From: Rhodospirillales bacterium
GTDB lineage: Bacteria > Pseudomonadota > Alphaproteobacteria > Acetobacterales > Acetobacteraceae
Assembly (NCBI GenBank): GCA_947447625.1
Contig: CANFKS010000024.1
Location: 1-43,629 of the forward strand
Length of the DNA stretch: 43,629 nucleotides
Direction: 5' to 3'
Below are positions 1 through 43,629 of the stretch, one piece after another. The translations under genes and the position numbers were made by a program. Below the pieces are notes generated by a model. That model was not told where the DNA came from. It saw only the letters and a list, made by a program, of their open reading frames with translations, and made no database searches. The first letter of the stretch is position 1. The number at the start of each line of letters is the position of its first letter.

Positions 1-870
<870 letters not shown>

Positions 871-896
871 ACGGTCAACCCCGTATGACGACGGGA

Positions 897-932
897 GGGC
901 GGCGGTGGATGCATCGCCGCCCTTCTTCTTTT
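897..932 (+). terminator. Rho-independent terminator after rpoC
   Basis: An 8-bp perfect GC stem (GGGCGGCG at 897-904 with CGCCGCCC at 915-922) encloses a 10-nt loop and is followed directly by TTCTTCTTTT. This is a classical intrinsic terminator that closes the rpoBC transcript before the separate rpsL promoter. Confidence 0.85.
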
Positions 933-956
933 AGAGGGAGGACCTGCCTAGATCGC

Positions 957-985
957 TTGACTTGCGATCAGGCGCCCCGTAGTTT
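957..985 (+). promoter_or_regulatory. Probable sigma-70-type promoter of the rpsL-S10-spc transcript
   Basis: TTGACT at 957-962 is followed after 17 bp by TAGTTT at 980-985. It lies between the rpoC terminator and rpsL, where a promoter for the ribosomal cluster is expected. The -35 is near consensus; the -10 is weaker, as is common in GC-rich alphaproteobacteria. No other -35/-10 pair in this gap looks as good. Confidence 0.55.
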
Positions 986-1226
986 CCGCCCCCTCGGCTA
1001 CCCCCATCGCTCGGTTGGGTCGCCGCCGTTTTGCAGGAAGGATCGCGTTCGGTGCCGCTTCCGGTGGAAGCTAAGGCCGTTCCGTCAGGGTCAGACCCCG
1101 CAGGGAGGCATGTGCCGCCCTTCGCGGGATTTGGTTTTGCAATAGGGCGGCCCTGGAGTTAAGGGTGGCCATAGAGATAACGACCACGCAGCTACGTCTA
1201 AGCCAGACAGGATCGAAAGAGGCGAA

Positions 1227-1598
1227 ATGCCGACCATCAACCAGCTGATCGCACATGGCCGCGAGCCCGCAGCCAAGCGCAATAAGGTCCCGGCGCTGCA
1301 GGGATGCCCGCAGAAGCGCGGCGTCTGCACGCGTGTCTACACGACAACGCCAAAGAAGCCGAACTCCGCGCTCCGCAAGGTTGCGAAGGTTCGTCTGACG
1401 AATGGCTACGAAGTCGTGAGTTACATCCCCGGCGAGGGTCACAACCTCCAGGAACACAGCGTCGTGCTGATCCGTGGCGGCCGCGTGAAGGATCTTCCGG
1501 GTGTGCGTTATCACATCCTGCGTGGCGTGCTCGACACCCAGGGCATCGCCAAGCGCCGTCAGCGTCGTTCGCTGTATGGCGCGAAGCGGCCGAAGTGA
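1227..1598 (+). CDS. rpsL: 30S ribosomal protein S12
   Basis: This is S12, the decoding-centre protein of the small subunit, 123 residues as usual for the family. The decoding loop [11 protein letters not shown] (residues 41-51) carries the lysine where streptomycin-resistance changes usually arise, and the second loop [10 protein letters not shown] (residues 87-96) is intact, so the protein has the streptomycin-sensitive type sequence. The start is supported by AAGAGG just upstream of ATG. It is the first gene after the leader and is followed after 10 bp by rpsG, as in the str operon. Confidence 0.98.
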
Positions 1599-1608
1599 GG
1601 AGAGAGGC

Positions 1609-2085
1609 ATGAGCCGTCGTCACCGCGCATCAAAGCGCGAAATTCTGCCGGATCCCAAGTTCGGCGACGTTGTCGTTACGCGTTTCATGAACGCGCTGAT
1701 GTATGACGGCAAGAAATCGTCCGCCGAGACGATCGTCTACGGCGCCATGGACGTCATGAAGAAGCGCGGCGGCCAGGCGGCTGACCCGGTTCGCATGTTC
1801 CATGAAGCGCTGGACAACGTGAAGCCTGCCGTCGAGGTGCGTTCGCGCCGTGTCGGTGGTGCGACGTATCAGGTGCCGGTCGAGGTTCGCACCGAGCGTC
1901 GTCAGGCGCTTGCGATCCGCTGGATCATCGATGCGGCCCGCAAGCGCGGCGAGCATACGATGGAAGACCGGCTGTCGAATGAGCTTCTGGACGCGGTCAA
2001 TAACCGCGGTTCGGCGGTAAAGAAGCGTGAAGACACTCACCGGATGGCCGAAGCCAACAAGGCCTTCAGCCACTACCGCTGGTAG
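1609..2085 (+). CDS. rpsG: 30S ribosomal protein S7
   Basis: S7 binds the 3' major domain of 16S rRNA and nucleates assembly of the 30S head. The protein has 158 residues. The start [12 protein letters not shown] and the segment [17 protein letters not shown] are family hallmarks. The frame is open further upstream into rpsL, but the ATG at 1609 is preceded by an excellent GAGGAGAGAGG site and gives the standard length. In most relatives fusA follows; here the next gene is tuf, 62 bp downstream. Confidence 0.97.
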
Positions 2086-2147
2086 TCGCGAGACACCTTA
2101 AAAACTTAGGCCCCACCCCGGATCGCATCGGGCACGGAGAGAAGACG

Positions 2148-3335
<1,188 letters not shown>

Positions 3336-3391
3336 AGCAGAAAAGGGGTCGGTTTCCCCGTGCCTATGGCGCGGGGAACCGGAGGATTGAG

Positions 3392-3700
3392 ATGGACAAC
3401 CAGAATATCCGCATCCGCCTCAAGGCGTACGATCATCGCGTGCTGGATAACAGCACGAAAGAGATCGTGAACACTGCGAAGCGTACGGGCGCGCGGGTTC
3501 GGGGGCCGATTCCCCTTCCCACGCATATCGAACGTTTCACGGTGAACCGCTCGCCGCATGTCGACAAGAAGAGCCGGGAGCAGTTCGAGATTCGGACTCA
3601 CCGTCGTCTTCTCGACATCGTCGATCCCACGCCGCAGACGGTGGACGCGCTGATGAAGCTCGACCTCGCCGCTGGCGTGGACGTTGAGATCAAGATCTAG
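3392..3700 (+). CDS. rpsJ: 30S ribosomal protein S10
   Basis: S10, a 30S head protein that also serves as transcription factor NusE; 102 residues. The start [16 protein letters not shown] and the loop [27 protein letters not shown] identify it (quoted in part; the loop is at residues 38-65). GGAGGA lies just upstream of ATG. The 56-bp gap after tuf holds a hairpin (GGTTTCCCCG with CGGGGAACC, about 3351-3381) without a T tract. First gene of the S10 cluster proper. Confidence 0.97.
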
Positions 3701-3719
3701 TCTTTCATTTTTGGCCTAA

Positions 3720-3737
3720 GGACCCACGATCGGGTCC
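3720..3737 (+). promoter_or_regulatory. Small hairpin in the rpsJ-rplC gap
   Basis: GGACCC at 3720-3725 and GGGTCC at 3732-3737 form a 6-bp stem with a 6-nt loop, about 15 nt upstream of the rplC start. A T-rich stretch (TCTTTCATTTTT) lies before it rather than after it, so it does not look like a simple terminator. Function unknown; a translational control site is one possibility. Confidence 0.35.
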
Positions 3738-3752
3738 CTCTGGGGAAAGTTA

Positions 3753-4427
3753 ATGCGCACAGGTTTGCTTGCAAAAAAGCTGGGCATGTCCCGGCTGTTC
3801 AAAGATGACGGGACACATGTCCCCGTCACCGTACTCCACCTCGACCAGGTTCAGGTTGTTGCTGCCCGTACCCAGGAGGTCGATGGCTATACGGCCGTCC
3901 AGCTCGGTTGGGGCAAGGCGAAGGTGAAGAATGTCACCCAGCCGAACAAGGGCCACTACGCCAAGGCGAAGGTGGAGCCCAAGATGAAGCTCGTCGAATT
4001 CCGGGTTTCTCCGGAGGCGATGCTGGAGCCAGGCGCGACACTTTCGGCCGCCCATTTTGTGGTTGGCCAGAAGGTCGATGTCTGCGGCACCAGCAAGGGC
4101 AAGGGGTTCGCCGGCGGCATGAAGCGCTGGAACTTCTCCGGTCTTGAGGCCAGCCATGGCGTCTCCGTCAGCCATCGTTCGCTCGGTTCAACCGGCAACC
4201 GTCAGGATCCAGGCAAGACCTTCAAGAACAAGAAGATGCCCGGCCATCTCGGTCAGGAGCGGGTGACCACTCTTAATCTCGAGATTGCTGCGGTTGACGC
4301 GGACAAAGGTCTTTTGATGATCAAGGGCTCGGTTCCGGGTTCCAAGGGCGGCTATGTGTTGGTGCGCGATGCCGTGAAGGCTGCGCGTCCGGCCGATGCG
4401 CCGTTCCCCGCGGCTTTGGCGGGCTGA
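3753..4427 (+). CDS. rplC: 50S ribosomal protein L3
   Basis: L3 is an early assembly protein reaching toward the peptidyl transferase centre; 224 residues. The start [16 protein letters not shown] and the central loop [20 protein letters not shown] (within residues 144-164) mark it; the glutamine in GNRQDP is the residue N5-methylated by PrmB in bacteria that have that enzyme. The C-terminal tail ([15 protein letters not shown]) is a lineage-variable Ala/Pro-rich extension. It precedes rplD by 10 bp. Confidence 0.97.
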
Positions 4428-4437
4428 GGGCAGAAAC

Positions 4438-5052
4438 ATGCAGATCGAAATCAAAACCCTCGACAATGGCAGCGCCGGCACCGCCGAACTGCCCGATGAG
4501 ATTTTTGCCGCCACCCCGCGTGCCGATATCATGGCGCGTGTGGTTCACTGGCAACAATCCAAGCGCCGCGCCGGCACCCACAAGACCAAGGGTATGGGCG
4601 AAGTGCGCGGCACGACCAAGAAGCCGTATAAGCAGAAGGGCACGGGCAATGCCCGTCAGGGCTCGCTCCGTGCGCCCCAGTATCGCACCGGCGGCGTGGT
4701 TCACGGTCCCGTCGTGCGCTCGCATGGCTATGACCTGCCCAAGAAGGTGCGTCGTCTCGGCCTGATTTCCGCGCTGTCGCAGAAGGCGGCGGACGGCAAG
4801 CTGGTTGTGCTCGATGCGGCTTCGGGTGGCGCCAAGACCAAGGAATTGGTGGCGAAACTGAAGGTGCTGGGCTGGACCTCGGCGTTGATCGTCGATCATT
4901 CGGTGGACCAGGGCTTCCTTTTGGCGAGCCGGAATATCCATGGCATTGACGTGCTGCCGACGGTTGGCGCGAATGTTTACGATATCCTGCGTCACGACGT
5001 TCTGGCCATCACCACGGCTGGCGTTGCTGGCCTGAAGGAGCGGCTGTCATGA
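4438..5052 (+). CDS. rplD: 50S ribosomal protein L4
   Basis: L4 lines the nascent peptide exit tunnel; in E. coli it also represses its own operon. The protein has 204 residues. The basic tunnel loop rich in K, R and G (about residues 50-85, containing [18 protein letters not shown]) is well conserved. The frame stays open upstream into rplC, but ATG at 4438 with GAGGGCAG upstream gives the normal N-terminus [10 protein letters not shown]. Its stop overlaps the rplW start (ATGA), which suggests translational coupling. Confidence 0.96.
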
Positions 5053-5378
5053 GTGGCATGGCGAAAAAGAAAGTCGCGGCACTGTCCCGCGAGGCGATGT
5101 ACACGATCATCCGCAGCCCGGTGATCACCGAAAAGACGACGCTGCTTGGTGAAATCGGTCAGTCGGCCTTCCGGGTCGCGATTGATGCGACCAAGCCGCA
5201 GATCAAGGCGGCGATCGAGGGGCTGTTCGGCGTGAAGGTGCTGGCAGTGAATACGGTTCTGACAAAGGGGAAGACCAAGCGCTTCCGCGGTCGTCCGGGT
5301 CGTCGGGCAGATGTGAAGAAGGCGTATGTGCGGCTTGCCGAGGGTCAGTCGATCGACCTTTCGACTGGTCTTTCGTGA
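5049..5378 (+). CDS. rplW: 50S ribosomal protein L23
   Basis: L23 sits at the tunnel exit and docks trigger factor and SRP. From the overlapping ATG at 5049 it has 109 residues; a second ATG at 5058 (MAKKKV) would give 106. The motif SPVITEKTT and the segment [18 protein letters not shown] are typical. The 4-bp overlap with rplD favours the upstream start, but the choice is not certain. Confidence 0.95.
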
Positions 5379-5393
5379 GCCGGGAAGAGAACC

Positions 5394-6227
5394 ATGGCAC
5401 TTAAAAGTTTCAATCCGGTCACGGCGAGCCTTCGCGGCACGATCCTGATCGACCGCAGCGAATTGTGGAAGGGCAGCCCCGTCAAGGGGTTGACCGTCGG
5501 CAAGCATTCGACCGGCGGGCGCAACAACCACGGTCGTATCACCAGCCGGTTCCGGGGTGGCGGACACAAGCAGTCCTACCGGATCGTGGATTTCAAGCGT
5601 CGCAAGTTCGACGTTCCGGGTGTGGTCGAGCGCCTCGAATACGATCCGAACCGCACTGCGTTCCTGGCGCTGGTTCGCTATCAGGACGGGGAGCTTGCCT
5701 ACATCCTGGCGCCGCAGCGCATCAAGGCTGGTGACGCGGTGATCGCTTCGGCGCGCGCGGACATCAAGCCGGGCAATGCGATGCCGTTGTCGGCCGTTCC
5801 GGTCGGCACGATTGTGCACAACGTCGAGCTGAAGCCCGGCGCGGGCGGCAAAGTGGCTCGTGCGGCTGGTCAATATGTCCAGCTCGTCGGCAAGGATGCC
5901 GGCTACGCCCAGATCAAGCTGATGTCCGGTGAACTCCGGATGGTGCGTGGCGATTGCATTGCCACGATCGGCGCGGTCTCCAACCCCGATAACTCCAACC
6001 AGGAGTTCGGCAAGGCCGGGCGTCGGCGTTGGATGGGGCGCAAGCCGCACAACCGTGGCGTCGTGATGAACCCGGTCGACCATCCGCATGGTGGTGGCGA
6101 AGGGCGTACGTCGGGCGGCCGTCATCCGGTTACGCCGTGGGGCAAGCCGACCAAGGGTTACAAGACCCGTGTCAACAAGCGCACGGATCGGTTGATTATC
6201 CGCGGCCGCAACAAGGGTAAGGGTTGA
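5394..6227 (+). CDS. rplB: 50S ribosomal protein L2
   Basis: L2 is needed for subunit association and peptidyl transferase activity; 277 residues, standard. The C-terminal motif [17 protein letters not shown] contains the conserved histidine (H230 here, equivalent to E. coli H229). The start [10 protein letters not shown] is the usual alphaproteobacterial N-terminus and is preceded by GGGAAGAGA. Confidence 0.98.
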
Positions 6228-6231
6228 GGCG

Positions 6232-6510
6232 ATGACGCGTTCCGTATGGAAGGGCCCGTTTGTTGACGGGTATTTGCTGAACAAATCCGATGCGTCGCGC
6301 GCGTCGGGCCGCAACGAGATCATCAAGATCTGGTCGCGCCGCTCGACGATATTGCCGCAGTTCGTCGGTCTGACGTTTGGCGTCTATAATGGCCACAAGT
6401 TCCTGCCGGTGCAGGTCAACGAGAACATGGTCGGCCACAAGTTCGGCGAATTCTCGCCGACCCGGACCTTTACCGGGCACTCGGCCGACAAGAAGGCGAA
6501 GCGGGGCTGA
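6232..6510 (+). CDS. rpsS: 30S ribosomal protein S19
   Basis: S19 contacts the A-site tRNA region in the 30S head; 92 residues. [14 protein letters not shown] at the N-terminus and [19 protein letters not shown] at the C-terminus are diagnostic. Only 4 bp separate it from rplB and 1 bp from rplV, indicating tight coupling. Confidence 0.97.
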
Positions 6511-6511
6511 C

Positions 6512-6922
6512 ATGAGCAAGCCGAAACATCCGCGCCTTCTGGGCGATACCGAGGCGCAAGCCGTCCTGAGCAACATTCGCATTTCGCCGCGTAAGTTGAA
6601 CCTGGTGGCGGGTCTCATCCGCAACCGGGCCGCAGCTGACGCTGTGGCAACGCTGACCTTCTCCAAGCGCCGTATTGCGCAGGACGTGAAGAAGGTTCTG
6701 CAGAGCGCGATCGCGAATGCCGAAAACAACCATCAGCTCGATGTCGACCGGCTGGTCGTGACGCGGGCCGAGGTCGGCAAGTCGATCGTGATGCGTCGCT
6801 TCCATGCCCGCGGGCGTGGTCGTTCGGCACAGATCGAGAAATGGTTCAGCCATATCAAGATCGTTGTGGCCGAGCGGGCGCAGGTCGCCGCACCCGAGAC
6901 TTCGGCGCAGGAGGCCGCATAA
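6512..6922 (+). CDS. rplV: 50S ribosomal protein L22
   Basis: L22 forms part of the exit tunnel, with a beta hairpin near the constriction where macrolide-resistance changes arise. The protein has 136 residues, about 25 more than E. coli L22. The extra length is an N-terminal segment ([16 protein letters not shown]) and an Ala-rich tail. The core [14 protein letters not shown] and the hairpin [12 protein letters not shown] are present. The ATG at 6512 follows rpsS by 1 bp; the open frame further upstream is rpsS read out of phase. Confidence 0.95.
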
Positions 6923-6923
6923 G

Positions 6924-7601
6924 ATGGGTCATAAAGTCAATCCGATCGGTCTGCGGCTTGGGATCAATCGTACGTGGGACAGCCGCTGGTTTGCGGGTTC
7001 TGACTACGCGAAGCTGCTGCATGACGACATGAAGCTGCGCGCCCACCTGCGCAAGCGCCTGGCTGGTGCTGGCGTGTCGCGCGTGGTGATCGAGCGCCCG
7101 GCCAAGAAGCCGCGCGTGACGATTTACGCCGCCCGCCCCGGTGTGGTGATCGGCAAGAAGGGCCAGGACATCGAGAACCTGCGCAAGGATCTCGGCAAGC
7201 TGGCGAAGTCCGAGGTGTCGCTGAACATCGTCGAAATTCGGAAGCCCGAAATCGATGCGACGTTGGTGGCCGAGAACATCGCCCAGCAGCTTGAGCGGCG
7301 CGTTGCCTTTCGGCGTGCGATGAAGCGCGCTGTGCAGTCGGCGATGCGTCTGGGCGCCCAGGGCATCCGGATCAATTGCGGTGGCCGTCTCGGCGGGGCC
7401 GAAATTGCGCGTGTTGAGTGGTATCGCGAAGGGCGGGTGCCGTTGCACACGCTGCGCGCTGATATTGATTTCGGTGTTGCCACCGCCAAGACGACCTATG
7501 GCACGTGCGGCGTGAAAGTCTGGATCTTCAAAGGTGAGATCCTGGCGCATGACCCGCTCGCGCAGGATCGTCGCGCGGCCGAACAGGCTCCGCAGCGGTA
7601 A
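6924..7601 (+). CDS. rpsC: 30S ribosomal protein S3
   Basis: S3 lines the mRNA entry channel and contributes to ribosomal helicase activity; 225 residues. The N-terminus [14 protein letters not shown], the KH-domain motif [14 protein letters not shown] (about residues 73-86) and the C-terminal [28 protein letters not shown] region (quoted in part) are all clear. ATG at 6924 lies one base after the rplV stop. Confidence 0.97.
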
Positions 7602-7623
7602 GCGCGCGTAAGGAAACAGGACA

Positions 7624-8040
7624 ATGCTTTCACCTAAGCGGACCAAGTTTCGCAAGGCCCATAAGGGTCGGATCAAGGGTATCACCAAGGGTGGTTCGAC
7701 GCTGAATTTCGGCGCGTTCGGCCTCAAGGCCCTGGAGCCTGAGCGTATCACGGCGCGTCAGATCGAATCTGCCCGTCGTGCCATCACCCGCGCCATGAAG
7801 CGCGCGGGTCGCGTGTGGATCCGGATTTTCCCGGATGTGCCGGTTTCGACGAAGCCTGCGGAAGTGCGCATGGGTTCGGGCAAGGGTAGCCCGGAGTTCT
7901 GGGTTGCCCGCGTGGCGCCCGGGCGCATTATGTTCGAGATCGACGGTGTCGCGCCGGAGCTCGCCAAAGAGGCGTTGACTTTGGGTGCCGCGAAACTGCC
8001 GATCAAGACGAAGTTCGTCACTCGGATTGGAGACGCCTGA
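7624..8040 (+). CDS. rplP: 50S ribosomal protein L16
   Basis: L16 positions the A- and P-site tRNA ends on the 50S subunit; 138 residues. [16 protein letters not shown] and [17 protein letters not shown] are diagnostic. In E. coli the arginine of the second motif region is hydroxylated by RoxA; an equivalent modification here is only an inference. GGAAACAGG precedes ATG. Confidence 0.97.
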
Positions 8041-8041
8041 G

Positions 8042-8257
8042 ATGGCAAAGCAGATGAAGGCCACCGATGTGCGGCTGAAGACGGCGGACGAATTGTCCAC
8101 CACCCTGTTGGACCTGCGCAAGGAGCAGTTCAACCTGCGCTTCCAGCGGGCTTCGGGCCAGAATGAAGGCTTGGGCCGGGTTAAGCAGGTTCGGCGCGAT
8201 ATTGCGCGTGTGAAGACGATCATGGTGGAGAAGAAATCCGCCGTGACGAAGTCCTGA
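8042..8257 (+). CDS. rpmC: 50S ribosomal protein L29
   Basis: L29 is a small two-helix protein at the tunnel exit beside L23; 71 residues. The core [16 protein letters not shown] and the second helix [11 protein letters not shown] are typical. It starts one base after the rplP stop; the longer upstream open frame lies within rplP and is not used. Confidence 0.94.
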
Positions 8258-8270
8258 AAGGAGTAGGGCG

Positions 8271-8561
8271 ATGCCAAGGCGCGTCCTGACGGGGCGAGTG
8301 ACCAGCGACAAGATGGACAAGACCGTTACGGTTCTTGTTGATCGTCGCGTGATGCACCCGCTGTATAAAAAGTTCATCCGGCGTTCCAAGAACTACGCCG
8401 CGCATGATGAAGCCAATGTTTGCAAGATCGGCGATGCGGTGCGTATCGAGGAATGCCGTCCGATCTCCAAGCGCAAGACGTGGATTGTGGTGGAGCGCAA
8501 TGGTGCGCCGCTCGCGGTCGATGTCGTTGCTGCGGTCGCTGACGCGGCTGTGGCCGGCTAA
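8271..8561 (+). CDS. rpsQ: 30S ribosomal protein S17
   Basis: S17 is an OB-fold 16S rRNA-binding protein; 96 residues, slightly longer than E. coli because of an Ala/Val-rich tail ([11 protein letters not shown]). [17 protein letters not shown] and the [13 protein letters not shown] segment identify it. GAAAGGAGTAG precedes ATG, a strong ribosome binding site. Confidence 0.96.
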
Positions 8562-8572
8562 GGGGAACAGAC

Positions 8573-8941
8573 ATGATTTCAGTCGAGACCAACCTGGATG
8601 TCGCCGATAACAGTGGCGCGCGTCGGGTGCAGTGCATCAAGGTGCTGGGTGGCTCCAAGCGGAAGACCGCCTCGGTCGGCGATGTCATCGTCGTGGCCAT
8701 TCAGGACGCGATTCCCCGCGGCAAGGTCAAGAAGGGCGACGTGCACCAGGCGGTGATCGTCCGGACCTCCTTCCCCGTGCGCCGCGCCGATGGCAGTGCG
8801 ATCCGGTTCGACCGCAATGCGGCCGTGCTGATCAACAAGTCGCAGGAGCCGATCGGCACCCGCATCTTCGGGCCGGTCGTGCGTGAACTTCGGGCGAAGA
8901 AGTTCATGAAGATCATCTCGCTGGCGCCGGAGGTGCTGTAA
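8573..8941 (+). CDS. rplN: 50S ribosomal protein L14
   Basis: L14 sits at the subunit interface and is the docking site of the silencing factor RsfS; 122 residues, standard. [19 protein letters not shown] and [13 protein letters not shown] are diagnostic. Its stop overlaps the rplX start by one base (TAATG), implying coupled translation. Confidence 0.97.
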
Positions 8942-9261
8942 TGGCTGCTCGTATTCGCAAGGGCGACACTGTCGTCGTCATTTCTGGTGCTGATCGCGGT
9001 AAGCGCGGTGAAGTGCTGAAGGTGATGCCGAAGGATGAGCGCGCCGTGGTGCAGGGCATCAATATCGCCCAGCGTCATACCAAGGCGACCGGGATGGGGC
9101 AGCCCGGCGGGATTATCCCGAAGGAAGCGACCATCCATATTTCCAATCTGAAACTCGTTGATCCGACGACCGACCAGGCGACCAAGGTTGGGTTCCGGGT
9201 TCTCGAGGACGGCCGCAAGGTCCGCGTTGCCAAGGCTACCGGCAACGTGATCCAGAACTGA
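8941..9261 (+). CDS. rplX: 50S ribosomal protein L24
   Basis: L24 is an assembly initiator with a KOW motif ([21 protein letters not shown], quoted here as residues 5-25); 106 residues. The [19 protein letters not shown] segment is typical. The start overlaps the rplN stop. Confidence 0.96.
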
Positions 9262-9271
9262 GGAGGCCATT

Positions 9272-9970
9272 GTGAGCGATAGCAAATCAAAGGGCGGTAA
9301 GTCCGCTCAGAAGGGCGGCGCCTCGCGCGGCGCCGGTGCGCCTCCCGCGAAACTCGCCAAGGGGGCCGGCAAGGCCGATTCTCTCGCGACGGCCGCGGCG
9401 GGCCCCGCTCAGGCGTCTCCCGAAGAGACGCCGCGCCTGGCGAAGTATTATGTCGAGGTGGTTCGGGAGGCGATGCAGAAGGAGTTCGGTTATACGAACC
9501 CGATGCAGGTGCCGAAGCTCCAGAAGATCGTGATCAACATGGGCGTCGGCGAGGCGACCGGCGATCAGAAGAAGCTCGACAGCGCGGTGGCGGAACTGGC
9601 CCTGATCAGCGGGCAGCGCCCGGTCAAGACTGTGGCCAAGAAGGCGATCGCCGGTTTCAAGATCCGCAAGGGTTTGCCGATCGGGTGCAAGGTGACGCTG
9701 CGCAAGGCGCGCATGTATGAGTTCCTTGACCGCCTGGTCACTGTTGCGATGCCGCGCGTGCGTGACTTCCGTGGCATTCCGGGCAATAAGGGCTTCGATG
9801 GCCGTGGCAATTTTGCCATGGGCATGAAAGAGCAGATCGTCTTCCCGGAAATCGTCTACGACAAGGTCGATTCGATCCGCGGCATGGATATTGTGTTCGT
9901 CACATCGGCCAAGACCGATGCCGAGGCGAAGGCGCTGCTGAAGCAGTTCTACATCCCGTTCCAGGGCTAA
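9272..9970 (+). CDS. rplE: 50S ribosomal protein L5 with long N-terminal extension
   Basis: L5 binds 5S rRNA in the central protuberance. The protein has 232 residues, whereas the family is normally about 180. The L5 core begins near residue 55 ([11 protein letters not shown]) and includes [11 protein letters not shown] and [17 protein letters not shown]. The preceding 54 residues are Ala, Gly, Lys and Ser rich and probably disordered. The start is GTG at 9272 with a strong GAGGAGG site 4 bp upstream; no internal ATG or GTG with a good site lies near the core start, so the extension appears to be genuinely translated. Role of the extension unknown. Confidence 0.95.
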
Positions 9971-10072
9971 GTGGACAGGGGCTGAGAACTGCGTTCGATG
10001 TAAATCCCCGCAGGGGGCAACTGGTTTGGAAAACCGCCGGCGGTGCCGGCAGGTTCCGGAGGATAAGACAGG
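9971..10072 (+). promoter_or_regulatory. 102-bp structured gap inside the spc cluster
   Basis: Most neighbours in this cluster are 0-25 bp apart, but rplE and rpsN are separated by 102 bp holding two hairpins. One is CCCC-GCA-GGGG at 10006-10016. The other is ACCGCCGGC at 10033-10041 with GCCGGCAGGT at 10045-10054. GGAGGATAAGACAGG then leads into rpsN. In E. coli, S8 represses spc translation through a site near rplE; an analogous control site is possible but not shown. Confidence 0.4.
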
Positions 10073-10378
10073 ATGGCCAAGACCTCACAGGTCAACCGCA
10101 ATACGAAGCGGGAACACATGGCGGCGCGCGACAAGGGCAAGCGTTTGGCCCTCAAGTCGATCGTCATGGATCGGACGTTGCCGGTCGAAGATCGGTTCAA
10201 CGCGACGCTGAAGCTGGCAGAACTGCCGCGCAACGGGGCCAAGGTCCGCGTGCGTTTGCGCTGTGAACTGACCGGGCGGGCGCGCGGCAACTATCGCAAG
10301 TTCAAGCTGTGCCGCATTGCGCTCCGCGATCTGGCCTCTGCCGGCCAGATTCCGGGCATGACCAAGGCCAGCTGGTAA
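10073..10378 (+). CDS. rpsN: 30S ribosomal protein S14 (zinc-independent form)
   Basis: S14 is a 30S head protein; 101 residues, the long form without the CXXC-X12-CXXC zinc ribbon seen in short S14. [21 protein letters not shown] and [19 protein letters not shown] (quoted in part) identify it, as does the C-terminal [11 protein letters not shown]. It follows the 102-bp structured gap. Confidence 0.96.
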
Positions 10379-10390
10379 GGTAGCCCAGAC

Positions 10391-10789
10391 ATGTCGATGT
10401 CAGATCCGTTGGGTGATATGCTCACCCGCATCCGTAACGCCCAGCACGCCCGACACACGTCGTGCGTTGCGCCGGCGTCTTTGCTGCGTGCCAATGTTCT
10501 CGATGCGCTCAAGCGCGAGGGCTATATCCGCGGCTTCACGACCGAGGCGATCCGTCCGGGTATTTCGCAGCTTCGCATCGAGCTGAAATACAACGAGGGC
10601 GAGCCGGTGATCAAGGAGATCACCCGCGTGTCCAAGCCCGGCCGTCGCGTTTATTCCAAGATCAAGGAGCTGCCGCGGGTTTACGCCGGGCTCGGCACCT
10701 CGATTTTGTCGACCCCGCGTGGGGTGCTGAGCGATGCCGAGGCCCGCGCTGCCAATGTTGGCGGCGAAGTCCTTTGCCGCGTGTTCTGA
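10391..10789 (+). CDS. rpsH: 30S ribosomal protein S8
   Basis: S8 binds the central domain of 16S rRNA; 132 residues from the first ATG at 10391. A second ATG at 10397 ([14 protein letters not shown]) would remove two residues and is the more common N-terminus in the family. [16 protein letters not shown] and the terminal GGEVLCRVF are diagnostic. Confidence 0.96.
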
Positions 10790-10802
10790 GGAGGAACCGG
10801 AC

Positions 10803-11336
10803 ATGTCACGCGTAGGCAAATACCCGGTTCCGATCCCCGCTGGCGTGCAGGTCGCGCTTGCTGGAGGTCGCATTACGGTAACAGGAAAGCTCGGCGAGTT
10901 GTCGCTGGCGCTGACCGACAAGGTCGATACGTCTGTCGAGGCCGACAAGGTTGTGGTCGCGCCGCGCGGCTCGTCTGCACCGGCCCGGATGATGTGGGGC
11001 ACGACGCGCTCGTTGGTGGCTGCCATGATCCGCGGTGTATCGCAGGGTTATTCCAAGTCGATGGAGATCACCGGCACGGGTTACCGCGCCGCCGTCAGTG
11101 GCGACACGCTGGTGATGAACCTGGGTTTCTCCCACGACGTCAATTTCAAGATTCCTGCCGGGATCAAGATCAGCTGTGACAGGCCGACGTTGATCAAGGT
11201 TGAAGGCGTCGACAAACGGCTGGTTGGGCAGGTTTGCGCCGAGATCCGCACCTGGCGTCCGCCTGAGCCCTATAAGGGCAAGGGCGTGAAGTTTGAGGGT
11301 GAGCAGATCCTGCGCAAGGAAGGTAAAAAGAAGTGA
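10803..11336 (+). CDS. rplF: 50S ribosomal protein L6
   Basis: L6 lies at the base of the L7/L12 stalk near the factor-binding site; 177 residues. [17 protein letters not shown] at the start, and [20 protein letters not shown] near the end, are the family signatures. GAGGAGGAACCGGAC precedes ATG. The stop overlaps the rplR start (GTGA). Confidence 0.97.
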
Positions 11337-11695
11337 GCGATAGCAAGGATCTGCAGCAGCGCCGGCGTGATCGCCTGCGCTATCAGCTGCGCCTTAAGGC
11401 TGGCGGCCGGGCCCGTCTTTCGGTTTTTCGGTCGAGCCAGCATATCTATGCCCAGGTGATCGATGACACCCAGGGCCGGACGGTGGCGGCGGCTTCGAGC
11501 CTCGATCGCACTCTGCGCGAGGCGCTGAAGACCGGTGCCGACAAGGCTGCAGCGGCGGCCGTGGGCAAGCTGGTTGCCGAACGCGCGTTGGCGGCGGGCA
11601 TCACCGAGGTGGTGTTCGATCGCGGCGCTTATCTTTACCACGGCCGCGTCAAGGCGCTCGCCGAAGCCGCCCGTGAGGGCGGTCTGGCCTTCTAA
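11333..11695 (+). CDS. rplR: 50S ribosomal protein L18
   Basis: L18 binds 5S rRNA with L5; 120 residues. It starts with GTG at 11333, overlapping the rplF stop by 4 bp, with AAGGTAAAAAGAA upstream. [20 protein letters not shown] and the terminal [25 protein letters not shown] region (quoted in part) identify it. Confidence 0.96.
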
Positions 11696-11706
11696 GGGGA
11701 AACAGC

Positions 11707-12321
11707 ATGGCACGTGAACCGAGGGAAGGCGGCGGCGGCGGCCGCGGCGGACGGGACCGGGATCGCAATGGCCCCGATCGCGACGGCGGCGATGATCTGA
11801 TCGACAAGCTGGTCACGATCAACCGCGTCGCTAAGGTTGTTAAGGGTGGACGTCGTTTTGCGTTCGCCGCGTTGGTGGTGGTTGGTGACCAGAAGGGTCG
11901 CGTCGGCTACGGGGCGGGCAAGGCGCGTGAAGTGCCGGAAGCGATCCGCAAGGCGACGGACCGGGCGAAGCGCACGATGATCCGTGTGCCGCTCAAGGAA
12001 GGGCGCACGCTGCATCATGACGTGACCGGCGATTTCGGTGCCGGTTCGGTCGTGCTGCGCAGCTGCTCGGCCGGCACCGGGATCATCGCTGGCGGTCCGA
12101 TGCGCGCCGTGTTCGAGGCGTTGGGGATTGGCGATGTCGTGGCGAAGAGCCTCGGCAGCCGGAACCCGCACAACATGGTGAAGGCGACGTTCGCTGCCCT
12201 GCAGCGCTGCGCGAGCCCGCGTTCGGTGGCCCAGCGGCGTGGCAAGAAGGTGGCCGATCTGATCGGGCGCCGCGACCATGCCCCGGCACAGGACCAGGCC
12301 CAGGAGGCGACCGATGCCTGA
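11707..12321 (+). CDS. rpsE: 30S ribosomal protein S5
   Basis: S5 is involved in translational fidelity and mRNA unwinding; 204 residues. An N-terminal Gly/Arg/Asp-rich stretch of about 30 residues precedes the double-stranded RNA-binding domain ([20 protein letters not shown]) and the [15 protein letters not shown] segment. The C-terminal tail is about 20 residues longer than in E. coli. It overlaps the rpmD start by 8 bp. Confidence 0.96.
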
Positions 12322-12505
12322 GCAGAAAATGGTACGTGTGATCCAGACGTCCTCCGGCAATGGGCAGAAGCCCGGCCAGAAGGCGACGTTGACAGGTCTT
12401 GGCCTGAACAAGATCGGTCGCGTGCGCGAGCTTGAGGACACTCCCTCGGTTCGCGGCATGATCCGTAAGGTGGCCCACCTCGTGAAGGTGGAGGAACTGT
12501 CCTGA
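12314..12505 (+). CDS. rpmD: 50S ribosomal protein L30
   Basis: L30 is a small 50S protein; 63 residues. [21 protein letters not shown] is the family signature (residues 29-49). The ATG at 12314 overlaps rpsE; an in-frame ATG at 12329 is an alternative that would remove five residues. A hairpin, CCTGAG-CCTCG-CTCAGG at 12501-12517, spans its end and precedes rplO. Confidence 0.93.
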
Positions 12506-12533
12506 GCCTCGCTCAGGACGGAAGGGAATGGCG

Positions 12534-13019
12534 ATGAAGCTCAATGAACTGCGGGACAATCCCGGCTCACGGCTCAAGTCCAAGCGCCTCGGCCGCGGTA
12601 TCGGCTCCGGCAAGGGCAAGACCTCGGGCAAGGGCGTAAAGGGTCAGAAGGCGCGCGAAGGCGTGGCGCTCAATGGCTTCGAAGGTGGTCAGCTCCCGAT
12701 CTATCGGCGTTTGCCGAAGCGCGGGTTCAAGAACATCTTCCGGGTCGAATATGCTCCGCTCAACCTTGGCACACTCGCCAAGGCGATCGACGCCGGCAAA
12801 ATCGACGCGAGCCAGCCGATCACCGAAGATATGCTGCGTGCGGCCAATCTGGTCCGCTCCAGCGGTGTTGCCGGTGTGCGCTTGTTGGCGAACGGACAGA
12901 TCGGTCGTGCGATCACCATCACGGTATGCGGCGCTTCGGTGACCGCGATTGCCGCGGTGGAGGCAGCCGGCGGCACTGTGACGACGACGGTGGCTGCCAA
13001 GCCGGTCGCGGCAGCCTGA
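12534..13019 (+). CDS. rplO: 50S ribosomal protein L15
   Basis: L15 is a late 50S assembly protein; 161 residues from ATG at 12534. An in-frame ATG at 12528 would add Met-Ala, but the GAAGGG site ends one base before it and seven bases before 12534, and the family start [13 protein letters not shown] fits 12534. The Gly/Lys-rich [20 protein letters not shown] stretch (residues 22-41) and [18 protein letters not shown] are diagnostic. The C-terminal tail is Ala/Val rich. Confidence 0.95.
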
Positions 13020-13038
13020 AAACGACGATTGGCTCCAT

Positions 13039-13070
13039 GCGGCCGGCCGGGGCGCTTTCGCACCGGCCGC
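13039..13070 (+). promoter_or_regulatory. GC-rich hairpin between rplO and secY
   Basis: GCGGCCGG at 13039-13046 pairs with CCGGCCGC at 13063-13070 around a 16-nt loop, in a 139-bp gap. There is no T tract, so it is a poor intrinsic terminator. It may stabilise the ribosomal mRNA end or lower read-through into secY. Inference only. Confidence 0.4.
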
Positions 13071-13158
13071 GCACGGGGTAATAGGACGGACGCGGCGCCT
13101 ACGGGACCCCGATTTGGGTGCGCCCGGTCGGCGCCGCTTCCATGATGGGGATAGTTGC

Positions 13159-14502
13159 ATGGCCTCGGCTGCTGAACAGCTCGCGTCGAACATGAGCCTG
13201 GGGGCCTTTTCCAAGGCCACCGAACTGAAGAAGCGCATCTGGTTCACGCTGGGCGCCTTGTTGGTGTATCGCGTGGGGACTTACATCCCGGTGCCGGGCG
13301 TCGATGCGGCGGTGATGGGTGAAATGCTCAACCAGCACGGCGGCGGCATCCTCGGCATGTTCGACATGTTCTCGGGCGGCGCGCTCGGCCGGATGACGGT
13401 ATTTGCGCTCGCGATCATGCCCTATATTTCGGCAAGCATCATCATTCAGCTGATGACCGCTGCGGTGCCGGCGCTCGAAACCCACAAGAAGGAGGGGGAG
13501 AGCGGGCGCAAGAAGCTGAACCAGTATACGCGGTATCTGACCGTGCTGATCGCGATGTTCCAGTCTTACGGGATCGCCATCGGGCTCGAGGGGATGCGCG
13601 GCAGTTTCGGCGCGGCGGTGATTGATCCCGGCGCGTTTTTCCGCATCTCCTGCGTGGTTTCGCTGGTCGGCGGCACGATGTTCCTGATGTGGCTCGGCGA
13701 GCAGATCACGGCGCGCGGTATCGGCAACGGCACCAGCCTCATCATTTTCTCGGGCATCGTGGCGAACGTGCCGCATGCGCTGGCCTCGTTGCTGGAACTC
13801 GGACGCACCGGGGCGCTGAGCCCCGTGTTCATCGTGTTGTTCCTGGTGATTTCGGTCGCCGTGGTCGCGTTTGTGGTGTTCATCGAACGGGCGCAGCGAC
13901 GGATCGTTGTGCAATATCCCAAGCGCCAGGTGGGGCAGCGGATGTTTGGCGGCGATTCGACGCACATGCCGCTCAAGCTCAACACATCCGGCGTTATTCC
14001 GCCGATTTTCGCGAGTTCGATCCTGCTGATCCCGGCCACCATCTCGGGGTTTTCGGGCGCCGGCGATTTCGGCATCCTGTCCATGATCGGCAATGCGCTT
14101 GCCCATGGTCAGCCGCTCTATATGCTGACCTATGCGGCGATGATCGTCTTTTTCAGCTACTTCTACACCGCCGTGGTGTTCAATCCGCAGGAAACCGCGG
14201 AGAATCTGAAGAAATACGGCGGCTTCATTCCCGGCATCCGGCCGGGCAATGCGACGGCCGATTATTTTGATCTGGTGCTGACCCGGTTGACCACGATCGG
14301 CGCGCTTTACCTTTGCGTCGTGTGCCTGCTGCCGGAAGTGCTGATCAGCAATTATGGCGTGCCGTTCTATTTCGGCGGCACCAGCTTGATGATCATCGTC
14401 TCGGTGACGATGGATACGATCACGCAGGTGCAGTCGCATCTGCTGGCCCATCAATACGAGGGGCTGATCAAGAAGGGCCGCGTGAAGGGCCGAGGGCGCT
14501 GA
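13159..14502 (+). CDS. secY: Protein translocase subunit SecY
   Basis: SecY is the channel-forming subunit of the SecYEG translocon in the inner membrane; 447 residues with ten predicted membrane segments. The plug-proximal segment VYRVGTYIPVPGVD, the LGIMPYISASIIIQL-type helix (here FALAIMPYISASIIIQLM) and the cytoplasmic loop QRRIVVQYPKRQVGQRM are typical. The frame is open further upstream, but ATG at 13159 (MASAAEQLASN) has a GATGGGGAT site and gives the normal length. It is followed 10 bp later by adk. Confidence 0.97.
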   Translation: MASAAEQLASNMSLGAFSKATELKKRIWFTLGALLVYRVGTYIPVPGVDAAVMGEMLNQHGGGILGMFDMFSGGALGRMTVFALAIMPYISASIIIQLMTAAVPALETHKKEGESGRKKLNQYTRYLTVLIAMFQSYGIAIGLEGMRGSFGAAVIDPGAFFRISCVVSLVGGTMFLMWLGEQITARGIGNGTSLIIFSGIVANVPHALASLLELGRTGALSPVFIVLFLVISVAVVAFVVFIERAQRRIVVQYPKRQVGQRMFGGDSTHMPLKLNTSGVIPPIFASSILLIPATISGFSGAGDFGILSMIGNALAHGQPLYMLTYAAMIVFFSYFYTAVVFNPQETAENLKKYGGFIPGIRPGNATADYFDLVLTRLTTIGALYLCVVCLLPEVLISNYGVPFYFGGTSLMIIVSVTMDTITQVQSHLLAHQYEGLIKKGRVKGRGR

Positions 14503-14512
14503 GGAGGCGTGA

Positions 14513-15178
14513 ATGAAACTGATCCTTTTGGGCCCTCCGGGCGCCGGCAAGGGTACTCAGGCGAAGCGGCTGCAGGAGCGTTACGGCATCGTCCAGATAT
14601 CGACGGGCGACATGCTGCGCGCCGAGGTGGTGGCGGGCAGCACGATCGGTCGCGAAGCGAAGGCGGTGATGGAGGCGGGCCAACTCGTCTCGGACGACAT
14701 TCTGATCCGCATGCTGGAGGCCCGTGTCGCGCGGCCCGATTGCGCCAAGGGCTTCATTCTGGACGGGTTTCCGCGCACGGTGCCGCAGGCGGAGGCGCTC
14801 GATGGCATGTTGGCGCGCCGGGGTGTCGAACTGGATGCCGTGGTCGAGCTCAAAGTCGATGATGCGGCGTTGGTGGAGCGGATTGCGGGGCGCTACACCT
14901 GTGCGGGATGCGGGGCCGGCTATCACGACATGTTCCAGATGCCCCGCATGGCCGGGGTGTGCGACACCTGCGGGGGCGGCCGTTTCACCCGCCGCGCCGA
15001 TGACAACCGCGAAACCGTGGGTGCGCGGCTTGCGGCCTATCACGCCCAGACGGCGCCGATCCTGCCGCATTATGCCGCCAAGGGCCGGCTGCATGCGGTT
15101 GACGGGATGGCGGAGATCGACGACGTGACGGTTGAATTGACCGGGCTGCTGGACGGGCTGGGGCGGGATGCCTTGTGA
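14513..15178 (+). CDS. adk: Adenylate kinase with zinc-type LID
   Basis: Adenylate kinase interconverts ATP plus AMP and two ADP in the cytoplasm; 221 residues, the long form. The P-loop GPPGAGKGT occupies residues 7-15 and the FPRT motif is at 86-89. The LID carries four cysteines, C130, C133, C150 and C153 (CAGC and CDTC), the pattern of zinc-binding adenylate kinases. GAGGAGGCGTGA lies upstream of ATG. It sits after secY as usual, but rpsM does not follow. Confidence 0.97.
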
Positions 15179-15195
15179 CGGGCGCATTCGGCCCG
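15179..15195 (+). terminator. Hairpin directly after adk
   Basis: CGGGC at 15179-15183 and GCCCG at 15191-15195 form a short stem immediately after the adk stop, followed by CTTTGACTTTTGG. The downstream T content is modest, so termination here is likely but probably incomplete. Confidence 0.4.
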
Positions 15196-15207
15196 CTTTG
15201 ACTTTTG

Positions 15208-15256
15208 GTTTGATCGCTCAATGATATTCGGCGGTTCCGCCGGATAGCATCATCCT
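15208..15256. repeat. Diverged copy of palindromic repeat family B
   Basis: The segment runs TTTGATCGCTCAATGATATT, then CGGCGG-TT-CCGCCG (15229-15242), then ATAGCATCATC. It matches the better copies at 21665-21719 and 28985-29092 in the TTTGATCGC edge, the ATGAT flank and the GGCGG/CCGCC stem, although the loop side has changed. It lies exactly where synteny with the usual alpha operon is lost. Confidence 0.5.
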
Positions 15257-15424
15257 CCGGCGGTCCCCCGGCCGATTCGCGGCTCGGACAGCGATTTTTG
15301 CGGCTGCGGGCTGCATGAAACCATGGAGAATCCGTTAAAGCGCCGTCATCATCGCGCCGCGCTGGCCTGATCTGCGCCGGTGTTCGTGCTGTGTTCCCGG
15401 ATAACCTGTTGCAGCGGTGCTGCG

Positions 15425-15439
15425 ATGCTCGATATTGTG
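15425..15439 (+). promoter_or_regulatory. NrdR-box-like site 1 upstream of nrdA
   Basis: ATGCTCGATATTGTG matches the published NrdR box pattern ACACWATATATWGTG at 11 of 15 positions; the right half (ATATTGTG) is intact. NrdR is the zinc-finger/ATP-cone repressor of ribonucleotide reductase genes. The site lies 32 bp upstream of a second match. Confidence 0.5.
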
Positions 15440-15456
15440 TTGGTCTGAGCCGGATT

Positions 15457-15471
15457 GGCCAACATCTAGTG
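15457..15471 (+). promoter_or_regulatory. NrdR-box-like site 2 upstream of nrdA
   Basis: GGCCAACATCTAGTG keeps all the most conserved positions of the NrdR pattern (C4, A6, A8, T9, T11, G13) and ends in TAGTG. It is displaced 32 bp from site 1, three helical turns, which is the usual NrdR tandem-box spacing. It lies 43 bp before the nrdA start. Confidence 0.55.
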
Positions 15472-15514
15472 AAATATCAATTGACGATCGTAACCCGTTG
15501 GGCAGGATAGCGCG

Positions 15515-17401
15515 ATGAACATGTTATTCACTCCGGGAGACTCCGTCGTGCTCGACGTCGTGCAAATGCAGGGCCGTCACCAGGTGCGCGTCGATCGATC
15601 GCGCGATGCGCTGCTGACGGATTTCGGCAAGGCCACACTCGATGACCGGTATCTGCTGCCGGGCGAGAGCTATCAGGATCTGTTCGCCCGCGTCGCCAGC
15701 TTCTATGGCCAGGACGCCGGGCATGCACAGCGGATGTACGATTACATCTCTCGCCTGTGGGTGATGCCGGCCACGCCGGTGCTGTCCAATGGCGGCACCA
15801 AGCGCGGCCTGCCGATCTCCTGCTTTCTGAACGAGGCTTCGGACAGTCTCGATGGCATTGTCGGGCTGTGGAACGAAAACGTGTGGCTTGCCTCCAAGGG
15901 CGGGGGCATCGGCTCGTACTGGGGCAATCTGCGCTCGATCGGCGAAAAAGTCGGTCAGAACGGCAAGACCTCGGGCGTCATTCCGTTCATCCGGGTGATG
16001 GACAGCCTCACGCTTGCGATCAGCCAGGGCAGCCTGCGCCGGGGTTCGGCCGCGACCTACCTGCCCGTCACGCATCCCGAGATCGAGGAATTCATCGAGA
16101 TGCGCCGCCCCACCGGCGGCGATCCGAACCGCAAGGCGCTCAACCTGCATCACGGCATCCTCATCCCGGATGGGTTCATGCGCGCCGTCGAAGCCGATGA
16201 GGAGTGGGCGCTGACTTCGCCCAAGGACGGGGCGATCGTCCGCAAGGTCAATGCCCGGGCGCTGTGGATCCGTATCCTCACGGCGCGCATCGAAACCGGC
16301 GAGCCCTATTTGATCTTCTCCGACCATGTGAACAGCGCGCGCCCGGAACACCACAAACTCGCCGGCCTCGAAGTCCGCACCTCCAACCTCTGCGCTGAAA
16401 TCACCCTGCCCACCGGCATCGACCAGCACGGCAAGCAGCGCACCGCGGTGTGCTGCCTGTCGTCGCTCAATCTCGAATCCTGGTTCGAATGGAAGGACCA
16501 CAAGGACTTCATCCCCGATGTGATGCTGTTCCTCGACAACGTGTTGCAGGATTTCATCGACACCGCGCCCGACGGCATGGAACGCGCCCGCTACTCGGCG
16601 ATGCGCGAACGCTCGGTCGGGCTCGGCGTGATGGGGTTCCACTCCTTTCTGCAGTCGCTCGACGTGCCGTTCGAAAGCGTGATCGCGAAAGTGTGGAACA
16701 CCAAGATCTTCAAGCACATCCGCGCCCAGGCCGACATTGCCAGCCGCACCCTCGCCGAAGAGCGCGGGGCCTGCCCGGATGCGGCGGAATACGGTGTGAT
16801 GGAGCGCTTCTCGCACAAGATGGCGATTGCGCCGACCGCCTCGATTTCCATCATCGCGGGCAATTCCAGCCCCGGTATCGAGCCCATCGCCGCCAACGTG
16901 TTCCTGCAGAAAACCCTCTCCGGCAGCCATATCGTGCGCAACCGCCACCTGCAGAAACGCCTTGCCCAGAAGGGCCAGGACACCGATGCGGTCTGGTCGG
17001 CCATCACGCTCAACAAGGGCAGCGTGCAGAACCTCGACTTCCTGAGCGAGCAGGAAAAAGCGGTCTATAAAACCGCCTTCGAACTCGACCAGCGCTGGGT
17101 GATCGAACATGCGGCGGATCGCACGCCGTTCATCTGTCAGAGCCAGTCGGTCAACATCTTCCTGCCCGCCAATGTCCATAAGCGGGACCTGCATCAGATC
17201 CATATGATGGCGTGGAAAAAGGGCGTGAAGTCGCTCTATTATTGCCGCTCGCTGTCGATCCAGCGGGCCGATAATGTGAGCGAGAAAGCCGTGCGGCCGC
17301 TGGAGTTTACCGGCATTCCGGTATCGAACGACCAGGGGCGGCTGCCGCTCGCGGCTGGGGCGAACAGCACGGATTATGAGGAGTGCCTGGCCTGTCAGTG
17401 A
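15515..17401 (+). CDS. nrdA: Class I ribonucleoside-diphosphate reductase, alpha subunit
   Basis: The large catalytic subunit that reduces ribonucleotides to deoxyribonucleotides; 628 residues. The radical-site motif NLCAEITLP gives N291, C293 and E295; the redox pair is C103 (ISCFLNE) and C314 (CLSSLNL). The radical-transfer tyrosines are Y575-Y576 (LYYCRS), and the C-terminal shuttle cysteines are in ECLACQ. No N-terminal ATP cone is visible, so the overall activity site may be missing. AGGA at 15504-15507 is a good ribosome binding site. No nrdB lies next to it; the beta partner must be encoded elsewhere. Two NrdR-like boxes upstream suggest repression when dNTPs are plentiful. Confidence 0.95.
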   Translation: MNMLFTPGDSVVLDVVQMQGRHQVRVDRSRDALLTDFGKATLDDRYLLPGESYQDLFARVASFYGQDAGHAQRMYDYISRLWVMPATPVLSNGGTKRGLPISCFLNEASDSLDGIVGLWNENVWLASKGGGIGSYWGNLRSIGEKVGQNGKTSGVIPFIRVMDSLTLAISQGSLRRGSAATYLPVTHPEIEEFIEMRRPTGGDPNRKALNLHHGILIPDGFMRAVEADEEWALTSPKDGAIVRKVNARALWIRILTARIETGEPYLIFSDHVNSARPEHHKLAGLEVRTSNLCAEITLPTGIDQHGKQRTAVCCLSSLNLESWFEWKDHKDFIPDVMLFLDNVLQDFIDTAPDGMERARYSAMRERSVGLGVMGFHSFLQSLDVPFESVIAKVWNTKIFKHIRAQADIASRTLAEERGACPDAAEYGVMERFSHKMAIAPTASISIIAGNSSPGIEPIAANVFLQKTLSGSHIVRNRHLQKRLAQKGQDTDAVWSAITLNKGSVQNLDFLSEQEKAVYKTAFELDQRWVIEHAADRTPFICQSQSVNIFLPANVHKRDLHQIHMMAWKKGVKSLYYCRSLSIQRADNVSEKAVRPLEFTGIPVSNDQGRLPLAAGANSTDYEECLACQ

Positions 17402-17404
17402 GGC

Positions 17405-17519
17405 AAGGAAGCGCTTCTTTTTTGAAAAAAAGAAGCAAAAAACTTTTCCCCGTTAAGCGTTAACCCTTCAGGGGGAAGTTTTTTTGCTTCTTTTTTTTCA
17501 AAAAAAGAAGCGCTTCCTT
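17405..17519. repeat. Palindromic repeat family A, copy 1 (bidirectional terminator-like)
   Basis: A 115-bp nearly perfect inverted repeat: arms of about 46 bp start AAGGAAGCGCTTC and end GAAGCGCTTCCTT, flanking a spacer of about 20 bp. Each arm contains the palindrome GAAGCGCTTC (17408-17417 and 17507-17516) and an AT-rich palindrome of the type CTTCTTTTTT-GAAAAAAAGAAG. The central part (ACTTTTCCCC with GGGGGAAGT) followed by T runs forms an intrinsic-terminator shape on both strands. It fills the space between the nrdA stop and the stop of the opposing amidohydrolase gene. Related copies are at 38473-38596 and 42036-42163. Confidence 0.85.
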
Positions 17520-17521
17520 CC

Positions 17522-18649
17522 CTATCCATGCCACCAACTGCCGCGCAGCACGATCCCGCGGCACGCCAATTGCTCATCGCTTTCGATCGTCTCCTTCATC
17601 ACGTCATGGAACGTGAACCGCCCCTGTTCCATCTCCAGCACCGTGGCATCCCCGAGCGTGCCGGGCCGCAGCGTGCCGCGATCCGTGAGGCGCACGGCGG
17701 TGGCCGGATTGATCGTGCTGGCGCGGATCACCTCCATCAGCGGCATGCCCAGTTTCAGGAACTTCGACATCGTCACCAGCATGTTGAATGCGGGCCCGCC
17801 GATCGAGGTCAGGTGCACATCCGAGGAGATCACGTCCGGCATGAAGCCATTGCGCATCATCTGCATCGCGGTCTGATAGCCGAAACTGCCGGCGCCGTGG
17901 CCGATGTCGAAAATCACGCCGCGTGCCCGGGCTTCCAGCACATCCAACTCCACCCCGCCATCCGAGGCTGCCGGCGAATTGGGCCAAGGGCGGAAGCAAT
18001 GGGTCAATATGTCGCCCTTGCGCAACAGCTTCATCACCTCGTGGCGCGGCGGCGGCGGGGCGTCGAGATGGCCCATCAGCGGCAGGCCCATCGCATCGGC
18101 CACTTCGAGGGCCATCTGCATCGGCACGATGCCGAGGGCATTGGATGTCCCGCCGCCGACCCGCACCTTCATGCCGACGATGAGGTCGCTGTGTTCCTTC
18201 GCCACCGCAAGCGCCACCCGCGAATTGAGCAGCCGCAGGTCGGACGCCTCGCCGAAGCTGACATCCCAATGCAGCGCGAAAATCCCGGGGAATGCGATGT
18301 TGAGGAACGGCAGAATCCGCACCGCGGCCGGCTCGATCACATGTTTGCGGAAGCCGTGGATATTGCCGGGCCCGGCCGATCCCGCGTCGATCAGCGTCGT
18401 GCAGCCCGAAAATCTGGCGTATTCGTCGGGGTCGACGCCGAGCGAGGTGCCGCCCCAATAGACATGGGTGTGCAGGTCGATCAGCCCCGGCACCACCATT
18501 TTGCCGCTGACATCGCGGCTCTGCGCGGCCTCGCCGAGCGCGGGACCCACTGCCGCCACCGTGCCGCCGGCGAAGGCGACATCCATCACCGCATCGATGC
18601 CTTGCGCCGGATCGATGACACGCCCGCCTCTCAGAACCAGATCGTACAT
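17522..18649 (-). CDS. Amidohydrolase/deacetylase family metallohydrolase (dihydroorotase-like)
   Basis: A 375-residue enzyme of the amidohydrolase superfamily, close in layout to the Atu3266/EF0837 type. N-terminal beta-sandwich start MYDLVLRGGRVIDP; metal ligands H60 and H62 (IDLHTH), probable carboxylated lysine K161 (GMKVRVGG), H194 (MGHLDAPPP), H217 (THCF) and catalytic D277 (SSDVH). These indicate a binuclear metal site that hydrolyses amide or ester bonds, but the substrate is unknown. It is divergent from the aminotransferase gene, 120 bp away, and its stop abuts repeat A copy 1. Annotations such as dihydroorotase or D-aminoacylase would be over-specific. Confidence 0.85.
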   Translation of the reverse strand: MYDLVLRGGRVIDPAQGIDAVMDVAFAGGTVAAVGPALGEAAQSRDVSGKMVVPGLIDLHTHVYWGGTSLGVDPDEYARFSGCTTLIDAGSAGPGNIHGFRKHVIEPAAVRILPFLNIAFPGIFALHWDVSFGEASDLRLLNSRVALAVAKEHSDLIVGMKVRVGGGTSNALGIVPMQMALEVADAMGLPLMGHLDAPPPPRHEVMKLLRKGDILTHCFRPWPNSPAASDGGVELDVLEARARGVIFDIGHGAGSFGYQTAMQMMRNGFMPDVISSDVHLTSIGGPAFNMLVTMSKFLKLGMPLMEVIRASTINPATAVRLTDRGTLRPGTLGDATVLEMEQGRFTFHDVMKETIESDEQLACRGIVLRGSWWHG

Positions 18650-18684
18650 GCGAACCCCCGTGCCTTTTCAGATGAGGCCCGATC

Positions 18685-18732
18685 GTCGGACCGACAAAAG
18701 ATTTGCGCAACCCCTCCCCAAGCCGACAAAAG
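18685..18732. promoter_or_regulatory. Candidate operator in the divergent amidohydrolase/aminotransferase promoter region
   Basis: The 10-mer CCGACAAAAG occurs twice, at 18691-18700 and 18723-18732, exactly 32 bp apart (about three helical turns). The first copy is also half of the palindrome GTCGG-A-CCGAC at 18685-18695. Located between two divergent genes, this looks like a regulator-binding arrangement. No regulator gene is adjacent. Confidence 0.45.
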
Positions 18733-18769
18733 CGTCGCATGCTGCCGCCATCACGCTCAGGAGGCATCA

Positions 18770-20167
18770 ATGTCCAGCGCAGCCACCCTCGAAGATCCGC
18801 GTATCAACTCGCGTATCGTCACCGCCTACCGCCAGAAGACGCCCGGCTCGGCCGATCTCTCGGCCCAGGCGCAGGATCTGATGCCGTCGGGCATCGCCCA
18901 TGACGCCCGCAACGTCGATCCCTACGGCGTCTACATCGCGCGCGCCCAGGGGGCGCATAAATGGGATGTCGATGGCAACCGATATGTCGATTACTTCGGC
19001 GGCCATGGCGCGCTGATCCTCGGTCACGGCAACCCGAAAGTCGCCGCCGCCATTGCTGCCGCGGCCTCGGACGGCTCGCAGTTCGGCGCCTCGCATCCGC
19101 GCGAAATCGGCTGGGCCAAGGCGATCCAGCGGCTTGTCCCCTCGGCCGAGCGCGTTCGCTTCACCTCGTCCGGCACCGAGGCGACGCTGATGGGCGTCCG
19201 CCTCGCCCGCGCCTTCACCGGCAAGGGCACCATCCTGCGCTTCAAGGGGCATTTCCACGGCTGGCATGACCATATGGCCGCCGGCTACTCCAACCATTTC
19301 GACGGCACGCCGACACCGGGCGTGATCCAGGGCATCGCCGACAAAACCGTGCTGTGCATGCCCAACGACACCGCCGGCGTCGCCGCCGCGCTGGAGTCGA
19401 ACAAGGACATCGCGGTGGTGATGCTGGAGCCCACCGGCTCCTCCTTCGGCCAGCTCCCGCTGCGCGATTCGTTCATCCATGCGCTGCGCGACCTCACCAC
19501 CAAGCACGGCGTGCTGCTGATGTTCGACGAGGTCGTCACCGGCTTCCGCACCTCCAAGGGCGGCGCCCAAATGCTCTACGGCATCACGCCCGACCTCTCC
19601 TCCTTCGCCAAGATCGTCGCCGGCGGCATGCCGGGTGCGGCCATCACCGGGCGCAAGGACATCCTCGATCTGCTTGACTTCAAGGTCTCGGCCAAGCTCG
19701 GCCGCGAGAAGATCGGCCATCCCGGCACCTTCAACGCCAACCCGATCTCGGCCGCAGCCGGCATCGCCGCGCTGGGCATCATCGCGGATACCCCGGTCAA
19801 CGAAACCGCCGATGCCGTGTGTGGCGATCTGCGCGGCAAACTGAACGAACTCTTTTCGGCCGAAAAAGTGCCGTGGGCGGTTTACGGCACCACGTCGGGC
19901 TTCCACATGTTCATGAACCCCAAGGGCCGCGCCATCGACCCGAAAACCTTCGATCCCTTCGAAGCCAGCTTCGAGGAACTGAAATCCCCGCCGCAACACA
20001 CCATCAACCGCATGCGCCTGGCCCTGCTGGTCAACGGCGTGGACCTCAATCCGCGCCTGGGCGGGTTCACCTCCTGCACCCACACCACCGCCGATGTCGA
20101 CGAAACCGTCACGGCGTTCAAAACCTCGCTCCATATGCTCCGCGCCGAGGGCGAACTGCCGGGCTGA
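18770..20167 (+). CDS. Class III PLP-dependent aminotransferase (glutamate-1-semialdehyde aminomutase-like)
   Basis: A fold-type I PLP enzyme of 465 residues. FDEVVTGFR (D253 binds the pyridine nitrogen) and the Schiff-base lysine K281 in SSFAKIVAGGMPGAA are intact, as is the phosphate-binding SSGTEAT (133-139). It resembles the aspartate aminotransferase family relatives of HemL, but its catabolic neighbours (amidohydrolase, amidase) argue for an amino-acid or amine transaminase rather than tetrapyrrole synthesis. The frame is open far upstream; the ATG at 18770 has a strong AGGAGGC site and gives the family N-terminus. The amidase follows 82 bp downstream. Confidence 0.88.
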   Translation: MSSAATLEDPRINSRIVTAYRQKTPGSADLSAQAQDLMPSGIAHDARNVDPYGVYIARAQGAHKWDVDGNRYVDYFGGHGALILGHGNPKVAAAIAAAASDGSQFGASHPREIGWAKAIQRLVPSAERVRFTSSGTEATLMGVRLARAFTGKGTILRFKGHFHGWHDHMAAGYSNHFDGTPTPGVIQGIADKTVLCMPNDTAGVAAALESNKDIAVVMLEPTGSSFGQLPLRDSFIHALRDLTTKHGVLLMFDEVVTGFRTSKGGAQMLYGITPDLSSFAKIVAGGMPGAAITGRKDILDLLDFKVSAKLGREKIGHPGTFNANPISAAAGIAALGIIADTPVNETADAVCGDLRGKLNELFSAEKVPWAVYGTTSGFHMFMNPKGRAIDPKTFDPFEASFEELKSPPQHTINRMRLALLVNGVDLNPRLGGFTSCTHTTADVDETVTAFKTSLHMLRAEGELPG

Positions 20168-20249
20168 GGATGGGACTACGGCCCGGGGGATCCTCCCCCG
20201 GCCGTGCCTGCTTCGCGCCATCAACGAACCCCCGGGAGGGCACTGCGCC

Positions 20250-21659
20250 ATGAGTGACGAGGAATTGGGTTTCATGCCGGCGAGTGTGTTGGCGCCGATG
20301 ATCCGGCAGAAGAAGATTTCGCCGGTTGAGGTGGTCAGCACCATTTTGCAGCGGATCGAGCGGCTGGAGCCGCGGGTGAATGCGTTTGCGCATCTGGCCG
20401 GGGATCGGGCGATGGATTTGGCGCGCAAGGCCGAGGCTGAGTTGATGTCGGGTCGTCCGCTCGGGCCGATGCATGGCTTGACGGTGACGATCAAGGATTT
20501 GTCCTGGACCAAGGACATGCCGGTTCAATCGGGCAGCCGGACGATGCAGGGCCATCGGGTGGCGGAGGATTCGCCCATGGTGGCGCGCCTGCAGGATGCG
20601 GGGGCGATCAATCTGGGCAAGACGACGACCTCGGAGTTCGGCTGGTCCGGCATATCGAACTGCCCGCTGACCGGGATCACCCATAATCCGTGGAAGCACG
20701 GCTACAATGCGGGCGCGTCGTCGGCCGGTGCGGGGGCGGCGGCGGCGGCGGGTTACGGGGCGTTGCATCAGGGCAGCGACGGGGCGGGTTCGGTCCGTAT
20801 GCCGTCGCATTTCTGCGGGATTTTCGGCCTCAAGCCGACCTATGGGCGGGTGCCGTATCATCCGGTCGGCGCGGGCGACTACACGAGCCATATCGGGCCG
20901 ATGACGCGCACGGTGGCCGATTCGGCGCTGATGATGGCGGTGATGTCCGGCCCGCATCCGCTCGACCACACCACGATGGAGTCCGGTCCCGCCGATTATC
21001 TCGGCCGGCTCGATGATGGGGTGCGCGGCAAGCGCGCGGCGTTCAGCATGGATCTCGGTCATGCCCGGGTCGATCCCGATGTTGCAGCCCTGGTGCGCAA
21101 GGGGGCTGAGGCGTGGGCGAAGGACGCCGGTGTGGAACTGATCGACGTCACGCCGCCATGGGGCACGCTTGGTCCGGCGCTGGCCCGGGAATTCTGGGCG
21201 GCCCACATGTCGCGCCTTGCGGCCTATCTGCCGGAATGGGAGAGCCAGATGGACCCGCATCTGGTGGCGTGCATCAAGGAGGGCGCGGTGGTCGCGATGC
21301 CGGCCTATCAGGCGATGCGGGCGCGCAAGTATGACTATATCGCCCAGATCCATCACTGGTTCGAGAACTGGGATTTCCTGATTACGCCGTCGGTTTCGGT
21401 CGCGGCCTTCCCGGCCGAGCGGATCATTCCCGAGCATTGGCCGCAGCACCCGTGGGATTGGATGCAGTGGGCCGAGTTCTCCTACCCGTTCAACATGTCC
21501 GGCAACCCTGCCGCCAGCGTGCCGTGCGGCTTCACGGCGGCGGGATTGCCGGTGGGGATGCAGATCGTGGGCAAGCGGTTTGACGATCTCGGCGTGTTCC
21601 AGGCCTCGCGCGCCTTCGAAAGGGCGCTGCCCTGGGCGGATAAGCGGCCGTCGCTCTGA
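20250..21659 (+). CDS. Amidase-signature family hydrolase
   Basis: A 469-residue amidase-signature protein. The Ser-cisSer-Lys triad is readable as K82 (TIKDLSW), S157 (GASSAGA) and S181 (GAGSVRMP), with the 75- and 99-residue spacings seen in characterised members such as FAAH. The glycine-rich signature is unusually alanine rich (AGAGAAAAAG). Expected reaction: hydrolysis of a carboxamide to acid and ammonia or amine; it could instead be an acylamide or aryl-amide hydrolase. It lacks GatCAB context. ATG at 20250 follows GGGAGGGC. It lies downstream of the aminotransferase, probably in the same transcript. Confidence 0.9.
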   Translation: MSDEELGFMPASVLAPMIRQKKISPVEVVSTILQRIERLEPRVNAFAHLAGDRAMDLARKAEAELMSGRPLGPMHGLTVTIKDLSWTKDMPVQSGSRTMQGHRVAEDSPMVARLQDAGAINLGKTTTSEFGWSGISNCPLTGITHNPWKHGYNAGASSAGAGAAAAAGYGALHQGSDGAGSVRMPSHFCGIFGLKPTYGRVPYHPVGAGDYTSHIGPMTRTVADSALMMAVMSGPHPLDHTTMESGPADYLGRLDDGVRGKRAAFSMDLGHARVDPDVAALVRKGAEAWAKDAGVELIDVTPPWGTLGPALAREFWAAHMSRLAAYLPEWESQMDPHLVACIKEGAVVAMPAYQAMRARKYDYIAQIHHWFENWDFLITPSVSVAAFPAERIIPEHWPQHPWDWMQWAEFSYPFNMSGNPAASVPCGFTAAGLPVGMQIVGKRFDDLGVFQASRAFERALPWADKRPSL

Positions 21660-21664
21660 CGCGG

Positions 21665-21719
21665 TGTTTGATCGCCGGATGATTTTGGCGATTCCGCCAA
21701 AAATCATCAGGCTCTAGAG
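21665..21719. repeat. Palindromic repeat family B, copy 2
   Basis: The element reads, on the minus strand, CTCTAGAGCCTGATGATTTT, then the stem GGC-GGAATC-GCC, then AAAATCATCCGGCGATCAAACA. It fills the convergent gap between the amidase and the CoA-transferase. Its CTCTAG end provides the last codon and the TAG stop of the CoA-transferase (21714-21716). Compared with copy 3, the stem carries a compensatory change (GGC/GCC here, GGT/ACC there). Confidence 0.75.
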
Positions 21720-22874
21720 ACTATCGAGGATCGCCTGCGTGTCCTGCCCGAGCGGGACACTCTCGCGATACACCGCGCGCTCGTTGCCATGCAGCCGCAG
21801 CGGTGATTCCGCGATCACCAGGCGGCCGTGCTCGGGATGGTCGAGCCAGCGCAGGGCGCCGCGGGCGTGCAGATGCGCGTCATCCACCACCTCGCTCAGC
21901 GTGCGCACCGGGGCACTCGGGATATGGTGGCGCATCAGGCGCGCGAAGAGTTCGGCCTTGGTGAAGTGCGCCGTGCGCGCGCCGATGGTGGCGTCGATAT
22001 GGTCCATTTCCGCCACCCGGTTCTTGTTGAGGGCGAAGCGGGTTTCGGCGGCGAGGCCGTCCATCTCCAGCGCCCGCAGCAGCGAGGCGAAGTGCTTGTC
22101 GTTGCTGCACAATATCGCGACGAACCCGTCGGCTGCGGGATAGACGTTGTAGGGGCTGATCGACATGCCGCCATGGCGGTTGCCGGTTCGCCCGATCTCC
22201 CCGCCGCCGCCTTCGCGGAACATCGCGCCGAGATTGGAGGTGAGGGTGAAATAGGCCGCCTCCAGCATCGCGATCTCCACCATTTGGCCGAGGCCGGAGC
22301 GCTCGCGCTCGAACAGCGCCGTCATCACCGCCGCGTAGACATGCGTGCCGGCGATGAAGTCGCACGCGGTCGAGCCTGATTTGACCGGCGGCCCGTCGGG
22401 GAAGCCGGTATTGGCCATGATGCCGCTCATCGCCTGGATCGACAGGTCCATCGCGGGATAGTCGCGGTAGGGCCCGTCGATGCCGTAGCCGGACGAGCAG
22501 GCATAGATCAGCCGCGGATTGCGCGCGCGCAGCACGTCGCAGCCGAGGCCGAGGCGGGCCATCACGCCGGGGGTGAAATTCTCGACGATCACATCGGCGG
22601 TTTCCGCCAGCTTGATGACGGCGGCGACCGCCTCGGGCGTTTTCAGATCCAGCACCATGCTGCGCTTGTTGCCGTTGAGCATGGCGAAGGGCAGGGCGGA
22701 GCCGCCGGCGCGCTTGCGCAGATGCTCGCCGCCGGGCGGCTCGATCTTGATCACCTCGGCGCCGTTGCGCGCCATCATGTAGGTGGCGTAGGGGCCGTTA
22801 TAGACCTGGGTGAGATCGATGACGCGGATGCCTTCGAGCGGCGGCCTGCGCCTGGGGGTCGTCGGATCGGACAC
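21714..22874 (-). CDS. CaiB/BaiF family (family III) CoA-transferase
   Basis: A 386-residue family III CoA-transferase, which moves CoA between acyl thioesters and acids. The start PPLEGIRVIDLTQVYNGPYAT, the catalytic aspartate D143 (YPAMDLSIQAMSG) and the NKRSMVLDL segment are typical. Substrate cannot be deduced. It ends inside repeat B copy 2 and is divergent from trmO. Close to the amidase and aminotransferase, it may activate the acid released by those enzymes. Confidence 0.9.
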   Translation of the reverse strand: MSDPTTPRRRPPLEGIRVIDLTQVYNGPYATYMMARNGAEVIKIEPPGGEHLRKRAGGSALPFAMLNGNKRSMVLDLKTPEAVAAVIKLAETADVIVENFTPGVMARLGLGCDVLRARNPRLIYACSSGYGIDGPYRDYPAMDLSIQAMSGIMANTGFPDGPPVKSGSTACDFIAGTHVYAAVMTALFERERSGLGQMVEIAMLEAAYFTLTSNLGAMFREGGGGEIGRTGNRHGGMSISPYNVYPAADGFVAILCSNDKHFASLLRALEMDGLAAETRFALNKNRVAEMDHIDATIGARTAHFTKAELFARLMRHHIPSAPVRTLSEVVDDAHLHARGALRWLDHPEHGRLVIAESPLRLHGNERAVYRESVPLGQDTQAILDSL

Positions 22875-22984
22875 GCTGTGCTCCCTTGTGCCCCGATGGG
22901 CCTGGCCAAGCGTGCTGTCCCGCGCCTTGGAGTGTCAAGGCGGCGCGCGCTGGTGTAAAAATGGGCCCGCGCACAGGAGCCCCC

Positions 22985-23461
22985 ATGACCGACCCCATCT
23001 CCCTCCGCCCGATCGGCCATCTCGAAACCCCCTGGCACAGCATCAAGGACTGCCCGCGCAACGGCCGCCAGCCCGACCCGCCGCCCGTATGCCTGGCGCA
23101 TGTGCTGCCCGCATTCCAGGACGGGCTGCTCCGGCTGGAGGGCTTCAGCCACCTCATCCTGCTCTACTGGCTCGGCCCCGCCGTTGCGCCCGAGATGCGC
23201 TTCACGCCGCCTTTCGCAGCCGAGCCGGCCGGATTGTTCGCCACCCGCGGCCCCAGGCGGCCCAACCCGATCGGGCTCTCGGTCGTCAGCTTCGACGGGT
23301 TCGCTGCCCCCGGCATCCTGCGCGTGCGCCATCTCGACTGTCTCGACGGGACCGCTTTGCTCGACATCAAACCCTATCTGCGCAGCACCGATTGCGAGCC
23401 CGAGGCCACCATGGGCTGGCTCGCCCCCCATGCCACAGCGCGCCCCGCGAAAGGGCCTTGA
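22985..23461 (+). CDS. trmO: tRNA m6t6A37 methyltransferase TrmO (TsaA/YaeB family)
   Basis: TrmO uses S-adenosylmethionine to N6-methylate threonylcarbamoyladenosine at position 37 of certain tRNAs. The protein has 158 residues, the compact form with only the beta-barrel catalytic domain. The signature FATRGPRRPNPIGLSVV (85-101) and GTALLDIKPYL (121-131) are clear. ATG at 22985 follows AGGAGCCCC. It is divergent from the CoA-transferase and appears to be a stand-alone housekeeping gene. Confidence 0.88.
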   Translation: MTDPISLRPIGHLETPWHSIKDCPRNGRQPDPPPVCLAHVLPAFQDGLLRLEGFSHLILLYWLGPAVAPEMRFTPPFAAEPAGLFATRGPRRPNPIGLSVVSFDGFAAPGILRVRHLDCLDGTALLDIKPYLRSTDCEPEATMGWLAPHATARPAKGP

Positions 23462-23892
23462 TCGCCCCGGCGGAGGGGGATAAGACCGCCATGGACTGGT
23501 CACGCACCGCGCCTCGGTCGTGACCTGCCCCGGCCTGTGCCGGCCCGGCAACCACCTTCAGGGACACCATGAAACCGCGATCAAGCAACCAGCCCACGGA
23601 GAGTGACAGTCGGCGCATCGCGCTGATCGTGTCATGCCGCCGGGGCTGCTCCGTTGCCCGGGATCCGCAGGCCGCCCTGGGGGGGATCGTCTAGCCCCGC
23701 CTCGGCGCCTGTCCTCCCGGGCCTGACCCGAAACAGGCCTGTTACCGAGGAGGCGCCGATGGCCGCCTGCAATCCGGCTTTTTCTGCCCTGCTGAACCGC
23801 GCTGGCCCGCCGCGCCGGGGCGCTGTGCCGCCGCGCCGGGGCGTCCTGCCTTGCGGGTCTGGCGCCGCGGATCGCCAGCACGATACCAGCCC
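23462..23892 (+). other. trmO-transporter intergenic leader region
   Basis: A 431-bp gap rich in secondary structure. It holds a perfect 7-bp hairpin (GGTCACG at 23498-23504 with CGTGACC at 23519-23525), a possible 41-codon ORF at 23569-23694 (ATG after CAGGGACACC; no recognisable product), the ribosome-site-sequestering stem at 23703-23758 and a 45-codon ORF at 23759-23896 running into the transporter. It does not match a metal riboswitch consensus that I can recognise (yybP-ykoY or M-box). Confidence 0.5.
23703..23758 (+). promoter_or_regulatory. Hairpin sequestering the ribosome binding site of a leader ORF
   Basis: CGGCGCCT (23703-23710) pairs with AGGCGCCG (23751-23758), and CCTC (23713-23716) pairs with GAGG (23747-23750). 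An inner stem GGCCTG (23720-23725) pairs with CAGGCC (23734-23739). The GAGGAGG site at 23747-23753, used by the ATG at 23759, is therefore fully base-paired. This layout fits a translational switch; the signal is unknown. Confidence 0.5.
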
Positions 23893-23896
23893 ATGA
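23759..23896 (+). CDS. Putative Pro/Arg-rich leader peptide coupled to the transporter gene
   Basis: A 45-codon ORF with an excellent GAGGAGG site 5 bp before ATG. Its TGA overlaps the transporter ATG (ATGA at 23893-23896). The peptide contains a 7-residue tandem repeat (PPRRGAV then PPRRGVL, about residues 17-30). The downstream transporter ATG has no good ribosome binding site of its own, so coupled translation is plausible. Proline-rich leader peptides such as MgtL control magnesium transporters in enterobacteria; a parallel here is inference, and there is no homology I can claim. It could also be chance in GC-rich DNA. Confidence 0.4.
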   Translation: MAACNPAFSALLNRAGPPRRGAVPPRRGVLPCGSGAADRQHDTSP

Positions 23897-25551
23897 ATGC
23901 CATTCCCACGAAACCCGCCGTTGCCGCGACAAGGCCCGCTGCGACAAGGCCCGCCGCGACAAGGCCTGCCGCGACCGGGGGCTGCGACATCCAGGGCGCC
24001 TTCGGCACCATCGCCAGGCGCGGCCAATCGCGCAGCGGCTGGCGCTACCGGCTGCGCACGCTGCTGGCCATCCTCGGCCCCGGCCTGATCGTCATGGTCG
24101 GCGACAACGATGCCGGCGCCTTCGCCACCTACACCCAGGCCGGCCAGAACCACGGCACCGCCCTGATGTGGACGCTGCTGCTCCTGGTCCCCGTGCTCTA
24201 CGCCAACCAGGAGATGGTGCTGCGCCTCGGCGCCGTGACCGGCGTGGGCTATGCCCGGCTGCTGCTGGCCCGCTTCGGCCGGTTCTGGGGCCTGTTTACC
24301 GTGCTCGGCATGATCGCGCTCAACGGGCTGACGGTGGTGACCGAATTCATCGGCATCAGCCTCGCCCTCGACCATCTCGGCATTGCGCGGGTCTGGGGTG
24401 TCTTGATTGCTGCGGTGCTGACCATCATCGCGGCCTCGACCGGGGATTTCCGCCGTTTCGAGCGCTTTGCCATGATGCTCGTGCTGGGCAGCCTGCTGCT
24501 GGTCCCGGTGTTCGTCGCGGTCCATCCGCCGCTGCTGCAGGTCGCGCACGACCTGGTGGTGCCGCAGATCCCGGCGGGGCGGATGTCCGATATCGTGCTG
24601 CTCGTCATCGCCATCGTCGGCACCACGGTGGCGCCGTGGCAGTTGTTCTTTCAGCAGAGCTATGTGATCGACAAGCGGATCACGGCCCGCTTCATCCCCT
24701 ACGAGAAGATCGACCTCTGGCTCGGCATCGTCATCGTCATCATCGGCGCCGTCGCCATGATGGGGTTCGCCGCGGCGACGTTTGCCGGCAAACCCGAATT
24801 CGGCCGGTTTACCGATGTGGGCGGCGTCGCCGCGGGGCTTGCCGCCTATGTCGGGCCTGTGCCGGGCGTGCTGTTCGCCATCGCGCTGATCGATGCCAGC
24901 ATGATCGGCACCGCGGCGGTTGCGCTGTCCACCGCCTATGCCGTGGGCGATCTGCTGGCGGTGACGCATTCCCTGCATCGCACGCCCGGCCAGTCCCGAA
25001 GCTTCACTCTGATCTACGCCGGGCTGATCGCAGCCTCCGCCGTGCTGGTGCTGATCCCGGGTTCGCCGCTCGGGCTGATCACCGTCGGCGTGCAAACCCT
25101 CGCCGGCGTGCTGCTGCCCAGCGCCACCGTGTTCCTGCTGCTGCTGTGCAACGACCGCGCGGTGCTGGGCCCCTGGGTCAATGGCCTGTGGCTCAACCTG
25201 TTCACCTCGGCGGTGATCGCGCTGCTCGTGCTGCTCTCGGTGATCCTGACCGGCTCGGTGCTGTTCCCCGATCTGTCCGATGGGGCGATGCTGGCCATCC
25301 TGGCCGGCGGCCTGGTGATCGCGCTGGCCGGTCTCGGGGTGCTCGTGGTGAGCGGGCTGCGCGCCCCCGCGCGGCCCCGCCTGTCGCGCGCGCGGATGGC
25401 GGCCTGGCGGATGCCGGCGCTGGAGAGCCTGCCCCCGGCCGATCGGGGCGGCGCAAGCCGGGTGTGGATGGGGGTGATGTGGCTTTATCTGCTGCTGGCC
25501 TGCGCCATGGTGGTGCTGCGCGTGGTGCAGCTTGCGCTGGGCGGCGGATGA
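23893..25551 (+). CDS. Nramp-family divalent metal transporter, NRMT-like
   Basis: A 552-residue membrane protein with about eleven hydrophobic helices of the Nramp fold. In TM1 the canonical DPGN is replaced by GDNDAGAFATY (D71-N72-D73), and in TM6 the metal-coordinating MPH-type motif is replaced by VAPWQ (A247-P248-W249). Loss of the soft methionine ligand is the feature reported for Nramp-related magnesium transporters, so Mg2+ or another hard cation is a more likely substrate than Fe2+ or Mn2+; this is inference. The cytoplasmic N-terminus holds a tandem AATRP repeat. ATG at 23893 overlaps the leader ORF stop. Upstream in-frame codons to 23851 are probably not used. Confidence 0.8.
   Translation: MNAIPTKPAVAATRPAATRPAATRPAATGGCDIQGAFGTIARRGQSRSGWRYRLRTLLAILGPGLIVMVGDNDAGAFATYTQAGQNHGTALMWTLLLLVPVLYANQEMVLRLGAVTGVGYARLLLARFGRFWGLFTVLGMIALNGLTVVTEFIGISLALDHLGIARVWGVLIAAVLTIIAASTGDFRRFERFAMMLVLGSLLLVPVFVAVHPPLLQVAHDLVVPQIPAGRMSDIVLLVIAIVGTTVAPWQLFFQQSYVIDKRITARFIPYEKIDLWLGIVIVIIGAVAMMGFAAATFAGKPEFGRFTDVGGVAAGLAAYVGPVPGVLFAIALIDASMIGTAAVALSTAYAVGDLLAVTHSLHRTPGQSRSFTLIYAGLIAASAVLVLIPGSPLGLITVGVQTLAGVLLPSATVFLLLLCNDRAVLGPWVNGLWLNLFTSAVIALLVLLSVILTGSVLFPDLSDGAMLAILAGGLVIALAGLGVLVVSGLRAPARPRLSRARMAAWRMPALESLPPADRGGASRVWMGVMWLYLLLACAMVVLRVVQLALGGG
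23923..23976 (+). repeat. 15-bp in-frame tandem repeat in the transporter N-terminus
   Basis: About 3.6 copies of GCCGCGACAAGGCCC (units at 23923, 23938 and 23953, plus a partial at 23968), encoding AATRP repeats near the N-terminus. Similar 15-bp in-frame repeats occur in two other genes of this window. Confidence 0.85.
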
Positions 25552-25654
25552 AACACTTGTCATTCAATGTGATGGCGCACCCCCCCTCGGCGCGCTGGCG
25601 TTGCGGGCGGACAGTTCCTATGTATGGGGCATCGTTTTTTGGAGATTCTGACGC

Positions 25655-26443
25655 ATGCTGTCCCGCGGCGTATCGGTTCGCCTGATCCTTGCCGCCGCCC
25701 TGCTCGGCGCCACTCTTGCTCCTGCCCATGCCATCGAACTCGCCGCCCATCGCGCGCTCTATGAACTGACCCTCGCCTCCGCCCGCGGCGACGTGACCGG
25801 CGCGTCCGGCACCATGTCCTACGAAGTCGGCGATGCCTGCGAAGGCTGGACCGCGCATCAGCAACTCGCGATGACCATCACCAACCGCGACGGCCAGGAT
25901 ATCGACATGCTGTCGGACTACACGACCTACGAAAGCAAGGACGGCACCAGCCTGCGCTTCCGCTCCCGCCAGACCACCGACAGCGCCGTGACCAGCGAAG
26001 TCTCGGGCGATGCCACCCAGGCGCCCACCGGCGGCACGATCCGCTACATCCAGCCCAAACCCGACACCAAACCTTTGCCGCACGGCGCGCTCTTTCCGAT
26101 GGCGCATACCGAAGCCATCATCAAGGCCGCCATCGCGGGACAGAAATTCGTCGAACTCCCCCTCTTCGACGGCACCGGGCCGGACGGCGCCCAGGACAGC
26201 TCGATCGCCATCTCCAACTGGAACCCGCCGCAAACCTCGAAATGGCCGGAGCTTTCGCCCCTGCCGAGCGGGCGGGTTCACGTCGCCTTCTTCGAACGCG
26301 GCAACGGGGCGCAACAGCCGGAATACGAAGTCTCGATGCGCTATTGGGAAAACGGGGTGGCCGACGAGCTGACGATGGATTTCGGCGATTTCGTGATGCG
26401 TGGGCGGCTCAAGGCGCTGGCCCTCACGCGGAAAGGGTGTTGA
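25655..26443 (+). CDS. EipB-like periplasmic cell-envelope protein (DUF1849)
   Basis: A 262-residue secreted protein with a signal peptide (residues 1-26, cleavage probably after AHA). The mature start IELAAHRALYELTL matches the EipB/DUF1849 family, which forms a spiral beta-barrel in the periplasm and supports envelope integrity in Brucella and other alphaproteobacteria. Two cysteines, C62 (GDACEGW) and the C-terminal residue C262, correspond to the conserved EipB disulfide. ATG follows TTGGAGATTCTGACGC. It converges on the MFS gene with only 18 bp between stops, filled by the palindrome GGAAGCGCTTCC. Confidence 0.87.
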   Translation: MLSRGVSVRLILAAALLGATLAPAHAIELAAHRALYELTLASARGDVTGASGTMSYEVGDACEGWTAHQQLAMTITNRDGQDIDMLSDYTTYESKDGTSLRFRSRQTTDSAVTSEVSGDATQAPTGGTIRYIQPKPDTKPLPHGALFPMAHTEAIIKAAIAGQKFVELPLFDGTGPDGAQDSSIAISNWNPPQTSKWPELSPLPSGRVHVAFFERGNGAQQPEYEVSMRYWENGVADELTMDFGDFVMRGRLKALALTRKGC

Positions 26444-26444
26444 G

Positions 26445-26456
26445 GGAAGCGCTTCC
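26445..26456. repeat. Solo core palindrome of repeat family A
   Basis: GGAAGCGCTTCC, a perfect 12-bp palindrome, lies in the 18-bp gap between two convergent stops. It is the same GAAGCGCTTC core that ends each arm of family A, without the T-rich parts. It could be a remnant or a minimal form; a chance palindrome is possible. Confidence 0.45.
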
Positions 26457-26461
26457 GTCCG

Positions 26462-27646
26462 TCACTCCGCCGCCACCCTCCCGGCCCGCGCGCTGCCCGC
26501 GCACAGCAGGCTGAGCAGCAGCAGCCCCGCCACCACGATCAGCACCAGGTCAGGGTGTCCGCTGTCGATCAGGAAGCCGAACGGCACCGGCGTGATGGCG
26601 CCGCCGAGCGGCAGGCCGGCGCTGACGAAGCCGAACACCTTGCCGATCTGCCCCGGCGGTGCCGCGTCCTTCACCATGATGTCGCGCGGCGTCCGGCTCG
26701 CCCCCAGCGCCAGCCCGGCCACGAACAGCATCGCCATGATCGCCGCATCGGGCAGCTGCAGCAGTGCAATCAGCAGGATCAGCGCAGCGGAGGCCACCGT
26801 GAGCGCGGACGCGAAGGTGAGGTGGCGCCTGATCCGGTCCGCCACATAGCCGCCCACCAGCGTGCCGGCGGTGGCGCCCGCCATGTAGCCGGTCAGCGCC
26901 GAGGATGCCGCGGCCAGCGCCACGCCATAGACCTGGTGCAGCACCGTGATCAGCCAGGATTGGATGCCCGCCCCGGCCATCGAGGAGAGCATGAAGAAGG
27001 CGAAAAACATCAGCATCGGCCGCGTCATCAGCAGCGCCCGGCCGGACAAGGCGGGCCCGCCATGCCGCGCCGGCTCGGCCCTGGTCTGGTCGTTCAGAAT
27101 GCGCGATTGCAGCAGGATCGTCGCCACCAGCGGAATGCCGATGCCGCCCACCAGCAGCATCGCGGAGCGCCACCCCATCGCCAGCAGCAGCGCCGCCATC
27201 ACCGGCGGGGCGGCCGCGAAGCCGAGATTGCCGTTGAACGTATGCAGCGCGAAGGCCCGCCCCATCCGCTCCTTGTTCACCGAGCCCGACAGGATCGCAT
27301 AATCCGCCGGATGGATCACCGAATTGCCGATACCGGAGATCACCGCCAGCACCAAAACCTGCCAATAGGCGGTGGCGAACCCCATCGCCGCCATCGCCAG
27401 CGTCATCAGCAACGTGCCGCCGACCAGGAAGCGCCGCGCCCCGTAGCGATCGACCAGGAACCCCACCGGCGTCTGCAACACCGCCGTGACGCCCGACATC
27501 AGCGCCGGCGCCAGGCCCAGCATCGCGTAGGAGACATCGAACTCGCCCTTCCAGACCACGATCAGCGGCGGCAGGCACAGCACATAGAAATGCGACAGGA
27601 AATGCCCCGTCCCGATCAGCAGATTCACCCGAGTATCGCGACCCAT
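26462..27646 (-). CDS. MFS transporter
   Basis: A 394-residue major facilitator with about twelve hydrophobic helices. The loop 2-3 motif is recognisable as GFLVDRYGARRFLVGG. The N-terminus begins MGRDTRVNLLIGTGHFLSHFYVLCLPPLI. Substrate unknown; its divergent arrangement with the carbamoylase-like hydrolase, starts 120 bp apart, suggests uptake of that enzyme's substrate or export of a product. It converges on the EipB-like gene. Confidence 0.88.
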   Translation of the reverse strand: MGRDTRVNLLIGTGHFLSHFYVLCLPPLIVVWKGEFDVSYAMLGLAPALMSGVTAVLQTPVGFLVDRYGARRFLVGGTLLMTLAMAAMGFATAYWQVLVLAVISGIGNSVIHPADYAILSGSVNKERMGRAFALHTFNGNLGFAAAPPVMAALLLAMGWRSAMLLVGGIGIPLVATILLQSRILNDQTRAEPARHGGPALSGRALLMTRPMLMFFAFFMLSSMAGAGIQSWLITVLHQVYGVALAAASSALTGYMAGATAGTLVGGYVADRIRRHLTFASALTVASAALILLIALLQLPDAAIMAMLFVAGLALGASRTPRDIMVKDAAPPGQIGKVFGFVSAGLPLGGAITPVPFGFLIDSGHPDLVLIVVAGLLLLSLLCAGSARAGRVAAE

Positions 27647-27766
27647 CCGAGCCCCCGAACCATTTTCGCCAGTCTATACCTTCCATCCGCACTGACGCGA
27701 GGGCAGGGCGCTCGACCAAACCCGCCGCGCCGGGTAGAGCGGGATGACCGCCACCGGAGCCCCGCC

Positions 27767-29092
27767 ATGCCCAGTTTCGCCATCGACGCATCCCGCCTGC
27801 TCGCGCGCCTGCATCGTCTGGGCGACACCGGGCGCACCGACGGCGCGCTGACCCGGCTTGCCGCCTCCGACGCCGACCGCGCCGGGCGGGATCTCGTCTG
27901 CGGCTGGATGCGCGAGGCGGGGCTCGGCGTTGAGATCGACCGGGTGGGCAATCTGTTCGGCATCTGGCACGCCGGCGATCCCGCGGCCGACCCGGTCCTG
28001 ATCGGCTCGCATATCGACACCGTGATCAATGCCGGCATCTATGACGGGTGTTACGGCGTGCTGGCCGGGCTTTCCGTCATCGAGGCCCTGCAAGAGGCGG
28101 GCTTTACCCCGGCCCGGCCCATCGCGCTCGCCGCCTTCACCAACGAGGAGGGCGTGCGCTATGCGCCGGACATGCTGGGCTCGCTCGTTCATGCCGGCGG
28201 CCTTGCCGTCGAGGCGGCGCTGGCCGCCATCGGCACCGACGGCACCACGCTGGGCGGCGAACTCGCCCGCATCGGCTATGCCGGCCCGCGCACCCCCGGC
28301 TTCCTGCGGCCGCACGCCTATGTCGAACTCCACATCGAACAAGGCCCCGTGCTCGATGCCGAACGCCTCCCGCTCGGCGCCGTCGAAACCCTGCAGGGCA
28401 TCTCCTGGCACCGTATCACCATCGACGGCATCGCCAATCACGCCGGCACCACCCCGATGGCCATGCGCCGCGACGCCGGCCACGCCGCCGCCCGCGTCGT
28501 CACCTATCTGCGCGACCGCCTTGCCGGCTCCAACGCCCCCACGGTGGCCACCGTGGGCTGCATGGTCTTCGAACCCAACGCCATCAACGTCATCCCCGCC
28601 CGCGCCACCTTCACCATCGACCTGCGCGACCCCGACGAAACCCGCCTGCAAACCGAGGAAGCCGCGCTCGCCGATTTCCTCGTCACCCTCGCCGCGGCCG
28701 AACGCGTTTCGATTGCGAGCGAGCGCCTCGCCCGCTTCGAACCCGTCATCTTCGACCCCGCCATCGTCGCCGCCATCGAACACGCCGCCGCCCAAAGGGG
28801 CCTGCGCACCCGCCGCATGACCTCGGGCGCCGGGCATGACGCGCAAATGATGGCCCGCATCTGCCCCGCCGCCATGATCTTCGTGCCGAGCATCGATGGC
28901 ATCAGCCACAACCCGCGCGAACACACCGCCGCCTCGGACCTCGAAGCGGGGGCGAATGTGTTGCTCGATGTGATTGCGACACTGGCTCTAGAGCCTGATG
29001 ATTTTTGGTGGAATCACCAAAAATCTGAATCAGGCGATCAAACAAAGAGTGAGAGCGGGATGCCTTCGCAATCTGAAGGCATCCCGCTCTAG
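27767..29092 (+). CDS. Zn-dependent M20-family hydrolase (N-carbamoyl-amino acid/allantoate amidohydrolase type) with repeat-derived tail
   Basis: A 441-residue binuclear metallohydrolase of the hydantoinase/carbamoylase group. Visible ligands and motifs: H82 (IGSHIDTV), D93 (YDGCYG), E127-E128 (FTNEEGVRY), the HIEQGPVLD segment, and the late histidine in ISHNPREHT. The family normally has about 410-415 residues. From codon 407 onward the reading frame runs through repeat B copy 3, adding about 35 residues (ALEPDDFWWNHQKSESG and onward) and using the CTCTAG end of the element as stop. Expected reaction: hydrolysis of an N-carbamoyl or ureido group; exact substrate unknown. The frame is open upstream, but ATG at 27767 fits the family start. 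Confidence 0.88.
   Translation: MPSFAIDASRLLARLHRLGDTGRTDGALTRLAASDADRAGRDLVCGWMREAGLGVEIDRVGNLFGIWHAGDPAADPVLIGSHIDTVINAGIYDGCYGVLAGLSVIEALQEAGFTPARPIALAAFTNEEGVRYAPDMLGSLVHAGGLAVEAALAAIGTDGTTLGGELARIGYAGPRTPGFLRPHAYVELHIEQGPVLDAERLPLGAVETLQGISWHRITIDGIANHAGTTPMAMRRDAGHAAARVVTYLRDRLAGSNAPTVATVGCMVFEPNAINVIPARATFTIDLRDPDETRLQTEEAALADFLVTLAAAERVSIASERLARFEPVIFDPAIVAAIEHAAAQRGLRTRRMTSGAGHDAQMMARICPAAMIFVPSIDGISHNPREHTAASDLEAGANVLLDVIATLALEPDDFWWNHQKSESGDQTKSESGMPSQSEGIPL
28985..29092. repeat. Palindromic repeat family B, copy 3 (full-length, partly translated)
   Basis: The element starts with the palindrome GCTCTAGAGC (28985-28994). A hairpin follows: CCTGAT+GATTTTTGGT (28994-29009) pairs with ACCAAAAATC (29016-29025) and ATCAGG (29029-29034). 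Then comes GCGATCAAACA and a second perfect 16-bp hairpin (AGAGCGGGATGCCTTC at 29052-29067 with GAAGGCATCCCGCTCT at 29075-29090), ending CTCTAG. It encodes the last 35 codons and the stop of the upstream hydrolase. It sits at a convergent junction with the acyl-CoA synthetase. Confidence 0.8.
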
Positions 29093-29129
29093 GGTAGCAG
29101 GCAGGCTCCGGCGGAGCCTTGCAGCGGTA

Positions 29130-30707
29130 TCAGGCCCATTCGCCCCGTGCGACCAGGTGTTCGCGCAGCAGGGTTTTGGGCACTTTGCCGTAGGCCGATT
29201 TCGGAATCGCATCCCAGAACACCACCCGGCGCGGCAGTTTGTAGCGCGCGACGTGTTGGGCGAGGAAGGCGATCACCTCGGCCTCGGTCACCGCCTCCCG
29301 CACCACGCAGATGGCGATGCCGATTTCGCCCCAGGTCGGGTCCGGCATGCCGATGATGGCCACTTCGGCGATCGCGGGGTGTTCGAGCGCCTTTTCCTCG
29401 ATCTCCCGCGGATAGATGTTCGAGCCGCCCGAGATATACATGTCCGACGACCGGCCGGTGATGAACACGAACCCCTCGGCATCCATGTGCCCGAGGTCTC
29501 CGGTGCGAAACCAGCCGTCGCGGAAGGCCTGCGCATTGGCCTCGGGGTTGTCGTGATAGCCCGCGAACACGGCCGGGCCGCAGACGCAGATTTCCCCGGT
29601 GATGCCGGGATCGACCTCGCGCCCCGCCTCGTCCTGGATCGCGACCTGCATGCCGGTCCGCTCGATGCCGCAGGTGCCGACGCGGGCGTCGTCCTGCATC
29701 GTATGCAGGCGGGGCGGCAGGACGGTGATGGTGCCGGTGACCTCGCCCAGCCCGAAATACTGCACCAGCACGGGGCCAAGCGTGGCGAGGGCGAATTTCT
29801 GGTCCGCCCGGTACATCGGCGCCCCGGCATAGATCACATGGCGCAGCGAGCGGTGGTCATGCGCAGCGACGGCGGGATGCTCCACCAGCATCTTCAGGAT
29901 CGTCGGCACCGTGAACATGGTGCTGACCTGCCAGCGTTCCACCATCGCCCAGGCCTCGGCCGGGTCGAACCGCTCGCCCCCGGGCAGCACGGTTTTGACG
30001 GCGCGCGCGACCTGCACGAGTTGATGGATGCCCGCCCCGTGCGACAGCGGCGCCACCACGAGGGAGGCATCCTCCGGCCCGATGCCGGGCATCAGGTCCG
30101 CCAGATGGTTGGTGACGACAAATCCCATCTGCCCGTGTGTCAGCACCGCCGCCTTGGGCCGCCCGGTGGTGCCGGAGGTGAAAAAGAACCAGCAGGGATC
30201 GTCATGCTCGACATCGGCCAGCTTCACGGCGGCGCCGCGGTGGCGCGCCACCACGGCGTCATACCCGCCATCGCCGATCCCGATCACCAGGCGCAGCGAC
30301 GGGCAGGCCGCTTGGGCCGCCGGGGCATGATCGGGGAAGGCCGCGTCGCACAGCATCGCCACCGCCCCGCTGGCCTGGGCGAGATAGGCCACCTCGCCCG
30401 GCGTCTGGCGGAAATTGGTCGGCACCCACACCGCGGCGAGCCGGAAACAGGCGAACATCGAGACGAACATTTCGAGGCAGTTGCGCGATTGCACCAGCAC
30501 CCGATCGCCCTTGGCCACCCCCTCGGCCGCAAGGCCTGCGGCCAGCGCCACCGTCTGCGCCTCGATCTCCCCCCAGGTCCAGGCGGAATCGCCATGCACG
30601 AAGCCGATCGCCGCGCCATGGCGCCGCGCCGCGTTGCGCAGAAAATGGGCGAGGTTCATCACCCGGAGGCTTTGCCGTTGCACGCCCGATGCCGGCTTGG
30701 TTGTCAT
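29130..30707 (-). CDS. AMP-dependent acyl-CoA synthetase/ligase
   Basis: A 525-residue adenylate-forming enzyme that activates a carboxylic acid with ATP and ligates it to CoA. P-loop TSGTTGRPK (177-185), YFGLGEVTGTI in the A5 region, GWFRTGDLGHMD in the A7 region, GRSSDMYISGGSNIYP in the A8 hinge and the catalytic lysine K508 in SAYGKVPK are all present. Most similar in style to fatty-acid or aromatic-acid ligases; the chain specificity is not readable. The start at 30707 is preceded by CAGGAGACC; the longer open frame upstream lacks support. It is divergent from the acyltransferase gene. Confidence 0.9.
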   Translation of the reverse strand: MTTKPASGVQRQSLRVMNLAHFLRNAARRHGAAIGFVHGDSAWTWGEIEAQTVALAAGLAAEGVAKGDRVLVQSRNCLEMFVSMFACFRLAAVWVPTNFRQTPGEVAYLAQASGAVAMLCDAAFPDHAPAAQAACPSLRLVIGIGDGGYDAVVARHRGAAVKLADVEHDDPCWFFFTSGTTGRPKAAVLTHGQMGFVVTNHLADLMPGIGPEDASLVVAPLSHGAGIHQLVQVARAVKTVLPGGERFDPAEAWAMVERWQVSTMFTVPTILKMLVEHPAVAAHDHRSLRHVIYAGAPMYRADQKFALATLGPVLVQYFGLGEVTGTITVLPPRLHTMQDDARVGTCGIERTGMQVAIQDEAGREVDPGITGEICVCGPAVFAGYHDNPEANAQAFRDGWFRTGDLGHMDAEGFVFITGRSSDMYISGGSNIYPREIEEKALEHPAIAEVAIIGMPDPTWGEIGIAICVVREAVTEAEVIAFLAQHVARYKLPRRVVFWDAIPKSAYGKVPKTLLREHLVARGEWA

Positions 30708-30897
30708 CGCTGGTCTCCTGCTGCGGCGGCATGATACGGCACAAGGCGGCGGCGCCAATGCGCCCCCGGACGATGCACCCCGTGTCATCGAAAATACATC
30801 GGCCCCGCCCGGCAGGCTCGCGGAACCGGCGACGGCGCGGTATAGAGGCGGATCATTCTGTGCCGGGCAGGTCCGGTTCAACCAGCACGAGGCGCGC

Positions 30898-31851
30898 GTG
30901 GCGGATCCCGGCAAGCAGCATTCCGACGAAAACCCGCCGCTCTCCTATGCGGACCCTTCGATGTCGCGCGTGCAGCGCGCCGTGGTCACGCTGATCGAGC
31001 GGCTCAGCGGGCAGCGCGCGCTCAAGGCGGTCTATGACCAGTGCCGTGCCGCGGGCCCGGCGCCGGACGGGTTCTGGAACGACATGCTGCGCCGCACCGG
31101 CATCACGCTCGACCTCAACGCCGATGCCCTGGCCAAGGTGCCGAAAACCGGCCCGCTGCTGGTGGTGTCGAACCACCCCTACGGACTGGTCGACGGGTTT
31201 TTGCTGTGCTGGCTGATCAGCCAGATCCGCCCCGATTTCCGGTTGCTGATCAACTCCGTGCTGGTCCAGGCGCCCGAAATCCGCGACCATATGCTGCCGA
31301 TCGACTTCGCCGGCACGCGCGATGCCCAGGCCACCAATCTGCACTCCCGCGCCGAAGCCCGCCGCACGCTGGAGCGCGGCGGCGTGCTGCTGGTGTTTCC
31401 CGCCGGCGGGATCTCGACCGCGCCCGACCGCCTCGGTCGCCGCCCGGCGATGGATGTGCCGTGGCAGGCCTTCGTCGGCCAACTCCTGCAGCGCGGGCGC
31501 TGCCCGGTGCTGCCGGTGTGGTTCGAGGGGCAGAACAGCCGCCTGTTCCAGATCGTCAGCCATATGAGCCAAACCGCCCGCTCCGCTTTGATGGCCGGGC
31601 AGATCAAGCGCCGCTTCAACACCAGCGTGCGCGCGGTGATCGGCGAGGTGATCCCCTTTGCCGATCTCGCCGCGATCACCGACCGCGCCGCGCTCTCGGC
31701 CGAATTGTGCCGCCGCACCTATGCGCTCGGCGGCATCGACACCACACTGGCGGGACTCCAGCCGGATTGGCCGGCCGCCCTGCAGGCCAAGGTCTACAAG
31801 GCCTCGGACCCGCGCAAGCGCAGCCTGCTCGGCTCGGATCAGATCGCCTGA
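30898..31851 (+). CDS. PlsC-like lysophospholipid acyltransferase family protein
   Basis: A glycerolipid-type acyltransferase of 317 residues from GTG at 30898 (GAGG 5 bp upstream). An ATG at 30961 would give 296 residues but would cut the ENPPLSYADPS segment common in this subgroup. The catalytic motif is NHPYGLVDG (H93 and D99), the H-X5-D variant, and the second motif is FPAGGIS instead of FPEGTRS. Such proteins acylate lysophospholipids or lyso-ornithine lipids at the inner membrane. It ends 16 bp before the stop of the opposing DsbD-like gene. Confidence 0.82.
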   Translation: MADPGKQHSDENPPLSYADPSMSRVQRAVVTLIERLSGQRALKAVYDQCRAAGPAPDGFWNDMLRRTGITLDLNADALAKVPKTGPLLVVSNHPYGLVDGFLLCWLISQIRPDFRLLINSVLVQAPEIRDHMLPIDFAGTRDAQATNLHSRAEARRTLERGGVLLVFPAGGISTAPDRLGRRPAMDVPWQAFVGQLLQRGRCPVLPVWFEGQNSRLFQIVSHMSQTARSALMAGQIKRRFNTSVRAVIGEVIPFADLAAITDRAALSAELCRRTYALGGIDTTLAGLQPDWPAALQAKVYKASDPRKRSLLGSDQIA

Positions 31852-31867
31852 ACCGAGGCCGCCGCGA

Positions 31868-33967
31868 TCACGGCGCGATTGCCGCGAGCACGATCGACGG
31901 GGTGAGGATCTGCGGCAGGATCACGCCGGGCTTGCCGCCGGCGGGGTAGAACACGTAAAGCGGCACGCCCTCGGCGCCATGGGCCCTGAGAAAAGCGGTG
32001 ATCGCCGGGTCCTGGCGGGTCCAGTCGCCTTTGAGATAGGCCACATCGCGGGCTGCGAAGGCCGCGCGGACCGGCGCGCGAGCCAGCGCCACCCGCTCGT
32101 TGACGAGGCAACTGACGCACCAGGCGGCCGTCATGTTGACGAAGACCGGCCGCCCCGCCGCGCGCAGATCGGCCAGTCGCGCCGGCGAAAACGCCTCCGC
32201 GCCTTCTGACACCACGGCTGGCGGCGCCGCCGTTCCCGCCAGCCCCGCCCCCGCCAGCCCCGCTACTGCGCCGAGCGCCCCCAGCGCGCAGAGCAGCGCT
32301 GCCGCCCGGCTTGCACGCGGGGCCATCCCGTGCTGCGCCAGCCCCATCAGCCAGCCCGCCAGCCCCACCAGCCCCGCAGCCGCCAGCACCGCCAGCACGC
32401 CCGGCGGCCCGGCCTCGATGCTCAGCACCCAGACCAGCCAGATCGCCCCGCCATACATCGGAAACGCCAGTCCCTGGCGCAGCACATCCATCCACCGCCC
32501 CGGCTTGGGCAACACGGTGCAGGTCAGTCCGGGCAGGCAAGCCAGCAGCACATAGGGCGCCGCCAGCCCGGCCCCGAGCGCTGCGAACACCCCCAGCGTC
32601 ACCGGGGCCGACCCCGCCAGCCCCGCCGTCAGCGCCACACCCATGAACGGCGCCGTGCACGGCGTCGCCACCAGCACGGCCAGCATCCCCGAGAAGAAAC
32701 TCCCCGCCGCGCCATGCCGCCCCGCCAGGGCCTGGCCCGCGCCCACGCTGCCGCCGATCGCGAACAGGCCGGACAGGTTCAGCCCCACCGCAAACAACAC
32801 CAGCGCCATGACGCCGACAAACAGCGGCGACTGGAACTGGAACCCCCATCCCACCGCCCCCCCTGCCGCGCGCAACGCCAGCAGCGCGAAAGCCACGGCG
32901 AGGAAAGTCGCCATCACCCCCGTTGCATAAGCCGCCGCATGGCGCCGCCCGGCCGCGCGCGCCTGCCCCGCCAGCCGGGCGAGCGCCATCGCCTTCATCG
33001 CCAGCACCGGAAACACGCAGGGCATCAAATTCAACATCAACCCGCCGAGAAAGGCGAGGCCCAGCACCTCCAGCAGGCCCGGGCCCGCATCATCCTCATC
33101 CAAAGCGATCGGACCCAAAGCGATCGGACCCAAAGCGATCGGACCCAAAGCGATCGGACGCGGCGCGGCCGAGACCTGCCAGGCCGTCTCCGCCCCGCCG
33201 CGATCGCGCAGCACCAGCACGCCATCGAGCGCCGCATCGGGCTTGAACGCGCGCCCCACCGTCATCGCCAGCGACAACCGCCCCGGCCCGAGCCGCAGAT
33301 CCTGCGGGCGCGCGGCGGCGATGGTGTCGTTGACCTGCGGCATGAACCACGCCTCGGCGACGCTCGCGGGCCCCAGCCCCGCGCCCGCCATCCGCAGCAC
33401 GCCATCGGGCGCAATCCGCGCGGCCCATGGCGACGGCCGCGGTATCCGCGCATCCGCATCGGCAAACAGCCCCGCCTGCGCCGAGGCGCGCGGCGCGGCT
33501 TCGGGCAGATCGAGGCTGAAGCGGCCCTCCTCCGGCACGCAGAGCGTCGCGCAGACCAGCCACGTCGCCTCGGCCACGATGCGCCCCGGCATGCCCGTCG
33601 TCGTGCCCGTTACGGTGACCGCCAACAGCACCTCGCCGTCATAGCCATAGGTCATCAGCGCCGCTTCGGGCTGGCGCTGCGGCGCGGGCCATGCGACCGG
33701 CCCTGCCGTCACCCCCGGCGGCAGGCTCAGCGTCATCGCCGGCGCGACGCCGGCATCGCCCGGGTTTTGCCAATAGATGTGCCAGCCCGGCGCCAGGCGG
33801 AAGCGCAAGCCGAGCCGGTAGGGCACGCCCGGCGCCACCGTGTCGGTGTCCGACACCAGCGTCACCGTGGCGCGCGGGCTCGTCACCGTCGCACTCTGCG
33901 CTGCTGGCGCACGCTGTGCGGCAAGCAGCACGACCATCGCCAACAGGGCAGCCAGATATCGATGCAT
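31868..33967 (-). CDS. DsbD/ScsB-like thiol:disulfide interchange protein
   Basis: A 699-residue membrane reductase that carries electrons from cytoplasmic thioredoxin to periplasmic thiols. Signal peptide at residues 1-23; an N-terminal periplasmic domain with C139 and C143 (WLVCATLCVPEEG); a transmembrane domain with the redox cysteines in LMPCVFP (C317) and ATPCTAPF; and a C-terminal thioredoxin-like domain with WCVSC (C617 and C620). The N-terminal domain is of the ScsB type rather than that of E. coli DsbD. A PIALG tandem repeat (residues 271-289) sits in the linker before the membrane domain. ATG at 33967 is favoured by AGGA upstream; 33976 is an alternative. Divergent from hrpB. Confidence 0.88.
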   Translation of the reverse strand: MHRYLAALLAMVVLLAAQRAPAAQSATVTSPRATVTLVSDTDTVAPGVPYRLGLRFRLAPGWHIYWQNPGDAGVAPAMTLSLPPGVTAGPVAWPAPQRQPEAALMTYGYDGEVLLAVTVTGTTTGMPGRIVAEATWLVCATLCVPEEGRFSLDLPEAAPRASAQAGLFADADARIPRPSPWAARIAPDGVLRMAGAGLGPASVAEAWFMPQVNDTIAAARPQDLRLGPGRLSLAMTVGRAFKPDAALDGVLVLRDRGGAETAWQVSAAPRPIALGPIALGPIALGPIALDEDDAGPGLLEVLGLAFLGGLMLNLMPCVFPVLAMKAMALARLAGQARAAGRRHAAAYATGVMATFLAVAFALLALRAAGGAVGWGFQFQSPLFVGVMALVLFAVGLNLSGLFAIGGSVGAGQALAGRHGAAGSFFSGMLAVLVATPCTAPFMGVALTAGLAGSAPVTLGVFAALGAGLAAPYVLLACLPGLTCTVLPKPGRWMDVLRQGLAFPMYGGAIWLVWVLSIEAGPPGVLAVLAAAGLVGLAGWLMGLAQHGMAPRASRAAALLCALGALGAVAGLAGAGLAGTAAPPAVVSEGAEAFSPARLADLRAAGRPVFVNMTAAWCVSCLVNERVALARAPVRAAFAARDVAYLKGDWTRQDPAITAFLRAHGAEGVPLYVFYPAGGKPGVILPQILTPSIVLAAIAP
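33100..33159 (-). repeat. 15-bp in-frame tandem repeat in the DsbD-like gene
   Basis: Four perfect copies of CCAAAGCGATCGGAC at 33100, 33115, 33130 and 33145 (plus-strand sequence). On the coding strand they give PIALG repeats just before the first membrane helix. Each unit contains the palindrome CGATCG. Perfect identity at the nucleotide level suggests recent expansion by slippage. Confidence 0.95.
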
Positions 33968-34036
33968 GACCGCCATCCTATAGACGCCTCGGGGCCGCGG
34001 GTCGAATGGCGCGGCAAACAATGCTAGGGCAGGGCG

Positions 34037-36484
34037 ATGAACACGTCGCCGCCTGACTTGCCCGATACCGACGGCCTGCCCGTCGCCGCCAGCCTGCCCG
34101 CCCTGCTCGCCAGCCTGGGCGCGGGGCGCAACGCCGTGCTGGTAGCCCCCCCCGGCGCCGGCAAGACCACCCTGGTGCCGCTCGCTGTGCTGCGCGAGGC
34201 CTGGCTCGACGGGCAAAAGATCGTGATGCTCGAACCCCGCCGCCTGGCCGCCCGCGCGGCCGCGACGCGCATGTCGATGCTGATCGGCCAAGCCGTCGGC
34301 GGCCTGATCGGCTATCGCACGCGGCTCGACTCGGCGGTCTCGGCCGCCACCCGCATCGAGGTCGTGACCGAGGGGCTGCTGGTCCGCCGCCTGCAATCCG
34401 ATCCGGGGCTCGACGGCGTCGGCATCGTCATCCTCGACGAAATCCATGAGCGCGCCTTGGAGGCCGACCTCGCCCTCGCCTTCTGCCGCGATCTGCAGAC
34501 CAGCCTGCGCCCCGAATTGCGCCTGCTCGCCATGTCCGCCACCGCCGATGGCGCGAGGCTCTCGGCGTTGCTGGATGCCGATGTGATCGAGAGCGCGGGC
34601 CGCGCCCATCCCGTCGCCGTCAGCCACGCCAGCCGCGACATCGCCGATGCGCGCGATCTGCCGGAGGCCATGGCCAAGGCGGTTCGCGCTGCCCTGGCCG
34701 CCCATCATGGCGACATCCTGGCCTTTCTGCCCGGCATGGGCGAAATCCGCCGCACCGAAACCGCGCTGGCCGGTTGCGGCGCCCTGGTGCTCCCGCTGCA
34801 CGGCGATCTCGCCCTCGCCGAGCAGGACCGGGCGCTGCGCCCCGCCGAGGGGCGGCGCGTGGTGCTGGCGACCTCGATTGCGGAAACCTCGCTCACCGTG
34901 CCCGGCGTGCGGATCGTCATCGACGGCGGCTGGCGCCGGGCGCCGCGGCTTGATCCGGCCACCGGGTTGACCCGCCTCGCCACCTTGCGGATCAGCCGGG
35001 CGGCGGCCGAACAGCGCGCCGGGCGCGCGGGGCGGGAGGCGCCGGGTGTTGCGATGCGGCTGTGGTCCACCGCGCTGCATCGCGGGCTCGCGGCGTTCGA
35101 CCGGCCCGAAATCCTGGAAGCCGAACTCTCCTCGCTGTGCCTGGATTGCGCCGCCTGGGGCGCAGCGCCGGGCGATCTGCCGTTCCCCGATCCGCCGCCG
35201 GCCGGCGCGCTGGCCGCCGGTGTGGCTCTGCTGCGCGATCTCGGCGGGCTCGATGCCGCGGGGCGGATCAGCGATCTCGGCCGCCGCATGGCCCGCATCG
35301 GCGCCCATCCCCGCCTCGCCGCCATGATGCTGGCTGCCGAAACCGAGGAGGAGGGCTCGCTGGCCTGCGACCTCGCCGCCATCCTGGAGGAGCGCGACCC
35401 GTTGCGCGCGCCCGACGCCCCGGCCGATATCGGCCTGCGCGTGCAGGCGCTGGAGGACGGCTATGGCGCCGACCGGGGCGCGATCGCCCGCATCCGCCGC
35501 GCCGCCCAGCAATTCCGCCGCCGCCTCGGCGTCGGCACCGGCAATGGCGCGGCCGATGCCGGGCGCCTGCTTGCCGCCGGCTTCCCCGACCGCATCGCCC
35601 AGCGCCGCGGCGAGCCCGGCAGTTTCCGCCTCTCCGGCGGCGGCGGCGCGCGCATCCCGCTGTCCGACCCGCTGTCCCGCGCGCCGCTGCTCGCCATCGC
35701 CGCCCTCGAACTCAAGGCCGGCGCGCGCATCCGCCTGGCCGCCCCGCTCGACCCCGCCAACCTGCCCGATGCGGTGTCCGCCCGCGTCACCGAGGCGGTG
35801 GAAAGCGGGCTCGATCCGGTGACCGGCTCGGTGCTGGCCCGCCGCCGCCGCCGCCTGGGCGCGCTGATCCTGGAGGACCGCACCGAGCCGGCCGATCCCG
35901 CGGAAACCGCCGCCGCACTGGCGCGCGCGGTGGACATCGCCCGCCTGCCCTGGACCGAGGCGGCCCGCCAAATCCAGGCCCGCATCGGCTGGATGCGCGG
36001 CCTCGACCCCGACGCCTTCCCCGATCTTGCCGACGCGGCGCTGGCCGCCGACCGCGCCTGGCTGGCCGATCACCTGCATGGCGCCTCCCGGCTGGCCGAT
36101 GTCGACAAGATCGACCTCCATACCGTGCTGCGCGCCCAGCTCGACCGGGCCGCCGCCGCCAGGCTCGACCGCGCTCTGCCCCAGCATATCGACCTGCCCG
36201 GCGGCGCCGCGCGCGTGGACTACACCCAGCCGATCCCGCTCGCCGAAGGCCGCGCGCAGCATTTCTACGGCCTGAAAGCCACCCCGCGCCTGGCTGACGG
36301 GCGCATCGAGCTGCGCCTTGCGCTGCTCTCGCCGGCCGGCCGGCCCATCGCCATCACCGGGGACCTCGCCGCCTTCTGGACCGGGGCCTGGGCCGATGCG
36401 CGCAAGGATATGCGCGGCCGCTACCCCAAGCACCATTGGCCCGAAGACCCCGCCACCGCCGCGCCGCACAAGCCCCGCCCATGA
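34037..36484 (+). CDS. hrpB: ATP-dependent helicase HrpB
   Basis: A DEAH-box helicase of 815 residues, the normal length for bacterial HrpB. Walker A APPGAGKTT (37-45), DEIH box (134-137), motif III MSATADG and motif VI EQRAGRAGREAPG are intact; the C-terminal HrpB-specific region ends with RYPKHHWPEDP, the family's hallmark end. The cellular role of HrpB is poorly known (RNA metabolism is presumed). Its TGA is the first triplet of a 13-bp tandem repeat. Divergent from the DsbD-like gene with 69 bp between starts. Confidence 0.96.
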   Translation: MNTSPPDLPDTDGLPVAASLPALLASLGAGRNAVLVAPPGAGKTTLVPLAVLREAWLDGQKIVMLEPRRLAARAAATRMSMLIGQAVGGLIGYRTRLDSAVSAATRIEVVTEGLLVRRLQSDPGLDGVGIVILDEIHERALEADLALAFCRDLQTSLRPELRLLAMSATADGARLSALLDADVIESAGRAHPVAVSHASRDIADARDLPEAMAKAVRAALAAHHGDILAFLPGMGEIRRTETALAGCGALVLPLHGDLALAEQDRALRPAEGRRVVLATSIAETSLTVPGVRIVIDGGWRRAPRLDPATGLTRLATLRISRAAAEQRAGRAGREAPGVAMRLWSTALHRGLAAFDRPEILEAELSSLCLDCAAWGAAPGDLPFPDPPPAGALAAGVALLRDLGGLDAAGRISDLGRRMARIGAHPRLAAMMLAAETEEEGSLACDLAAILEERDPLRAPDAPADIGLRVQALEDGYGADRGAIARIRRAAQQFRRRLGVGTGNGAADAGRLLAAGFPDRIAQRRGEPGSFRLSGGGGARIPLSDPLSRAPLLAIAALELKAGARIRLAAPLDPANLPDAVSARVTEAVESGLDPVTGSVLARRRRRLGALILEDRTEPADPAETAAALARAVDIARLPWTEAARQIQARIGWMRGLDPDAFPDLADAALAADRAWLADHLHGASRLADVDKIDLHTVLRAQLDRAAAARLDRALPQHIDLPGGAARVDYTQPIPLAEGRAQHFYGLKATPRLADGRIELRLALLSPAGRPIAITGDLAAFWTGAWADARKDMRGRYPKHHWPEDPATAAPHKPRP

Positions 36485-36533
36485 CTGGCGCCGTTGACTG
36501 GCGCCGTTGACCGGCGCCGCTGACCGGCGCCGC
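36482..36533. repeat. 13-bp tandem repeat at the hrpB stop codon
   Basis: Four units: TGACTGGCGCCGT twice (36482 and 36495), then TGACCGGCGCCGC twice (36508 and 36521). Each contains the palindrome GGCGCC. The array starts with the hrpB TGA. Units 1-2 and 3-4 differ by two bases, so an original pair seems to have duplicated. Confidence 0.95.
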
Positions 36534-36547
36534 GCGCGCCGCATGAT

Positions 36548-36563
36548 GTGACAACAGTTTCAC
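36548..36563. promoter_or_regulatory. Imperfect palindrome upstream of the protease/two-component genes
   Basis: GTGACAACAGTTTCAC has dyad symmetry in its outer GTGA/TCAC and some inner positions (10 of 16). It lies in the 229-bp gap before the protease gene, where an operator would be expected. OmpR-type regulators more often bind direct repeats, so this is a weak candidate. Confidence 0.25.
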
Positions 36564-36713
36564 TCCGGCGCCATGCAACACCGCGCCGGGTAATCTTGTT
36601 GCGCGGGCTCGAAAGGCCCACCTTGCTGCCATGAACAAGCGAGTCCATGCCGCCCCCGCCCTGACGCCGCCGCCCCGACGCTGCCACCGATCCATGATCA
36701 CGGAGCCTTCGCC

Positions 36714-37775
36714 ATGACTGCCCTGACCCGCCGTGCGAGCCTTGTCGCAGCCCTGCTGCCCTTCGCCTCCGCTTGGGCGGCCCCCGCCTTGGCGCGCAGC
36801 GGGCCCGACAGCTTTGCCCCGCTGGTCAAGCGGGTGATGCCGTCGGTGGTCAATATCGGCGTCACCGAAACCGTCGCGGGGGGCGATCCGCTGGCCCATC
36901 TGCCGCCCGAGATCCGCCGCCAGTTCCGCGAGCGCTTCCGCCAGCGGCGCGAGCAGGTGACCGGCGTGGGCTCGGGCTTCATCATCGATCCCTCCGGCTA
37001 CATCGTCACCAACAACCATGTCGTCGGCACCGCCGATGCGATCCTCGTCGTGCTGTCCGACGGCACCGAACTGCCCGCCCGGCGCGTCGGCACCGATGAT
37101 CTGACGGATATCGCGCTCATCAAGGTGGCGGCCCCCAGGGCCCTGCCGGCCGCCACCTGGGGCGACAGCAAGGCGGTCGAAGTGGGGGATTGGGTGATCG
37201 CGGCGGGCAATCCGTTCGGCCTTGGCGGCTCGGTCAGCGCCGGCATCGTCTCGGCGCTGGGGCGCGATATCCAGGCCGGGGTGTTCGACGATTTCCTGCA
37301 GATCGACGCCCCCATCAACCCCGGCAATTCCGGCGGCCCGCTGTTTAACATGGAGGGCCAGGTGGTCGGCGTGAACTCGGCGATCTATTCGCCCACCGGC
37401 GGCTCGGTCGGCATCGGCTTTGCCATCCCGGCCGAACTGGTCAGCCGCATCGTCAACGAATTGCGCGTCAATGGCCGCATCGAGCGCGGCTGGCTCGGGG
37501 TCTCCGTCACCGAGGTGCCGCTCAGCACGCGCGGGCCGGCCGGCGTCGGCATCGCCGCACTCGACCGCAACGGACCCGCCGTGCGGGCGGGGCTGCGGCA
37601 GGGCGATGTCGTGACCACGCTCAATGGGCAGGCGATCGAATCGACCCGCCATATGATCAAGGTGATCGCCCTCACGCTGCCCGGCAACGCCGTTCGCATC
37701 ACCATCCGCCGCCAGGGCAAGGACTTCGAAGTCTCCGTCCCGGTCGGCCGCCGCCCCAAGCCCGAGGAGAACTGA
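36714..37775 (+). CDS. Do/DegP-like periplasmic serine protease with one PDZ domain
   Basis: A 353-residue HtrA-family protease with an N-terminal signal (twin-Arg-like RR at 6-7, hydrophobic stretch, cleavage near residue 28). Catalytic triad H102 (TNNHVV), D132 (LTDIALIK) and S206 (NPGNSGGPL). A single PDZ domain covers about residues 240-345, so it is DegS-like in size but secreted in appearance. GGAG lies upstream of ATG. The response regulator starts one base after its stop, so the protease is almost certainly co-transcribed with its regulator and belongs to an envelope stress circuit. Confidence 0.9.
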   Translation: MTALTRRASLVAALLPFASAWAAPALARSGPDSFAPLVKRVMPSVVNIGVTETVAGGDPLAHLPPEIRRQFRERFRQRREQVTGVGSGFIIDPSGYIVTNNHVVGTADAILVVLSDGTELPARRVGTDDLTDIALIKVAAPRALPAATWGDSKAVEVGDWVIAAGNPFGLGGSVSAGIVSALGRDIQAGVFDDFLQIDAPINPGNSGGPLFNMEGQVVGVNSAIYSPTGGSVGIGFAIPAELVSRIVNELRVNGRIERGWLGVSVTEVPLSTRGPAGVGIAALDRNGPAVRAGLRQGDVVTTLNGQAIESTRHMIKVIALTLPGNAVRITIRRQGKDFEVSVPVGRRPKPEEN

Positions 37776-37776
37776 C

Positions 37777-38460
37777 ATGCGCATTCTGGTGGTGGAAGAC
37801 GACAAGGACGTCGGCGCCTTCATCGTCAAGGGCCTCAAGGAGGCCGGCCACGTCGTGGAACATGCCGCAACCGGGCGGGACGGGCTGTTTCTCGCCGCCT
37901 CCGAGGCGTTCGATGCCATCGTGCTGGACCGGATGCTGCCCGGCGGGGTCGATGGGTTGCGCCTGCTTGAAACCCTGCGCAGCCAGGGCAATGCCACGCC
38001 GGTGCTGTTCCTGTCCGCGCTGGCCCAGGTCGATGAGCGGGTCAAGGGCCTCAAGGCCGGCGGCGACGACTACATGACCAAGCCGTTCTCCTTCGCCGAA
38101 CTGCTCGCCCGTGTCGAAGCCCTCACCCGGCGCGGCCGCGGCGACGGGCCGACGACCAAGCTCGTGGTGGCGGACCTGGAGATGGACCTGCTCTCGCGCA
38201 GCGTGAAGCGCGGCGGCAAGAAGGTGGATCTGCAACCCCGCGAATTCCGCCTCCTCGAATTCCTGATGCGCCATGCCGGCCAGGTCGTGACCCGCACGAT
38301 GCTGCTCGAGGGGGTGTGGGATTATCATTTCGATCCGCAAACCAACGTGATCGATGTCCATGTCTCGCGCCTGCGGCAAAAGGTGGACAAGCCCTATCCG
38401 TTGCCGTTGATCCATACGGTGCGCAATGCGGGGTATATGCTGCGGCTCGAGGCGCCGTGA
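37777..38460 (+). CDS. OmpR/PhoB-family response regulator
   Basis: A 227-residue two-component regulator. Receiver domain at residues 1-115 with acidic pocket E7-D8-D9, phosphoacceptor D51 (IVLDRMLP), T/S at the SALAQ segment and K102 (MTKPFSF). A winged-helix DNA-binding domain follows (about 130-225; PREFRLLEFLMRH and NVIDVHVSRLRQKVD). It starts 1 bp after the protease stop. The cognate kinase lies 136 bp downstream, behind repeat A copy 2. Probable role: sensing envelope damage and controlling the upstream protease. Confidence 0.93.
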   Translation: MRILVVEDDKDVGAFIVKGLKEAGHVVEHAATGRDGLFLAASEAFDAIVLDRMLPGGVDGLRLLETLRSQGNATPVLFLSALAQVDERVKGLKAGGDDYMTKPFSFAELLARVEALTRRGRGDGPTTKLVVADLEMDLLSRSVKRGGKKVDLQPREFRLLEFLMRHAGQVVTRTMLLEGVWDYHFDPQTNVIDVHVSRLRQKVDKPYPLPLIHTVRNAGYMLRLEAP

Positions 38461-38472
38461 GGCGGGGGCAGG

Positions 38473-38596
38473 CGGTTCTTTTCTTGACAAAAAAGCAGCA
38501 AAACAAAATCCCCCCGCTTGTTGCCCGCGCAGAGGGGCGAAGCCGATCGGATAAAAGTTTTTTGCTTCTTTTTTTCAAAAAAGAAGCCCTTCCTTT
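38473..38596. repeat. Palindromic repeat family A, copy 2 (inside a two-component operon)
   Basis: The right arm is well conserved (AAAAGTTTTTTGCTTC, then TTTTTTTCAAAAAAGAAG, then CCCTTCCTT). The left arm is strongly diverged (TTCTTTTCTTGACAAAAAAG, then CAGCAAAACAAAATCCCCCC). The middle matches copy 3 in GTTGCCCG, the CC-ATCGG segment and AAAAG. The element lies between the response regulator stop and the kinase ATG and touches that ATG, so it forms the kinase's translation start region. The eroded left arm should weaken its terminator stem. Confidence 0.75.
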
Positions 38597-39982
38597 ATGA
38601 CCATCCCCTCCAAAGCCCTGGTCGACCGCCTGTTCCGCAGCGCCGGGGTGCGCTTCGGCGTGATCTATGCCGCGCTGTTCGGCATCAGCGCCGCGGCCCT
38701 GGCCGCCTTCGTATGGTGGTCCACGCTCGGGCTGCTCGATCGCCAGACCGACACCGCCATCGAAACCGACGCCCAGGCCTTGTCGGAGCGCTACGCCACC
38801 GGGGGGCTGCCGGCGCTGGTCGAGTTGATCCGTCAGCGCATTGAAAGCAATGGCGACGACGACGCGGTCTATCTGGTGACGGACCCGGCGTTCCGCAAAA
38901 TCGACGGCAATCTCGACGGTTGGCCGCGCGGCATGATGATCGATGCCGAGCGCGAGGAAATCGCCATCATGCGCGCCGATGTGATGGTGGCCTCCGCGCT
39001 GCACCATTACGAACTGCCCGCGGGGTTCCATTTGCTGGTCGGGCGCGATGTGGAGGCGAAAACCGGGCTGCGCCGCCTGATGCGCGATGCGATGGTGTGG
39101 GCGGCGGGCATTGCGATTGCGCTGGGTTCGGTGGGCGCCTGGGCGGTGCGCGGCCTGTTTCGCGCCACCTTGGCCGATGTGGCGGCGACGGCGCAGGCGA
39201 TCTCGGCGGGCGATCTGACGCGGCGCGTGCGGATCACCGGGCAGGGCGACGAGTTCGACCTGCTGGCCGGCACCATCAACGACATGCTCGACCGGATCGA
39301 GGCGCTGATGGACGGGGTGCGCCAGGTGTCCAACGCCATCGCCCATGATTTGCGCACCCCCATCACCCGCGCGCGCAACCGCCTGGAGGACGCCTCGATC
39401 CATGCCACCACGCCCGAGGCGCTGCACGCCGCGATCGCGCGCGCCGAGGCCGATCTGGATGGCGTGATGGCGATATTCCAGGCGCTGCTGCGGATCGCCG
39501 AAATCGAGGCGGGATCGCGCCGCTCGGCCTTTGCGATGTTCGATGCGGTGCCGCTGCTGGTCGATCTGGCCGAACTCTACGAGGCCGTCGCGGAGGAGCG
39601 CGGGCAAAGGTTCACCGCCCGCCTGCCCGACACGCTGCCGATGTTCGGCGACCGGGACATGGTGCAGCAGGCCGTCGCCAACATGATCGACAACGCCATC
39701 AAATTCACCCCCGAGGGCGGCGGCATCGTCCTGTCCGCCGCGGCGCTGCCGGGCGATGTGACGATCGGGGTGAGCGATGGCGGGCCGGGCATTCCCGAGC
39801 CCGACCGCGCGCGCGCGACGGAGCGGTTCTTTCGCGGGGAGACCGCCCGCAACACGCCGGGCTCGGGGCTGGGCCTCGCGCTGGTGCAGGCGGTGGCGCA
39901 TCTGCATGGCGGGGTGCTGACGCTGGACGACAATGCGCCGGGCCTGCGCGCGAGCCTGCATTTGCGCGCATCCGAACGCTGA
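38597..39982 (+). CDS. Sensor histidine kinase
   Basis: A 461-residue HAMP-type kinase. TM1 about 18-42, a periplasmic sensor region of about 120 residues, TM2 about 165-187, HAMP about 187-240. The phospho-accepting histidine is H250 (SNAIAHDLRTPITRAR). The ATPase domain shows N-box NMIDNAIKF, G1 DGGPGIP and G2 GSGLGLALV. The start ATG directly abuts repeat A copy 2, with only a weak AAGAAG site 10 bp upstream, so kinase translation may be low. It is the expected partner of the regulator at 37777-38460. Confidence 0.92.
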   Translation: MTIPSKALVDRLFRSAGVRFGVIYAALFGISAAALAAFVWWSTLGLLDRQTDTAIETDAQALSERYATGGLPALVELIRQRIESNGDDDAVYLVTDPAFRKIDGNLDGWPRGMMIDAEREEIAIMRADVMVASALHHYELPAGFHLLVGRDVEAKTGLRRLMRDAMVWAAGIAIALGSVGAWAVRGLFRATLADVAATAQAISAGDLTRRVRITGQGDEFDLLAGTINDMLDRIEALMDGVRQVSNAIAHDLRTPITRARNRLEDASIHATTPEALHAAIARAEADLDGVMAIFQALLRIAEIEAGSRRSAFAMFDAVPLLVDLAELYEAVAEERGQRFTARLPDTLPMFGDRDMVQQAVANMIDNAIKFTPEGGGIVLSAAALPGDVTIGVSDGGPGIPEPDRARATERFFRGETARNTPGSGLGLALVQAVAHLHGGVLTLDDNAPGLRASLHLRASER

Positions 39983-40032
39983 TACCGAAACCCTGTGATC
40001 GCTGCTCTTCCGCGATCACAGGGTTTCGGTAT
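39982..40032. terminator. Perfect 21-bp hairpin after the histidine kinase gene
   Basis: The arm starting ATACCGAAACCCTG (39982-40002) pairs perfectly over 21 bp with the arm ending CAGGGTTTCGGTAT (40012-40032), with a 9-nt loop. The stem begins at the last base of the kinase stop. There is no T tract, so it may act as a 3'-end stabiliser or factor-dependent terminator. Confidence 0.6.
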
Positions 40033-40061
40033 GCGCGCCGGGTTGGTGGGCGGCGGCGCGC

Positions 40062-40109
40062 AAAAAAAAGACTCATACCGAGGGTCGCGCTTTGCGAGCC
40101 TTGGTATGA
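40062..40109 (-). terminator. Rho-independent terminator of the epoxide-hydrolase-like gene
   Basis: On the minus strand the stem TCATACCAAGGCTCGC / GCGACCCTCGGTATGA (40073-40109; one mismatch and one wobble, 5-nt loop) is followed 3 nt later by eight T residues (40062-40069). This is a strong intrinsic terminator. Its ATACC outer edge resembles the neighbouring hairpin at 39982-40032. Confidence 0.85.
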
Positions 40110-40125
40110 TACTCCGGCTTGGGGG

Positions 40126-41166
40126 TCAGGGTTTCCCCAAGACGGGCCACAAGGCGGGGAAGCGCCGCGCCAGCCAGTGCGTGAGTGCCGCATTGACCGC
40201 GACCGGGGCCTCCTGCGCCATCCAATGGCCGGATTGCACCACCACCTCCTCCAGATCCGCGCAATCCCGCCGCATCGGCTCGGCGAGGCGGGAGTCCATG
40301 GTTTCGCAGGTGTAGTCGAACGCCCCGTGCAGAAACAGCACCGGCATCGCGAGTTTTCCGCCACCCGCGGCGCGGCGCGCATAGGCGATGTTGCGGTCAT
40401 GGTTCATGTACCACGAATCGGGCCCGGCAAAGCCGGTGCGCCCGAGGGCCGCGGCATAGGCGGCGAGGTCGGCCGCGCTCAGCACATCGGCATCGCGGGG
40501 CACATCCGGGGCTTGCGCCGCGCCGCCGAACCAGCCGCCATCGCGCCTGGTGGTCGCGGTGCGCGCGGGTTTTTTGCGCCCGGCGGGCGCGCCCTTGCGG
40601 AACAGCGCCTTGACGGTGGCGGTCACATCGGCCTCGAAGGCGGTGTGCGCGCGGTCGAAATTCTCGATGTAGAACATCTGGTAGTCCCATTGCCCCGCCG
40701 GGTATTCGGCCGCGGGATAGACCGCGCGATCCACCAGCGGCAGGAAATTCGCGGGCGCGAAGCCGTCGGCGAAATGCGGCACGCACAGAGCGGCAACCCC
40801 GTGGCAGCGCTCGGGATGATGGCTCGCGATGCTCCACACCACCGGCGCCCCCCAATCATGCCCCACCCAGATCGCCCGCTCATGGCCGAGAGAGTCGAGC
40901 AGTTCGATCATGTCGGCCACGCTGTGTTCCAGGGCGTAATCCGCCTGCTGCGCATAGCAGCCCGACCGCCCGTAGCCGCGCATGTCCGGCGCGATGGCGC
41001 GAAAGCCGAGGGCTGCCAGCACCGGCAGTTGATGGCGCCACGACAGCGACAATTCGGGCCAGCCATGCACGAATATCACCGGCGTGCCGTCCGCCGGGCC
41101 GCAGGCGAGATAGAAACTGGTGTGGCGCGCGCTCTTGGTCACGTGCTCGGTGATCGGATGGATCAT
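40126..41166 (-). CDS. Alpha/beta hydrolase, epoxide-hydrolase-like
   Basis: A 346-residue alpha/beta hydrolase of the soluble epoxide hydrolase group. Oxyanion motif HGWPE (34-38), nucleophile D104 in VGHDWGAPV, the acid in HGAFDYTCE and the base histidine in SGHWMAQE are all in order; the SWYMNHDR segment may carry a lid tyrosine. An aspartate nucleophile favours epoxide hydrolase or dehalogenase over esterase; the HDWG motif and HGWPE favour epoxide hydrolase. It starts 50 bp from a divergent GntR regulator, its likely controller, and ends at a strong terminator. Confidence 0.87.
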   Translation of the reverse strand: MIHPITEHVTKSARHTSFYLACGPADGTPVIFVHGWPELSLSWRHQLPVLAALGFRAIAPDMRGYGRSGCYAQQADYALEHSVADMIELLDSLGHERAIWVGHDWGAPVVWSIASHHPERCHGVAALCVPHFADGFAPANFLPLVDRAVYPAAEYPAGQWDYQMFYIENFDRAHTAFEADVTATVKALFRKGAPAGRKKPARTATTRRDGGWFGGAAQAPDVPRDADVLSAADLAAYAAALGRTGFAGPDSWYMNHDRNIAYARRAAGGGKLAMPVLFLHGAFDYTCETMDSRLAEPMRRDCADLEEVVVQSGHWMAQEAPVAVNAALTHWLARRFPALWPVLGKP

Positions 41167-41172
41167 GGGAGG

Positions 41173-41194
41173 CTCCGCCGTTTGATGGCGGGAG
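41173..41194. promoter_or_regulatory. Inverted repeat in the hydrolase/GntR divergent promoter region
   Basis: CTCCGCC and GGCGGGAG flank GTTTGAT, an inverted repeat with one bulged base, within the 50-bp gap between the divergent starts; GTGTATTACG follows. It is a plausible operator for the GntR protein but does not clearly match the usual GT-N-TA-N-AC pattern. Confidence 0.3.
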
Positions 41195-41216
41195 TGTATT
41201 ACGTTCGACCCCCACC

Positions 41217-42029
41217 ATGACAAGCCGCCCCGGATCGGCCTATGAACGCGCAATGCCCAATCCCCGCTCCTTCGTTGCACCCCCCTTCGTCGCACCCCCC
41301 TTCGTCGCACACCGCCTCGTTCGCGGCGGCGGCCCGCTCTACCGCCAGGCCGCGGCCCAGTTGCGGGCCGCGATCGCCAGCGGACGCATCGCGCTCGGCA
41401 GCGAATTGCCGACCGAGGCGGCCCTCGCATGCGGCTTCGACGTCAGCCTCATCACGCTGCGCCACGCGCTGCGCGAACTCGAAACCGAAGGCCTGATCCG
41501 CAAGCGCGCCGCCAAGCCCGCCACCGTCGTCGCCGCCCTGCCCCGGCCCCCCGCGGTCCGCCCGCTCAACAGCATCGAAGACGTGGTGCAAGCGGCCTCG
41601 GGCGGCGATCTGCGCATCGCCAGCTACGGACCCCGCCGCGCCCCCGAAGCCGCCGCCGCCTTCGGGCTTGACGCGGCGGCCGAACTCTATTGCCTGCGCG
41701 GGCGGCTGTTCATCGGAGGCGCGCCGCTCAGCGAAGTGACGATCTATTTTCCCCCCGCAATCGGCGCCCGGCTGACGCGGGCGGATTTCGATGACGTGGT
41801 CGTGTTCCGCTCGGTCGAACGCAGGCTCGGCATCCGGCTCGAAGGCGCACGCATCACGGTGACGGCCGAACGCGCGGATGCGGCACTGGCGCGGGCACTC
41901 GATATCGAGGAAGCCGACCCCGTGCTGGTGAGCCGCATGCTGTGGCGCGGGCCGGATGGGGCGCCGGTGGAACTGACGATCGCGCGGCATCGGGCGGATC
42001 GGTATAGTTTGAGTTATGAGTTTCCCTGA
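41217..42029 (+). CDS. GntR-family transcriptional regulator with UTRA domain (HutC type)
   Basis: A 270-residue regulator. The winged-helix domain covers about residues 35-105 (LYRQAAAQLRAAIASGRIALG, then LPTEAALACGFDVSLITLRHAL and LETEGLIRKR; quoted in part). The UTRA effector-binding domain runs from about 125 to the end. The N-terminus contains a 15-bp-repeat-encoded FVAPP FVAPP FVAHR stretch. Neither ATG at 41217 nor ATG at 41253 has a clear ribosome binding site, so the start is uncertain. It is divergent from the epoxide-hydrolase-like gene, and its stop lies 6 bp before repeat A copy 3. Confidence 0.88.
   Translation: MTSRPGSAYERAMPNPRSFVAPPFVAPPFVAHRLVRGGGPLYRQAAAQLRAAIASGRIALGSELPTEAALACGFDVSLITLRHALRELETEGLIRKRAAKPATVVAALPRPPAVRPLNSIEDVVQAASGGDLRIASYGPRRAPEAAAAFGLDAAAELYCLRGRLFIGGAPLSEVTIYFPPAIGARLTRADFDDVVVFRSVERRLGIRLEGARITVTAERADAALARALDIEEADPVLVSRMLWRGPDGAPVELTIARHRADRYSLSYEFP
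41271..41315 (+). repeat. 15-bp in-frame tandem repeat in the GntR gene
   Basis: Three units of TTCGTCGCACCCCCC type at 41271, 41286 and 41301 (the first has T for C at position 6, the third diverges at the end), encoding FVAPP, FVAPP and FVAHR ahead of the DNA-binding domain. Confidence 0.85.
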
Positions 42030-42035
42030 TTGGGG

Positions 42036-42163
42036 AAGGAAGCGCTTCTTTTTTTGAAAAAAAAGAAGCAAAAAAACTTCCCCCCGTTGTTGCCCGGGGA
42101 GGCACAAGGCCAATCGGGGAAAAGTTTTTTGCTTCTTTTTTTCAAAAAAGAAGCGCTTGCTTC
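42036..42163. repeat. Palindromic repeat family A, copy 3 (bidirectional terminator-like)
   Basis: 128 bp at a convergent junction. Left arm AAGGAAGCGCTTC, then TTTTTTTGAAAAAAAAGAAG, then CAAAAAAACTTCCCCCC; middle GTTGTTGCCCGGGGAGGCAC; right arm GGGGAAAAGTTTTTTGCTTC, then TTTTTTTCAAAAAAGAAG, then CGCTTGCTTC. It shares the whole layout with copy 1 and the middle with copy 2. It fills the gap between the GntR stop and the stop of the dehydrogenase, overlapping the latter by two bases. Confidence 0.85.
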
Positions 42164-43169
42164 AACTGTTTTTCCGCATCAGATGCCCATTGACACAATT
42201 GGTCAGCCGTCCATCGCGCAGATAATGCAGCACCACTTCGGCGGCTTTGCGGCGGATGTCGATATTGGCGGGGGGGCTGAAGAATGCGGCGTGCGGGGTG
42301 AGCAGCAGGCGGTCTTTGATCCAGGTTTCGCCGGCTTGGAGCGCCTGGAACAGCGGGTGCAGCGGCACCGGCGGTTCGGAGGGCAGCACGTCGAGTGCGG
42401 CGCCGGCGATGCGGTTGGATTTGAGGGCGTCGTGCAGGGCGTCGAGATCGACCAGCGGGCCGCGGGCGGTGTTGACGAGGATGAGGTTGTCTTTGGCGTG
42501 GCTGAGGGTTTCGGCGTTGATGATGTGGCGCGTGCTGTCGGTGTAGGGGGCGTGCAGGCTGATGGTGTCGCTGACGGCCATCAACTCCTGCATGCTGCGC
42601 GCGCGCTTGTAGCCGACGCCGAGTTCCACGCCGTTGGGCAGTTCAGGGTCGTAGAAGACGATATCCATATCGAAGCCTTTGGCGCGGCGGGCGGCGGCCA
42701 TGCCGATGCGGCCGAGGCCGACGATGCCGAAGGTTTGCCCGCGCAGCCGGCGCATCAGCGGCGCGCCGGGGGCCCAGCCCCAATTGCCCACCGGGTCGGC
42801 GGCCAGGCGGGTGGCGTAGTAGTGGGTGCCGCGCGCCAGGGTGAGCATCAGGCCCACGGCGTGGTCGGCCACTTCGGAGGTTCCGTAGTCCGGCACGTTG
42901 CAGACCGGCACGCCGCGCGCGGCCCAGGCGGCGCTGTCGAGATTGTCGTAGCCGACGCCCATGCGGACGATGATTTTGCAGTTGGGGTATTGGTTGACGT
43001 CGCCCACGTCGTGATTGGCCGAGCCGGAGATGATGCCGTCGGCGGCGAGGCGTTCCGCGCCCGGCACCGCGGCGTCGGGCTGGTGGCTGGTTGTGGTGGC
43101 GAAATCGCCGAAGGTCGCCTGTTCGAGCCCGTCGGGGGAGGGCGGGTAGTTCATGTAGAGTACGTGCAT
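42162..43169 (-). CDS. NAD-dependent D-2-hydroxyacid dehydrogenase (CtBP-like)
   Basis: A 335-residue member of the D-isomer-specific 2-hydroxyacid dehydrogenase family. NAD-binding GLGRIG (151-156), catalytic R236 (NTARGP), E265 (LPSEPP) and H293 (LTPHAAF) are all present. The YGTSEVADHAVGLML segment resembles the C-terminal-binding-protein branch. Substrate unknown (a 2-keto or 2-hydroxy acid). GAAGGATTGAACCG, which includes the stop region of the preceding lipoyl-domain gene, serves as its ribosome binding region; four bases separate the two genes, so they form an operon. Confidence 0.9.
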   Translation of the reverse strand: MHVLYMNYPPSPDGLEQATFGDFATTTSHQPDAAVPGAERLAADGIISGSANHDVGDVNQYPNCKIIVRMGVGYDNLDSAAWAARGVPVCNVPDYGTSEVADHAVGLMLTLARGTHYYATRLAADPVGNWGWAPGAPLMRRLRGQTFGIVGLGRIGMAAARRAKGFDMDIVFYDPELPNGVELGVGYKRARSMQELMAVSDTISLHAPYTDSTRHIINAETLSHAKDNLILVNTARGPLVDLDALHDALKSNRIAGAALDVLPSEPPVPLHPLFQALQAGETWIKDRLLLTPHAAFFSPPANIDIRRKAAEVVLHYLRDGRLTNCVNGHLMRKNS

Positions 43170-43173
43170 CGGT

Positions 43174-43629
43174 TCAATCCTTCACAACGCCGATCGTGGC
43201 GCCCATTTTGACCACCGCGCCCGGAGTCTTGACCATCTGGGCCACCATGCCGGCGGCGGGGGCGTCGATTTCGACCACGGCCTTGTCGGTTTCGATTTCG
43301 GCGACGAGATCGCCCTTGGCCACGATCGCGCCGTCGGCCACGGTCCAGCGCACGAGCTTGCCCTGATCGACCGTGAGGTCGCCGAACGGCATCGTGATGA
43401 GGGCGCCCTTCAGCGTGCCGAGAGCGGCCGCGGCCGAGGCGGGGGCTGCTGATGCAGGTGCGGCAGCGGGGGCAGGTGCCGCAGCGGGTTGCTCGATCGG
43501 AGCCTGCACGCCATCGGGCCGGCCTTTCCAGCGCCAGGGGGGCGTGGCACGGCCGGCGAGAACCTCATGCGCGCGGGCCACCACGCGACCGGCATCGACC
43601 AGGATCGCCCGCTCCAGCGCGGGGCCGAA
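43174..43629 (-). CDS. Lipoyl-domain protein, possibly fused to a 2-oxoacid dehydrogenase E1 subunit (partial)
   Basis: The frame is open to the window edge; 151 residues of the C-terminal part are visible. A lipoyl/biotinyl domain lies at the very C-terminus with the modification motif EIETDKAVVEIDAPAAG (lysine of ETDKA). It is preceded by an Ala/Pro-rich linker of about 35 residues and, before that, by a segment (LERAILVDAGRVVARAHEVL) whose pattern resembles the end of transketolase-type E1 beta subunits. Lipoyl domains usually sit at the N-terminus of E2 or E1 beta, so a C-terminal placement is uncommon. The upstream assignment is inference. Confidence 0.7.
   Translation of the reverse strand, partial: FGPALERAILVDAGRVVARAHEVLAGRATPPWRWKGRPDGVQAPIEQPAAAPAPAAAPASAAPASAAAALGTLKGALITMPFGDLTVDQGKLVRWTVADGAIVAKGDLVAEIETDKAVVEIDAPAAGMVAQMVKTPGAVVKMGATIGVVKD

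Follow-up and report, generated by a model that had tools for sequence, protein, structure and literature searches.

In the described leaders MgtL, MgtQ and CorL, efficient translation of the leader goes with repression, as stated in the available parts of the reports (PMC11552253, PMC8092293), and the ribosome-read Mg2+ leaders covered by the available parts of the literature cited here are those of enterobacterial P-type ATPases and of CorA. Here we analyse a leader that precedes an Nramp-related transporter gene in a window of 43,629 nucleotides (the whole stretch of DNA under study, from a Rhodospirillales bacterium; all features lie on the + strand), and that looks like an undescribed ribosome-operated switch for magnesium uptake. 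An earlier note on this DNA had likened the logic of the locus, if the transporter carries Mg2+, to that of MgtL and had seen the sensor in a Pro/Arg-rich ORF adjoining the transporter gene. The likeness in logic to Mg2+ leader ORFs was retained, while the role of candidate sensor passes from this PPRRG ORF (uORF2) to an upstream short ORF with its own SD (uORF1), which is absent from that note and is the conserved element of the leader.

The NRMT-type transporter and the distribution of its leader

The gene at 23893-25551 encodes a protein of 552 amino acids of the Nramp family (Pfam Nramp, E 8.5e-72). The closest solved chain is 7qia, EleNRMT (E 6.9e-44; the next chain gives 1.6e-21), and the description of the protein as NRMT-like was thus borne out; according to the available text of PMC8806188, EleNRMT is a Mg2+ transporter, and NRMTs carry the signature DxxG in helix 1 and TxxA/T in helix 6. 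The metal-site stretches of the window protein are GDNDAGA and GTTVAPW: helix 6 (T-T-V-A) fits the signature, whereas helix 1 (D-A-G-A) reads DxxA instead of DxxG, and D-A-G-G is found at this place in some relatives with the same leader. The transporter probably carries Mg2+. An EipB-like gene (25655-26443) comes directly after it; in one genome, G030 (locus L177), such a gene follows the leader with no transporter in between.

Close orthologues of the transporter, 57-100% identical over most of their length, occur in 12 of 60 genomes (the window's included), and an ORF of the uORF1 type lies upstream of all 12, as well as of some NRMT records of named genomes; these orthologue leaders were found by a fuzzy pattern without a chance control. 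A covariance model of 135 positions was then built from 19 leaders, the 12 orthologue leaders included, hence the matches in those 12 genomes are there by construction. With a cut-off of E 0.01, the model matched 76 of 299 family genomes; 64 of these also pass at 1e-6, whereas the remaining 12 are doubtful, and one of the doubtful ones (G172) entered the set. It also matched 8 of 385 class genomes and 4 of 398 phylum genomes (both at E 1e-4), the window's genome being counted in the family, class and phylum sets alike and the family genome G083 in all three. There was no match in G001 and G002, which are of the same genus and have no close orthologue. Ten of 80 NRMT records matched below E 0.01, nine of them strongly, all nine coming from the building set.

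An NRMT-like protein is encoded downstream of 50 of the 59 matches that were fetched, and in two more the sequence broke off at a contig end. The metal site reads NDAG[AG] and GTT[VI]APW in each of the 50 transporters, among them a divergent group that shares no more than 32-45% identity with the window protein. The seven matches without a transporter are those of the near relatives G127, G183 and G225, the second copies in G089 and G305, and the leaders of G030, which stands before the EipB-like gene (E 1.9e-78), and G232, which has no clear gene following. In G127 the next genes after the leader and uORF2 are on the other strand, and G183 and G225 were judged by their likeness to G127. Downstream of the second copies in G089 (L174) and G305 (L178), the encoded protein has some 490 residues and a CarboxypepD_reg domain (Pfam E 7e-15, for the G089 copy).

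For the counts given below, two duplicates and nine leaders more than 93% identical to others were removed, the nine leaving 69 of 78. Counts on 65 members omit the four of these 69 that have no SD plus ATG within 160 nt, and codon tables comprise 67 of the 69, two leaders with a 3-nt insertion being left out.

Upstream of the leader, the window has a weak promoter-like pair, TTGATC and GATAAG with a 15-nt spacing (23458-23484). Better forms, such as TTGACC-N16-TATATC, precede uORF1 in many relatives, and the mean best score is 8.28 compared with 6.57 in mononucleotide shuffles. A GC-rich inverted repeat and a GCAACC motif (23525-23556) were seen by eye just before the SD of uORF1, in many relatives likewise.

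The hairpin HP2 and the small ORF beneath it

HP2 (23702-23759) is a two-part stem that hides the GAGGAGG ribosome site (23747-23753) of uORF2. For the region 23700-23762 the predicted folding energy is -38.0 kcal/mol (z -5.56); 200 dinucleotide shuffles average -22 (sd 2.88), none of them reaching this energy, and GAGGAGG is paired throughout in the predicted fold. HP2 was found again in relatives with compensatory changes, its upper stem showing 27 two-sided cells versus 10.4 (sd 2.9) in shuffles, and the local fold pairs at least two of five SD bases in 72 of 72 distinct leaders and at least three in 66. The stem is thus beyond chance, real and conserved; the earlier note had proposed a stem burying the ribosome site of the 45-codon ORF and named compensatory changes in relatives as a check.

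The ORF itself is also as that note had described it. uORF2 (23759-23896; 45 codons) starts at the ATG at 23759, ends at the TGA at 23894-23896 and encodes the tandem PPRRGAV-PPRRGVL; the ATG of the transporter (23893) overlaps its TGA within CCCATGAATG, and there is no SD-like run directly before this ATG, in agreement with the view that the transporter has no clear ribosome site of its own. At the DNA level, the tandem (23807-23843) is a direct duplication of 16 nt, CCGCCGCGCCGGGGCG occurring twice. What did not survive the comparison with relatives is the conservation of the ORF, and with it its part as sensor: the versions of uORF2 in two genomes of the same genus, of 32 and 38 codons, are without the tandem and stop ahead of a transporter start that stands apart, and 7 of 65 members have no uORF2. 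In these seven the gene under HP2 is the transporter itself, the stem acting on its start. In 35 of 65 the gene is an ORF of 48-95 residues with a core like LxARWxxDxxGRLxCRW, and in 23, the window among them, an ORF without such a core. Since the window uORF2 lacks the core that is common in relatives, it is probably a worn form of the small protein gene. ORFs in this position gave no family match in Pfam (eight relatives and the window) or NCBIfam (three relatives and the window). In G127, G225 and G183 (L172, L181, L211) the leader and an intact uORF2 are kept with no transporter next to them; hence uORF2 may matter alone, and the analysis draws attention to a small protein without annotation that these three related genomes retain although the transporter does not follow it.

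A conserved leader peptide, its helices and a possible switch

uORF1 (23569-23694), with the SD AGGGA at 23560-23564, encodes a leader peptide of 41 codons, MKPRSSNQPTESDSRRIALIVSCRRGCSVARDPQAALGGIV, beginning with MKPRSSNQPTESDSRR. Its length, ATG and stop position are conserved: it spans 34-46 codons in each of the 69 non-redundant leaders, starts with ATG in 68, and has an SD-like run before it in 62. Where a next start can be recognised (65 leaders), the distance from the uORF1 stop to that downstream ATG is 40-79 nt in every case; this observed range served as the yardstick for the controls, and the search for the next start itself began after the uORF1 stop. Reading from codon 17 in the other two frames gives a stop within this range in 7 and in 16 of the 65 leaders, and the rate for shuffled sequence is 14.8%. 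In 11 members indels have shifted the frame of uORF1, as seen from a P3 strand (see below) that lies in another reading phase, and all 11 keep the stop in range, for which 13.6% would be expected each. A first frame control, in which the other frames shut early (median 1 and 14 nt), was set aside as poor because fixed bases close these frames at once.

Conservation at the level of residues comprises codons 1-16. An acidic residue, Glu or Asp, occupies position 11 in 66 of 67 leaders, with GAG, GAA and GAC all in use, and Arg15 is present in 56 of 67 with the codons CGG, AGG, AGA and CGA; Arg4 (64/67), Ser14 (64/67) and Arg16 (61/67) are kept as well, as are Pro3 (59/67) and Pro9 (38/67). MgtL is denser in Pro and acidic residues than uORF1, where such residues in the N-terminal part are Pro3, Pro9 and Glu/Asp11, at the frequencies just given. 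The second half of uORF1 gave no clear protein-level signal over the other frames in the 65-member set. Some wobble positions vary unusually little (CGA at codon 4 in 62/67, AGT at codon 14 in 63/67), which points to selection at the RNA level too. Taken together, uORF1 is probably translated and seems to be the conserved sensing element, a candidate sensor in place of the PPRRG ORF.

The codons of uORF1 also form helices. P2 joins CAGCCC (23590-23595) to GGGCTG (23643-23648) and encloses the hairpin HP1 (23609-23627; 80.1% of cells paired). P3 joins codons 30-32 of uORF1, as the anti-anti-SD strand GCCCGGGA (23656-23663; 89.2% of cells paired), to TCCCGGGC (23715-23722). Two-sided cells number 43 versus 16.1 (sd 4.1) in shuffles for P2, 36 versus 14.1 (sd 2.8) for HP1 and 28 versus 7.7 (sd 2.4) for P3; the shuffles and the permutation test behind all such counts leave relatedness in, and the figures are not probabilities. 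HP1, P2, P3 and the upper stem of HP2 each exceed their own slid controls in both percentage paired and covariation score, and P3 ranks first of 2296 seven-pair helices scanned between the uORF1 region and the region after uORF1. HP1 is the least clean of the four: its pairs belonged to the search model, two of the eight pairs do not form in 31 of 69 leaders, and pairs with two-sided change number 5 against 3.8 in shuffles, 90 of 500 shuffles being as high. HP2 and the 3' strand of P3 lie outside the 135-position search model, so the matches were not selected for them. The helices were derived from column-pair scans and counts; RNAalifold on two MAFFT alignments returned no structure. A pairing of codons 4-6 with codons 26-28, seen by eye, was dropped, as it is missing in the window and in one relative of the same genus.

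The 3' strand of P3 overlaps the anti-SD arm and the upper stem of HP2, and therefore P3 and HP2 cannot coexist; mutually exclusive stems, one of them hiding the SD, as in leaders of the MgtQ type, are accordingly present, and both covary. When the RNA is cut just after the 3' strand of P3, which excludes HP2 by design, the predicted fold contains P3 in 60 of 65 members. In the complete leader at equilibrium, folding favours HP2, hence the energetic case for a switch rests on folding during transcription. Over 64 leaders, the simulated median accessibility of the SD is 0.11-0.21 with the ribosome absent or at codons 2-23 and 0.015-0.056 with the ribosome at codons 26-41; the mean is nearly flat over ribosome positions (0.14-0.19), and in the window accessibility is near 0 at almost all positions. 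The simulation is weak. For the cut RNA, the zero value of P3 with the ribosome at codon 32 is a product of masking and no evidence.

The reading that we prefer, with a probability of roughly 0.6, is a ribosome-operated translational switch in which ribosomes on uORF1 set P3 versus HP2, low Mg2+ being the likely signal. The mRNA would present uORF1 and then HP2, hiding the ribosome site of the next gene, be it uORF2 or the transporter. Ribosomes reaching the end of uORF1 efficiently would break P3, HP2 would form and the operon would be off. Ribosomes that pause or drop off early, in the stretch with Pro3, Pro/Ser9, Glu/Asp11 and Arg15-Arg16, would let P3 form, by which the SD would be released and the transporter made. 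From the analogy with MgtL, MgtQ and CorL we infer that low Mg2+ would act through slow or aborted translation of uORF1, drop-off of the ribosome being the presumed sensing step. Where uORF2 and the transporter are separate, the effect might reach the latter by coupling or by protection from Rho.

The same helices could instead belong to a metal riboswitch, in which P2-HP1 is a domain that binds an ion or another ligand directly, its unpaired bases being conserved, and uORF1 is only an expression platform or a by-product. The covariation of P2 and HP1 and the strong conservation of unpaired bases and wobble positions (CGATCTAGC, ACAGT) would suit it, as would the M-box, which, in the available text of PMC4072509, precedes NrmT genes mostly in Clostridia and Deltaproteobacteria. 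It leaves aside, however, that uORF1 has a conserved start codon, SD and stop position, the last of these maintained even where the frame has shifted, and that codons 1-16 are conserved as residues; moreover, no Rfam family, the M-box included, was matched at the gathering score in the window and 20 loci, two flanking tRNAs apart. We regard it as unlikely. A role of Rho, in which an untranslated uORF2 leads to the end of transcription before the transporter, perhaps as a second layer beside P3 and HP2, appears slightly less doubtful. It would agree with the position of uORF2, whose stop is well short of the transporter start in most leaders of the set of 19, and with the similar order of parts in the pe20 M-box of M. 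tuberculosis, where Rho is discussed in the available text (PMC12810186), but it is not needed in the seven members in which HP2 hides the SD of the transporter.

Two further readings find much less room. Sensing of amino-acid supply through Arg or Ser codons, or of temperature, is improbable, although Arg15-Arg16 and the fixed Arg and Ser codons are conserved. SD-hiding stems also act as thermosensors, which would speak for temperature, yet at -38 kcal/mol HP2 seems too stable for this use. As to amino acids, the same-strand downstream genes are transporters in 50 of the 57 matches with enough sequence, no amino-acid gene was recognised among the remaining ones, and the neighbours in G127 that resemble amino-acid genes by eye are on the other strand. 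The proposal that uORF2 senses cations through stalling of ribosomes at its prolines is the least probable of all: the ORF, the tandem and the overlap with the transporter start do exist in the window, but the absence of tandem and overlap from the two same-genus relatives, and of uORF2 from seven of 65 members, speaks against it, and the start of uORF2 is under the control of HP2, which places uORF2 after the switch.

Comparison with known magnesium leaders

The leader has no match in Rfam 15, and a search up to E 10 over 23300-24100 gave three weak matches of other families, judged to be chance. No description of it was found among the literature matches listed, from a coverage that takes in few subscription papers and preprints. 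Rather tentatively, the leader might be a Mg2+ sensor of a new class, whose peptide (M-N/K-P-R-S-S-S-Q-P/S-x-E-x-H/D-S-R-R), together with P2-HP1 formed from its own codons, would set P3 against HP2 and control a small protein (core LxARWxxDxxGRLxCRW) and an NRMT transporter, with a convergent class, MGS..., in Rhizobiales. The latter is a different leader ORF of 30-39 codons, which a fuzzy pattern, used with no chance control, picked up ahead of 13 of 80 NRMT records: five from Bradyrhizobium (two of one genome), two from Rhodoblastus, three labelled as other Rhizobiales and three unclassified. In the five inspected, the SD of a small ORF with a LxARWxxDxxGRLxCRW-like core is wholly or partly paired within a stem. 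The MGS... ORF carries ATGGGCAGTA, and several are preceded by a CAACC motif (records L038, L049, L051, L056, L062, L063, L066, L074, L076, L098, L100, L102 and L105). The leader family would give many natural variants for asking which peptide features make ribosomes sensitive to Mg2+.

Among the described systems, as given in the available parts of each report, the pe20 M-box of M. tuberculosis (PMC12810186) shares the anti-anti-SD/anti-SD/SD control of a conserved small uORF2 with Mg2+-related genes downstream; there, however, the M-box aptamer senses and uORF1 is poorly conserved, whereas here the upstream ORF is conserved and no M-box is matched. The M-box before NrmT in Clostridium is likewise a cis-acting RNA control of the same transporter type, but consists of an aptamer and an intrinsic terminator, no leader peptide being described in that text, in contrast to the leader peptide found here (PMC4072509). 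The MgtL leader of mgtA has an ORF with Pro and acidic residues, which are less dense in uORF1, and, as here, two mutually exclusive structures, and its efficient translation at high Mg2+ represses, the same direction as proposed for uORF1; its output is Rho-dependent termination, whereas the conserved output here is exposure of the SD (PMC11552253). The MgtQ leader of Salmonella mgtB has, as here, a short ORF, alternative stems and an SD-hiding stem before a Mg2+ transporter gene, and poor translation of the ORF favours expression; MgtQ, however, has 8 codons, lies inside an operon and serves MgtB, whereas uORF1, about 43 codons long, contains two helices and stands before an NRMT gene; the comparison is one of arrangement (PMC8092293). 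A conserved, covarying leader before an NRMT gene would thus carry the logic of these enterobacterial leaders to another transporter family and to Alphaproteobacteria.
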